Shown here in pieces: positions 1 through 49,420 of a stretch of 49,420 nucleotides of DNA (its first letter is position 1; the number at the start of each line of letters is the position of its first letter). This DNA is from Chloroflexota bacterium (GTDB lineage Bacteria; Chloroflexota; Limnocylindria; P2-11E), in contig JAJYLV010000007.1 in the NCBI GenBank assembly GCA_021787445.1, positions 1 through 49,420 on the forward strand. The letters run 5' to 3'. Both the position numbers and the translations under genes were made by a program. The notes below the pieces were generated by a model. It saw only the letters and a list, made by a program, of their open reading frames with translations. It ran no database searches and had not been told where the DNA came from.

Positions 1-281
1 CCGGCGATGACCCTTCTCCGGGAGCATCGGCACTCGACGATCGACGAGCATCGCCTCGTTAGTGGGATCCTTGTACCCCCGCTCGGACCTTTGCGAGGGG
101 AACGACAGGGCATTAACGACCAAGAGAGAGGCTCGTCAGCATGTTTCCCGGCCCCCACCGTATTGTTTCTCATCCCGCCGCTGCTCGCCCAGCATGCAAG
201 GCTCCTTCTTGAAAGGGAGAGGCTGGTCGGGAATTTGGATCGCGTCAGCGCATCGCCTATCGAAGGATCACAAGGACCCGA

Positions 282-1042
282 CTAGAGCGTCTTCTCCAGC
301 TGGACCGTCGCCGGGAGCGGCTCGTAGCCGAGTGCGTGGTTGACGGCGCGCATCGCCTTGTTCGGCTCGTCGTTCGTCGTGAGCATCCAGCGCACCCCGC
401 TGGCCTTGGCCCGCGCGAGCGCCCGGACCTTGACGGCGAACGCGATGCCCTGCCCGCGGTACGCCCGGCGCACGCCCGTGAACCCCGTACCGCCCTTCCA
501 CCCGCCCCTGCTGCGGAAGCTCGAGGTGAACCCGGCGACGGTGTCGCCGTCGAACGCGACGAGGTCGAGGTCGGGCGCGTTGCCCGGCTGCTCGAGGAGC
601 AGGCGCCGGAAGGCGTCGAAGCCCCAGTGTGCCGTGGGAGTGGCGATGGGCACGTCCTCCCAGGCCTCGGCCTCGACTTCGTAGATCTCGTGCAGGAGCG
701 CCTCGAATGCCGCGGCGTCGCGCGAGCCGCGGAGCTCGTCCAGCGAGGCGAGGCGGATCCCGCGGCGGCGCGCGGCGTCCGCGCGCTCCTCCCACCTCGG
801 GGGGTCGAAGCGCTCTAGGTCGATCGCGGCCTGGATGCGGCGCCCGATCTCCCGGTATCCGTGGGCCGTCGCCCACTGCGCTCCCACTCGCGCCGCTCCT
901 CCGCGCTACGGCGCTCCACCTCCGGCAGGCGCGCGTTGCGCTGCGCGACGATGGCCTCGCGGTCCTCGTCGCGGAAGTCGCGCGCGCGATAGCCGCCCGG
1001 GAGAGCCGCGTCGATCCCGCGAAGACGCTCGGCCGCCGCCAT
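282..1042 (-). pseudogene. Two-domain GNAT N-acetyltransferase remnant: N-terminal fragment (MAAAERLRGIDAALPGGYRARDFRDEDREAIVAQRNARLP...) and complete C-terminal GNAT domain in another frame
   Basis: The N-terminal GNAT start is in the frame of ORF 815..1273; the linker and second GNAT domain (AYRGQGIAFAVKVRALARAKASGVRWMLTTNDEPNKAMRAVNHALGY) are in ORF 282..887. The middle of the first GNAT fold is missing at the junction (~880). Confidence 0.6.
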
Positions 1043-1064
1043 GTCCACCGAGGCTATCTCGTGC

Positions 1065-2123
1065 TCACCCCGCGACGCGCAGGACGTCGAGCGTGAAGCG
1101 GAGCAGGCGCCACAGCTCGCCGGCGAGACCGAGCGCGCTCCGGCCCTGCGTCGCGGTGCCGACCTCGGCGTGCTGCACCAGCCTGGGCACGACGAGCTCG
1201 AAGCGGCCGTCGCGCGGAGCGGCCTCCGCCGCGTAGGCCTCCGCCGGCGGCTCGTATGTGTCGTTCGGGTCATGGATCCAGAAGACGGGAGGGCCGACGC
1301 GCGGCCAGACCGTGCTCGGCGAGAGCGCGTCGAGGACCGCGCGTCCCTTCGGCGAGAGCGCCTCGAGGCGCGCGAGCGCCCCGTCGTAGCTGTCCGACGC
1401 GAACGCGGCGCTCACGACGGCGCGGTCCGCCTCGTCGGGCATCGCGGCCGCGATCGCCGGGGGCAATCGCGTCTTCACCTCGTCGCTCGGCTGCCACGGC
1501 TCGAGGCTCCCGCCGATCCGCTGCTCGTGAGAGGCGACGGCCGCGACGTACGTCTCCACGTCGAAGTAGGAGCCGAGGACGACGATCTCGTCGGCGTGGG
1601 CGGCCGCTCCGCGCGAGGCCGCGACGAGCGCGAGGCCCGCGCCGACCGACGCGCCGAAGATGCCGACGGGATGACCCCGCGTCTCGGGGAGGGAGCGCAG
1701 GTGCGCGAACGCGGCGTCGATGACCGCCGGCGCTCCGGCGTCGAGGCGACCTTCGACGAGGAAGGGGAACTGCGGCAGCATGACGAGGTAGCCGGCGCGC
1801 GCGAGCGTCGCGCCGAACTCGCGCGTCGCCTCGTTGTCGTTCCCGACCGGCGTCGCTCCGTTCACGATCATGATCGCGGGGTGGCTGTCGCCCCATCCGG
1901 GCCGCCACCAGGAGACGCGCATCGCCGTCCCGTCGAACGTCTCTCGCGTCTCCGAGACGCGGACGGGGGGCGTGACCCGTTCGGCGAGGTCGCTCCCCGC
2001 GAGCGACGGCGAGTACACGTCGAGGAGGAGGAGCGCGGCCTTCCCGCCGGGGTAGAGGAGGGGCCGCCACAGGAGTCCGAACGCGACGACGATCGCGAGA
2101 AGGACCGCGGTGCCCCGCCGCAC
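1065..2123 (-). CDS. alpha/beta hydrolase (dienelactone hydrolase-like) with N-terminal membrane/signal segment
   Basis: GIFGASVGAGLALVAAS nucleophile elbow; N-terminal hydrophobic stretch. Confidence 0.75.
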   Translation of the reverse strand: MRRGTAVLLAIVVAFGLLWRPLLYPGGKAALLLLDVYSPSLAGSDLAERVTPPVRVSETRETFDGTAMRVSWWRPGWGDSHPAIMIVNGATPVGNDNEATREFGATLARAGYLVMLPQFPFLVEGRLDAGAPAVIDAAFAHLRSLPETRGHPVGIFGASVGAGLALVAASRGAAAHADEIVVLGSYFDVETYVAAVASHEQRIGGSLEPWQPSDEVKTRLPPAIAAAMPDEADRAVVSAAFASDSYDGALARLEALSPKGRAVLDALSPSTVWPRVGPPVFWIHDPNDTYEPPAEAYAAEAAPRDGRFELVVPRLVQHAEVGTATQGRSALGLAGELWRLLRFTLDVLRVAG

Positions 2124-2148
2124 GGGCGAACGCTAGCTCACGCCTCCG

Positions 2149-3093
2149 CTATGCGGTGGCCAGCTGCGTCCTTCGCCGCCGGCGCCAGGCGTCCTCGAGC
2201 TCCTGCCACAGCGAGACCACCTGCGCGGCGTTGAAGATCGAGGAGTATGTCCCCGAGATGATCCCGATGAGGAGCGCGAGGGCGAAGTCGCGGACCGAGT
2301 AGCCGCCGAAGAGGAACAGCGCGAGGAGCGTGAGGAGGACGGTCAGCGAGGTGATGACGGACCGGGTCATGGTCTGCATCACCGAGAAGTTGATGACGGG
2401 GTTGAGCGCCTCGCCCGGGTTGAGGCGCAGGTTCTCGCGGATGCGGTCGAACACCACGATCGTGTCGTGGACGGAGAAGCCGATGATCGTGAGGACCGCC
2501 GTCACGAACAGGCTGTCGACCTCGACCCCGAAGAAGAAGCCGAGCATCGCGAACACGCCGAGCACGAGGAAGGCGTCGTGCAGGAGCGCGACGATCGCGG
2601 CGATGCCGTAGCGGAACGCCGACCAGCCGAAGCTGCGGAACGCGAAGGCGATGAGCAGAACGATGAGGATCGACGCGAAGACGATCGAGCGGACGGCGTC
2701 CTGCACCAGCTCGCCGCTGAACGACGGGCTCACCGTCGACGCGTCGACGCCGAGCACGTCGTTCGGGAACGCCTTCTTCAGGGCGGCCTGCGTGCCGGTG
2801 ACCTCCGCCGCGCTCAGCTCCTTGGTGCGGATGAGGATCCGGCCCCCCTGGGCGCCCTGGATCTGCGCCTCGCCGTGCCCGAGGCCGGTCATGACGTCGT
2901 GGACGGCGAGCGCCGACGGAGGGCTCCTGAAGCTGACGTCGAGGAGCGACCCGCCGAGGAACTCGATCCCCGGCTTGAGGCCGCCGAGGAGCAGGAACAC
3001 GATGCCGGGGACGATGAGGACGCCGGAGAGGAGGAAGTAGAGCCACTTCCGCTCGACGACGTGCAGGAGGGCGGTCGGCGTCTCGCTGCTCAC
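2149..3093 (-). CDS. secF: protein translocase subunit SecF
   Basis: FLGGSLLDVSF, SVHDTIVVFDRIRENLR motifs; adjacent to secD. Confidence 0.95.
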   Translation of the reverse strand: MSSETPTALLHVVERKWLYFLLSGVLIVPGIVFLLLGGLKPGIEFLGGSLLDVSFRSPPSALAVHDVMTGLGHGEAQIQGAQGGRILIRTKELSAAEVTGTQAALKKAFPNDVLGVDASTVSPSFSGELVQDAVRSIVFASILIVLLIAFAFRSFGWSAFRYGIAAIVALLHDAFLVLGVFAMLGFFFGVEVDSLFVTAVLTIIGFSVHDTIVVFDRIRENLRLNPGEALNPVINFSVMQTMTRSVITSLTVLLTLLALFLFGGYSVRDFALALLIGIISGTYSSIFNAAQVVSLWQELEDAWRRRRRTQLATA

Positions 3094-4445
3094 GGACGCG
3101 CCGCCTGCGCGGCCCCCAGGCGCGTCGCCTCGGCCGCCCTCTCCTCGACGCCGTAGTACGACCGCTTCCGCAGCGCCTCGATCTCGATCGCGCCGCGGAG
3201 CAGCATCTGCGTCACCACCACCGCGGTGAAGAACGACACCGCGACTCCGATGCCCAGCGTGAGCGCGAACCCCTTGACCTCGCCGGTCCCGAACTGGAAC
3301 AGGATGAAGGCGGTGAGGATCGTCGCCAGGTTCGAGTACCAGATCGACGGGAAGGCGCGCTTCCTCCCCTCCTCCACCGCGGCGCGCAGCGACTTCCCGC
3401 TCCGCAGCTCCTCTTTGAGCCGCTCGAACGTCAGGACGTTCGCGTCGACGGCCATGCCGATGGACAGGATGAAGCCGGCGATGCCGGCGAGCGTGAGCGT
3501 CACGGGGACGAGCCGGAAGACCGCGTACGTGAGGATCGTGTAGAAGAGGAGGGCGAGCACCGCGAGCGCGCCCGGCAGCCGGTAGTAGAGGATCATGAAG
3601 AGCGCGACGAGGAGCAGCCCGACGCCGCCGGCGATGAGGCTGCGCTGGACGGACTCGGCGCCGAGCGTCGGCTCCACGCGCGCCGACTCCAGGACCTGGA
3701 GCGGGACCGGCAGCGCGCCCGAGTTGAGCAGGAGGCTCAGCTCCTTCGCGCTCTGCGGCGTGAACTGGCCCTGGATGATCCCCTTGCCCGAGGTGAAGAC
3801 CTGCTGGATCACCGGCGCCGAGATCTGCTTCCCGTCGAGGACGATCTGGACCTGCTGGTTGACGTACTGCTTCGAGAGGTCCACCCAGCGCTGATCGTCG
3901 GGCGGGGAGAACTCGAAGTTGACGACGGGCTGCCCGCTCTGGTCGAACGTGACGTACGTCGGCTTGAGGTTCGCTCCCGTCAGCGGCGGGGTGAGCGACT
4001 TGTACTGACCCGGCGTCGCCGGATCGGGGACCTTGAACTCGAGGAAGGCCTGCTTCGTCACGAGGTCCTGCGCCTGCTGCAGGTCCGAGATGCCCGGCAG
4101 CTCGACGAGGATCTTGTCCGACCCTTCGGCCTGGATGACCGGCTCGGAGACGCCGAGCCCGTTGATGCGGCGCTCGATGACGCCGCGGGCCTGATCGTTG
4201 AGCTGCGAGACCGGGGTGGTCACGCCCGGCGGGAGCTTATCCGTCTCGAGCCGCAGCACGAGCTGCGTCCCGCCCTGGAGGTCCAGCCCGAGGTGCGTCT
4301 TGATCTCCTGCTGGTAGTTGATGCCGCCGAAGTTGATGGAGATCCCGGGGTAGCCGAAGGGGAAGTCGACGCGGTGGTGCGGGATGTCCACCCACACCGC
4401 GACGAGCGCGATGAGCGCGATGAGCCAGGGACCGATACCCATCAT
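3090..4445 (-). CDS. secD: protein translocase subunit SecD
   Basis: LGLDLQGGTQLVLRLE, GMAVDANVLTFERLKEELR motifs. Confidence 0.95.
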   Translation of the reverse strand: MMGIGPWLIALIALVAVWVDIPHHRVDFPFGYPGISINFGGINYQQEIKTHLGLDLQGGTQLVLRLETDKLPPGVTTPVSQLNDQARGVIERRINGLGVSEPVIQAEGSDKILVELPGISDLQQAQDLVTKQAFLEFKVPDPATPGQYKSLTPPLTGANLKPTYVTFDQSGQPVVNFEFSPPDDQRWVDLSKQYVNQQVQIVLDGKQISAPVIQQVFTSGKGIIQGQFTPQSAKELSLLLNSGALPVPLQVLESARVEPTLGAESVQRSLIAGGVGLLLVALFMILYYRLPGALAVLALLFYTILTYAVFRLVPVTLTLAGIAGFILSIGMAVDANVLTFERLKEELRSGKSLRAAVEEGRKRAFPSIWYSNLATILTAFILFQFGTGEVKGFALTLGIGVAVSFFTAVVVTQMLLRGAIEIEALRKRSYYGVEERAAEATRLGAAQAARP

Positions 4446-4460
4446 GGGATGCTCTCGATG

Positions 4461-4808
4461 TTAGCCGTTCTGCTTCGCGCGCTCGTGCTCCTCGAGCCTC
4501 TCGCGCGCGAGCCGCGCCTCCCGATCGAACTCCGTCTCGGCGGGCTCCGTCGGCGTCCCCACCTCCGCCTGCGTCGCGCCGGCCGACGGGGGCTCGATCG
4601 CGCTCGCCGGCTCGGGAGCCGCCGGCGGCGGCGGAGGCGCCTGACGATCCGCGTTCAGCAGCTCGCTCTGCAGCTCCTCCGACGTACGCCGGAGATCGTT
4701 CATGATCCGCCCGAGGTCGCGCGCGACCTGGGGCATGCGCTCGGGTCCGAGGACGATGAGCGCGATGACTAGGATGAGGAGGATCTCGCCGGTGCCGATG
4801 CCGAACAT
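4461..4808 (-). CDS. tatA: Sec-independent translocase TatA/TatB-like
   Basis: MFGIGTGEILLILVIALIVLGPERMPQVARDLGR; ATGA overlap with pyrF stop. Confidence 0.85.
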   Translation of the reverse strand: MFGIGTGEILLILVIALIVLGPERMPQVARDLGRIMNDLRRTSEELQSELLNADRQAPPPPPAAPEPASAIEPPSAGATQAEVGTPTEPAETEFDREARLARERLEEHERAKQNG

Positions 4809-5626
4809 CAGCCGCGCGTCGCGGCGGACCGCGCGGCGTTCGCCGCCTCCTTCAGCTCGCGCGCGGCGCGCGCCGCCGCCGCGTCGAAGTCCGGCCCGCC
4901 GGACGCGTACAGCACCGAGCGCGACGCCGCGGGCAGGACGCCGCCTCCCCGCTCGTCCAGCGCGACGCGCAGCGCCTCCTCCACCGTCCCGCCCTGCGCG
5001 CCGACGCCCGGCATCAGGAAGAGCCGGTCGGGCGCGAGCTCGCGCAGCCGGCGCGCCTCGCCCGGATACGTCGCGCCGACGACGAAGCCGCAGCGCTCCG
5101 CGTCGAAGCGGGCGGCGCAGGCCTCCACGACGCGCTCGTAGAGCGGACGCCCGTCCACGCTGAGGTCCTGGAAGTCGCGGGCTCCCGGGTTGCTGGTGCG
5201 CGCGAGGACGAAGACGTAGCCGCGCTCGGCGAAGGCCGCGATCGAGTCGAGACCGACGTAGGGGGGCACGGTCACGGCGTCGCCATGGAGCGCGTCGAAC
5301 AGTGCGCGCGCGTACGCCGCGGCGGTGTTCGGAACGTCGCCGCGCTTTCCGTCGAGGATGACCGGGATGTCGCGGGGGATCTCCTGCAGCGTGAGGGCGA
5401 GCACGTCGACGCCCGCCTGCCCGTACTGCTCGAAGAACGCGAGGTTCGGCTTGTACGCGCAGGCGTGATCCGACGTCGCGTGCACGATGCGTCGCAGAAA
5501 GCGGGTGGCCGCCTGAGCGCCGCGACCGAGGCGATCGGGGATCCGCTCCGGCTCGGGATCGAGTCCGATGCACACGATGCTGTCGCGAGCTCGCGTGGAG
5601 TCAGCGAGCTTTTCGAGGAACCGCAT
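4808..5626 (-). CDS. pyrF: orotidine 5'-phosphate decarboxylase
   Basis: CIGLDPEPERIP, DIPVILDGKRGDVPNTAAAYARALFD. Confidence 0.92.
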   Translation of the reverse strand: MRFLEKLADSTRARDSIVCIGLDPEPERIPDRLGRGAQAATRFLRRIVHATSDHACAYKPNLAFFEQYGQAGVDVLALTLQEIPRDIPVILDGKRGDVPNTAAAYARALFDALHGDAVTVPPYVGLDSIAAFAERGYVFVLARTSNPGARDFQDLSVDGRPLYERVVEACAARFDAERCGFVVGATYPGEARRLRELAPDRLFLMPGVGAQGGTVEEALRVALDERGGGVLPAASRSVLYASGGPDFDAAAARAARELKEAANAARSAATRG

Positions 5627-5640
5627 TCCGTCCCCAGCCT

Positions 5641-6681
5641 ATGATATGGGCGCTGCGAGCACCGTTGAGCCTCACCCTCTCCATCGCCGTGGCCGTGTCG
5701 TGCAGCGCAACGACCCCTCCGACCCTTCCGTCTCCGACCGCGTCTGCGCGTGTGTCCGCCGCGCCCAGCGTCGCCACGTCGATCGGCCCGCGCCTCGGGT
5801 CCGCCGACCGCCCGATCGTGATGGCCTTCATGCCGTCGGCGGAGACCGCGCACATCACCGCCAGCGGAAAGGCGATCGCGGCCTCGCTGGAGAAGGCGAC
5901 GGGGCTCCAGTGGGCCGTGAGGGTCCCGGACAGCTACGGCGACGTCGTCGATGGCCTGTGCTCCGGTCGGATCGACGTCGCGTGGCTGGACGCGCTCGAT
6001 CACGTGCTCGCGCAACAGGAGAACTGCGCCGAGCTGCTCCTCGCGACCGAGCGCTACGACCAGGACCACAAGCTGAGCGCGACCACCACCAGCCAGATCT
6101 TCGTCCGCGGCGACAGCGGGCTCCGCACGATCGCGGATCTGAAGGGCAAGCGATCCGCCTTCGGTGACCCGCTCTCCCTCTCCGCGACCCTGTTCCCGAT
6201 GCTCAAGGTGAAGCAGGAGACCGGCCAGGATCCGCGATCGTTCTTCTCGTCGACCGTCTTCACGAGCGGGCCGGCCGACACGGTCCTCGCCGTGTACCAG
6301 GGGAGCGTCGACGCCGGCGCGTCCTTCGTCGACGCGCGGACGCTCGTCGAGAAGCGGTTCCCCGACATCATGCAGAGGACCACGGTCATCGCGACGGCGG
6401 GTCCCATCCCGAACGACACCGTGTCCATCCGCAGGTCGTTCCCCGCCGACCTGCGTGGCCGGATCCAGAAGGCGCTCCTCGACTACGCGACGAGCGACGC
6501 CGGCACGACGGCTCTCAAGAGCCTGTACGGCATCGATGGGCTCGCGAAGGCCGATCCGAAGAGCTACGACAGCGTCCTGGAAGCGGTGAAGGCGGCCGGT
6601 CTCCGGATCTCGGACCTGCAGAAGGACGCGGCCGCGACCGCGACGCCCGCTCCCACCCCGAGCGCGTCGGCGGCACCGTAG
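5641..6681 (+). CDS. PhnD-like phosphate/phosphite/phosphonate ABC transporter substrate-binding lipoprotein
   Basis: Lipobox-like LSIAVAVSC; FVRGDSGLRTIADLKGKRSAFGDPLSLSATLFP; TPAPTPSASAAP tail. Confidence 0.8.
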   Translation: MIWALRAPLSLTLSIAVAVSCSATTPPTLPSPTASARVSAAPSVATSIGPRLGSADRPIVMAFMPSAETAHITASGKAIAASLEKATGLQWAVRVPDSYGDVVDGLCSGRIDVAWLDALDHVLAQQENCAELLLATERYDQDHKLSATTTSQIFVRGDSGLRTIADLKGKRSAFGDPLSLSATLFPMLKVKQETGQDPRSFFSSTVFTSGPADTVLAVYQGSVDAGASFVDARTLVEKRFPDIMQRTTVIATAGPIPNDTVSIRRSFPADLRGRIQKALLDYATSDAGTTALKSLYGIDGLAKADPKSYDSVLEAVKAAGLRISDLQKDAAATATPAPTPSASAAP

Positions 6682-6696
6682 GCGGAGGGATCCTCG

Positions 6697-7737
6697 CTAG
6701 CGGGCCCAGCTCGGGCGCGACGCGCCGTCGATCCCCTCGCCCCGCGTCAGCCGCACCGGCGCCTCCGGCGCGCCCCCCGTGAGCGCATCGCCCAGCGCCA
6801 TCGCGTAGAGGTCGATCGTGCCGTCGGTGGCGTGCAGGAACGCGATCTCCGATCCATCGGGCGAGAACACCGCGCCCCAGCTCGCTCCGTCGCTCGTCAG
6901 CGCGACGTCCTTCTTCGTCGCGAGCTCGAAGGCGTGCACGTCGTTCTTGCCGTCGTGGCGGAGGGTATACACGATCCAGCGGCCGTCCGGCGAATACGAC
7001 GGCTCGTAGGCGTCGCCCGCGGGAAGGCCGGCGAGGCGCTCCGCCGTCCCCTTGACGAGGTCGAAGACGAGGATGCCGGGCACGCCGCTCGTGTACGTCG
7101 TCACCGCGATGCTCTTGCCGTCGCGGGACCAGGCCGGGTCGGCGAGGTCGGAGCCCTGCGAGAGCAGCGTGCGGACCGGGTTCTTCGCGATCGTCCACAG
7201 CGCGAGGTCGGCATGGCCATCGCCGTCGTCCTCGGTGACGGCGACGTGCTTGCCGTCGGGCGACACGGCCGGACCGAGCAGCCACGACACCAGGTGCTGC
7301 CCGTTCGCCCGCTTCTGTCGCAGGCCGTCGAGGACGATCGTCTCCGGACCGCCCCCCGACGCCTTGCTCACGATCGAGGTGTAGCCGATCTGCGCGTTCA
7401 CGATCGCGCCGTCGACGACGCGCTTGCCGTCGATCTCCTCCCTCCGCGCGAAGTACACCGTCGAACCGTCGGCGGTGAGGAACGGCTGCTGGTTGCGGCC
7501 CTCCGCCGTCAACGCGGCGTAGCGACCGTCCCGCAGGACGTAGATGTCGCCGCGGAGGACGAAGGCGATCGCCCCCGGCACCCGCGGCGCGCCTGTCCGC
7601 TCGGCGGGACGCGTCGGCGTGGGCGTCGGCTCGCTCGCGGGCGATCCGACCGCCGGCGCCAGGCGCGACCAGCCGACGGCGTAGGCCGCGATCAGCAGCA
7701 CCGCGACGACGCCGAACGTCAGCTCACGCCGTGCCAC
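6697..7737 (-). CDS. TolB-like / WD40-like beta-propeller protein with N-terminal membrane anchor
   Basis: Repeated SPDGRWIVYT / SRDGKSIAVT / SPDGSEIAFL motifs. Confidence 0.8.
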   Translation of the reverse strand: MARRELTFGVVAVLLIAAYAVGWSRLAPAVGSPASEPTPTPTRPAERTGAPRVPGAIAFVLRGDIYVLRDGRYAALTAEGRNQQPFLTADGSTVYFARREEIDGKRVVDGAIVNAQIGYTSIVSKASGGGPETIVLDGLRQKRANGQHLVSWLLGPAVSPDGKHVAVTEDDGDGHADLALWTIAKNPVRTLLSQGSDLADPAWSRDGKSIAVTTYTSGVPGILVFDLVKGTAERLAGLPAGDAYEPSYSPDGRWIVYTLRHDGKNDVHAFELATKKDVALTSDGASWGAVFSPDGSEIAFLHATDGTIDLYAMALGDALTGGAPEAPVRLTRGEGIDGASRPSWAR

Positions 7738-8375
7738 GACGCCTCCAGCTCGCGCGCCACGCGCTCGATCTCGGTCGCCAGGTCCGGTCCGTTATGCAGC
7801 TCGAGGTAGGGTCCCTCCGGCTCCTCGAAGCCGCGCTCGCGCATCATCGCGTACACCGCGCGGTCCGCGTCCGAGCGGTCGTGCGGCGCTCGGCCCGCGG
7901 CGCGCGCGTCGAGGCGCGCGAGGACATCCGGCTCGTCGGCACTGACGAGCACGAACGCGAGCGGCACGCCGTGCCGGCGGGCGATGTCCGCCGCGCTCGC
8001 GCGCTGGAACGCACGGAGGTGCGTCGCGTCGACGATGACGCGGTGTCCCTCGCCGAGCAGCGTCTCGACCAGGCCGTCGACGAGGAGGAACACCGCCGCG
8101 TTCTCCTCCTGCGCGTAGGACGCGGCGACGAAGAGCTGCGCCCGGAGGTGGTCGCTCGCGACGTGCGCCGCGCCCAGGCGAGAGGCGAGAAGGCCCGCGA
8201 CGTGCGACTTCCCCACGCCGGGAAGGCCCATCAAGAGGATGAGCGCGGGGCGACCCGCCGGCGTCTCCGGGGCCGGGATCGCCGCCCGAAGCCCGCGCGC
8301 GACGTCCGCGGCGCGCTCGGCGAGCGCCCGCGTCTGCGAGCGGACGGCGCCGGACGACGGCCGTGGTCGCGTCAC
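7719..8375 (-). CDS. P-loop kinase-like ATPase (AAA_33/zeta-like)
   Basis: Walker A GLPGVGKSHVAG; VIVDATHLRAFQR; GTG start overlaps murE stop. Confidence 0.7.
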   Translation of the reverse strand: MTRPRPSSGAVRSQTRALAERAADVARGLRAAIPAPETPAGRPALILLMGLPGVGKSHVAGLLASRLGAAHVASDHLRAQLFVAASYAQEENAAVFLLVDGLVETLLGEGHRVIVDATHLRAFQRASAADIARRHGVPLAFVLVSADEPDVLARLDARAAGRAPHDRSDADRAVYAMMRERGFEEPEGPYLELHNGPDLATEIERVARELEASWHGVS

Positions 8376-9868
8376 GCCTCGTACCCCCGCGCGCGGAGGG
8401 CCGCGCGCGCGGCGCCGGGCTCGTCCCAGGGCAGCTTCTCCTCGCCGACGATGATCGAGGTCTCGTGCCCCTTGCCGCACAGCACGACGGTGTCACCCTC
8501 TCGGGCGCGGTCGACGGCGGCGGCGATCGCCTCCGCGCGGTCGGGAACGACCAGGTAGTCCGCGCCCCGGCGCTTTCCCGCCGCCAGGGCTCCGGCCTCG
8601 ATCTCGCGCAGGATCGCGTCGGGGTCCTCGAGACGCGGGTCCTCCTGAGTGATCACGAAGAGGTCCGTGAGCCGCGACGCCACCTCCGCCATCTTCGGAC
8701 GCTTCTCGCGGTCGCGCTCGCCGGCGCTGCCGAAGACCGCGATGAGACGGCCCGCCGTCAGCGGCTTGAGGAGCGCGAACACCTTCTCGAGCGACGCGGG
8801 CGTGTGCGCGTAATCGACGATGACGGCGAACGGCTGCGCGCCCGGCACTCTCTCCATCCGTCCGGCGACGGGCCGCGCGACGGAGAGCGCGGCCCGGGCA
8901 CGCTCCACCGGCACGCCCGCGGCGAGGCCGGTCGCGACCGCGGCGAGCGCGTTCTCGACGTTGAACCGACCGACGAGCGGCAGGTCGAGCTCGACGGACC
9001 CCCCGGACCCGGAGATCTCGACGTGCGAGCCGGAGGCGTCCGCGCTCGCGATCCGCCCCTGGACGTCCGCGAGCGCGTCGATCCCGTACGTGATCGTCCG
9101 AGCGTCGCGCGCGCGATCCGCGAGGTACCGCCAGTGCGGGTCGTCCGCGTTTAGGACGGCCGTCTTCTCGACGCCCTTCCCCGGGCCGCCGAGCAGCTCG
9201 TCGAAGAGGATCGCCTTCGCTTCGAGGTACGCCTGGAGCGTGCCGTGGAAGTCGAGGTGCTCGGGCGTGAGGTTGGTGAAGACCGCGACGTCGACGTCGC
9301 AGCCGCGCAGCTTGCGCAGCGCGAGCGCGTGGCTCGTCGCCTCGAGGACAGCCCACGAGCCGCCCGCGACGAGGAGCTCCGCGAAGAACTCCTGCACTTC
9401 GACGGCTTCCCCCGTCGTCTGCCGCGTCCCGTTCGCCCAGCGGTGGTCGAGGATCTTGAAGTCGACCGTCGTGGCGTACCCGGTCCGCTCGCCGCCCGCC
9501 TCGAGGACGTCGGAGATGAGGTGGACGGTGGTCGTCTTGCCGTCCGTGCCGGTGACGCCGACCAGGCGGAGCTTGCGCGTCGGATGGTCGAACAGCTCCG
9601 CCGCGAGGTCGGCGAGCGCGGCCCGCGAGTCGGGAACGACGGCGACCGGGACTCCGAGCGAGAGCGGGCGCTCCGCGACGACCGCGACGGCGCCGCGCGC
9701 GACGGCCTCGGCCGCGTGGTCGTGACCGTCGCGGTGCGCGCCGGCGATCGCGACGAAGAGCGAGGCCTCGGTCGCGCGGCGCGAGTCGTACACGACGGTC
9801 CGTACGTCGGCGTCGGCGGCGTCCGGGGGCGGCAGACCGGCGGCGGAGAGCAGTGTCCCAAGCCTCAT
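8372..9868 (-). CDS. murE: UDP-N-acetylmuramoyl-tripeptide synthetase, MurE family
   Basis: VTGTDGKTTTVHLISDVLEA, LEATSHALALRKLRGCDVDVAVFTNLTPEHLDFHG; ATGA overlap with upstream gene. Confidence 0.92.
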   Translation of the reverse strand: MRLGTLLSAAGLPPPDAADADVRTVVYDSRRATEASLFVAIAGAHRDGHDHAAEAVARGAVAVVAERPLSLGVPVAVVPDSRAALADLAAELFDHPTRKLRLVGVTGTDGKTTTVHLISDVLEAGGERTGYATTVDFKILDHRWANGTRQTTGEAVEVQEFFAELLVAGGSWAVLEATSHALALRKLRGCDVDVAVFTNLTPEHLDFHGTLQAYLEAKAILFDELLGGPGKGVEKTAVLNADDPHWRYLADRARDARTITYGIDALADVQGRIASADASGSHVEISGSGGSVELDLPLVGRFNVENALAAVATGLAAGVPVERARAALSVARPVAGRMERVPGAQPFAVIVDYAHTPASLEKVFALLKPLTAGRLIAVFGSAGERDREKRPKMAEVASRLTDLFVITQEDPRLEDPDAILREIEAGALAAGKRRGADYLVVPDRAEAIAAAVDRAREGDTVVLCGKGHETSIIVGEEKLPWDEPGAARAALRARGYEA

Positions 9869-10869
9869 CGCGAGACCCTCCGCAGGGCGCGCGTGTACAG
9901 CGGCTCCGCGGCCAGGAAGGCGCGGTAGCGCAGCACGCTCGGCGCGACGTCGTGCGCCCCGACCCATCGCTTTTGCAGACCTCCGAAGCCCTTCTTGAAG
10001 AGGTACGGGCCGTACATGGGGTCGGCCTTGTTCGACGGATCGGTCGGGATGCCGCCGAGGTCGTACGCGGTGCGGCCTGTCGCCTTCGCCGCGGCGATGC
10101 ACTCCCACTGCAGGCCGTACGACGCGTAGCAGCGCCGGCCCTCCTCGGTGCTCGCGCCGTACATGTACAGCTCCCGCTCGCCGCAGGTCCACGTCATCGC
10201 GCCCGCGACCGGGCGCTCCTCGTGGTAGGCGAGCCGCAGCGTCGCGAGCCGCGCGTCGATGAGCGTCCGCCACACGAGGCGGTAGTACTCCCAGGTGCGG
10301 GTGACGAACCGCGCGCGCTCCCCGGTGACGCGATATATCCCGTAGAAGGCGCGCAGCGAGTCCTCGTCGGCGCATGCCGTGACCGTCACCCCGCGCTTTG
10401 CCGCCTGGCGGACGCTCCACCGCGTGTCCTTCTCGAGCCCCGCCAGCAGCGCGTCCTCGTCCGGCGCGAGGTCGATGACCAGCGTCGCGAGGACCGGCTG
10501 TACGTCGGGCCCGCGGCGGTAGCCGGCGTGGGCCAGCGGAGGTCCGGCCTCCTCGGGCGCGATCTCGGGGTCGACCTTCAGGAGCAGGGCGCCCCTCTCG
10601 TGCGCGAGACCGGCGAGGGTGTCGAGCGCGTGCGCGAGGCCGTCGCGGTCGCCGGGGGCGACGATGGGACCCCGCGGCGCGTAGCCCATCTCTCCGAAGA
10701 AGGGGATGCGCTTCCACAGGACGAGCGCGACCGGGAGCGGGTCGCCGACCCGGACGAACTCCGGCCGCCAGCCCTGCGCGGCGCGGACGTCCGCCCACGC
10801 GCTCGATTGCAGGACGTGGCCGCCGGGCGAGCGCGCGGCGGCGTCGTCCCAGCCTCCGGGCGCGCTCAT
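9865..10869 (-). CDS. FemAB/FemX-type peptidoglycan aminoacyltransferase-like protein
   Basis: KDTRWSVRQAAKRGV; GAMTWTCGERELYMYGASTEEGRRCYASYGLQWECI; YLFKKGFGG. Confidence 0.85.
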   Translation of the reverse strand: MSAPGGWDDAAARSPGGHVLQSSAWADVRAAQGWRPEFVRVGDPLPVALVLWKRIPFFGEMGYAPRGPIVAPGDRDGLAHALDTLAGLAHERGALLLKVDPEIAPEEAGPPLAHAGYRRGPDVQPVLATLVIDLAPDEDALLAGLEKDTRWSVRQAAKRGVTVTACADEDSLRAFYGIYRVTGERARFVTRTWEYYRLVWRTLIDARLATLRLAYHEERPVAGAMTWTCGERELYMYGASTEEGRRCYASYGLQWECIAAAKATGRTAYDLGGIPTDPSNKADPMYGPYLFKKGFGGLQKRWVGAHDVAPSVLRYRAFLAAEPLYTRALRRVSR

Positions 10870-11855
10870 CCCGCGGCCGCCGCCAGGCGGGTGCGGCCGG
10901 CGAGCTGCCACAGCGGGAACAGGACGCGCGTCACGGGCGTCTCGAGGGCGCCGACGAACGCGACGACCTCGCCGCCGAAGCCGAGCTTGAACTGCTCGAC
11001 GCCGCTCAGCGGATCGTCCCGGCCACCCGACTCGGTGATCCCCCACATGTCGTAGCGGCGCACTCCGAGCTGGCGCATGCGCATGAGCGCGCGCCACTTG
11101 AGCAGGTAGAAGGGACGGTCCTCGCCGTGCGTGCCGCTCCAACCGCCGTACAGCTCCCAGGCGCGCTCGCCCATACGCGCCAGCATGAGCCCGCCGACGT
11201 CCTCGCCGCCGACGGCGGCCATGAGCGTGTGCAGCCGATCGCCGAGGCCGTCGCGGAGGCGCTCGAGGTACCCGAGCGAACGGACGGCGAAGCCGTCGCG
11301 CTCCCCCACGCCGCGCAGCAGCCGGTGGAACCGCGCGAGGTCGTCCGTCTCCTCGGTCGCGACGCCCGCGCGCTCCGCTTTGTGGATGTACTGCCGCGTC
11401 TTCTTCCGCATCGCCGCGAGGAGCTCGTCCGGCTCGCGCGACGGATCGAGGATCAGCGTGCGGCCCGGCTGGACGTGGACGGACGCGACGCCGACGCCCG
11501 CCCGCGCGAGCGCCCGACGGAGATCGTCGCGCGGTGCCGTCTCCGGATCGCAGAGCAGCGCGGCGCACCGCCCTCCGCGCGCGAGGCTGCGGCGCAGCGC
11601 CACGATCGCGTCGGGGAGCGCGGCGTCGTCGACGAGCGGGCCGCGCGGGCAGTACGCGACCCTGATCCCGAGCGGCAGGGCCTTCTCGAGGACCTGCGCC
11701 ACGCCGCCGTCGAGCACGAAGCGACGCGCGCTCCACCCGGTGAGGGCCTTCGCCCGCGCCCACCCGACGGTCTGAAGGACGTGCCCGCGCGCGGTGCCCA
11801 GGACGAGGTCGTCCCAGGCCGCTTCCTCCGCGGCGGAGGCGGTCCGAGCCTCTAT
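10866..11855 (-). CDS. FemAB/FemX-type peptidoglycan aminoacyltransferase-like protein (second copy; start codon uncertain: ATA 11855 or GTG 11933)
   Basis: MRKKTRQYIHKAERAGV; WELYGGWSGTHGEDRPFYLLKWRALMRMRQLGVRRYDMWGI; QFKLGFGG. Confidence 0.82.
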   Translation of the reverse strand: MEARTASAAEEAAWDDLVLGTARGHVLQTVGWARAKALTGWSARRFVLDGGVAQVLEKALPLGIRVAYCPRGPLVDDAALPDAIVALRRSLARGGRCAALLCDPETAPRDDLRRALARAGVGVASVHVQPGRTLILDPSREPDELLAAMRKKTRQYIHKAERAGVATEETDDLARFHRLLRGVGERDGFAVRSLGYLERLRDGLGDRLHTLMAAVGGEDVGGLMLARMGERAWELYGGWSGTHGEDRPFYLLKWRALMRMRQLGVRRYDMWGITESGGRDDPLSGVEQFKLGFGGEVVAFVGALETPVTRVLFPLWQLAGRTRLAAAAG

Positions 11856-14041
11856 GCGGTCTCGGCCGCCGCGACCGCCTCGGGCTCCTCGGCCGTCGGC
11901 GCCGCGGGCAGCTCGCGCGCGGTGAAGGTGCACTCGGGATAGCGCTCGCAGCCGTAGAAGAAGCGCCCGCCGCGTCCGCGCCGGCGCACCAGCTCGGCTT
12001 TCCCGCACCGCGGGCAGGTCACGCCCGTCTTCTCCTGCTGCTTCTTCACGTAGCGGCACTCGGGGTAGCCGGTGCAGCCGATGAACGGGCCGAAGCGGCC
12101 GCGTCGCCGCGCGAGCGGCTTGCCGCACTGCGGGCAGACCTCGCCCTCGAGGATCTCCATCTGCGGGCCCTGCTCGCCCTCGAGCGGCGCCGAGTAGTCG
12201 CACGCGCCCGGCGGGAGCGGCTGGCCCTTCTTCCCGCGCATGAATCCGGTGCACGAGTAGAAGCGGCCGTACCGGCCGAGCTTGATGACGACGGGACGGC
12301 CGCACTTCGGACACGTCTTGTCCGTCGCCTCCTCGACGACGTCCGAGCGCTTCACCGTCTCGGCCTTCTCCTCGACCCGCGCGATGAACGGGTCGAAGAA
12401 CTCCTTGACGACGGGCACCCACGCGACCTCCCCGCGCGCGATCTTGTCGAGGTCCTCCTCGATCCGCGCCGTGAAGCTCACGTCGACGATGTCGGCGAAG
12501 TGCTCCTTGAGGAAGTCGACCACGGTGAACGCCACGTCCTCGGGGATCAGCGCGCGCTGCTCCCTCCGCACGTACTTCCGGTCGAGCAGCGTCGAGATGG
12601 TGGGCGCGTACGTCGACGGCCGGCCGATACCGTGCTCCTCGAGCGTCTTCACCAGCGACGCCTCGGTGTAGCGCGGCGGCGGCTCGGTGAAGTGCTGCGT
12701 CGCGTCGAGTCCGAGCAGCGTGAGCTCCTCGCCCTGCGCGACGTCGGGGAGCGGCGCGGTCTCACGCTCCGGCTCGTCGCTGCCCTCCTGGTAGGCGCGG
12801 AGGAATCCGTCGAACAGGAGGCGCCGCCCGGTCGCTCGCAGGAGGTAGCCGTCGGCCTCGATGTCCAGCCGCGTCGATCCGTAGCGCGCCGGCGGCATCT
12901 GCGACGCGAGCGTGCGGCGCCAGATGAGCGTGTAGAGCTTCTGCTGGTCGGGCGTGAGCGACTTGCGCATCGCGTACGGCGTCCGCGACAGATCCGTCGG
13001 ACGGATGGCCTCGTGCGCCTCCTGCGCGCCCTTCGTCTTCGTGCGGTAGTGGTGCGGCCGCTCGAGCGCGTACGCCTGCCCGTACTCCGCGAGCACGACA
13101 TCGTGCGCCTGGCGGAGGGCGTTCTCGGCGAGGTGGAGCGAGTCGGTCCGCATGTAGGTGATGTGCCCGTCCTCGTACAGCTGCTGGGCGAGGACCATCG
13201 TCCGCTTGAGCGAGAAGCCGAGCTTGCGCGACGCCTCCTGCTGCATCGTCGACGTCGTGAACGGCGCGGCCGGGTTGCGCGAGCTCTCGCGCTTCTCGAC
13301 GGCGCTGACGGCGTAGACCGCGTCGGCGAGCGCCGCGCGGTGGTGGTCCGCGTGGGCCTGGTCCGGGATGTGGAGCTTGTGCCCCTTCTGGGACACGACC
13401 TCGGCGGGGAAGGTGTCGCCGGCCCGGTCCTGGAGGATCGCATCGAGGGTCCAGTACTCCTCCGGCCGGAACGCCTGGGTCTCGCGCTCGCGGTCCACGA
13501 CGAGCCGCAGCGCCACGGACTGGACGCGCCCGGCGGAGAGCCCGTAGCGGATCTTCTTCCACAGGAGCGGCGACAGCTTGTAGCCGACGAGGCGGTCGAC
13601 GATGCGCCGCGCCTGCTGGGCGTTGACGAGGTCCATGTCGATGTCGCGGGGCTTCTTGAAAGCGTCGGCGATGGCCGTCGGCGTGATCTCGTGGAAGGTG
13701 ACCCGGCGGCGCTTCTCGCTCGGCACGCCGGCGACGTCGGCGACGTGCCAGGCGATCGCCTCGCCCTCGCGGTCGAGGTCGGTCGCCAGCCAGACGCGTT
13801 CGGCCGACTTCGCGTCCTTGCGGAGCTGGCGCGCGACCTTCTCGGAGTCACTGGGGATGACGTAGTCGGGGGCGAAGGTGTGCAGATCGATGCCCAGCTT
13901 CGACTTCGGCAGGTCGCGGATGTGGCCGTAGGAAGCCTCGACGACGTAGCCCGAGCCCAGCATCCGCTCGAGCGTGCGCGCCTTCGACGGCGACTCCACG
14001 ACGACGAGGTCGTGTGTCGGCTTGGTCGCCTGCTTGGCCAA
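11852..14041 (-). CDS. topA: DNA topoisomerase I with three C-terminal zinc fingers
   Basis: LVVVESPSKARTLERMLG; ITYMRTDS; repeated CPxCG...C zinc fingers. Confidence 0.97.
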   Translation of the reverse strand: MAKQATKPTHDLVVVESPSKARTLERMLGSGYVVEASYGHIRDLPKSKLGIDLHTFAPDYVIPSDSEKVARQLRKDAKSAERVWLATDLDREGEAIAWHVADVAGVPSEKRRRVTFHEITPTAIADAFKKPRDIDMDLVNAQQARRIVDRLVGYKLSPLLWKKIRYGLSAGRVQSVALRLVVDRERETQAFRPEEYWTLDAILQDRAGDTFPAEVVSQKGHKLHIPDQAHADHHRAALADAVYAVSAVEKRESSRNPAAPFTTSTMQQEASRKLGFSLKRTMVLAQQLYEDGHITYMRTDSLHLAENALRQAHDVVLAEYGQAYALERPHHYRTKTKGAQEAHEAIRPTDLSRTPYAMRKSLTPDQQKLYTLIWRRTLASQMPPARYGSTRLDIEADGYLLRATGRRLLFDGFLRAYQEGSDEPERETAPLPDVAQGEELTLLGLDATQHFTEPPPRYTEASLVKTLEEHGIGRPSTYAPTISTLLDRKYVRREQRALIPEDVAFTVVDFLKEHFADIVDVSFTARIEEDLDKIARGEVAWVPVVKEFFDPFIARVEEKAETVKRSDVVEEATDKTCPKCGRPVVIKLGRYGRFYSCTGFMRGKKGQPLPPGACDYSAPLEGEQGPQMEILEGEVCPQCGKPLARRRGRFGPFIGCTGYPECRYVKKQQEKTGVTCPRCGKAELVRRRGRGGRFFYGCERYPECTFTARELPAAPTAEEPEAVAAAETA

Positions 14042-14067
14042 TCGCTACTCCTCTAGAACAAGCCGAA

Positions 14068-14086
14068 GGCGCCCTGTCCGGGCGCC
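14068..14086. other. perfect 7-bp GC-rich hairpin (GGCGCCC-tgtcc-GGGCGCC) in the topA/manC intergenic gap
   Basis: Directly readable inverted repeat; plus-strand side followed by ctcccttttt. Confidence 0.5.
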
Positions 14087-14134
14087 CTCCCTTTTTCCAA
14101 GATACGCGAAGCGGGAAAACCGGCCAAAACGGGG

Positions 14135-15205
14135 CTAGAGGAGGTCCTCACGACCCTCCGCGCGCAGACGATCGACCACGGCTTTCACCTCCTCGGCTCG
14201 CTCGCGGGCCGCGACCAGGATGGCATCGCCGGTGTCCACGACGATGAGGTCCGCCACCCCGACGAGCGCGACGAGCTTTCCCGGCGCCCAGGCGTACACG
14301 CCCTCGGAATCCACGCTGATGTGTCCGTCGGCGGACCAGGTGTGGCCGCGAGCGACGATCCGCGCGAGACGCTCCCAGCTCCCGACGTCCTGCCATCCGA
14401 TGTCCGCCGGAACGACCGCGACGTTCTTCGCCTTCTCCGCGATGCCGTAGTCGATGGTCGTCCGGTCCGTCTCCTCCCACACCTCCGCCAGGACGGCCTC
14501 GTAGCGCGGCGTCCCGCGCGCCTCCGACAGCGCCGCCATCGCGCCGGCCGTCCGCGGCAGGTGCTCGCGGTACGCCTCGATGACCGTCCCGACCTGCCAC
14601 ACGAACATCCCCGCGTTCCAGTAGTGGCCGCCCGCGGCCAGCATGCGCTCGGCGGCCTCCCGCTCGGGCTTCTCGATGAATCGCTTCACTGCGTGGACCG
14701 GGACGGGCGCCGGGATCGGCAGCACCTCACCCGCCTCGATGTACCCGAATCCCGGGTCGGGCCGCTCCGGCTCGATGCCCAGCGTCACGATGTTGCCGGC
14801 CTCGGCCGCCGCGGTCGCCGCGAGGAGGACGCTGCGGAAGCGCTCCGGCCGCGCGACGACGTGATCGGACGGCAGGACCGCGACGACGGCCTCCGGGTCG
14901 AGATCGCCGAGCGCCGCCATGGCGAGCCCGATCGCCGCCGCGTTGCCGCGGGGGTACGGCTCGACCACGACGTGATCCGCCGCGAGCTCCGGGAGCTGCT
15001 CGTGGATGAGCGCGCGGTGCTCCGGCGGCGCGACGACGAGGATCCGCTCGCGCGGAACGATCTCGAGGATCCGCTCCACCGTGTCCTGCAGCAGCGAGCG
15101 CGGTCCGATGAGGTCGAGGAACTGCTTGGGCATCGACCGCCGCGAGCGCGGCCACAGACGCGTGCCCGAGCCGCCGGAGAGGATGAGCGCGTAGAGACGG
15201 GGCAG
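14135..15205 (-). CDS. manC: mannose-1-phosphate guanylyltransferase; probable CTG start
   Basis: LPRLYALILSGGSGTRLWPRSRRSMPKQFLDLIG read upstream of the first ATG (15133); IEKPEREAAERMLAAGGHYWNAGMFVW. Confidence 0.88.
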   Translation of the reverse strand: MPRLYALILSGGSGTRLWPRSRRSMPKQFLDLIGPRSLLQDTVERILEIVPRERILVVAPPEHRALIHEQLPELAADHVVVEPYPRGNAAAIGLAMAALGDLDPEAVVAVLPSDHVVARPERFRSVLLAATAAAEAGNIVTLGIEPERPDPGFGYIEAGEVLPIPAPVPVHAVKRFIEKPEREAAERMLAAGGHYWNAGMFVWQVGTVIEAYREHLPRTAGAMAALSEARGTPRYEAVLAEVWEETDRTTIDYGIAEKAKNVAVVPADIGWQDVGSWERLARIVARGHTWSADGHISVDSEGVYAWAPGKLVALVGVADLIVVDTGDAILVAARERAEEVKAVVDRLRAEGREDLL

Positions 15206-15212
15206 GGGTCTC

Positions 15213-16208
15213 CTACTCGCCGAAGTAGTCGAGCCGCATCGCCGCGCGCATCTCGTGGAGCGTCCGCCGCGCCTCGGCGCGCGCGCGCTCGCTCCCGCTG
15301 CGGACGATCTCCTCGACGATCTTCGGATCCCGCGCGTACCGCGCTCGCCGCTCGCGGATCGGCCCGAGGAAGCGCTCGAGCGCCGCGACGAGCCGCTTCT
15401 TCACCTCGACGTCACCGACGCGGCCCGTGCGGTACCGCTCTTTCAGGTCGTCGACCTCGGCGCGGTCGTCGTTGAACGCGTCGTGGTAGACGAACACGGG
15501 GTTACCCTCGACGCGCCCGGGGTCCGTCGCGTGGATCCGCTCCGGGTCGGTGTACATCCGCATGACCCTCTGCTTCACCGTCTCCGGATCGTCCGCCAGG
15601 TCGATCGCGTTGCCGAGGCTCTTCCCCATCTTCGACGCGCCGTCGACGCCGGGGAGGAGCCTGTCCGAGGGGATGAGCGCCTCGGGGACCGGGAATACCG
15701 GCCCGAACAGCTCGTTGAAGCGGCGGGCGATCTCCCGGGTGAGCTCGATGTGCGACTCCTGGTCGCGTCCGACGGGGACGAGATCCCCTTTCACGCACAG
15801 GATGTCCGCGGCCTGGAGGATCGGGTATCCGAGCAGCCCATACGACGGCTGCGTGATCTCGTGGTCGCGCATCTGCTCCTTCAGCGTCGGGATGCGCTGC
15901 GCGCGTCCCACGGTGACGAGCATCGAGAAGTACAGGTGGATCTCGGCCGTCTCCGGGACGAGCGACTGCAGGTAGATCGTCGTCTTCTCGGGGTCGATCC
16001 CGACGGACAGGTCGTCGAGCACGACGTCGCGCACGTTCTGCCCGATCTCGTCGAGGCGATCGAGCCGCGTCGTGAGCATGTGGTAGTCGGCGATGAGGAC
16101 GAACGTCTCGTACGTGTCCTGGAGCTTCACCCGGTTCTCGAGCGTGCCCACGTAGTGGCCGAGATGCAGGCGGCCGGTCGGGCGGTCGCCCGTGAGGATG
16201 CGCTTCAT
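15213..16208 (-). CDS. trpS: tryptophan--tRNA ligase
   Basis: DRPTGRLHLGHYVGTLENRV; VPVGRDQESHIELTREIARRFN; KMGKSLGNAI. Confidence 0.95.
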   Translation of the reverse strand: MKRILTGDRPTGRLHLGHYVGTLENRVKLQDTYETFVLIADYHMLTTRLDRLDEIGQNVRDVVLDDLSVGIDPEKTTIYLQSLVPETAEIHLYFSMLVTVGRAQRIPTLKEQMRDHEITQPSYGLLGYPILQAADILCVKGDLVPVGRDQESHIELTREIARRFNELFGPVFPVPEALIPSDRLLPGVDGASKMGKSLGNAIDLADDPETVKQRVMRMYTDPERIHATDPGRVEGNPVFVYHDAFNDDRAEVDDLKERYRTGRVGDVEVKKRLVAALERFLGPIRERRARYARDPKIVEEIVRSGSERARAEARRTLHEMRAAMRLDYFGE

Positions 16209-16819
16209 GGGAGCGTCAATGCTAGATGGTCCATCACGACACGCACCATCTCGTCGCGCTTCCCGGTGAAGAAGTGGTCCGACCCGCCGATCTCCACCAC
16301 CGTCGCGCGCGGATAGGCCGCACGGATCTCGTCCGCCGTCGCGAACTCGTCGTGCTCCCCGTTCACGACGAACGCGCCGTCCGGCACCGGAGGCATCGCA
16401 TTCGTCTCGCCCGTCTCGGACCGCAGCGGAAGCCCGGCGAGCGCATACGTGTCGGGACGCCCGCCGGTCGCCATCCAGCGGAGGGTCGTCAGTGCCCCGA
16501 AGCTGAATCCGACGACGCCCACGCGCAGGTTCGGCGCGAACGCGCGCGCGTGCGCGACGGCGTCGGCGAGGTCGTGGTGCTCGAGCGCGCCGCCGCTCCA
16601 CTCTCCCGCGCTGGCGCCGACGCCGCGGAAGTTGAAGCGCAGCGCGCACCAGCCGCGGTCCGCCGCGGCGCGCGCGAGGTGCGCGATGAGCGGATTGCGC
16701 ATCGTGCCCCCGTGGGTCGGGAGCGGGTGCGCGATGACGACGGTGCCGCTGACCAGCCCGTCCGGGATGCGGAGCGTGCCTTCCAGCCGCCCCGCGATCA
16801 GCTGTGCTTCCTCTCTCAC
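16205..16819 (-). CDS. alpha/beta hydrolase family protein
   Basis: VIAHPLPTHGGTMRNPLI; RFNFRGVGASAG; VGFSFGALTTLR; GGSDHFF. Confidence 0.82.
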   Translation of the reverse strand: MREEAQLIAGRLEGTLRIPDGLVSGTVVIAHPLPTHGGTMRNPLIAHLARAAADRGWCALRFNFRGVGASAGEWSGGALEHHDLADAVAHARAFAPNLRVGVVGFSFGALTTLRWMATGGRPDTYALAGLPLRSETGETNAMPPVPDGAFVVNGEHDEFATADEIRAAYPRATVVEIGGSDHFFTGKRDEMVRVVMDHLALTLP

Positions 16820-16845
16820 TCGCGGTCGGACCAGCGTACGTGATG

Positions 16846-17703
16846 TCAGCGCAGAGCGAAGCGGCCGTCCCCCGTCGGCACCACGCCGCCGCCGATGAGC
16901 ATCTCGGCAACGAGCGTCGCCACCTCCGTCAGCGGCGCCCCCAGTCCGGCGGCGATCGTGTCCGCGTCGGCGGGACCCGCCGAGAGGAGAGCCACGGCGC
17001 GGTCAGCCAGCGGACCGAGCGCGCTCCTCTCGGAGCCTCGGCGAGCGAGGTCGATCCGGAGGAGCGCCGCGAGCTGATCCGCGGAAGCGAGGAGCTGCGC
17101 CCGGCCGTCGGAGATGAGCCTGTTCGATCCGAGCCACGTCGCCGCTCCGAGCGGCCCCGGGATCGCGAAGAGCGGCCGCCCTATCCGCTCGGCCAGTGCC
17201 GCCGTGATGAGCGCGCCCGATCCCAGCGGCGCTTCGACGACGACGACAGCGTCGCCGAGGGCCGCGACGACCGCGTTCCGCTTCGGGAACGACCAGCGAT
17301 CGCCGTGGGCGTCGAGCGGGAACTGCGAGAGGAGCGCGCCGCGCTCGAGGATGGCCGACGCGATCCTCCGCCGCCGCACCGGCCCCATCGTCTCGAACTC
17401 GAGGAGGCCCTCGCCGAGGACCGCGACGGTCAAGCCGTCCACCGCGATCGCCGCCGCGTGCGCCGTCGAGTCCACCCCCTGGGCCAGCCCGGACACGATC
17501 ACCACGCCGGACCGTGCCAGGACCATCGCCAGCTCCCGCGCCATGCGCCTGCCGAGGTCGGTCATCCGCCGCGTCCCCACGATCGCGACCGAGGGCGTCC
17601 GTGCCGGCGGCACGCGCCCCCTGATCCACAAGCGCTCCGGCGCGAAGCTCGTCTCCCGAAGACGCTCGGGGTACCGCGGATCGCTCCTCGCGACCTCGAT
17701 CAC
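16846..17703 (-). CDS. dprA: DNA-processing protein DprA
   Basis: VAIVGTRRMTDLGRRMARELA; VSGLAQGVDSTAHAAAI; WSFPKRNAVVAAL. Confidence 0.9.
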   Translation of the reverse strand: MIEVARSDPRYPERLRETSFAPERLWIRGRVPPARTPSVAIVGTRRMTDLGRRMARELAMVLARSGVVIVSGLAQGVDSTAHAAAIAVDGLTVAVLGEGLLEFETMGPVRRRRIASAILERGALLSQFPLDAHGDRWSFPKRNAVVAALGDAVVVVEAPLGSGALITAALAERIGRPLFAIPGPLGAATWLGSNRLISDGRAQLLASADQLAALLRIDLARRGSERSALGPLADRAVALLSAGPADADTIAAGLGAPLTEVATLVAEMLIGGGVVPTGDGRFALR

Positions 17704-19346
17704 GCCTCGCCCCGGAGCAGCAGCGCGACGGCGGCGTGCTCGGAGGCGATCGTCTCCGCCTCCGCGAGATCCGCGACGGTCCGCGCGACGCGCAGCAGGC
17801 GGTGATAGCCGCGCGCGGAGATGCGGCGCGCCGAGACGGCGGCAGAGACCAGACGCTCGCCGCTCGCATCGAGCTCGCAGTACCTCTCGACCTCGCGCTT
17901 CGTCATCTCCGCGTTGCACCGCCGCCGTGTGCCCGCGAAGCGCCCTCGCATCCTCGCTCTCGCCCGCTCGACGCGACAGCGCACCGCCGCGGACGTCTCG
18001 CGCTCCCGCCGGTCGCGCAGCTCGCGGTAGGGCACGCGCGGGACCGCGACGCGCATGTCGATGCGGTCGAGGAGCGGGCCCGAGATCCGCGCTCGATAGC
18101 GCGCGATCGCGTCCGGCAGGCAGGTGCACTCCGCTTCCGGATCCCCCCACCGACCGCAGGGACAAGGGTTCTGCGCGGCGACGAGCGTGAACCGCGCGGG
18201 ATACGTCGCCGACGACCCCGCGCGCGAGATCGTCACGGCGCCCTCCTCGAGCGGCTCGCGCAGCGTCTCGAGGACGCCGGGCGGGAATTCGCCGACCTCG
18301 TCGAGGAACAGCGCGCCCGCGTGAGCGAGGCTCACCTCACCGGGGCGCGGCGGCACGCCGCCTCCGACGAGCGCGAGGCGCGACGCCGTGTGATGCGGCG
18401 CCCGGAACGGACGCGCCCTGAGGAGCGGGCGATCGGGGTCGGTGAGCCCGGCCACGCTGTGGATGGCGCTCGCGAGGAGGACCTCGTCCGGCTCCAGAGG
18501 CGGGAGGATCGACGGAAGGGCGCGCGCGAGCATCGTCTTCCCCGTCCCCGGCGGACCGACGAGCAGCAGGTTGTGGCCACCCGCCGCGGCGATCTCGAGC
18601 GCGCGCTTCGGCGTGTCCTGACCCGCGATGTCGGCCAGATCCACGTCCCAGGAGGGCTCGGGGGCCGCGGGAGGAACGGGCGCGGGCACAAGACGCGCGC
18701 GGCCCTCGACGTGCTCCACGGCGGCGCGCAGGTGCGGGAGAGGGATGGATTCGCTCCCCAGAGCGGCCGCCTCGGACGCGTTCGCGGCGGGCAGGTAGGC
18801 GCGCTCGATGCCGTTGTCGCGCGCTCGCAGGATCCGCGGCATGACGCCGCGGATCGGCCGCACCGCGCCGTCGAGCGAGAGCTCGCCGAGGCACAGCCCA
18901 TCGATCTCACGCTCGATCTGGCCGCTCGCCTTCAGGATCGCGAGCGCGATCGCGAGGTCGAACCCCGTCCCCTCCTTTCGTCGCTCGGCGGGCGCGAGAT
19001 TGACGACGATGCGCCGCAGAGGGAACTCGAAGCCCGAGTTGCGGATCGCCGATCGAACGCGCTCGCGGGCCTCCGACACGGCGGTGTCGGGCAGTCCCAC
19101 GATCGAGAAGTGCGGAAGGCCGTTCGCCACGTCGGCCTCGACCCACACGAGCGCGGTCTCGAGGCCCCAGAGGGCGCACGTCCGGACCCGCGCGATCCCA
19201 TGCGGCTCGTCGACCTCGAGCGGGATCGCGCTGAGGGCGGCGGTGGGAGCCGCGGCGGAGCCGGCGGTGTCAGCGGCTGCGGGCGCGTCCGTCGTGCTCA
19301 GCCGATGCGCTCCTCGGCCGCGAGCGGGTCGTAATCCTCGTCCCAC
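17700..19346 (-). CDS. comM: YifB family Mg chelatase-like AAA ATPase (start uncertain: GTG 19346 or CTG 19301)
   Basis: IVGLPDTAVSEARERVRSAIRNSGFEFP; LLVGPPGTGKTMLARALP; LFLDEVGEFPPGVLETLREPLE; NPCPCG. Confidence 0.9.
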   Translation of the reverse strand: MGRGLRPARGRGAHRLSTTDAPAAADTAGSAAAPTAALSAIPLEVDEPHGIARVRTCALWGLETALVWVEADVANGLPHFSIVGLPDTAVSEARERVRSAIRNSGFEFPLRRIVVNLAPAERRKEGTGFDLAIALAILKASGQIEREIDGLCLGELSLDGAVRPIRGVMPRILRARDNGIERAYLPAANASEAAALGSESIPLPHLRAAVEHVEGRARLVPAPVPPAAPEPSWDVDLADIAGQDTPKRALEIAAAGGHNLLLVGPPGTGKTMLARALPSILPPLEPDEVLLASAIHSVAGLTDPDRPLLRARPFRAPHHTASRLALVGGGVPPRPGEVSLAHAGALFLDEVGEFPPGVLETLREPLEEGAVTISRAGSSATYPARFTLVAAQNPCPCGRWGDPEAECTCLPDAIARYRARISGPLLDRIDMRVAVPRVPYRELRDRRERETSAAVRCRVERARARMRGRFAGTRRRCNAEMTKREVERYCELDASGERLVSAAVSARRISARGYHRLLRVARTVADLAEAETIASEHAAVALLLRGEA

Positions 19347-19993
19347 TCGTCGGAAAGCTCCTCCTGCCAGTTCGTCATCGCAGCGGCGAGGGCCCTCCTC
19401 GACTCGACGTATCGCTGCTCCAGCCGTCGCAGGTCCTCCCACGAGCCCACGACCCAGAGCTTCCGCGCGCGGCGCGCCTGCCGCACGGTCACCTCGCCCT
19501 TCTGAAGGCGGGCGATCCACTCGGCGACCGACATCGGATGGACGCGGGTGCCGCGTCCGGCGACGTTGGTGAGCTGCAGCTGGATCACGCTCTTCGGGAC
19601 GCTGCTGAGGACGACGAGGTCCGACCCGATGGAGGCGTAGCGCACCGCCGGCGACGAGGTGCGCGTGAGCCACGCGACCATCGGCTGGGAGAGGCGGAGC
19701 AGGGTCCGTCGAACGTCCGGCACGCGCCCGCGAGACTGTCTGATGAGCCTTCCCAGCTCCTTGACGAGAGGATCGTCCATCTCCAAGGCGTACGACCGCG
19801 CGATACCCTCGCCCCTCCCCCGAAGGACCCCACATTCAACGAGCCACTCGATCTCATGACCCGCCATTTGGTGTGGCTTGTTCGCGGCCCTTCCGAGCTC
19901 GCGCACCATCCAGGGGTGTGGCTCGTCCAAGAAGAGCGCGGCCAGAACGTCGGCGCGCGTGCGAGATCCCGTCAGCCCTTCGAGGAAGTCCAT
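19298..19993 (-). CDS. winged-HTH protein with degenerate nucleotidyltransferase-like C-terminal domain
   Basis: RTRADVLAALFLDEPHPWMVRELGRAANKPHQMAGHEIEWLVECGVL (wHTH); C-terminus SVAEWIARLQKGEVTVRQARRARKLWVVGSWEDLRRL resembles the end of HTH-NT proteins. Confidence 0.6.
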   Translation of the reverse strand: MDFLEGLTGSRTRADVLAALFLDEPHPWMVRELGRAANKPHQMAGHEIEWLVECGVLRGRGEGIARSYALEMDDPLVKELGRLIRQSRGRVPDVRRTLLRLSQPMVAWLTRTSSPAVRYASIGSDLVVLSSVPKSVIQLQLTNVAGRGTRVHPMSVAEWIARLQKGEVTVRQARRARKLWVVGSWEDLRRLEQRYVESRRALAAAMTNWQEELSDEWDEDYDPLAAEERIG

Positions 19994-20051
19994 CCGGCGG
20001 TGGATCGGCAGACGGTTGCACGGCCATCCACCTCGCTCGCGCCTATGTGGA

Positions 20052-20097
20052 GATCGGCATCTCAGCCGCTACAAGTGAAGCGCCTCAGATGCCGATC
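20052..20097. repeat. 46-bp imperfect palindrome, 19-nt arms (17/19 paired), 8-nt loop ACAAGTGA
   Basis: GATCGGCATCTCAGCCGCT-ACAAGTGA-AGCGCCTCAGATGCCGATC. Confidence 0.85.
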
Positions 20098-20171
20098 CAC
20101 CCAGTAGGTTTTCCGCTCCGGACAGCGACTTCTCCCGGCACGCTAAAGAGTCAAGCCGCATCGCAGAAGAT

Positions 20172-20209
20172 GGCATCACAGCGGCTACAAGTGAAGCGGC
20201 TGAGATGCC
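20172..20209. repeat. second copy of the palindrome, 15-nt arms (13/15 paired), identical loop
   Basis: GGCATCACAGCGGCT-ACAAGTGA-AGCGGCTGAGATGCC; 35/39 identity to the copy at 20056. Confidence 0.85.
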
Positions 20210-20232
20210 GGTGTCCTCGCCTCTCCAAAACG

Positions 20233-20257
20233 GTCGCCCCTGTCCAACAGGCGGGAC
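20233..20257 (-). terminator. possible weak intrinsic terminator downstream of yraN
   Basis: GTCCCGCCTGT-tgg-ACAGGGGCGAC stem (9/11) followed on the minus strand by cgTTTTgg. Confidence 0.35.
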
Positions 20258-20285
20258 GCCGTGGCCGATTCCTCTGCCTCCTGGC

Positions 20286-20645
20286 TCAGGTGTCGACAGC
20301 ATCGGCGAGCTGCGCGCGGATGCCACCGGGGCCGACGGTGAGCGCCAGCACGGCCAGGCGTGATGGCGAGCCGCGGCGATGGTGCACCGCGAGCCAGCGC
20401 TCAGCGAGCCGCGCAAGCCGTTCCACCTTCCGCGGTCCCGCCGCCTCGATCGCCGAGACGAACGAGCTCCTGTTCCTCGTCTTCACCTCGACGAAGACGA
20501 AGCCCTTGCCGTCGTGGCACACGAGGTCGATCTCCCCGTAGCGGCTCCGCACGTTCCGCGCGATGACCCGCCAGCCGCGCTCGGCCAGAGCGCGCTCCGC
20601 CAGCTGCTCGCCGTAGGCGCCGAGCATGCGGCGGAGGTCGGGCAC
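20286..20645 (-). CDS. yraN: YraN family (UPF0102) endonuclease-like protein
   Basis: GEQLAERALAERGWRVIARNVRSRYGEIDLVCHDGKGFVFVEVKTR. Confidence 0.9.
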   Translation of the reverse strand: MPDLRRMLGAYGEQLAERALAERGWRVIARNVRSRYGEIDLVCHDGKGFVFVEVKTRNRSSFVSAIEAAGPRKVERLARLAERWLAVHHRRGSPSRLAVLALTVGPGGIRAQLADAVDT

Positions 20646-20673
20646 GCGGACATCATCGGCTTCGGCTTGACGC

Positions 20674-21345
20674 TCAGCCCGCGAGCGTCTCCCTGACCAC
20701 CTCGTCCATGAGGCCGAGCTCGGTCTGCTCGGCGGCGAGGAGGATCCGCACCGTTCCGAAGTCCTGGCGGTGGAACGGCGTCAGGCCGCGCTCGCGTAGC
20801 GCCCTGCGATGGTCGATCGTCGGGTAGCCGCAGTTGTGCTCCCAGCCGTAGCCGGGGTGCCGCAGCGCGAGCTTCGCCATGAGCCGGTCGCGGGTGACCT
20901 TGGCCACGATCGAGGCGGCCGCGATCGCGAAGGAGCGGGCGTCGCCCTTGACGATCTCGGTGTGGCGTCCGGCGACGAACGCGGGGTCGACGATGCGGCG
21001 GCCGTCGACGATGACGTGGTCGAACGCGCCGACCTGCCGCAGGGCGCGCTGCATCGCGACGTGGCTCGCGTGGTAGATGTTCAGCCGGTGGATCTCCGCG
21101 ACGGAGGCCGCACCGACCCCGACGCGCACGACGCGATCGCGGATGATGGGCACGAGAGCCTCGCGTTGCCCGCGCGTGAGCACCTTGCTGTCGCGGACCG
21201 CACGTATGAGACGGCACTCCGGGGTCACGAGCACCGCTGCCGCGACCACGGGCCCGGCGAGCGCCGCCATGCCGACCTCGTCCACTCCGACAACGCGCGT
21301 GAGCCCTTGGGCCCAGAGCCGCTTCTCGAAAGCGAGAGAGGGCAT
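20674..21345 (-). CDS. rnhB: ribonuclease HII
   Basis: VVGVDEVGMAALAGPVVAAAVL; AAASIVAKVTRDRLM; HPGYGWEHNCGYPT. Confidence 0.93.
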   Translation of the reverse strand: MPSLAFEKRLWAQGLTRVVGVDEVGMAALAGPVVAAAVLVTPECRLIRAVRDSKVLTRGQREALVPIIRDRVVRVGVGAASVAEIHRLNIYHASHVAMQRALRQVGAFDHVIVDGRRIVDPAFVAGRHTEIVKGDARSFAIAAASIVAKVTRDRLMAKLALRHPGYGWEHNCGYPTIDHRRALRERGLTPFHRQDFGTVRILLAAEQTELGLMDEVVRETLAG

Positions 21346-21358
21346 TACGCGATGGAGA

Positions 21359-21724
21359 CTAGCGGCGCTTCTCCCGAAGGGTGGCGGCTTTTCCGACCCG
21401 CTCTCTGAGGAAGTAGAGGGCCGCTCGCCTCGCGTGCCCGTGCCGCGTCACCTCGATCTTCTCGACGCGCGGCGAGTGGAGCATGAAGGTGCGCTCGACA
21501 CCCACGCCGCTCGCGACACGGCGGACCGTCACCTGCTCGTCGAGCCCGCCGCCGCGCACGCGGAGGACGGTCCCTTCGTAGTTCTGGAGCCGCTCGCGGT
21601 TGCCCTCGATGACGCGCACGGAGACACGGACCGTATCCCCCGGACGGATCTCCGGGAGGTCGGTCTTCATCTGCTCCTGGGCAAGCTGTCTGAGGGCGTC
21701 GTCCATCGTCAGTGTCATTGTCAC
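21359..21724 (-). CDS. rplS: 50S ribosomal protein L19
   Basis: [49 protein letters not shown]. Confidence 0.96.
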
Positions 21725-21747
21725 GGGGCCGGTCGATCATAGCAGAT

Positions 21748-22746
21748 CTACGCCTTCGACCGGCGCAGGCGATCGATGATCGTCACGTGGGAGACACCGA
21801 AGTGCTTCGCCAGGTCGCGGATCGTCATCCCGGTCTTGCGCATCCGATGCACTTCGGCCGCCGTGGGGCCGCGCGGCGCCCCCTTCGCCGGGCGCATCCG
21901 CACACCCGCGTCGCGCAGGCGTGCCCGGACAGTCGCCGGTGACACGCCGAAGCGCGCCGCGATGCGGTACGAGCCGACCCCCGAACGGTACGCGCGCACG
22001 AGCTCCTCGTCGCTCACCCGCGGGCGACGAGCGGCGGGCCGCGGCAGCCGCGCCCGCTCCTCGGGCGTCAGGTCGGCGGAGGGCAGGAGATCGGGGCGAC
22101 GCTCGGCCGTTCGGTTGATCGATCCCGCGCGGCGCCACTCCGCGATCGCCTTGTGGTCTCCGGAAAGGAGCACCGGCGGCACGCGCCGTCCCTCGTAGTC
22201 GACGGGTCGCGTGTACTGCGGCCCTTCGAGGAGCCCGCCGGTGTGCGACTCCTGCACGAGGGACGCCTTCTCGATGACACCCGGCACGAGCCGCGTGACC
22301 GCGTCGACGACGACCATCGCGGGGAGCTCGCCCCCCGTCAACACGTAGTCGCCGATCGAGATCTCCTCGTCGACGTCGCCCTCGATGACGCGCTCGTCGA
22401 CCCCCTCGTAGTGCCCGGCCACCAGGACGAGGTGCGCGAGATCCGCGAGCCGGCGGGCGGTCGGTTCGTCGAACGGCCGCCCTTGAGCGGACAGGAGCAC
22501 GACGTGCCCATCACCTGCGCGCACCGCCCGGATCGCGCGGGTCAGCGGCTCGGGCCGCATGACCATCCCCGGGCCGCCGCCGTACGGGGTGTCGTCGACG
22601 GTCCGGTGCCGGTCCGCCGCCCAGTCGCGTACGTCGTGGACGTGGACCGCGACCAGGCCCGCGTCCTGCGCGCGCTTCACGATGCTCTCGGCGAAGGGGC
22701 CGTCGAACATCCGCGGGAAGAGCGTGAGGACGTCGATGCGCATCAC
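21748..22746 (-). CDS. trmD: tRNA (guanine-N1)-methyltransferase TrmD with C-terminal tandem HTH extension
   Basis: [63 protein letters not shown]; residues ~245-285 and ~293-330 read as HTH motifs. Confidence 0.94.
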
Positions 22747-23270
22747 GCCTCCTCCTGAGGCGCGACGACGATGCGTCCTCCGCCGAGGTCCACCTCCCGG
22801 ACGACGGACTCGAGCATCGGCAGCAGGATCTCGCGGTCACCGTCACGCACGACGAGCACGTCGGCGCCTCCGGCACGCAGCACCTCGCGCACCTCGCCGA
22901 GGCGCTCCCCGCCGACGGTCCAGGTCTCGAGGCCGACGAGGTCGTCCCACAGATACTCACCCTCGCGGCGCGCCGCGGCGCGCGGGACGCGCAGCTCGCG
23001 GTCGCGGAGCCTCTCGGCGGCGCTGCGGTCGGCGACGCCCTCGAACGCGACGATCGGCGCGTCCGACGTGCCGCGTACGGACGCGACGACGAGGCTCTCG
23101 CGATCCGTCGTCAGGCGCGAGCCGACGCGGAAACGCTCGGCGGCGCGATCGGTCATCGGCTCCACGCGGACCTCGCCACGGATCCCGTGCGGCGCGCGCA
23201 CGACGCCGACGACGACGTCGGCCGAACGCCGATCGGTCTCAGTCGATCTCGAGGTCGACCTTGGCGCCAT
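22743..23270 (-). CDS. rimM: ribosome maturation factor RimM
   Basis: [46 protein letters not shown]. Confidence 0.92.
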
Positions 23271-23496
23271 CGCGCGTCGCCACCACCTTCAGCAGCGCCC
23301 GGACGGCTTTCGCCATGCGGCCTCCGCGGCCGATGACCTTTCCGACGTCGGGCTCGGCGACGCCCAGATGCAGCTTCAGGGTGTCCCGGTCGTTCGTCTC
23401 CGTGACGACGACGGCGCTCGGGTCCTCGACGAGCTGACGCGCGATGTGCTCGAGGACCTTCCCCTCCCTGGTCGCGGGAGCTGCGGCGTCGGTCAT
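23239..23496 (-). CDS. khpA: KH-domain RNA-binding protein (KhpA/YlqC-like)
   Basis: GVAEPDVGKVIGRGGRMAKAVRALLKV; position between rpsP and rimM. Confidence 0.88.
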   Translation of the reverse strand: MTDAAAPATREGKVLEHIARQLVEDPSAVVVTETNDRDTLKLHLGVAEPDVGKVIGRGGRMAKAVRALLKVVATRDGAKVDLEID

Positions 23497-23762
23497 CGGA
23501 TGACCGCGGGGACCTCGGCGTCGGGGATGCCGGCCTTCACGAGAAGGTCGCGCGCCGTCTCGGTCGGCTTCGCGCCGGACTTGAACCAGTGCTTCGCGCG
23601 CTCGAGATCGACGACGAGCTCGACGGGCTCACGACGCGGGTCATAGTGCCCGAGCGTCTCGATGAAGCGTCCGTTGCGGGGCGCGCGGGAGTCGGCCACG
23701 ACGAGCCGATAGGTCGGCTGCTTCGTCTTCCCTTGGCGGCGCAGGCGGATATGTACGGCCAC
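23493..23762 (-). CDS. rpsP: 30S ribosomal protein S16
   Basis: MAVHIRLRRQGKTKQPTYRLVVADSRAPRNGRFIETLGHYDP; GTG start preceded by GGAGG. Confidence 0.96.
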   Translation of the reverse strand: MAVHIRLRRQGKTKQPTYRLVVADSRAPRNGRFIETLGHYDPRREPVELVVDLERAKHWFKSGAKPTETARDLLVKAGIPDAEVPAVIR

Positions 23763-23764
23763 TA

Positions 23765-25069
23765 CTACCTCCGGAGAGGTAAATGGTATGGCAAGCGCCC
23801 ACCCTTGGCCATACCGCCCAGCTGCTTCATGAGCTTCCGCATCTCCTCGAACTGCTTCAGCAGCTGATTGACGTCCGACACCGTCGTCCCCGACCCGCGC
23901 GCGATGCGCTTGCGCCGCGAGCCGTTGACGATGGACGGGTCGGCCCGCTCGCCCCTGGTCATCGACGAGATGATCGCCTCGACCTTCCTCAGCTCCCGCT
24001 CCGCCTCGGGGCCCTGCGGCAGCTGCTTCGCGAGCTGCCCCATCCCGGGGATCATCTTGAGCAGGTCGCCCAGCGGCCCCATCTTCTTGAGCTGCTGCAG
24101 CTGGGTGTAGAAGTCGTCGAGCGTGAACCGCGCCTCGAGGAGCTTCTTCGCCTGCTCCTCCGCCTCCTTCTGGTCGACGACCTCCTGCGCCTTTTCGACG
24201 AGCGTGACGACGTCGCCCATGCCGAGGATCCGCTGCGCCAGGCGGTCGGGGTGGAAGACCTCGATGGCGTCGAGCTTCTCACCGGTCCCCATGAGCTTGA
24301 CCGGGATACCCGTGGCGGCCCGGATCGACAGCGACGCGCCGCCGCGCGCGTCGCTGTCCACCTTCGCCAGCACGAGCCCCGTGATCGGCAGCCGAGCCTT
24401 GAACGCCGACGCCGCGTCGACGGCGTCCTGGCCGGCCATCGCATCGACGACGAGGAGGACCTCGGTCGGATGGGTCGCGGCCACGATGGACTCGACCTCG
24501 GCCATCATCGCCTCGTCGATGTGAAGGCGCCCGGCCGTGTCGACGATCACCGTGTCGCCGCCGTCGAGCGGCACGCTCTTCGGGTCGGCCCGCCGGACGG
24601 GTAGCCCGAGCTGCTTCCCGAGCGCCTCGAGCTGATCCATCGCCGCGGGGCGGTGGACGTCGACGGTGACGAGGACCGGCTTCCGCCCCTGCTTCCGCAG
24701 GACGTTGGCGATCTTGGCCGAGGTGGTGGTCTTGCCCGACCCCTGCAGCCCGACCATCACGATGACCGTCGGCGCCGTCGTGGCCCGCTCGAGCGGTGAC
24801 GCCTCGCTCCCCAGCATCTCGACGAGGGCGTCGTGCACGATCTTCACGACCTGCTGCGCGCCGCTGACGCTCTGGACGACCTGCTGGCCGATGGCGCGCT
24901 CGCGTACCGTGGCGACGAGCTGCTTCACGACCTTGAAGCTGACGTCCGCTTCGAGGAGCGCGACGCGGACGTCGCGCAGCGCCTCCTCGAGGTCCGCCTC
25001 CGTGACCCGGGGCCGGCCCTGGAGCGTCGCGAACGTGGCCGCGAGGCGGTCCTGGAGCTGCTCGAACAC
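23765..25069 (-). CDS. ffh: signal recognition particle protein Ffh
   Basis: GLQGSGKTTTSAKIANVL; VDTAGRLHIDEAMMAEV; M-domain SRRKRIARGSGTTVSDVNQLLKQFEEMRKLMKQ; GTG start at 25069. Confidence 0.94.
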   Translation of the reverse strand: MFEQLQDRLAATFATLQGRPRVTEADLEEALRDVRVALLEADVSFKVVKQLVATVRERAIGQQVVQSVSGAQQVVKIVHDALVEMLGSEASPLERATTAPTVIVMVGLQGSGKTTTSAKIANVLRKQGRKPVLVTVDVHRPAAMDQLEALGKQLGLPVRRADPKSVPLDGGDTVIVDTAGRLHIDEAMMAEVESIVAATHPTEVLLVVDAMAGQDAVDAASAFKARLPITGLVLAKVDSDARGGASLSIRAATGIPVKLMGTGEKLDAIEVFHPDRLAQRILGMGDVVTLVEKAQEVVDQKEAEEQAKKLLEARFTLDDFYTQLQQLKKMGPLGDLLKMIPGMGQLAKQLPQGPEAERELRKVEAIISSMTRGERADPSIVNGSRRKRIARGSGTTVSDVNQLLKQFEEMRKLMKQLGGMAKGGRLPYHLPLRR

Positions 25070-25074
25070 CTGAC

Positions 25075-25977
25075 TCAGCCGTTCGGCAGCATAGCCGTGA
25101 CGTACGCGCGGGCGTCCATCGGAACGAGGTCCTCCGCCTTCTCCCCCACGCCGAGCCAGCGGACGGGCAGGCCGAGGTCGTTCGCGATGGCGAAGACGGC
25201 GCCGCCCTTCGCTGTCCCGTCGAGCTTCGTCACGACGAGGCCGGTCACCTTCGCGGCCTTGGTGAACTCGCGCGCCTGCAAGATCGCGTTCTGACCCTGT
25301 GTCCCATCGAGCACGAGGAGCACCTCGTCCGGCGCGCCCTCGCGCGCGCGGCCCGCGACCCGGACGATCTTCTCGAGCTCGTCCATCAGGTACCCCTTCG
25401 TGTGCAGCCGCCCCGCCGTATCCGCGATGACGACGCTGTTCCCGCGCGACCGCGCGGCCTGGATCGCGTCGAACACGACCGCGGCTGGATCGCCGCCGGG
25501 GCGTCCGCTGACCACCGGCAGCTGCAGCCGCTGAGCCCAGCTCTCGAGCTGCTCGATCGCCGCCGCGCGGAAGGTGTCCGCCGCCGCGAGGAGAGGCTTC
25601 TCGCCCCCGTCGCGCAGCCGCTTCGCCAGCTTCGCCGCGAAGGTCGTCTTGCCGCTCCCATTGACGCCGACGACCAGGATGACGCGCGGCGTCCCCGCGG
25701 GCGCCTCCGCCGCCGGAGGGATGACCGCGACGAGCGCGTCGCGCACGGCGTCGAGCACCTTCGGCACGGTCTTCGCGCGGCCCTCGCGCACGACGTCGCG
25801 CACCTGAAGCATCACCGGATCGACGAGCGACACGGAGAGGTCGGCGCGCAAGAGCGCCTCCTCCAGCCGGTCGAGCCACTCGTCGGTGACGGGCTCCTCC
25901 TCCGGCTTGCGGAGCGCCCCGAAGAGCCGGGAGAAGAGGCCGCTGCGGGTCTTGCCGACCCCCTGCTCGATGCTCAC
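25075..25977 (-). CDS. ftsY: signal recognition particle receptor FtsY
   Basis: VVGVNGSGKTTFAAKLAKRL; VIADTAGRLHTKGYLMDEL; VTKLDGTAKGGAVFAI. Confidence 0.95.
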   Translation of the reverse strand: MSIEQGVGKTRSGLFSRLFGALRKPEEEPVTDEWLDRLEEALLRADLSVSLVDPVMLQVRDVVREGRAKTVPKVLDAVRDALVAVIPPAAEAPAGTPRVILVVGVNGSGKTTFAAKLAKRLRDGGEKPLLAAADTFRAAAIEQLESWAQRLQLPVVSGRPGGDPAAVVFDAIQAARSRGNSVVIADTAGRLHTKGYLMDELEKIVRVAGRAREGAPDEVLLVLDGTQGQNAILQAREFTKAAKVTGLVVTKLDGTAKGGAVFAIANDLGLPVRWLGVGEKAEDLVPMDARAYVTAMLPNG

Positions 25978-28790
25978 GCGCCCGCGGCTCGGCGGGCCTC
26001 CGACAGCTTCATCGAGATCACTTTGGACACGCCGCCCTCGTCCATGGAGACACCGTACATGGTGTCGGCGGCCTCGATCGTCCCGCGGTTGTGCGTGATG
26101 ACGATGAACTGCGTCCGGTCGGTCAGCTCGCGCAGCGCCTCGGTGAAGCGACCGACGTTCCGCTCGTCGAGCGCGGCGTCGACCTCGTCGAGGACGCAGA
26201 AGGGTGCCGGACGTACGCGCAGGATCGCCAAGAGGAGCGCGACGGCGGTCAGCGCGCGCTCGCCGCCCGACAGCTGGGTGAGGCTCCCGATGCGCTTACC
26301 CGGCGGCCGCGCGACGATGTCGATCCCCGCCTCTTCCGGATCGACGCTCGTCCGGAGCCGCGCCTCACCGCCGTTGAACAGACGCTGGAAGAAGATCCCG
26401 AACTCGTGGTCGACGGCCTGGAGCGTCGTCGAGAACTGCTCCGCGATCGTCGTCGCGAGCTCGTCCGCCAGCGCGCGCAGGTCCGCGATCGCCTTCTCGA
26501 GGTCGTCCTTCTGGGTCGTGAGGAACTCGTGGCGCTGGCCGATGTCGGCGAGCTCGGTCGCGGCGAGCGGGTTGACCGGCTCGAGCGCGATGAGCCTCCG
26601 CCGCAGCCGCTGGAGATCGCGAACGACGTTCGGCTCGACCGGACCCTGGTCCTCGCCGTCGAGCGTATCCGGGTCGGGGAGCGGCTCATCGTCGGCGAGA
26701 CCCAGCTCGGCCCTCACCTGTTCCTCCAGCAGCCGCAGCGCGCCGCTCGCGCGCTCCTCCTCCACCGCGAGCTTCGATCGCTCGCCGCGCAGCTCCGCCA
26801 GCCGCTCGCGAGCGCGCGCGAGACGCTGCTCCGACTCCCGTCGCGAGCCTTCCGCCGCCAGCGCCCGCTGTCGCGCGATCTGCGCGGAGCGTTCCGCCTC
26901 GCGCGCCTGCGCCGACGACACGCCGAGCTCGCCCTGGGCGGCGGCGAGCCGCGCGCGAGCGTCGCGCTCCTGCTCCTCCAGGCTGCGCGCGCGCTCGTCC
27001 TCGTCGGCGATGCGCTTCTCGGTCGCGGCGATCTGCTCGTCGAGCGTGTCGCGCAGGCGCACCAGCGCCGCCCGGCGCTCCTCGCTCGTCGCCGCCTCCA
27101 GGCGGGCATCCTCGGCGGACTTCGTCGCCGCCGCGTGCGCGTCGAACGCGGCGCGCTCGAGGGCCTCCGCCACGCCGACGTCGGCGGGCCCGTCCGGGAC
27201 GTCGATGCGGATGCGCTCGAGGAGCTCCGCGAGCATCCGCGCGGCGCCGCCGACGTGGACGACGCCGCCGCTCGCGACGAAGCCGTCGCGCGTCACGACG
27301 ATCGCGTTGCGCGACGCTGCCAGCGCCGTCCGCCGGTCGGGGGCGACGAAGACGTTCATGCCGTCACGCACGCGCTCGCATCCCGACGGCGTCGGCACCG
27401 CCTCGGCATCGTCGGGGACGAACACGGAGACGCCGCGCACGCGCAGTCCGAGGACCGCGGAGCGGGTCGTCGCGACCGCCATGCCCTCGCCCAGATCGTC
27501 GGCCCACTTCAACCCCGCGGGCAGCTCTCCCTCGATCTCGCGCTGCACGAGCGCGACGGCCTCGCGCAGCGCCGCGGCCTGGCCGCGCAGGAGCGCCTCC
27601 ACGCGCGCGGCCTGCGCCTCGGCGAGCGCGACCCGGGTGCGCGAGGCTTCGACCTCGGCCACGCGCGCGGCGTCCGCCGCCTCGCGCGCTCCGCGCGCCG
27701 CCGCGAGCGCCTCCTCGTCGTGCGCGCCGCGCTTCGACCGCAGCTGCGCGAGCTCGCGGGGGAGCGTCGTGAGCGCCTGCCGCGAGCGCTCGCGCTCGTG
27801 CGCGACGGCTTCGATGCTCGCGGACGTCGCCGCGATCCTCTCGCGCACGGCGGTCTCGGCGGCGAGGGCGTCGCTCAGCGCGATGCGTCGCTTCTCCTCC
27901 TCCTCGCGCGCCTGCCGCAGCTCCTCGTCGCTCACCGCGCCGGCGGAACCGATCTCCTCGATCTGGTCCGTGTAGCGGGCGATCTCCGCACCGGCGCTCT
28001 CGAGCTTCGCCGCGAGCTCCGCGCGCGTCTTCGCCGTCTCGCCGAAGGAGCTGCGATACCAGCGGATGGCCTTGCGACGCAGCTCGTTCCTGATCGTCTC
28101 GTATTCCTGCCACTTCGCGGCCTGCTCGCGGAGCAGCTCCACGCGCGGGCCGATCTCACGGAGGATGTCGATGACGCGCACGAGCTCGGCCTCCGCGACC
28201 TTGAGGCGCTGCAGCGCGTCCTCTCTCCTCTCGTGCAGGCGCCGCACGCCGGCGGCCTCCTCGATGACGAGACGGCGATCCGATGGGCGCAGCGCGAGCA
28301 CCTGGTCGACCAGACCCTGGCCGATGAATGTGAACGGGTTGTCGGCGAGGTTCGCCCCGGCTAGGAGCTCCTCCATGTCGCGCAGGCGCACCCGCGCGCC
28401 GTTCACCAGGTACTCGGACGCTCCGTCGCGGTAGATGCGGCGACCGATCTCGACCTCGGTGAAGTCGATGGGGAGGCGCTGCGAGCTGTTGTCGACGTGG
28501 AGGACGACCTCGGCCATGCCGAGGCTGCGCCGCGTCTCGGACCCGCCGAAGATGAGCTCCTCGCTCTTCTTCGCGCGCAGGTGGCGCGGGTTCGTCTCGG
28601 CCAGCACCCAGCGGATCGATTCGCCGAGGACGGACTTGCCGGATCCGTTCGGCCCGATGATCGCCGTGATCCCCGGCGCGAACTCGATCGTCGTCTTGTT
28701 CATGAAGGACTTGAAGCCGACGATGGTCGCGGTCCGCAGCACGGCGTTCGGCCTCGCGCCGCCTTCGATCACCCTGAGCTCATCGGTCAC
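25974..28790 (-). CDS. smc: chromosome segregation protein SMC (short, 938 aa)
   Basis: GPNGSGKSVLGESIRWVL; LSGGERALTAVALLLAILRVRPAPFCVLDEVDAALDERNV; long coiled-coil-like central part. Confidence 0.93.
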   Translation of the reverse strand: MTDELRVIEGGARPNAVLRTATIVGFKSFMNKTTIEFAPGITAIIGPNGSGKSVLGESIRWVLAETNPRHLRAKKSEELIFGGSETRRSLGMAEVVLHVDNSSQRLPIDFTEVEIGRRIYRDGASEYLVNGARVRLRDMEELLAGANLADNPFTFIGQGLVDQVLALRPSDRRLVIEEAAGVRRLHERREDALQRLKVAEAELVRVIDILREIGPRVELLREQAAKWQEYETIRNELRRKAIRWYRSSFGETAKTRAELAAKLESAGAEIARYTDQIEEIGSAGAVSDEELRQAREEEEKRRIALSDALAAETAVRERIAATSASIEAVAHERERSRQALTTLPRELAQLRSKRGAHDEEALAAARGAREAADAARVAEVEASRTRVALAEAQAARVEALLRGQAAALREAVALVQREIEGELPAGLKWADDLGEGMAVATTRSAVLGLRVRGVSVFVPDDAEAVPTPSGCERVRDGMNVFVAPDRRTALAASRNAIVVTRDGFVASGGVVHVGGAARMLAELLERIRIDVPDGPADVGVAEALERAAFDAHAAATKSAEDARLEAATSEERRAALVRLRDTLDEQIAATEKRIADEDERARSLEEQERDARARLAAAQGELGVSSAQAREAERSAQIARQRALAAEGSRRESEQRLARARERLAELRGERSKLAVEEERASGALRLLEEQVRAELGLADDEPLPDPDTLDGEDQGPVEPNVVRDLQRLRRRLIALEPVNPLAATELADIGQRHEFLTTQKDDLEKAIADLRALADELATTIAEQFSTTLQAVDHEFGIFFQRLFNGGEARLRTSVDPEEAGIDIVARPPGKRIGSLTQLSGGERALTAVALLLAILRVRPAPFCVLDEVDAALDERNVGRFTEALRELTDRTQFIVITHNRGTIEAADTMYGVSMDEGGVSKVISMKLSEARRAAGA

Positions 28791-29476
28791 CGTTCGTCGA
28801 CCTCCTCGAGGAGCCTCGCGGCGGCTTCCTCTTCCGCCTCGCGCTTCGATGCGCCTTCGCCCCGCGCGACGTGTCCCGCCGCCTCGACCTCGATGAGGAA
28901 ATCGCGGCGGTGCTCAGGACCGCGCTCCTCGACGACGCGATAAACCGGGAGCGCGAGCTTCTCCGCCTGCGCCCACTCCTGGAGGAGGCTCTTGGCGGAC
29001 TTCCGCGGCGCCGTCGCCGTCGCCTCGAGCTCGTCGTGCAGCACGCGCAGCACCAGGTCGCGGGCCACCTCGAACCCCGCCTCCACGTACACGGCGCCGA
29101 TCACCGACTCGAACACGCTCGCGCCGAGCCCCGTGCGCTGCCGTCCACCGCTCGCCTCCTCGCCGGCGCCGAGGCGCGCGCGTTCGGGGAGCCCGAGGCG
29201 CCGCGCCACCGCCGCGAGGGCCTCGCCCGACACCACACGCGCGCGGAGCGTCGTGAGCTCGCCCTCCGGCGCGTCGGGGAAGCGCAGGAAGAGATCCTCC
29301 CCGACGACCAGATCCACGACGGCGTCCCCGAGGAACTCGAGGCGCTCGAAGTCGTGCACCCCCTCGCCGGGGTGCTCGTGGAGGTAGGAGCCGTGCGTGA
29401 GCGCGGTCTCGAGGAGCCGCTCGTCCTTGAAGCGATAGCCGGAGACCTCGTTATCCATGTCCTCCACTGCATGCAA
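28787..29476 (-). CDS. rnc: ribonuclease III
   Basis: ERLEFLGDAVVDLVV; SVFESVIGAVYVEAGF; C-terminal dsRBD. Confidence 0.95.
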   Translation of the reverse strand: MHAVEDMDNEVSGYRFKDERLLETALTHGSYLHEHPGEGVHDFERLEFLGDAVVDLVVGEDLFLRFPDAPEGELTTLRARVVSGEALAAVARRLGLPERARLGAGEEASGGRQRTGLGASVFESVIGAVYVEAGFEVARDLVLRVLHDELEATATAPRKSAKSLLQEWAQAEKLALPVYRVVEERGPEHRRDFLIEVEAAGHVARGEGASKREAEEEAAARLLEEVDER

Positions 29477-29479
29477 AGA

Positions 29480-29504
29480 GGCAGCCGCACGAAGCGGCTG
29501 CCTC
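29480..29504 (-). terminator. 10-bp perfect hairpin between acpP and rnc (terminator/attenuator-like)
   Basis: AGGCAGCCGC-TTCGT-GCGGCTGCCT followed on the minus strand by CTTTGC. Confidence 0.5.
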
Positions 29505-29545
29505 CCCTATCGCGTCCGTGTCTCGCTGTGTCGCTGGGTCCCAGT

Positions 29546-29791
29546 CTAGGCCCCGGTCTTCTCCTCGATGTACTCGAGCGCGTCAGCGACGGTCTTGATC
29601 TTCTCGGCCTCTTCGTCGGAGATCTCCGTCCCGAACTCCTCCTCGAGGCTCATGATCAGCTCGACCAGGTCGAGCGAGTCCGCGTTCAGATCGTCGACGA
29701 AGGACGCCTCGGGCTTCACCTCGGCCTCGTCGACGCCGAGCTGCTCGACGATGATCTTCTTCAGCCGCTCGTAGGCCGGTCCCTCCGCCAA
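29546..29791 (-). CDS. acpP: acyl carrier protein
   Basis: [28 protein letters not shown] start preceded by GAGGAGG. Confidence 0.95.
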
Positions 29792-29890
29792 GTGGTCCTC
29801 CTCAAAGCGACGGGCGGATGTGCCCGCGCTGCGGCGCAAGTGTCACCGGCGAGAGGAAAAGCGTCAATTCCGGCCCGTCGGCGGCGCCCG

Positions 29891-30310
29891 CTAGCCGCCG
29901 ACCGCCGTCGCCAAGACGCCGTTGACGAACTTCGCCGACGCCTCGGAGCCGAACAGCTTGGCGAGCTCCACGGCCTCGTCGATGATCACGCTCGCCGGGG
30001 CGTCGCCGGCGTAGCGCAGCTCGTACAGCGCGATCCGCAGGACGTTGCGGTCGATGCGCGGCATCTGGTCGATGGGGAACTCCGGAGCCAGCTCGGCGAT
30101 CTCCGCGTCGAGCTCCTTGCGGTGGTCGAGCACGCCTTCGACGAGCTCCCACGCGAACGCCCCGGCCCGCTCGTTGAGCCCCGCGCGGAACACCCCGCGC
30201 TCCCACGTCACCTTCGCGTCCGCGCCGCGGTTCAGGTCGATCTCGAAAAGCGTCTGGAGCGCGAGCCGCCGCGCGGGGTGACGCCCGCCGCGCGGCGTCC
30301 GCTGCTTCAC
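29891..30310 (-). CDS. nusB: transcription antitermination factor NusB
   Basis: ARRLALQTLFEIDLN; IDRNVLRIALYELRYAGDAPASVIIDEAVELAKLFGSEASAKFVNGVL; GTG start overlapping plsX stop. Confidence 0.93.
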   Translation of the reverse strand: MKQRTPRGGRHPARRLALQTLFEIDLNRGADAKVTWERGVFRAGLNERAGAFAWELVEGVLDHRKELDAEIAELAPEFPIDQMPRIDRNVLRIALYELRYAGDAPASVIIDEAVELAKLFGSEASAKFVNGVLATAVGG

Positions 30311-31275
30311 GCCGCGACACCCAGCGACGCGATGAGACCGGAGGAGATCGAGCGTTCCGCGACGTCGATGGCGAGCTTCAGCATCCGCGCACGCGCGCGG
30401 CCGTGCGTCACGACCGACACGCCGTTCACGCCGAGGAGGGGCGCCGAGACGTACGGCTCGTAGTCCATGTGCGCGCGGAAGCGGCGGATCCCGGGCATCG
30501 CCACGGCCGCGGCGACCTTCCCGAGCGCGCCGCCGAAGATGTCGCGGCGGATGCCGTCGGTCATCACGTCGAGGACGCCCTCCATCGCCTTCGCGACGGT
30601 GTTCCCCGTGAACCCGTCGGTGACGACGATGTCCGTCGTCCCCCGCAGGATGTCGCGGCCCTCGACGTTGCCGTAGAAGTTCAGGTCGGCGGCGCCGCGC
30701 AGGAGCTCGTGCGCCTCGAGCTGCATCCGTCCGCCCTTCTCGGGCTCCTCGCCGACGTTGAGGAGACCGACCGTGGGGCGCTCGATCCGGTGCACGCGCT
30801 CCATGAATCGCGAGGCCATGCGCGCGAACTGGAGGATGTGCTGCGCCGTCGCGTCCATCGTCGCGCCCGCATCGAGGAGACACGCCGGACCGCCCTTGGT
30901 CGTCGGGAGCATCCCGCACAGCGCCGGACGGTCGATGCCACGGACGCGTCCGAGGATGAGCAGCGCCGCCGCCATCGTCGCGCCCGTATTGCCCGCCGAC
31001 ACGACCGCATCCGCGTGGCCGTCGCGCACGAGCCGCGTGGCGATCCCGATGGAGGTCCCGCCCCGCCGCCGCAGCGCCGCCCCCGGATGCTCGCCCATCT
31101 CGACGATCTCACGCGCCGCCACGACCGAGATGCCGTCGGACGGCGCCGGAAGGCGCGCCGGGTCGCCGACGAGGATCACCTCGGCGGCGCCGCCGGACGC
31201 CCGGTACAAGAGAGCGCCCCGGACGATCTCGTCCGGGGCGTGGTCGCCACCCATGGCATCGACGGCGATGCGCAT
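30307..31275 (-). CDS. plsX: phosphate acyltransferase PlsX
   Basis: MRIAVDAMGGDHAPDEIVRGAL; SAGNTGATMAAALLILGR; LLNVGEEPEKG. Confidence 0.95.
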   Translation of the reverse strand: MRIAVDAMGGDHAPDEIVRGALLYRASGGAAEVILVGDPARLPAPSDGISVVAAREIVEMGEHPGAALRRRGGTSIGIATRLVRDGHADAVVSAGNTGATMAAALLILGRVRGIDRPALCGMLPTTKGGPACLLDAGATMDATAQHILQFARMASRFMERVHRIERPTVGLLNVGEEPEKGGRMQLEAHELLRGAADLNFYGNVEGRDILRGTTDIVVTDGFTGNTVAKAMEGVLDVMTDGIRRDIFGGALGKVAAAVAMPGIRRFRAHMDYEPYVSAPLLGVNGVSVVTHGRARARMLKLAIDVAERSISSGLIASLGVAA

Positions 31276-31282
31276 CCGACCC

Positions 31283-31489
31283 TTAGGCGGGGCCGGGGGC
31301 CGCCCTCTTCGTCTTGATCACGGTGATCTGCCGGCCGCGGTACGTCCCGCAGTGCGGGCAGGCCTCGTGGGGCTTCTTCAGGGTGCGGCACTGCGGGCAC
31401 GGCGCGAGGTTCACCGCCGCGAGGGCGAGGTGGCTCCGGCGCTTGCCCTGGTTCGCGTGGGAGTACTTCTTCTTCGGATGTCCAGCCAT
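31283..31489 (-). CDS. rpmF: 50S ribosomal protein L32
   Basis: MAGHPKKKYSHANQGKRRSH; CPQC...CPHCGTYRGR zinc ribbon. Confidence 0.94.
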   Translation of the reverse strand: MAGHPKKKYSHANQGKRRSHLALAAVNLAPCPQCRTLKKPHEACPHCGTYRGRQITVIKTKRAAPGPA

Positions 31490-31493
31490 GTCC

Positions 31494-32030
31494 CTAGTCT
31501 TTCATATCCTTCAGCGTCTCGAGCGCGGACCAGCGCGTGTCGGGCGGGGACTCGTGCTGGTGGGGACGCTCGTTGAGGTCCTCCCCGCAGACGGGACACA
31601 GCCCTTTGCAGTCGGCGCGGCAGAGCGGCGCCTGGGGCGTCGCCAAGATGACCTCCTCGCGGATGAGCGGCGTGAGGTCGATGAGGAAGTCGGATCCGAT
31701 CGTCTTCGCGTCGCGCGGCGGCTGCGGCATCGGCGCGCCCGTCTCGACGCGCTCCGTCGCGTAGTACTGCTCGGCGAGACGCGCGTCGACCGGCGAGCGG
31801 ACCGGCCGGAGGCAGCGCACGCACTGCTGCTCCACCCTCGCGCGGACGCCGCCCTCCAGATACGCGCCGGGATCGGTGTGCGTCGCCTTGATGTCCGCGT
31901 CGAAGGACGTGATATCGGCGTCGAGGAGGCCCGCGTTCTCACCGCGCGGGTCGACCGGCGACTCCTCGACGTGGAGATCGATGTGATCGCCCAGCGCCTG
32001 CTTGAGCAGGGGTCCGACGCAGACCTTCAC
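31494..32030 (-). CDS. DUF177 / YceD family protein
   Basis: CVRCLRPV; PLCRADCKGLCPVCGEDLN; located upstream of rpmF. Confidence 0.85.
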   Translation of the reverse strand: MKVCVGPLLKQALGDHIDLHVEESPVDPRGENAGLLDADITSFDADIKATHTDPGAYLEGGVRARVEQQCVRCLRPVRSPVDARLAEQYYATERVETGAPMPQPPRDAKTIGSDFLIDLTPLIREEVILATPQAPLCRADCKGLCPVCGEDLNERPHQHESPPDTRWSALETLKDMKD

Positions 32031-32033
32031 CGC

Positions 32034-32498
32034 TCATGCCTCCGCCGGCGCGGCCTTCCGCTCCTCCAGCACCTCGAGGCTCTTCTGGACGATCCCGAGC
32101 GTCTTCTCGAGGTCGCTCTGCAGACGGAGGAGGACGTCGGACGCGTACTGATCGGCCCCACGCATCGTCTCCTCCGCGCGCTGCTCGGCGCGTCCGGCGA
32201 TGCCGTCGGCGCGCTTCTCGGCCTCCGCCAGGATGGCTTGATCCTGCAGGAGGAGTGCCGCCTGCTCCTGTGCCGCGGCGATGATCCGCTCCGCCTCCTC
32301 GCGCGCGTGGGCGAGCATACGGTCGGTCTCCTGGATCGTGCGCCGCGCCTGGCGCACCTCCTCGGGGACCGCGACGCGCAGCTGGTCGATGAGATCGAGC
32401 AGCGATGCCTGCTCGATGATCACCTGATCGGTCATGGGGACCTTGCGAGCGTGCACGACGAGGGATTCGAGCCGTTCCACCAGGAACTGGATGTCCAC
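32034..32498 (-). CDS. coiled-coil protein, DivIVA/ATP-synthase-b-like
   Basis: ARRTIQETDRMLAHAREEAERIIAAAQEQAALLLQDQ...; GTG start at 32498. Confidence 0.6.
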   Translation of the reverse strand: MDIQFLVERLESLVVHARKVPMTDQVIIEQASLLDLIDQLRVAVPEEVRQARRTIQETDRMLAHAREEAERIIAAAQEQAALLLQDQAILAEAEKRADGIAGRAEQRAEETMRGADQYASDVLLRLQSDLEKTLGIVQKSLEVLEERKAAPAEA

Positions 32499-32514
32499 GT
32501 GGGTCCCTCTCCTC

Positions 32515-33075
32515 TCAGCTCGGTCGCGAGGCATCGTATCGCAGGAAGACCAGCACCTCCTCGCCGATCTCCTTCGTGCGCAGCGCCGTCGCGCCCTCCG
32601 GGACCGCCGGAGGGTGCTTGCGCAGCGCGCGCGCGACGACGAGGGCGTCCGGCGCGAGCGCGGCGCGGAGGCCGGGATGCCGGAGCGTCGCGCCCAGACC
32701 CCGGGCGTCGGCGAACGGCGGGTCGCAGAAGACGAGGTCGAACGGACCGGCCGGCGCCCCGTCGAGGTACGCCGCCACCGTGCGCGGGACGACGCTCGAG
32801 CGGTCCCCGAAGCCCGTCGCCGCGAGGTTGCGGCGCAGCGCCGACAGCGCGGCGCGGTCGCGCTCGACGAAGGTGGCGTGAGCCGCGCCCCGCGAGAGCG
32901 CCTCGATCCCGAGGGTGCCGGCACCCGCGAAGAGGTCGAGCACCCGGGCGTCGCCGAGCCGCGGCTCGAGGATCGCGAACAGGCTCTCACGGATGCGCTC
33001 GGTCGCCGCTCGCGTGACGCTCGGCGGCGGGGCGACGAGCGCGCGGCCCTTCGCCTCGCCCGCGACGACCCGCAT
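32515..33075 (-). CDS. rsmD: 16S rRNA (guanine966-N2)-methyltransferase
   Basis: MRVVAGEAKGRAL; VLDLFAGAGTLGIEALSRGA; FDLVFCDPPF. Confidence 0.92.
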   Translation of the reverse strand: MRVVAGEAKGRALVAPPPSVTRAATERIRESLFAILEPRLGDARVLDLFAGAGTLGIEALSRGAAHATFVERDRAALSALRRNLAATGFGDRSSVVPRTVAAYLDGAPAGPFDLVFCDPPFADARGLGATLRHPGLRAALAPDALVVARALRKHPPAVPEGATALRTKEIGEEVLVFLRYDASRPS

Positions 33076-33079
33076 CGGC

Positions 33080-35236
33080 CTAGACGAAGGCGTAGCGCTC
33101 CCAGAGCGCGTCGACCGCCTGGCGCAGCCCGCGGTGCTCGGTCCGCTCGAGCTCGGGATCGACCGCGACGATCTTGTCGGCCTCGCGCGCGGCGTCGTCG
33201 AGGAGCCGTGGATCGATGTCCGTGAGGTCGACGAGGCGCAGCTGATCGCGGATCCCGCTCTGCTCCTGTCCGAGGAACTGACCCGGCCCGCGGATCTGGA
33301 GGTCGCGCTCGGCGAGCTCGAAGCCGTTCAGGAGGCGCTCCGTCGCGTCCTTCTCGACGCGCTCGCTCATCGCGCGCAGCCGGTCCGAGTCCGTCTTCGG
33401 ACTGACGAGCACGCAGAACGCCTTCTGCTCCGCGCGTCGCCCGACGCGCCCGCGCAGCTGGTGGAGCTGCGCGAGGCCGAAGCGCTCCGCGCCGAGCACG
33501 ACCATCACCGTCGCGTGCGGGATGTCGATCCCGACCTCGATGACCGTCGTCGCGACGAGGACGTCGAGCTCGCGGTCGCGGAAGCGCGTCATGACCGCGT
33601 CGCGCTCCTTCTGCGGCATCCGTCCGTGGACGAGCCCGACGCGCACGCCGGAGAGGGCGCCCGAGCGCAGCTCGTCGAAGGTCGCGACCGCGCTCGGCTG
33701 CCAGCTCTTCTCGAAGAGGGTATCGCTCTCCTCGTCCGCGGGATCGATGCGCGGGCACACGACGAACGCCTGCTCACCCGACCGGACACGCTCCGCCACC
33801 CACGGCCACGCGCGCGGGAGCGCCTCCGGGGTGCGCACCTCCGTCCGGATCTCACGCCGGCCCGCGGGCATCTCGTCCAGGACGGACACGTCGAGATCGC
33901 GGTTGAGCGTCTGCCACAGCGTCTGCGGGATGGGGGTCGCCGTCGTGAGCAGGACGTGCGGGTACGTCCCCTTCTGCCGCAGCGTCGCGCGCTGCTCCAC
34001 GCCGAAGCGATGCTGCTCGTCGATGACGGCGAGCGCCAGGCGCGGGAACGAGACGCCCTCCTGGATGAGCGCGTGCGTACCGACCACCGCGTCGAGCTCA
34101 CCGCGCTCGAGCCGCTCGAGGATCCGCTCGCGTTCGCCCGCGGAGGTGCTCGAGCTCAGTCGCGCGACCTTCGGGCCGCCCCGCGCGAAGAGGGCCTCGA
34201 GCGTCGCGTAGTGCTGATCGGCGAGCAGCTCCGTCGGGGCCATGAGCGCCGACTGCATCCCGCACCGGAACGCGATCCGCATGGCGAGCGCGGCGACGAC
34301 CGTCTTCCCCGATCCGACGTCGCCCTCGAGGAGGCGCGACATGGGCACCGCGCGGGCGAGGTCGCCGCGGATCTGCGCCAGGGAGCGGCGCTGCGCGCCC
34401 GTAAGCGCGAACGGGAGCTCCGCTATCCACGCGTCGAGCTCCGCGTCGGTGACGGCGAGAGTGCGCGCTCTCGCCTCGGCGACCCAGCGCGAGCGGCGCT
34501 GCGCGGTCGCGAGCTGGAGAATGAACAGCTCGTCGAACGCGAGCCGGCGCCGGGCGCGGAAGAGCTCCTGCGGCGCCTCGGGGAAGTGCACCTGCCGGAG
34601 CGCGTCGGCGATCGGCGGCAGGCCCTGGCGGTCGCGGACGTCCGGCGGAAGGGGATCGGCAACGAGCGCGAGACGCTGCGACGTCACGAGCGAGAGGAGC
34701 CAGCGCCGCAGGTAGCCTTCCTTGAGGCCCTCCGTCAGCCGGTAGACCGGGACGATGCGCGCCGTCTGCACGGCCTCGCGATCCGCCGGCTCGAGCGTGG
34801 GGTTCGTGAACGACAGCCCGTGCCCGAACCACTTCGGCTTTCCCGAGATGCGCACCGTCTGGCCCTCCTGCACGCGCTGGCGGATGAAGGCGTTCCCGAA
34901 CCACACCGCCTTGTGCCGCGAGGGCACGCCGCTCTCGTCCCGCAGCTCGATCTCCGTGCGCGGCGGGCCGCGGCGTCCGGGGATCGTCGCGATGTGGCCG
35001 ACCGTGGCGACGACCGTCTGCTCGGCCTCCGGCCTCAGAGACCCGAGCGGGACGACCTTCGAGTAGTCCTCGTATCGGGACGGCAGGTGCCAGAGCAGGT
35101 CCTCGACGGTGTGGATCCCGAGGCGATCGAGAAGCTTCGCGGAGTCCGCGCCGACGCCGCGCAGCCGCTGGACCGGCTCCGCGAGGGCCGAGCTACTCGG
35201 CTTGGACGATGTACGCGTAGTGCGGCTGGCCGCCAC
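33080..35236 (-). CDS. recG: ATP-dependent DNA helicase RecG (GTG start at 35236 tentative)
   Basis: GVGADSAKLLDRLGIHTVEDLLWHLPSRYEDYS; LLEGDVGSGKTVVAALA; QLRGRVGR. Confidence 0.94.
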   Translation of the reverse strand: MAASRTTRTSSKPSSSALAEPVQRLRGVGADSAKLLDRLGIHTVEDLLWHLPSRYEDYSKVVPLGSLRPEAEQTVVATVGHIATIPGRRGPPRTEIELRDESGVPSRHKAVWFGNAFIRQRVQEGQTVRISGKPKWFGHGLSFTNPTLEPADREAVQTARIVPVYRLTEGLKEGYLRRWLLSLVTSQRLALVADPLPPDVRDRQGLPPIADALRQVHFPEAPQELFRARRRLAFDELFILQLATAQRRSRWVAEARARTLAVTDAELDAWIAELPFALTGAQRRSLAQIRGDLARAVPMSRLLEGDVGSGKTVVAALAMRIAFRCGMQSALMAPTELLADQHYATLEALFARGGPKVARLSSSTSAGERERILERLERGELDAVVGTHALIQEGVSFPRLALAVIDEQHRFGVEQRATLRQKGTYPHVLLTTATPIPQTLWQTLNRDLDVSVLDEMPAGRREIRTEVRTPEALPRAWPWVAERVRSGEQAFVVCPRIDPADEESDTLFEKSWQPSAVATFDELRSGALSGVRVGLVHGRMPQKERDAVMTRFRDRELDVLVATTVIEVGIDIPHATVMVVLGAERFGLAQLHQLRGRVGRRAEQKAFCVLVSPKTDSDRLRAMSERVEKDATERLLNGFELAERDLQIRGPGQFLGQEQSGIRDQLRLVDLTDIDPRLLDDAAREADKIVAVDPELERTEHRGLRQAVDALWERYAFV

Positions 35237-36755
35237 GCCGGACCTCCACCTCCACGTCGGCGAGCTCTCGGCGCAGGCGCTCCGCGGCGGACTCCGCGTC
35301 GGCATCGCTCACCTCCGCCCCGGCGTAGAGCGTCGCGATGCCGACGCCGTCCATCGCCCGCAGCGCCTCGGCGACCACGTCGACCACGCTCGCGCCGTGC
35401 GCGACGAGGCGCCCATCGAGCAGAGCGATCGCGTCGCCGGCGCGTACGTCGCGACCGTCGATCGTCGCGTCGCGCGTGGCGTGCGTCACCTCGACGCTGT
35501 GCGCCGCGGCGGCCGCCGCCGTCATGCGCTCCCAGGTCTCGTCGGCCGGGCGCATCGGGTCGAACGCGACGAGAGCCGCCATCCCCTGCGCGACGCTCTT
35601 GGTCTCGAGCACGCGCACGTTCGTCTTCGACTCCTTCGCGGCCTCGCGCGCGCCGAGGATCACGTTCTTGTCGTTCGGGAGGAGGAGCACGGTGTGCGCG
35701 TTCGCCTCCTCGATCGCGCCCACGAGCTCCCCCACCGACGGATTCATCGTCGCACCGCCGCGCAACGGGACCGCGTACAGGGAGCGCACGATCGCGGCGA
35801 ACCCGTCGCCGGGCACGACCGCGATGGCCGCGAGCGGACGCGGCGGCGAGCGCAGGACGATGCCGGTCGCGCGCTCGTGCTCCGCGACCATGGCGTCGAA
35901 GTCCTCGACCACGAGGTCCTCGATCGGACCGGCCGTCTCGCCGACCGCGATGACCGTCTCGGGCTTCGCCGCGTGCGCGTGGACCTTGAGGAGAGCGCCG
36001 TCGCCGACGACGAGGACGCTGTCAGCGCCGGCCGAGAGCATCTCGTGCCGCAGCTCGTCGGCGGCCCGCCGGGGCGACGGCACCAAGTACTGCACGCAGT
36101 GCCCGCCGGTCCAGGCGGCGACGTCGGCGTCCGTCGTCACGACGCGATGCGCTCCCGCCCGGCGGAGGACGGGCGACGGCACCGGCGCCGCCGGGTCGAC
36201 CGCCCGCTGTGCGCCGACGAGGAGCAGCCAGATCCCGTACGCGCCCGCGTCGACGACGCCGGCGGCCTTGTTCATCGGGTTGTCCTCCATCGTCCGCGCC
36301 AGCGCCTCCGCGCCGACCTCGACCGCCCGACGGAGCACCAGGGCGATGTCGTCCTCCGTACCGCAGCGTTCGTGCACCGCCGCGCAGAGGGACAGCATCG
36401 TCCCGCCCGCGGGTCGGTCGACCGCGGCGAACGCGTTCGCGCGCGCGCGCGAGAATGCCTGGCTCAGCTCCGCGGGCCCCGCCGTCTCCACGCCCGCGAA
36501 GGCGTCGGCGAATCCGCGGAGGATCTGCGAGAGGATCACGCCGCTGTTGCCGCGCGCTCCCATGAGCGCGCCGCGCGCGAGCGCGGTGCTCACCTCGGCG
36601 ACGGTGGCCCCGCCCGCGACGTTCGCGCGCGCGACCGCGGCGCTGATCGTCCGATGCATGTTGCGGCCGGTGTCGCCGTCGGGGAGCGGATAGACGTTGA
36701 GCGCGTCCACCTCCGCGGCCTCGCGCTCCAGTCGGGACGCGGCCGCGGTCACCAC
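35193..36755 (-). CDS. DAK2/DegV-type fatty-acid kinase FakA-like protein
   Basis: NVYPLPDGDTGRNMHRTISAAV; GARGNSGVILSQILRGFADAF; LLLPNDKNVILGAREAA. Confidence 0.9.
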   Translation of the reverse strand: MVTAAASRLEREAAEVDALNVYPLPDGDTGRNMHRTISAAVARANVAGGATVAEVSTALARGALMGARGNSGVILSQILRGFADAFAGVETAGPAELSQAFSRARANAFAAVDRPAGGTMLSLCAAVHERCGTEDDIALVLRRAVEVGAEALARTMEDNPMNKAAGVVDAGAYGIWLLLVGAQRAVDPAAPVPSPVLRRAGAHRVVTTDADVAAWTGGHCVQYLVPSPRRAADELRHEMLSAGADSVLVVGDGALLKVHAHAAKPETVIAVGETAGPIEDLVVEDFDAMVAEHERATGIVLRSPPRPLAAIAVVPGDGFAAIVRSLYAVPLRGGATMNPSVGELVGAIEEANAHTVLLLPNDKNVILGAREAAKESKTNVRVLETKSVAQGMAALVAFDPMRPADETWERMTAAAAAAHSVEVTHATRDATIDGRDVRAGDAIALLDGRLVAHGASVVDVVAEALRAMDGVGIATLYAGAEVSDADAESAAERLRRELADVEVEVRRGGQPHYAYIVQAE

Positions 36756-36840
36756 GTGCAGCAGCGCGCGTCCGTCCCACCGTGCTACGATCGATGGACC
36801 CTAGCACAGCAGCATCTCCCCAAAAGGAGCACGCCCTCGA

Positions 36841-37052
36841 TGCCACGCGCCTGCGCCCTGTGCGGCAAGCACGCCGCGTACGGATACAACGTCAGCCATT
36901 CCAAGGTGCACACGCACCGGCGCTTCGACGTCAATCTCCACGCCGCCGTCGTGAAGGGCGAGAAGCTCCTCATCTGCACACGCTGCCGCCGCAGCCTCAC
37001 GAAGGACGCGCGCCTCGCGCAGAAGAAGGCGAAGGCCGTCCGCTCCCGCTAG
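36841..37052 (+). CDS. rpmB: 50S ribosomal protein L28 (Cys-containing)
   Basis: CALCGKHAAYGYNVSHSKVHTHRRFDVNLH; CTRCRRSL. Confidence 0.95.
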
Positions 37053-38131
37053 CCGCACGAGGCGAGCGCCGCCGCGCGCCCCTCCGCGACCTTCAATTGC
37101 CCGCACCCCGCCGCGATGTCCTGCCCCTTGCTGATGCGCGTCGTCGTCGCGATGCCGTGCCGCTCGAGGATCGCGGCGAAGCGCTCCATCCGCTGGGGCG
37201 AGGGCCGCTCGAAGGCGCCGGGGCCCCGGTTCACCGGGATGAGGTTCACGTGGTACAGGCTGGTGCGCCCGTGCGCCGCGATCTTCCGCCCCAGCCGCTC
37301 GGCGTGCTCCGCGGAGTCGTTCACGCCCGCGAGGAGGATGTACTCGACGCTGAGGCGACGCTTCGTGCGCTCGACGTAGCGCGCGCACGCCGCGAGCAGC
37401 GCGTCGACGCCCCACTTGCGGTCGACCGGCATGATCCGCGCGCGCGTCGCGTCGTCGGCGGCGTGGAGCGAGACGGCGAGGTCGATCGGCAGGCCCTCGG
37501 CGGCGAGCGCGTCCATCTTCGGGACGATCCCGCACGTCGAGATGGTGATGCGGCGCGGGCTGATCCCGAACGTCTCGGCGTCCATGAGCATGCGCACCGA
37601 CGCCATGACCGGGCCGTAATTGCGGAGCGGCTCGCCCATCCCCATGTAGTCGACGTGCGAGACGCGCGCGTCCCCCGACCTCAGCTCCCGCTGCCAGAAG
37701 CGCACCTGGTCGACGATCTCGCCGGCGGTGAGGTCCCGTATCCACCCCATCTCGCCCGTCGCGCAGAACGCGCAGGCCATGGGGCACCCGACCTGCGAGG
37801 AGATGCACACCGAGTCCCGCTTGCCGTGGTGCGGCATGAGGACCGTCTCGACGTGGTGACCGTCGTGGAGGCGAAGGAGCGCCTTGCGCGTCTCACCGTC
37901 CGCGCTCGCGACCTCCGTCTCGAGCTCGACCGACGACCAGCGGAACGACGCCGCGAGCGTCGAGCGCAGCGCGAGCGGCAGGTCGGTGAGACCGCCCCAG
38001 TCCGCCGCCGCGGAGCGGGCCACGCCGTGACGGATCTGGCGCGCGCGGTACGGCGGCTCGCCGTGCCCGGCGAGCCAGCGCGCGAGCGCCTCGTCGCTGA
38101 CGTCGGTGATGGAGGGGAGAGGGGTGGGCAC
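37049..38131 (-). CDS. rlmN: 23S rRNA (adenine2503-C2)-methyltransferase
   Basis: CAFCATGEMGWIRDLTAGEIVDQV; GMGEPLRNY; GQDIAAGCGQL. Confidence 0.95.
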   Translation of the reverse strand: MPTPLPSITDVSDEALARWLAGHGEPPYRARQIRHGVARSAAADWGGLTDLPLALRSTLAASFRWSSVELETEVASADGETRKALLRLHDGHHVETVLMPHHGKRDSVCISSQVGCPMACAFCATGEMGWIRDLTAGEIVDQVRFWQRELRSGDARVSHVDYMGMGEPLRNYGPVMASVRMLMDAETFGISPRRITISTCGIVPKMDALAAEGLPIDLAVSLHAADDATRARIMPVDRKWGVDALLAACARYVERTKRRLSVEYILLAGVNDSAEHAERLGRKIAAHGRTSLYHVNLIPVNRGPGAFERPSPQRMERFAAILERHGIATTTRISKGQDIAAGCGQLKVAEGRAAALASCG

Positions 38132-38180
38132 GCTCTCCAGCGTACCGGTGCCGTTCTGCGTGCACCTTTCCTCCACCCGA

Positions 38181-39131
38181 TCAGCTGGGGAGGGTCGCTC
38201 CCTCGAGCCCTCGCGCTCCACGCGCCCAATCGGCGCCGCTCATGGCGCGCTTCCCCGCGGGCTTGACCTCGTCGAGGCGGAGCCAGCCCGCGCCCGCGGC
38301 GAGGTGCGGCACGCCGCCACGCAGCGCCACGACGCCGTGCTGGGCCGGTGCGCCCCCGGCGACGCTCGCGCGCCGCACGCCGATGCGCTGGCCGCGGAAC
38401 GTGGTGAACGCGCCGGGGTCCGGCGTGTAGGCGCGGACGATCCGCGCGAGCTCGTCGGCCGGCTTCTCGAGGTCCAGCGCCCCGCCCTTGGGATCGAGCT
38501 TCGGCGCCCATGTGGCGCCTCCGGGATCCTGCGGCCGTGGCACGATCTCCCCCTCGAGGTAGAGCGGCAGATCGCGCTCGAGCATCTCGCCGCCGAGACG
38601 CGCGAGGCGCTCCTCGAGCTCGCCCGTCGTCTCGCTCCCACCGATCTCGACCTCCTCCTGCGCGACGATCGCGCCGGCGTCGAGCTCGGCCGTCCCTTCC
38701 ATGAGCGTGACCCCGGTGCGCGCGTCGCCCGCGAGGATCGCGTGCGCGATGGGCTCGGCCCCGCGCCAGCGCGGCAGCAGCGAGGGATGCACGTTGAGCG
38801 CACGGCCTCCGACGGCGTCGAGGAGTGCCGCCGGCACCAGGTTCCCGTACGCGGCCCACACGAGCGCGTCAGGGCGCAGCTCCAGGATCCCGCGCAGCGC
38901 GCCACCTCGGAGACGCGCCGGCTGCAGCACGTGAACGCCGCACGCGAGCGCGCGCTCCTTCACCGGAGGGGAGGTGATCCGCCCGCGATGCCCGGGGCGG
39001 TCGGGCTGTGTGATCGCGCCGACGAGGTCGATCCGTCCTCGCTGCTGGAGCCGCGCGAGCGCGTCGAGCGGCGGGAGGGCGAAGGCCGGAGTGCCGAGGA
39101 AGACGACGCGCGGAGCGGCGTCCGCCGCTAC
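38181..39131 (-). CDS. fmt: methionyl-tRNA formyltransferase (no ATG/GTG/TTG start near expected N-terminus)
   Basis: RVVFLGTPAFALPPLDAL; NVHPSLLPRWRGAEPIAHAILAGDARTGVTLM. Confidence 0.92.
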   Translation of the reverse strand, partial: VAADAAPRVVFLGTPAFALPPLDALARLQQRGRIDLVGAITQPDRPGHRGRITSPPVKERALACGVHVLQPARLRGGALRGILELRPDALVWAAYGNLVPAALLDAVGGRALNVHPSLLPRWRGAEPIAHAILAGDARTGVTLMEGTAELDAGAIVAQEEVEIGGSETTGELEERLARLGGEMLERDLPLYLEGEIVPRPQDPGGATWAPKLDPKGGALDLEKPADELARIVRAYTPDPGAFTTFRGQRIGVRRASVAGGAPAQHGVVALRGGVPHLAAGAGWLRLDEVKPAGKRAMSGADWARGARGLEGATLPS

Positions 39132-39745
39132 GCCCCCACCTCTTCGGTGTCTTCGAGCTCGACGGGATGCAGGTCGTCGCGCGACGCGAGGCGATCGACG
39201 TAGAGCTCGCCGCTCAGGTGCCCCGTCTCGTGGAGCATGCACTGCGCTCCGAGCTCGTCGCCCTCGATCGCGAAGCGCTTCCCGTTGATGTCGACGGCGC
39301 TCAGGCGCGCCCCGAGCGGCCGCTCCAGCATCCCGTAAAAGCCGCGGACCGAGAGGCAGCCCTCGCTCGTCCGGTCGACCTCCTCGGAGACCTCGTCGAC
39401 GACGGGGTCGACCGCGACGACGCCCGCCTCGTCGACGTCCATGATCGCGATGCGCAGACCGACGCCGATCTGCGGCGCCGCGATGCCGATCCCGCGCGCC
39501 GCGACCATCGACGCGAACATGCGCCCGACGAGCGCCTCCAGCTCGGGCTTGGATAGCTTGGGGTGCTTCGCGGGCGTGTGAAGGACGGGGTCGCCGACCT
39601 GGCGGATCTCGACCGCGTGCTGCTTGACGAAGTCCTCCGCCGACCACTTCGCGCGCCGTGACGCGTCGATCCGCCACGGCCTGCCCTTCGTCACGCGGAT
39701 CCGAGGCTGGTGCGGCTCTTCCGGCGTGGCGTCTTCGTCGGCCAT
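39128..39745 (-). CDS. def: peptide deformylase
   Basis: GIGIAAPQIGVGLRIAIMDVD; EGCLSV; CMLHETGHLSG. Confidence 0.92.
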   Translation of the reverse strand: MADEDATPEEPHQPRIRVTKGRPWRIDASRRAKWSAEDFVKQHAVEIRQVGDPVLHTPAKHPKLSKPELEALVGRMFASMVAARGIGIAAPQIGVGLRIAIMDVDEAGVVAVDPVVDEVSEEVDRTSEGCLSVRGFYGMLERPLGARLSAVDINGKRFAIEGDELGAQCMLHETGHLSGELYVDRLASRDDLHPVELEDTEEVGA

Positions 39746-39755
39746 CGGCGACAGC

Positions 39756-41744
39756 CTAGCCGAGGAGCGTCATCGGATCGACGTCGATGCTCCACTCCGC
39801 GCCGACGGGGACGCGGTCGAGGACGGCATCGGGGCGCGCACCGCGCAGGACGACCTGCGCGCGATACGTGCCGGCCTTCTTCGCCGCGAAGGCGGGTGCG
39901 GGCCCGAGCACGTCGGCGTCGCTCGCCGCGGCATCGCGAAGCGCGCGCGCCAGCGCTTCCGCGCGGCGCTCGACGGTCGCCTGCTGCTTCGCCGCCGTCT
40001 GTAGGAGGACGAGGCGGCCGAACGGCGGATGGCCGAAGCGCTTCCGCGCCGCGAGCTCGGCCTCCGCGAACGCCGCGTAGTCGTGCGCCGCGGCCGCCCG
40101 GATCGCGTAGTGGTCCGGAAGGTAGGTCTGCAGGATCCCGCGCCCCCCGGCGCTCCCGCGTCCCGAGCGCCCGAGGACCTGCGTCAGCAGCTGGAAGGTG
40201 CGCTCGGCGGAGGTGTGGTCGGGGAGGTTGAGGATCGTGTCGGCGCTGACGACGCCGACGAGCGTGACGCCGGGAAGGTCGAAGCCCTTCGCGACCATCT
40301 GCGTCCCGACGATCACCTGCGCGCGTCCCGAGCGCATGAGCTCGAACGCCGCGGCGTGCGCGCCCTTGCGCCGCACCGCGTCGCGGTCGAGCCGCAGGAT
40401 CCGCGCCGCGGGCACGGCGCCGCGCACCTCGTCCTCGACCCGCTGCGTCCCGACGCCGAGCTGCCGGATGCGCGCACCTCCGCAGGAGGGACAGCGCGGC
40501 GGAGGGGCCGTCTCGGTCCGCCCACAGCGGTGGCACACCATCCGGCCGTCGGCGTGGACGGCGTAGGGGATCTCGCACGCCGGGCAGGGCACGACGAAGC
40601 CGCAGTCGCGGCAGAGGACGACGGTCGCGTATCCGCGGCGATTGAGGTAGAGGATCGCCTGCTCGCTCTTCGCGACCGCCTTCGTGAGAGCGGCGCGCAG
40701 CGCCGACGAGAGCGTCGAGCGGTTGTTCGCGCGCAGCTCGAGCCGAAGGTCGACGATCGTCGTCGGCGGCAGAGGCAGCTCGCTCACGCGCTCCGGAAGC
40801 GGCAGCAGGCGGAGCGCGCCCTCGCGCGCGGCGGCGTAGGTCGTGACGCGCGGCGTCGCGCTGCCGAGCACGACCGCCGCGCCGCAGATCCGCCCGAGCT
40901 CGATCGCCGCGTCCACCGCGTGATAGCGCGGGTCGCTCTCCTGCTTGTACGACGGCTCCTGCTCCTCGTCGACGACGACGAGCCCCGGCCGCGCGAGCGG
41001 AGCGAAGAGCGCGGAGCGCGAGCCGACGACGACGTCCGCGGCGCCGGCGCGCACGCGACGCCATTCGTCGAGACGCTCGCCCTCCGAGAGCGCGCTGTGG
41101 AGGAGCGCGACGCGCTCGCCGAAGCGCGCCACGAACCGCGCGACGACCTGCGTCGTGAGGGCGATCTCGGGCACGAGCGCGATGACCCCGCGTCCCTGCG
41201 CAAGGACGTAGGCGGCGGCGCGCAGATACACCTCGGTCTTCCCGCTCCCCGTCACGCCGTGGAGGAGGAACGCGCCGCCGTCGGCGTCGAGCCCGCGCTG
41301 GATCTCCTCGAGCGCGGCACGTTGCGCCGCCGTCGCGTCCGCGTCGCGCACGGCATCGTCCTCGGCGAGCGCGAGCTCGGCCGGGATGCGCCGGGGCCGC
41401 GCGCGGGTGCGGACGGGCGTCCGCGCGCGCCGCGCGAGCCCGGGCGGGACCATGGCGCGGACGGCGTCGGCGAGCGAGCAGCGGTAGCGGCGCGCGATCC
41501 AGCGCGCGAGCTCGAGCTGGTACGCGCGAAGGACGGGCTCCGGCTGCGCGAGGGCCTCGACCGGGCGGAGCTCGCGGCCCGGCGACGGCACGTCGACGGC
41601 GACGACGACCCCGGCCGCGACGCGCGGCCCGAGGGCGACACGGACGAGGTGCCCGGGCGCGAGCGCGAGCCCCTCGGGGACGCCGTACGTGAAGGTGCGG
41701 GCCGGCCCACGGAGGCCGGCGAAGACCGCGACCTCCGCGTTCAC
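39756..41744 (-). CDS. priA: primosomal protein N' (PriA helicase)
   Basis: LLHGVTGSGKTEVYLRAA; VVVDEEQEPSYKQESDPRYHAVD; zinc-binding cysteines; GTG start overlaps gmk stop. Confidence 0.94.
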   Translation of the reverse strand: MNAEVAVFAGLRGPARTFTYGVPEGLALAPGHLVRVALGPRVAAGVVVAVDVPSPGRELRPVEALAQPEPVLRAYQLELARWIARRYRCSLADAVRAMVPPGLARRARTPVRTRARPRRIPAELALAEDDAVRDADATAAQRAALEEIQRGLDADGGAFLLHGVTGSGKTEVYLRAAAYVLAQGRGVIALVPEIALTTQVVARFVARFGERVALLHSALSEGERLDEWRRVRAGAADVVVGSRSALFAPLARPGLVVVDEEQEPSYKQESDPRYHAVDAAIELGRICGAAVVLGSATPRVTTYAAAREGALRLLPLPERVSELPLPPTTIVDLRLELRANNRSTLSSALRAALTKAVAKSEQAILYLNRRGYATVVLCRDCGFVVPCPACEIPYAVHADGRMVCHRCGRTETAPPPRCPSCGGARIRQLGVGTQRVEDEVRGAVPAARILRLDRDAVRRKGAHAAAFELMRSGRAQVIVGTQMVAKGFDLPGVTLVGVVSADTILNLPDHTSAERTFQLLTQVLGRSGRGSAGGRGILQTYLPDHYAIRAAAAHDYAAFAEAELAARKRFGHPPFGRLVLLQTAAKQQATVERRAEALARALRDAAASDADVLGPAPAFAAKKAGTYRAQVVLRGARPDAVLDRVPVGAEWSIDVDPMTLLG

Positions 41745-42361
41745 AGCCAGTACGTGCGCGGGCGCTCGGCCTCCTTGCGGACGATCTCCGCGACCTGCTT
41801 CACCGTCTCGTCGAGCTTGCCGTCGGAGTTCACCACGACGTGGTCGTACTCGGGCGCGGCGGCCATCTCGATCTCCGCGTTCTTCATCCGCAGCTCGAGG
41901 GCCTCGGGCGTCTCGGTCCCGCGCGCGACGAGGCGGCGGCGCAGCGACTCGAGCGACGGCGACTGGACGAAGATCGTGACGGCCTCCGGCAGAACGACCT
42001 TGAGCTTCCGCATCCCTTGCGGATCGGGCTTGACGATGACGATCCGGTGCTTCTCGAGCGTTTCGGCGACGGCATCGCGGCGGACGCCCTTGAACTCCCC
42101 GTGGACCATCGACCACTCGAGGAAGTTGCCCTCCTCGATCTCCTCGCGGAACTTCTGCGGCGAGTAGAAGAAGTAGTGCTTCCCGTGCACCTCGCCCGGG
42201 CGGGGCGCCCGGCTCGTCGCGGTCACGTAGACGACGGCGTCGTCGAGGCGCTCGCACAGGCGCTCGATGACGCTGTCCTTCCCCCCGCCCGAGGGCGCCG
42301 AGATGATGACCAGGAGGCCCTTGACGGGACGGCGCTCGCGCGGTGGGTCGTCGTCGGTCAC
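41741..42361 (-). CDS. gmk: guanylate kinase
   Basis: GLLVIISAPSGGGKDSVIERL; TSRAPRPGEVHGKHYFF. Confidence 0.95.
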   Translation of the reverse strand: MTDDDPPRERRPVKGLLVIISAPSGGGKDSVIERLCERLDDAVVYVTATSRAPRPGEVHGKHYFFYSPQKFREEIEEGNFLEWSMVHGEFKGVRRDAVAETLEKHRIVIVKPDPQGMRKLKVVLPEAVTIFVQSPSLESLRRRLVARGTETPEALELRMKNAEIEMAAAPEYDHVVVNSDGKLDETVKQVAEIVRKEAERPRTYWL

Positions 42362-43293
42362 TCGACCTCCGCGAACGGCTCCGCGGTCGTGCGCGGCTCG
42401 CCGAGCGACGCGAGGTAGCGGCGGAGGTCGGGTGCCAGCGGCGCGGTGAAGGTGCGCTCGCCGGCGTGCGGGAGGCGCACGGTCAGCCGCCAGGCGTGAA
42501 GGAACTGCCTGCCGAGATCGCTCGTGTCGCCGCGCCGTCCGTACACGGGGTCGCCCACGATAGGGGTTCTCGCGAAGGCGAGATGCGTGCGGATCTGGTG
42601 CGTGCGTCCGGTGAGCGGCTGGACAAGGAGGAGCGCCTGCCGGGACGCGCGCTCGCCGTACGCCGCGACGCGCCGGAAGCGCGTGACCGCCTCTCGTCCC
42701 GCCGCGCGCACGACGACGCGACGCCGGTCAGCGGCGTCGCGGGCCACCGGCGCCTCGATGACCGCCGGATCGGGACCGGGGTCGCCCCACACGAGCGCGA
42801 GGTACTCCTTGCGCACGGTGCGGCCCTGCAGCTGGCGCGCGAGCGCGAGCTGGGCGACGTCGTTCTTGGCGACGATCATGACGCCGCTCGTGTCCTTGTC
42901 GAGGCGGTGCACGATGCCCGGACGCGCCGCCGCGCGGCCCGTCTCGGCGCCGATGCGCCCGACGAGCGCGTTGACGAGCGTGCCGCGCGCGTGCCCGTAC
43001 GCGGGGTGCACGACGAGGCCCGCGGGCTTGTTCACGACGACGACGTCGCGGTCCTCGTACAGGACGTCGACGGGGATGTCCTCCGCCTCGAGCGAGAGCG
43101 GCGGCGCCTCCTCCGGCACGTCGACGACGATCTCGTCTCCTCGCCGCACGCGGTGCCCGGCCTCCACCGCGCGGCCGCCGATCCGGACGTGGCCCTCGCG
43201 CGCGAGCCGCGCGATGGCGCTCCGCGAAAGCTGGCTGTGCTCGGCGACGTAGCGGTCGACGCGCATGGCGGCGGCGTCGCCGGCGCGCAGCAC
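42358..43293 (-). CDS. rluD: RluA/RluD family pseudouridine synthase (GTG 43293, or ATG 43266)
   Basis: S4 domain; PGIVHRLDKDTSGVMIVAKND; LTGRTHQIRTHLA. Confidence 0.92.
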   Translation of the reverse strand: MLRAGDAAAMRVDRYVAEHSQLSRSAIARLAREGHVRIGGRAVEAGHRVRRGDEIVVDVPEEAPPLSLEAEDIPVDVLYEDRDVVVVNKPAGLVVHPAYGHARGTLVNALVGRIGAETGRAAARPGIVHRLDKDTSGVMIVAKNDVAQLALARQLQGRTVRKEYLALVWGDPGPDPAVIEAPVARDAADRRRVVVRAAGREAVTRFRRVAAYGERASRQALLLVQPLTGRTHQIRTHLAFARTPIVGDPVYGRRGDTSDLGRQFLHAWRLTVRLPHAGERTFTAPLAPDLRRYLASLGEPRTTAEPFAEVE

Positions 43294-43784
43294 TAGGTGC
43301 TTGCCGTCGCCGCCCGTCTCTCCTCTATCCACAGCAGGAATGTCACGATGATGATCCCCACGACGATCGACGAGTCGGCGACGTTGAACGCCCAGAAGCG
43401 CCACCCGCCGGGGATCCCGACGTCGACGAAGTCCGTCACGTAGCCCTGGCCGACGCGGTCGACCAGGTTCCCCGTCGCGCCGCCGAGCTGCATGCCCAGC
43501 GTGATCGCGATCGGTGCCGAGCGCGCCGCGAGGCCACGGTAGTAGTAGAGGATGACGAGCACCGCGACGACCGACAGGAGCGACAGGAGCGACGTCCGCT
43601 CCGGCAGCAGGCCGAACGCCGCGCCGGTGTTGCGCACGTTCGCGATGCGCGCCCAGCCGTCGGCGACCTCACGGGCCTGGCCGAGCGGGATGTTCGCGAC
43701 GACCCAGCTCTTCGTGACGCGGTCGAGCGCGAAGGTCACAATGCCGACCACGCCGATGAGCACGACACGCGACGGCGGGAGCAC
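43293..43784 (-). CDS. lspA: lipoprotein signal peptidase (signal peptidase II)
   Basis: RNTGAAFGLL; GMQLGGATGNLVDR; FWAFNVADSSIVVG. Confidence 0.93.
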   Translation of the reverse strand: MLPPSRVVLIGVVGIVTFALDRVTKSWVVANIPLGQAREVADGWARIANVRNTGAAFGLLPERTSLLSLLSVVAVLVILYYYRGLAARSAPIAITLGMQLGGATGNLVDRVGQGYVTDFVDVGIPGGWRFWAFNVADSSIVVGIIIVTFLLWIEERRAATAST

Positions 43785-43844
43785 CGAACGAATGCTAGGG
43801 CCGATACCGGACGGACGGACCGCTCCTCGCGGCCGGCGCGCTGC

Positions 43845-44597
43845 CTACGCCGTGACCATGCCCCCGTCGATGACGAGCACCTGCCCCGTGATGTAGCTCG
43901 CCTCGTCCGAGGCGAGGAAGGCGATCGCGCTCGCGACGTCCTCGACGGTCCCGAACCGGCCGAGCGGGATCTGGGGGAGGATCGTGCCCTTCATCTTCTC
44001 GAGGAGCTCGCTGGTCAGATCCGTCGGGACGAAGCCCGGCGCGACGGCGTTGCACGTCACGTTGCGGCTCGCCATCTCGCGCGCGACCGTCTTGGTGAAC
44101 CCGATGAGCCCGGCCTTCGCCGCGGCGTAGTTCGCCTGCCCGGCGTTCCCCGCGACGCCCGCGACGGACGACACGTTCACGATCCGCCCGTAGCGCTGCT
44201 TCATCATCGGCCGCATGACCGCGCGCGTGACGAGGAACGCGGCGCGCAGGTCGAGGTCGAGGACCTCGTCCCAAGCCTTCGGCGTCATGCGGATGAGCAG
44301 GTCGTCCCGCGTGATGCCCGCGTTGTTCACGAGCACGTCGATCCGGCCGCCGCCGAACGCGACCGCCTCCTTCACCAGGCGGTCGACGTCGGCCTCGACC
44401 GAGACGTCGGCCTGGACGACCTCCGCCGTCCCGCCGGCCTTCTCGACGAGGACCTTCGCTTCCTCCGCGGCGGCGGCGTTCCCCTTGTAGTTGACCAGGA
44501 CCTTCGCGCCGCCGGAGCCGAGGCGGACGGCGGTCGCGCGGCCGATGCCGCGGGCGCCGCCGGTCACGAGCGCGACCTTGCCCGCGAAGGAGGCCAC
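43845..44597 (-). CDS. fabG: 3-oxoacyl-[ACP] reductase
   Basis: KVALVTGGARGIGRATAVRL; NNAGITRDDLLIRM; SSVAGVAGNAGQANYAAAKAG. Confidence 0.95.
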   Translation of the reverse strand: MASFAGKVALVTGGARGIGRATAVRLGSGGAKVLVNYKGNAAAAEEAKVLVEKAGGTAEVVQADVSVEADVDRLVKEAVAFGGGRIDVLVNNAGITRDDLLIRMTPKAWDEVLDLDLRAAFLVTRAVMRPMMKQRYGRIVNVSSVAGVAGNAGQANYAAAKAGLIGFTKTVAREMASRNVTCNAVAPGFVPTDLTSELLEKMKGTILPQIPLGRFGTVEDVASAIAFLASDEASYITGQVLVIDGGMVTA

Positions 44598-44604
44598 GAG
44601 CGGC

Positions 44605-45837
44605 TCAGGCGGCGGTGAGGATGAGCGACGCGTTGTGGCCGCCGAATCCCATCGAGTTCGACAGGGCGGTCGTCACCGTCGCCGCGCGCGCCGTGTTGGG
44701 GACGTAGTCGAGGTCGAGCTCGGGATCGGGCGTCGTGTAGTTGATCGTCGGGGGGACCCTCCCCGTCACGATCGCCATGACGCTCGCGATCGCCTCCAGC
44801 GCTCCCGCGGCGCCGAGGAGGTGCCCGGTCATCGACTTCGTCGAGGAGATCATGAGCGTGCGGGCGTGGTCGCCGAAGACCTGCTTGATGGCGGCGGTCT
44901 CCTCGCGGTCGTTCGGCTGCGTCGACGTCCCGTGCGCGTTGAGGTAGTCGATCGCCCTCGGCTCGAGATCGGCCTCCGCGAGCGCCATCTTCATCGCGCG
45001 CGCGTTCCCCTCGCCCTCGGGGGAGGGCGACGTGATGTGGTACGCGTCGGCCGTCGCCCCGTAGCCGATGAGCTCGGCGTAGACCCGGGCGCCGCGGGCG
45101 AGGGCGTGGTCGCGGTCCTCGAGGACGAGCGCGGCCGACCCCTCGCTGAGCACGAAGCCGTCACGGTCCTTGTCGAACGGGCGCGACGCGCCCTGCGGGT
45201 CGTCGTTGCGGCGGCTCATCGCGTGCATGTTCGAGAAGGCCCCGATGGCGAGCGGGATGACCGCCGCCTCGGCGCCGCCGGCGACCATGACCTCGGCCAT
45301 GCCGCGCTTGATCATCTCGGCGCTCTCGCCGAGCGCGTGAGCGCTCGACGCGCACGCCGACACGTGCGTGAGGTTCGGTCCCCGAAGGCCGAACTGCATC
45401 GAGATCTGCGCCGATGCGGCGTTCGCCATGAGCATCGGGACGAGGAATGGCGACAGCCGTCCGGGCCCGCGCTTCTCCATGACGAGCACCTGCTCGATCA
45501 GCGTCTCCAGACCGCCGACGCCCGTCGCGATCGCGACCCCGATCCGGTCCTGCTCCTTCGCCGTGTCGAGCTTCGCGTCGTCGAGCGCCTGCTTCGCGGA
45601 TCCCGTCGCGAGCTGCGTGAAGCGATCGGTGCGCCGCACGTCCTTGCGGTCCATCGCGACGAGCGGGTCGTACCCCTTCACCTCGCCCGCGATCTGCGTC
45701 TCGTAGGGCGAGGGGTCGAACCGGGTGATGCGGCCGATCCCGCTGCGGCCCGATGCGAGGCCCTCCCACGTCGAGGCGAGGTCGTTGCCGAGCGGCGTGA
45801 CGCATCCCATCCCGGTAATGACCACGCGACGGCTCAC
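44605..45837 (-). CDS. fabF: beta-ketoacyl-ACP synthase II
   Basis: RRVVITGMGCVTPLGND; ACASSAHALGE; NAHGTSTQPNDREE; GHLLGAAGALEA; GTG start. Confidence 0.95.
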   Translation of the reverse strand: MSRRVVITGMGCVTPLGNDLASTWEGLASGRSGIGRITRFDPSPYETQIAGEVKGYDPLVAMDRKDVRRTDRFTQLATGSAKQALDDAKLDTAKEQDRIGVAIATGVGGLETLIEQVLVMEKRGPGRLSPFLVPMLMANAASAQISMQFGLRGPNLTHVSACASSAHALGESAEMIKRGMAEVMVAGGAEAAVIPLAIGAFSNMHAMSRRNDDPQGASRPFDKDRDGFVLSEGSAALVLEDRDHALARGARVYAELIGYGATADAYHITSPSPEGEGNARAMKMALAEADLEPRAIDYLNAHGTSTQPNDREETAAIKQVFGDHARTLMISSTKSMTGHLLGAAGALEAIASVMAIVTGRVPPTINYTTPDPELDLDYVPNTARAATVTTALSNSMGFGGHNASLILTAA

Positions 45838-46838
45838 TGCGGCGCTCCTCTCAGCTTCGCGACGAGGTCCGCGATCGACGGCGGATCGGAGATCGCGACC
45901 GTCCGCGCGTCGACGATCCGCTTGACGAGGCCGCTCACGACCTGCCCCGCCCCGATCTCGACGAACGTCGAGGCGCCGCCCTCCCTCATGAACTTCACCG
46001 ATCGGAGCCACTCGACGCGCTGCGCGAGATGACGCACGAGCGCGTCCGGGATGGTCGCGGCGCTCGGATGCGGCAGCCCGCTGATGTTCGCGATCACCGG
46101 AACGACCGGCTCGTGGAAGCGGATGCCGTCCATGAACTGCCGCAGCTCGTCGCCGATGCGCCCCATGGGCGGGAAGTGGAAGGGACCGCTGATGCGCAGC
46201 GGCACGATCCTCTTCGCGCCGCGCCGCCGCAGCGCCTCGACCACGGCGCCGACGCTGTCGGCGTCGCCGGCGATCGTCACCTGCGACGGTCCGTTGTCGT
46301 TCGCGACGACCGTCCGTCCGTCGGGCGCCGCGTCGTGAATGACCTCCTCGACCTCCGCCGCGGACAGCCCGACGATCGCGGCCATCGCGCCCTTCGCGCC
46401 CTTGGTCGCGGCGAGCCGTCCGCGCTCGGCCACCAGGCGGAGCGCGTCGGCGAACGTGAGGACGCCGGCGGCGACGAGGGCGGTGAACTCGCCCAGCGAG
46501 TGGCCCGCCACGAACGACGGGCGCAGGTCGGCGGGCAGCGCCGCGACACCGCGGGGATCGAGACCCTCGCTGATCCGTCGCCCGAGGGCGGCGGTCCGCT
46601 CGGCGAGCGCCTCGAGGACAGCGACGCTCGTCGTGAGGATCGCCGGCTGCGCCGTCACGGTGTCGTCGAGGCGATCGGCCGGGCCCTCGAAGCAGACCTC
46701 CGAGAGCGGATAGCCGAGGACGTCGTCGGCCTCCTCGAACGTGCGCCGGGCGCTGAGGGACGAATCGAAGACGCCGCGTCCCATGCCGACGGACTGCGAG
46801 CCCTGGCCGGGGAACACGAAAGCGAGCGAGTGCGTCAC
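45834..46838 (-). CDS. fabD: malonyl-CoA:ACP transacylase
   Basis: AFVFPGQGSQSVGMGR; VAGHSLGEFTALVAAG; HFPPMGRI. Confidence 0.95.
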   Translation of the reverse strand: MTHSLAFVFPGQGSQSVGMGRGVFDSSLSARRTFEEADDVLGYPLSEVCFEGPADRLDDTVTAQPAILTTSVAVLEALAERTAALGRRISEGLDPRGVAALPADLRPSFVAGHSLGEFTALVAAGVLTFADALRLVAERGRLAATKGAKGAMAAIVGLSAAEVEEVIHDAAPDGRTVVANDNGPSQVTIAGDADSVGAVVEALRRRGAKRIVPLRISGPFHFPPMGRIGDELRQFMDGIRFHEPVVPVIANISGLPHPSAATIPDALVRHLAQRVEWLRSVKFMREGGASTFVEIGAGQVVSGLVKRIVDARTVAISDPPSIADLVAKLRGAPQ

Positions 46839-46872
46839 GGGACCCTGAGCGTATCACCGCCAGCCGAGCGGG

Positions 46873-46893
46873 CGCTGCATGCGCTATGCAGCG
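46873..46893. promoter_or_regulatory. operator-like perfect palindrome CGCTGCAT-gcgct-ATGCAGCG in the fabD/TetR divergent gap
   Basis: 8-bp perfect inverted repeat with 5-nt spacer, ending 12 nt before the TetR GTG. Confidence 0.6.
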
Positions 46894-46904
46894 AAAATAC
46901 GTCC

Positions 46905-47492
46905 GTGCGCGGCTACGTCCAGCGTCTGCGCGCGGAGCGGAGCGATCGCACCGCCGCCGCGATCGAGCGCGCCGCGCTGCGCGAGCTGCGCGTCCGGGGG
47001 TACGCCGGGCTCCGCCTCTCGGACGTCGCGCGCCGTGCCGGCGTCGCGCTGCGGACCGTCTACCTGCACTCCCGCACCAAGGACGCGCTCGTCACCGCCG
47101 CGCTGCGCCACCGCGCGGCCGCGCTCGCGCGGCGCGTCGAGCGCTGGCGTCCGCCCGACGCGCCCGCGCCGGCGATCCTCGACGACCTCGTCGCCCTGCA
47201 CGAGCGGACGTACCGCGCCGAGCGGCAGCTCCTCGAGATCCTCGTGGGCAGCGGCGCTCCGCGCGGCGCCGAGGTGCTCCGCTCGCTCGACCGGGTGCGC
47301 CTGGTGCTCATCGAGCGCGCGGTCGGCTCGCTCGCGGGGATCGGCGCCTTGCGCGTTCGCCCCGACGACGCGATCGCGCTCGCCCACGCGATGCTCGCCT
47401 ATCCGACGTGGCGCTCAGCGCTCATCGGTCCGGCGCGCCGCCGCGCGCCGCGGCTCATCGCGGAGGCGCTCCGGACGTCGCTGCTGCGCTAA
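46905..47492 (+). CDS. TetR/AcrR family transcriptional regulator
   Basis: IERAALRELRVRGYAGLRLSDVARRAGVALRTVYLHSRTKDALVTAALRHR. Confidence 0.88.
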   Translation: MRGYVQRLRAERSDRTAAAIERAALRELRVRGYAGLRLSDVARRAGVALRTVYLHSRTKDALVTAALRHRAAALARRVERWRPPDAPAPAILDDLVALHERTYRAERQLLEILVGSGAPRGAEVLRSLDRVRLVLIERAVGSLAGIGALRVRPDDAIALAHAMLAYPTWRSALIGPARRRAPRLIAEALRTSLLR

Positions 47493-49420
47493 GCCTTCTC
47501 GATCTCGAGCTGCGCCGCGACCCCGTTGAGGTCTCCGCTCCAGCGATACCCCTGGCCCCGCGTGCCGGCGGCCACCCGCGTCGCCAGCGTCTCGCTCGCG
47601 AGCAGGTCGCGGTGGCGCTCGAGCGCCGCGGCGATCGCTCCTTCGTAGCGCAGCTCGATACGGTCACTGATCTGGAGCCCCGCCTCCTTGCGCATCTCGT
47701 TGACGCGGCGCACCAGCTCGCGCGCGAGGCCCTCCGCCTCGAGCTCGGGCGTGATGCGCGTGTCGAGCGCGACGACGAGCCCCGCGTCGCGTCCGACGGC
47801 GTGGCCCGCCGTCCCCTCGTGCGAGACGAGGACGTCGCTCGGCGCGAGCGTGTGCCCCTCGACGAGGAACGAGCCGTCGCGGCGCTCGTAGCGCCCCTCG
47901 CCGAGGGCTGTGCGCACCTTCGGCAGATCCTTCCCGAGCTTGGGGCCCAGAGAGCGCAGCTCGGGCTTCACGATCTCCCGGACCAGGCCTTCCGCGTCGT
48001 CGCGCACCTCGAAGGCCTTCACGTTGAGCTCGTCCTTGACGATCTCGGCGAGCTCATCGCGCCCGCGCAGCACGCCGCGCTCGTGGTCGGTCGGGTCGAA
48101 GACGGCGACGAGGCGCGACAGCGGGGTGCGCGTCTTCACGCCCGCCGACTGCCGGGCGGCGTGGCCGAGCGTGACGACGCGCCGGACGGCGTCCATGCGG
48201 CGCTCGAGCTCGTCGTCGATGAGCGTCACGTCCGCCTGGGGGTACGACGTAAGGTGGACGGACGGCTCCGCGCCGGCGACGACCCCGCGCACGAGGCGCT
48301 GGTACAGCGCCTCGGAGAAGAACGGCATGACGGGGGCGATGAGGCGGGCCGTCGTCACGAGGGCCTCGTACAGCGTCTGCTCCGCGGCGAGCGTGCTCCG
48401 CGTGTCGCGCGTGCCCCAGAACCGCGGCCGGCTGCGCCGCACGTACCACTGCGAGAGGTCTTCGATGAACGCTTCCACGCGCAGGGTCAGCGTGCGCACG
48501 TCCCACTGCTCGAGCGCGGCGCGGCCGTCGCGCACGAGGCGGTTCAGCACCGAAAGGAGCCAGCGGTCCAGGAGCGGCCGCTGCGCGGCGGGGACGGCCG
48601 CCGCGCTCGGGTCGAAGACGTTGAGCTCGGCGTAGGTGACGAAGAAGGAGTAGGTGTTCCACAGCACGAGGAGCCGGCGCTTGATGTCGTCGAGCGCCTT
48701 GAGGCTGAAGAGCATCGTCTCGTCCGCGCGCTGGCGGCTCACCGTCCAGCGGATCGCGTCCGCGCCGACCTTCTCCATGACCTCCTCGAGGAGCACGACG
48801 TTCTCGCCGGTCTTGTGGAACTCGCCGCCGGACTCGTCGAGCATCGGCTCGAAGGTCTGCACGACGCGGTAGGGCGCGCCGCCGGTGAGCGCCGTGCTGA
48901 AGAACAGCTGCGAGTAGAACCACAGCCGGACCTGCTCGACCATCTCGACGACGTAGTCGGCCGGGAACCACGTCGTCCACTCCGGGCTCCCCCGCTGGTA
49001 GCCGAGGGTCGAGAACGGCACGACGCCGGCGTCGAGCCAGCAGTCTCCGACCTCCTTCACCCGCGTGCTGTCCGCGCCGCACCGCGGGCAGCCGACGACG
49101 ACCTTGTCGATCCACGGCCGGTGCAGCTCCCTGAGGTCTTGCAGACCGCTCTTGGCGAGGGCGCGCAGCTCCGCCTCGCCGCCGACGACGAAGAAGTGAC
49201 CGTTCGCGCAGGTGTAGAAGGGCAGCGGGAGGCCCCAGTAGCGCTTGCGGCTGATGTTCCAGTCGCTCATGTTCTCGAGCCAGTTGCGCATCCGGCGTCC
49301 GGCGTGCTCCGGGACCCAGCGCACCGTCTCGGCCGCGGCGATCATCCGCGGCCGCAGCTCGGCCATCGAGATGAACCACTCGTCGTCGACGCGGAAGACG
49401 AGCTCCTCGTGGCAGCGCCA
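47489..49420 (-). CDS. ileS: isoleucine--tRNA ligase (partial; N-terminus beyond window)
   Basis: WFISMAELRPRM...NWLENMSDWNISRKRYWGLPLPFYTC; C-terminal LNVKAFEV anticodon-binding region; frame open to window end. Confidence 0.93.
   Translation of the reverse strand, partial: WRCHEELVFRVDDEWFISMAELRPRMIAAAETVRWVPEHAGRRMRNWLENMSDWNISRKRYWGLPLPFYTCANGHFFVVGGEAELRALAKSGLQDLRELHRPWIDKVVVGCPRCGADSTRVKEVGDCWLDAGVVPFSTLGYQRGSPEWTTWFPADYVVEMVEQVRLWFYSQLFFSTALTGGAPYRVVQTFEPMLDESGGEFHKTGENVVLLEEVMEKVGADAIRWTVSRQRADETMLFSLKALDDIKRRLLVLWNTYSFFVTYAELNVFDPSAAAVPAAQRPLLDRWLLSVLNRLVRDGRAALEQWDVRTLTLRVEAFIEDLSQWYVRRSRPRFWGTRDTRSTLAAEQTLYEALVTTARLIAPVMPFFSEALYQRLVRGVVAGAEPSVHLTSYPQADVTLIDDELERRMDAVRRVVTLGHAARQSAGVKTRTPLSRLVAVFDPTDHERGVLRGRDELAEIVKDELNVKAFEVRDDAEGLVREIVKPELRSLGPKLGKDLPKVRTALGEGRYERRDGSFLVEGHTLAPSDVLVSHEGTAGHAVGRDAGLVVALDTRITPELEAEGLARELVRRVNEMRKEAGLQISDRIELRYEGAIAAALERHRDLLASETLATRVAAGTRGQGYRWSGDLNGVAAQLEIEKA

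Follow-up and report, generated by a model that had tools for sequence, protein, structure and literature searches.

A tRNA m1G37 methyltransferase fused to a conserved tandem helix-turn-helix module throughout an order of Chloroflexota

The essential tRNA m1G37 methyltransferase TrmD is found in nearly all bacteria and serves as a drug target. The enzyme is a dimer (PMC5372744). Fusions of TrmD to other domains are known, notably TrmD-Tm1570 (PMC11187310; PMC1829167), and in the trigger enzymes BirA and PutA an enzyme is joined to a DNA-binding fold and works on both its substrate and DNA (PMC6978683). In the open-access literature, we found no report of a TrmD fused to helix-turn-helix (HTH) units. 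The window that we analyzed, a 49,420-nucleotide stretch of a Chloroflexota contig (JAJYLV010000007.1), contains a gene of this kind, with the following parts:

21748..22746, minus strand: trmD-HTH fusion gene, 332 aa from a GTG start; stop codon at 21748-21750
22045..22743, minus strand: TrmD core, residues 1-233, made up of the SPOUT domain and the normal TrmD C-terminal domain
22018..22044, minus strand: variable linker, residues about 234-242, from the TrmD C-terminal helix to HTH1; low conservation, dN higher than in the flanking parts
21892..22014, minus strand: HTH unit 1 (HTH1), residues 244-284, delimited by profiles, conservation and AlphaFold
21757..21867, minus strand: HTH unit 2 (HTH2), residues 293-329, with recognition helix SHVTIIDR; delimited by profiles, conservation and AlphaFold

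The frame is continuous, with no internal stops. An alternative start, the ATG at 22743, gives 331 aa, and residue numbers count from this ATG. The gene encodes one protein in which a complete TrmD is followed by a C-terminal tandem HTH module, as the initial annotation proposed and as the continuous frame and the matches to TrmD and HTH profiles bear out. That annotation had set exactly the limits of HTH1 given above; it also located HTH2 correctly, with ends that were off by a codon or two from a unit of about 21751-21867.

The enzyme part matches the TrmD profiles NF000648 (307 bits vs a cut-off of 220, E=4.9e-92, residues 2-221), TIGR00088 (301 bits, E=3.3e-90) and Pfam tRNA_m1G_MT (PF01746, E=6e-64), which together span residues 2 to about 228. 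The conserved helix that closes the core corresponds to the final helix of E. coli TrmD, as the alignment reaches the start of that helix (LT-EEQARL in E. coli, LTPEERARL in the fusion protein). Active-site residues E113 and R151 (E. coli E116 and R154) and the tRNA motif SGDH at 194-197 (SGxH) are kept. The position of E. coli D169 is occupied by a glutamate (E165), which is also found there in 19 of 52 scorable tail-less TrmD ORFs. Since trmD is present in a single copy, making this protein the sole TrmD of its genome, the essential activity should reside in the fusion protein. Judging from these sequence features, the fusion protein is probably an active tRNA m1G37 methyltransferase.

The tail, about 100 aa holding the two HTH units, is strongly basic (26 K+R vs 10 D+E in 111 aa). 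On the whole protein, HTH_7 and HTH_23 scored 30.7 and 30.0 bits, against curated cut-offs of 23.8 and 24.6. When the tail was searched alone, each profile matched two stretches (HTH_7, 35.3 bits, E=1.3e-8; HTH_23, 33.4 bits, E=3.7e-8). The families matched by the tail, namely resolvase HTH_7, HTH_23, HTH_10, Psq and TyrR HTH, are DNA-binding families. AlphaFold modeled the tail as six helices forming two tri-helical units (25-33, 38-45 and 49-58, followed by 75-83, 88-95 and 99-110 in tail numbering) with a mean pLDDT of 81.5. Two HTH folds, predicted from the letters in the initial annotation, were therefore recovered both by the profile search and by structure prediction. The mutual placement of the two HTHs is uncertain in the tail model (pTM 0.41), and the full-length model is of moderate quality (pLDDT 73.9, pTM 0.48).

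Using Foldseek with the tail model, we obtained no PDB match at E<0.001. The top match was the CRISPR-repeat-binding protein 2lvs (E=0.088), which was also first by sequence profile (E=0.01); next in Foldseek were DNA-binding domains of the tandem homeodomain, paired-domain and mariner types. Two kinds of phage protein align in register with both HTH units: D5-like transcriptional regulators (phrog_323) and the DNA-binding protein phrog_664. Other Chloroflexota encode stand-alone tandem-HTH proteins (L152, L153 and L155) that align across both units, with L152 matching the tail at E=2.6e-12 in the genome search and at 97% probability and 36% identity in hhalign. The DNA-binding label of these relatives reflects annotation or profile recognition, not a test of binding. 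Close to the genes for L152, L153 and L155 lie those of large proteins that combine N-terminal TPR-like repeats with low-complexity linkers. In its own genome, the tail has no paralogue below E=0.17. We rejected a viral donor of the tail, as 39 pattern matches in viral contigs gave no confirmed case.

Within the order, every complete trmD that we examined carries the tail in-frame. These are 26 full-length proteins, 25 from one family and one from its sister family, and the fusion spans nine genera. The only exceptions are three genes cut by contig ends (G002, G010 and G023), and in G002 and G010 the remaining piece with the HTHs sits on a second contig. A tail profile found 28 of 177 class genomes, all of them in the order and at one place each; this search found no tail in any other family of the class. 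In 400 sampled genomes of the phylum, the profile recovered only order members and weak relatives outside TrmD, with no tail on a TrmD outside the order. In those families, TrmD matches lack the HTHs and mostly stop at about query residue 225-250; matches that extend further run across stop codons. In the TrmD-core tree, a single branch (support 94/94) separates all HTH-bearing sequences from the rest, suggesting that the fusion arose once, in the order's ancestor, and was then passed on vertically.

The initial annotation had raised the possibility that relatives would carry the HTH as a separate ORF, with a frameshift or stop loss joining two genes in this sequence. The homologue search revealed that relatives in the order always carry the HTH inside the trmD ORF. 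The same architecture occurs in independent assemblies from many projects, and retention of the tail in 25 orthologues from other genomes is far beyond chance. Because independent genomes show the same open frame, we rejected an assembly or sequencing artefact, the probability of which is close to nil.

We determined how strongly the tail is conserved relative to the enzyme. Mean pairwise column identity among the 26 proteins was 0.77 for the core, 0.82 for HTH1 and 0.77 for HTH2, compared to 0.57 and 0.51 for the linkers. In HTH1, L248, Y252, S254, G255, G257, S258, Y259, R260, G266, S268, V272, R273, R275, L276, R277, G280 and R284 are invariant in 26/26 proteins; in HTH2, the same is true of P293, V298, G305, R309, A312, G316, V317, S318, H319, V320, T321, I322 and R325. 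The invariant set includes residues of both recognition helices (S268, V272, R273, R275, L276 and R277 in the first; G316-I322 and R325 in the second). For 12 close pairs, dN/dS (Nei-Gojobori) ranged from 0.01-0.20 for HTH1 and 0.03-0.26 for HTH2, compared to 0.04-0.21 for the core, with HTH values within the core range for most close pairs. By these measures, purifying selection acts on both HTHs with roughly the strength seen for the catalytic core, while the linkers drift. The canonical turn and fixed recognition helix suggest one fixed nucleic-acid target.

This selection analysis also bears on whether the tail could be a functionless hitch-hiker, neutral or selfish, that arose by read-through into the HTH of a mobile element. 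Its relatives are indeed mobile-element and phage-type HTH proteins. However, a tail of that kind is difficult to reconcile with retention across both families and all nine genera, with dN/dS values that are mostly well below 0.25, or with the invariant residues, and we regard it as very improbable.

The initial annotation had also remarked on the lack of a separate ylxM in this region. We found no match to PF04297 (YlxM/UPF0122) at E<=0.001 in the genome itself, and 81 genomes of the class, those with a tail-less TrmD among them, gave no match that exceeded the cut-off. Since no YlxM turned up in the sampled class, the remark has no bearing on the fusion, and we rejected the tail as a substitute for a lost YlxM.

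What might the tandem HTH do? With a probability of about one half, we favor a bifunctional TrmD that carries a sequence-specific DNA-binding module, and place this ahead of tRNA binding by the HTHs. That the tail is conserved like the enzyme itself suggests that TrmD of this order also binds DNA. TrmD dimers bind AdoMet and tRNA, so the fused protein would present four HTHs on a dimer that could respond to both ligands. It may work in a trigger-enzyme mode, like BirA and PutA, in which the protein would methylate tRNA and also bind a fixed DNA site according to its ligand state. Such binding would tie the expression of translation genes to the supply of tRNA or AdoMet, with its own operon as a possible target. 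More tentatively, an essential tRNA-modifying enzyme may have become a DNA-binding regulator throughout the order, with the AdoMet and tRNA states of TrmD setting transcription of translation genes. If this is true, the fusion would be a trigger enzyme sensing the methylation status of tRNA.

Several observations count against DNA binding. The low-confidence placement of the HTHs and the lack of a PDB match at E<0.001 are among them, as is the lack of an operator-like dyad common to the order upstream of rpsP (below). Moreover, the strongly basic tail would suit tRNA binding too, and SPOUT enzymes usually gain nucleic-acid domains of the RNA-binding type (PMC1829167). The tandem HTH could thus be an added tRNA- or ribosome/rRNA-binding domain with no role on DNA, in which case the HTHs would touch tRNA outside the anticodon stem-loop and raise the affinity or specificity of m1G37 methylation. 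Since the C-terminal domain of TrmD contacts the tRNA D-stem (PMC5372744), a tail behind this domain should lie near the tRNA. In SPOUT enzymes, added domains mostly bind nucleic acid (PMC1829167), and the second domain of the TrmD-Tm1570 fusion may help substrate binding (PMC11187310). However, while RNA binding, offered as an alternative in the initial annotation, fits the basic tail, the relatives recovered by profile are DNA-binding proteins. The two units find their matches among DNA-binding HTH families and align in register with tandem DNA-binding proteins. The canonical turn and invariant recognition helices also resemble base readout of one fixed DNA sequence. To our knowledge, TrmD elsewhere needs no HTH-type extra domain. 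We consider a role confined to RNA plausible but less likely than DNA binding.

If the DNA-binding reading is correct, one special case is autoregulation, in which the fused TrmD would bind an operator before rpsP and repress the rpsP-khpA-rimM-trmD-rplS cluster when its tRNA substrate is short. The genes around trmD are:

23493..23762, minus strand: rpsP (bS16), first gene of the conserved cluster
23239..23496, minus strand: KH-domain protein of the khpA type between rpsP and rimM, named from sequence and position
22743..23270, minus strand: rimM, overlapping the trmD start (from the ORF list; order kept in relatives)
21359..21724, minus strand: rplS (bL19), directly downstream of trmD

The trmD-HTH gene lies inside the cluster that it would control, and the order ffh, rpsP, khpA, rimM, trmD, rplS, rnhB is kept in genomes of the order. 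A -10-like box, TACCAT, is present about 20 bases upstream of the rpsP start and is common to the family. Regulation of the rpsP operon was listed as unknown in a 2024 review (PMC10931766), a gap that such a regulator would fill. Across 18 non-redundant genomes, we sampled motifs in the stretch of 120 bases that precedes rpsP, with shuffles and HTH-less sister families as controls. The sampled motif beat the shuffles and consisted of the -10-like box (TACCAT/TACACT/TATCAT) plus loosely kept bases, with no dyad. Palindromic models of widths 12 and 16 exceeded shuffles but equaled the HTH-less control families, giving no shared site; a model of width 20 reached 74.7 vs 57.0 in the HTH-less control. 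Motif and inverted-repeat searches in 20 genomes of the order revealed no shared dyad or repeat upstream of rpsP, and no inverted repeats there were clearly above shuffles except in the single genome of the sister family. In some members, other genes separate ffh from rpsP, and no clear site appears there either. The best motif is a promoter-like box. Autoregulation of this operon, which the initial annotation had suggested, is unsupported, and we consider it unlikely, although the operator search was limited in size and the binding site may be located in another region.

In the sister-family genome (G028), a 10-bp perfect inverted repeat, CAGACCCTTT-31-AAAGGGTCTG, is located 18 bases before rpsP (L135, about 11014-11065, plus strand). 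This repeat, known from one genome, beats all 40 shuffles; it could be an operator, as autoregulation would require, or a leader hairpin. In the window, a small stem, ACCTC-TCCG-GAGGT, may form where ffh ends (23763-23785, minus strand) and would enclose the Shine-Dalgarno sequence of rpsP; ACCTCTCCGGAGGT is conserved in two further genomes of this genus (L126 and L127).

Comparison with known systems places the fusion protein within TrmD (NF000648, PF01746) by its complete core, active-site and SGxH motifs, operon position and single copy. Unlike TrmD, it adds a C-terminal tandem HTH of about 100 aa, and the best-matching stretch of each of the solved TrmD structures listed ends before this tail. 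Both TrmD-Tm1570 (PF01746-PF09936; PMC11187310) and the present protein have a lineage-specific C-terminal domain; in TrmD-Tm1570 this domain is another SPOUT methyltransferase, whereas here it is an HTH module. A further fusion, which differs from TrmD-HTH, occurs in the actinobacterium Nocardioides sp. SYSU D00038 (L089), where TrmD carries about 140 aa beyond the core that we named, by eye, a GNAT-like acetyltransferase domain.

The tail itself resembles Cbp1 (2lvs; NF040595), a tandem HTH protein that is its best solved-structure neighbor by sequence and fold, though weakly; unlike Cbp1, it scores 22.9 bits against an NF040595 cut-off of 140 and has only two units. Both HTHs also align in register with L152, L153 and L155, but these are separate ORFs of roughly 100-126 aa that are unlinked to trmD. 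The match to phrog_323 is likewise in register, but that phage profile has 319 positions and shares only the HTH part. Being order-wide and strongly selected, the fusion suggests that tRNA m1G37 methylation is tied to either gene regulation or tRNA recognition. The analogy to BirA and PutA (PMC6978683) concerns a possible working mode, not membership: as in those proteins, an enzyme is joined to a DNA-binding fold, recognized here by profiles and predicted structure. Unlike in BirA and PutA, the enzyme here modifies tRNA, and its DNA role is predicted from sequence and model.
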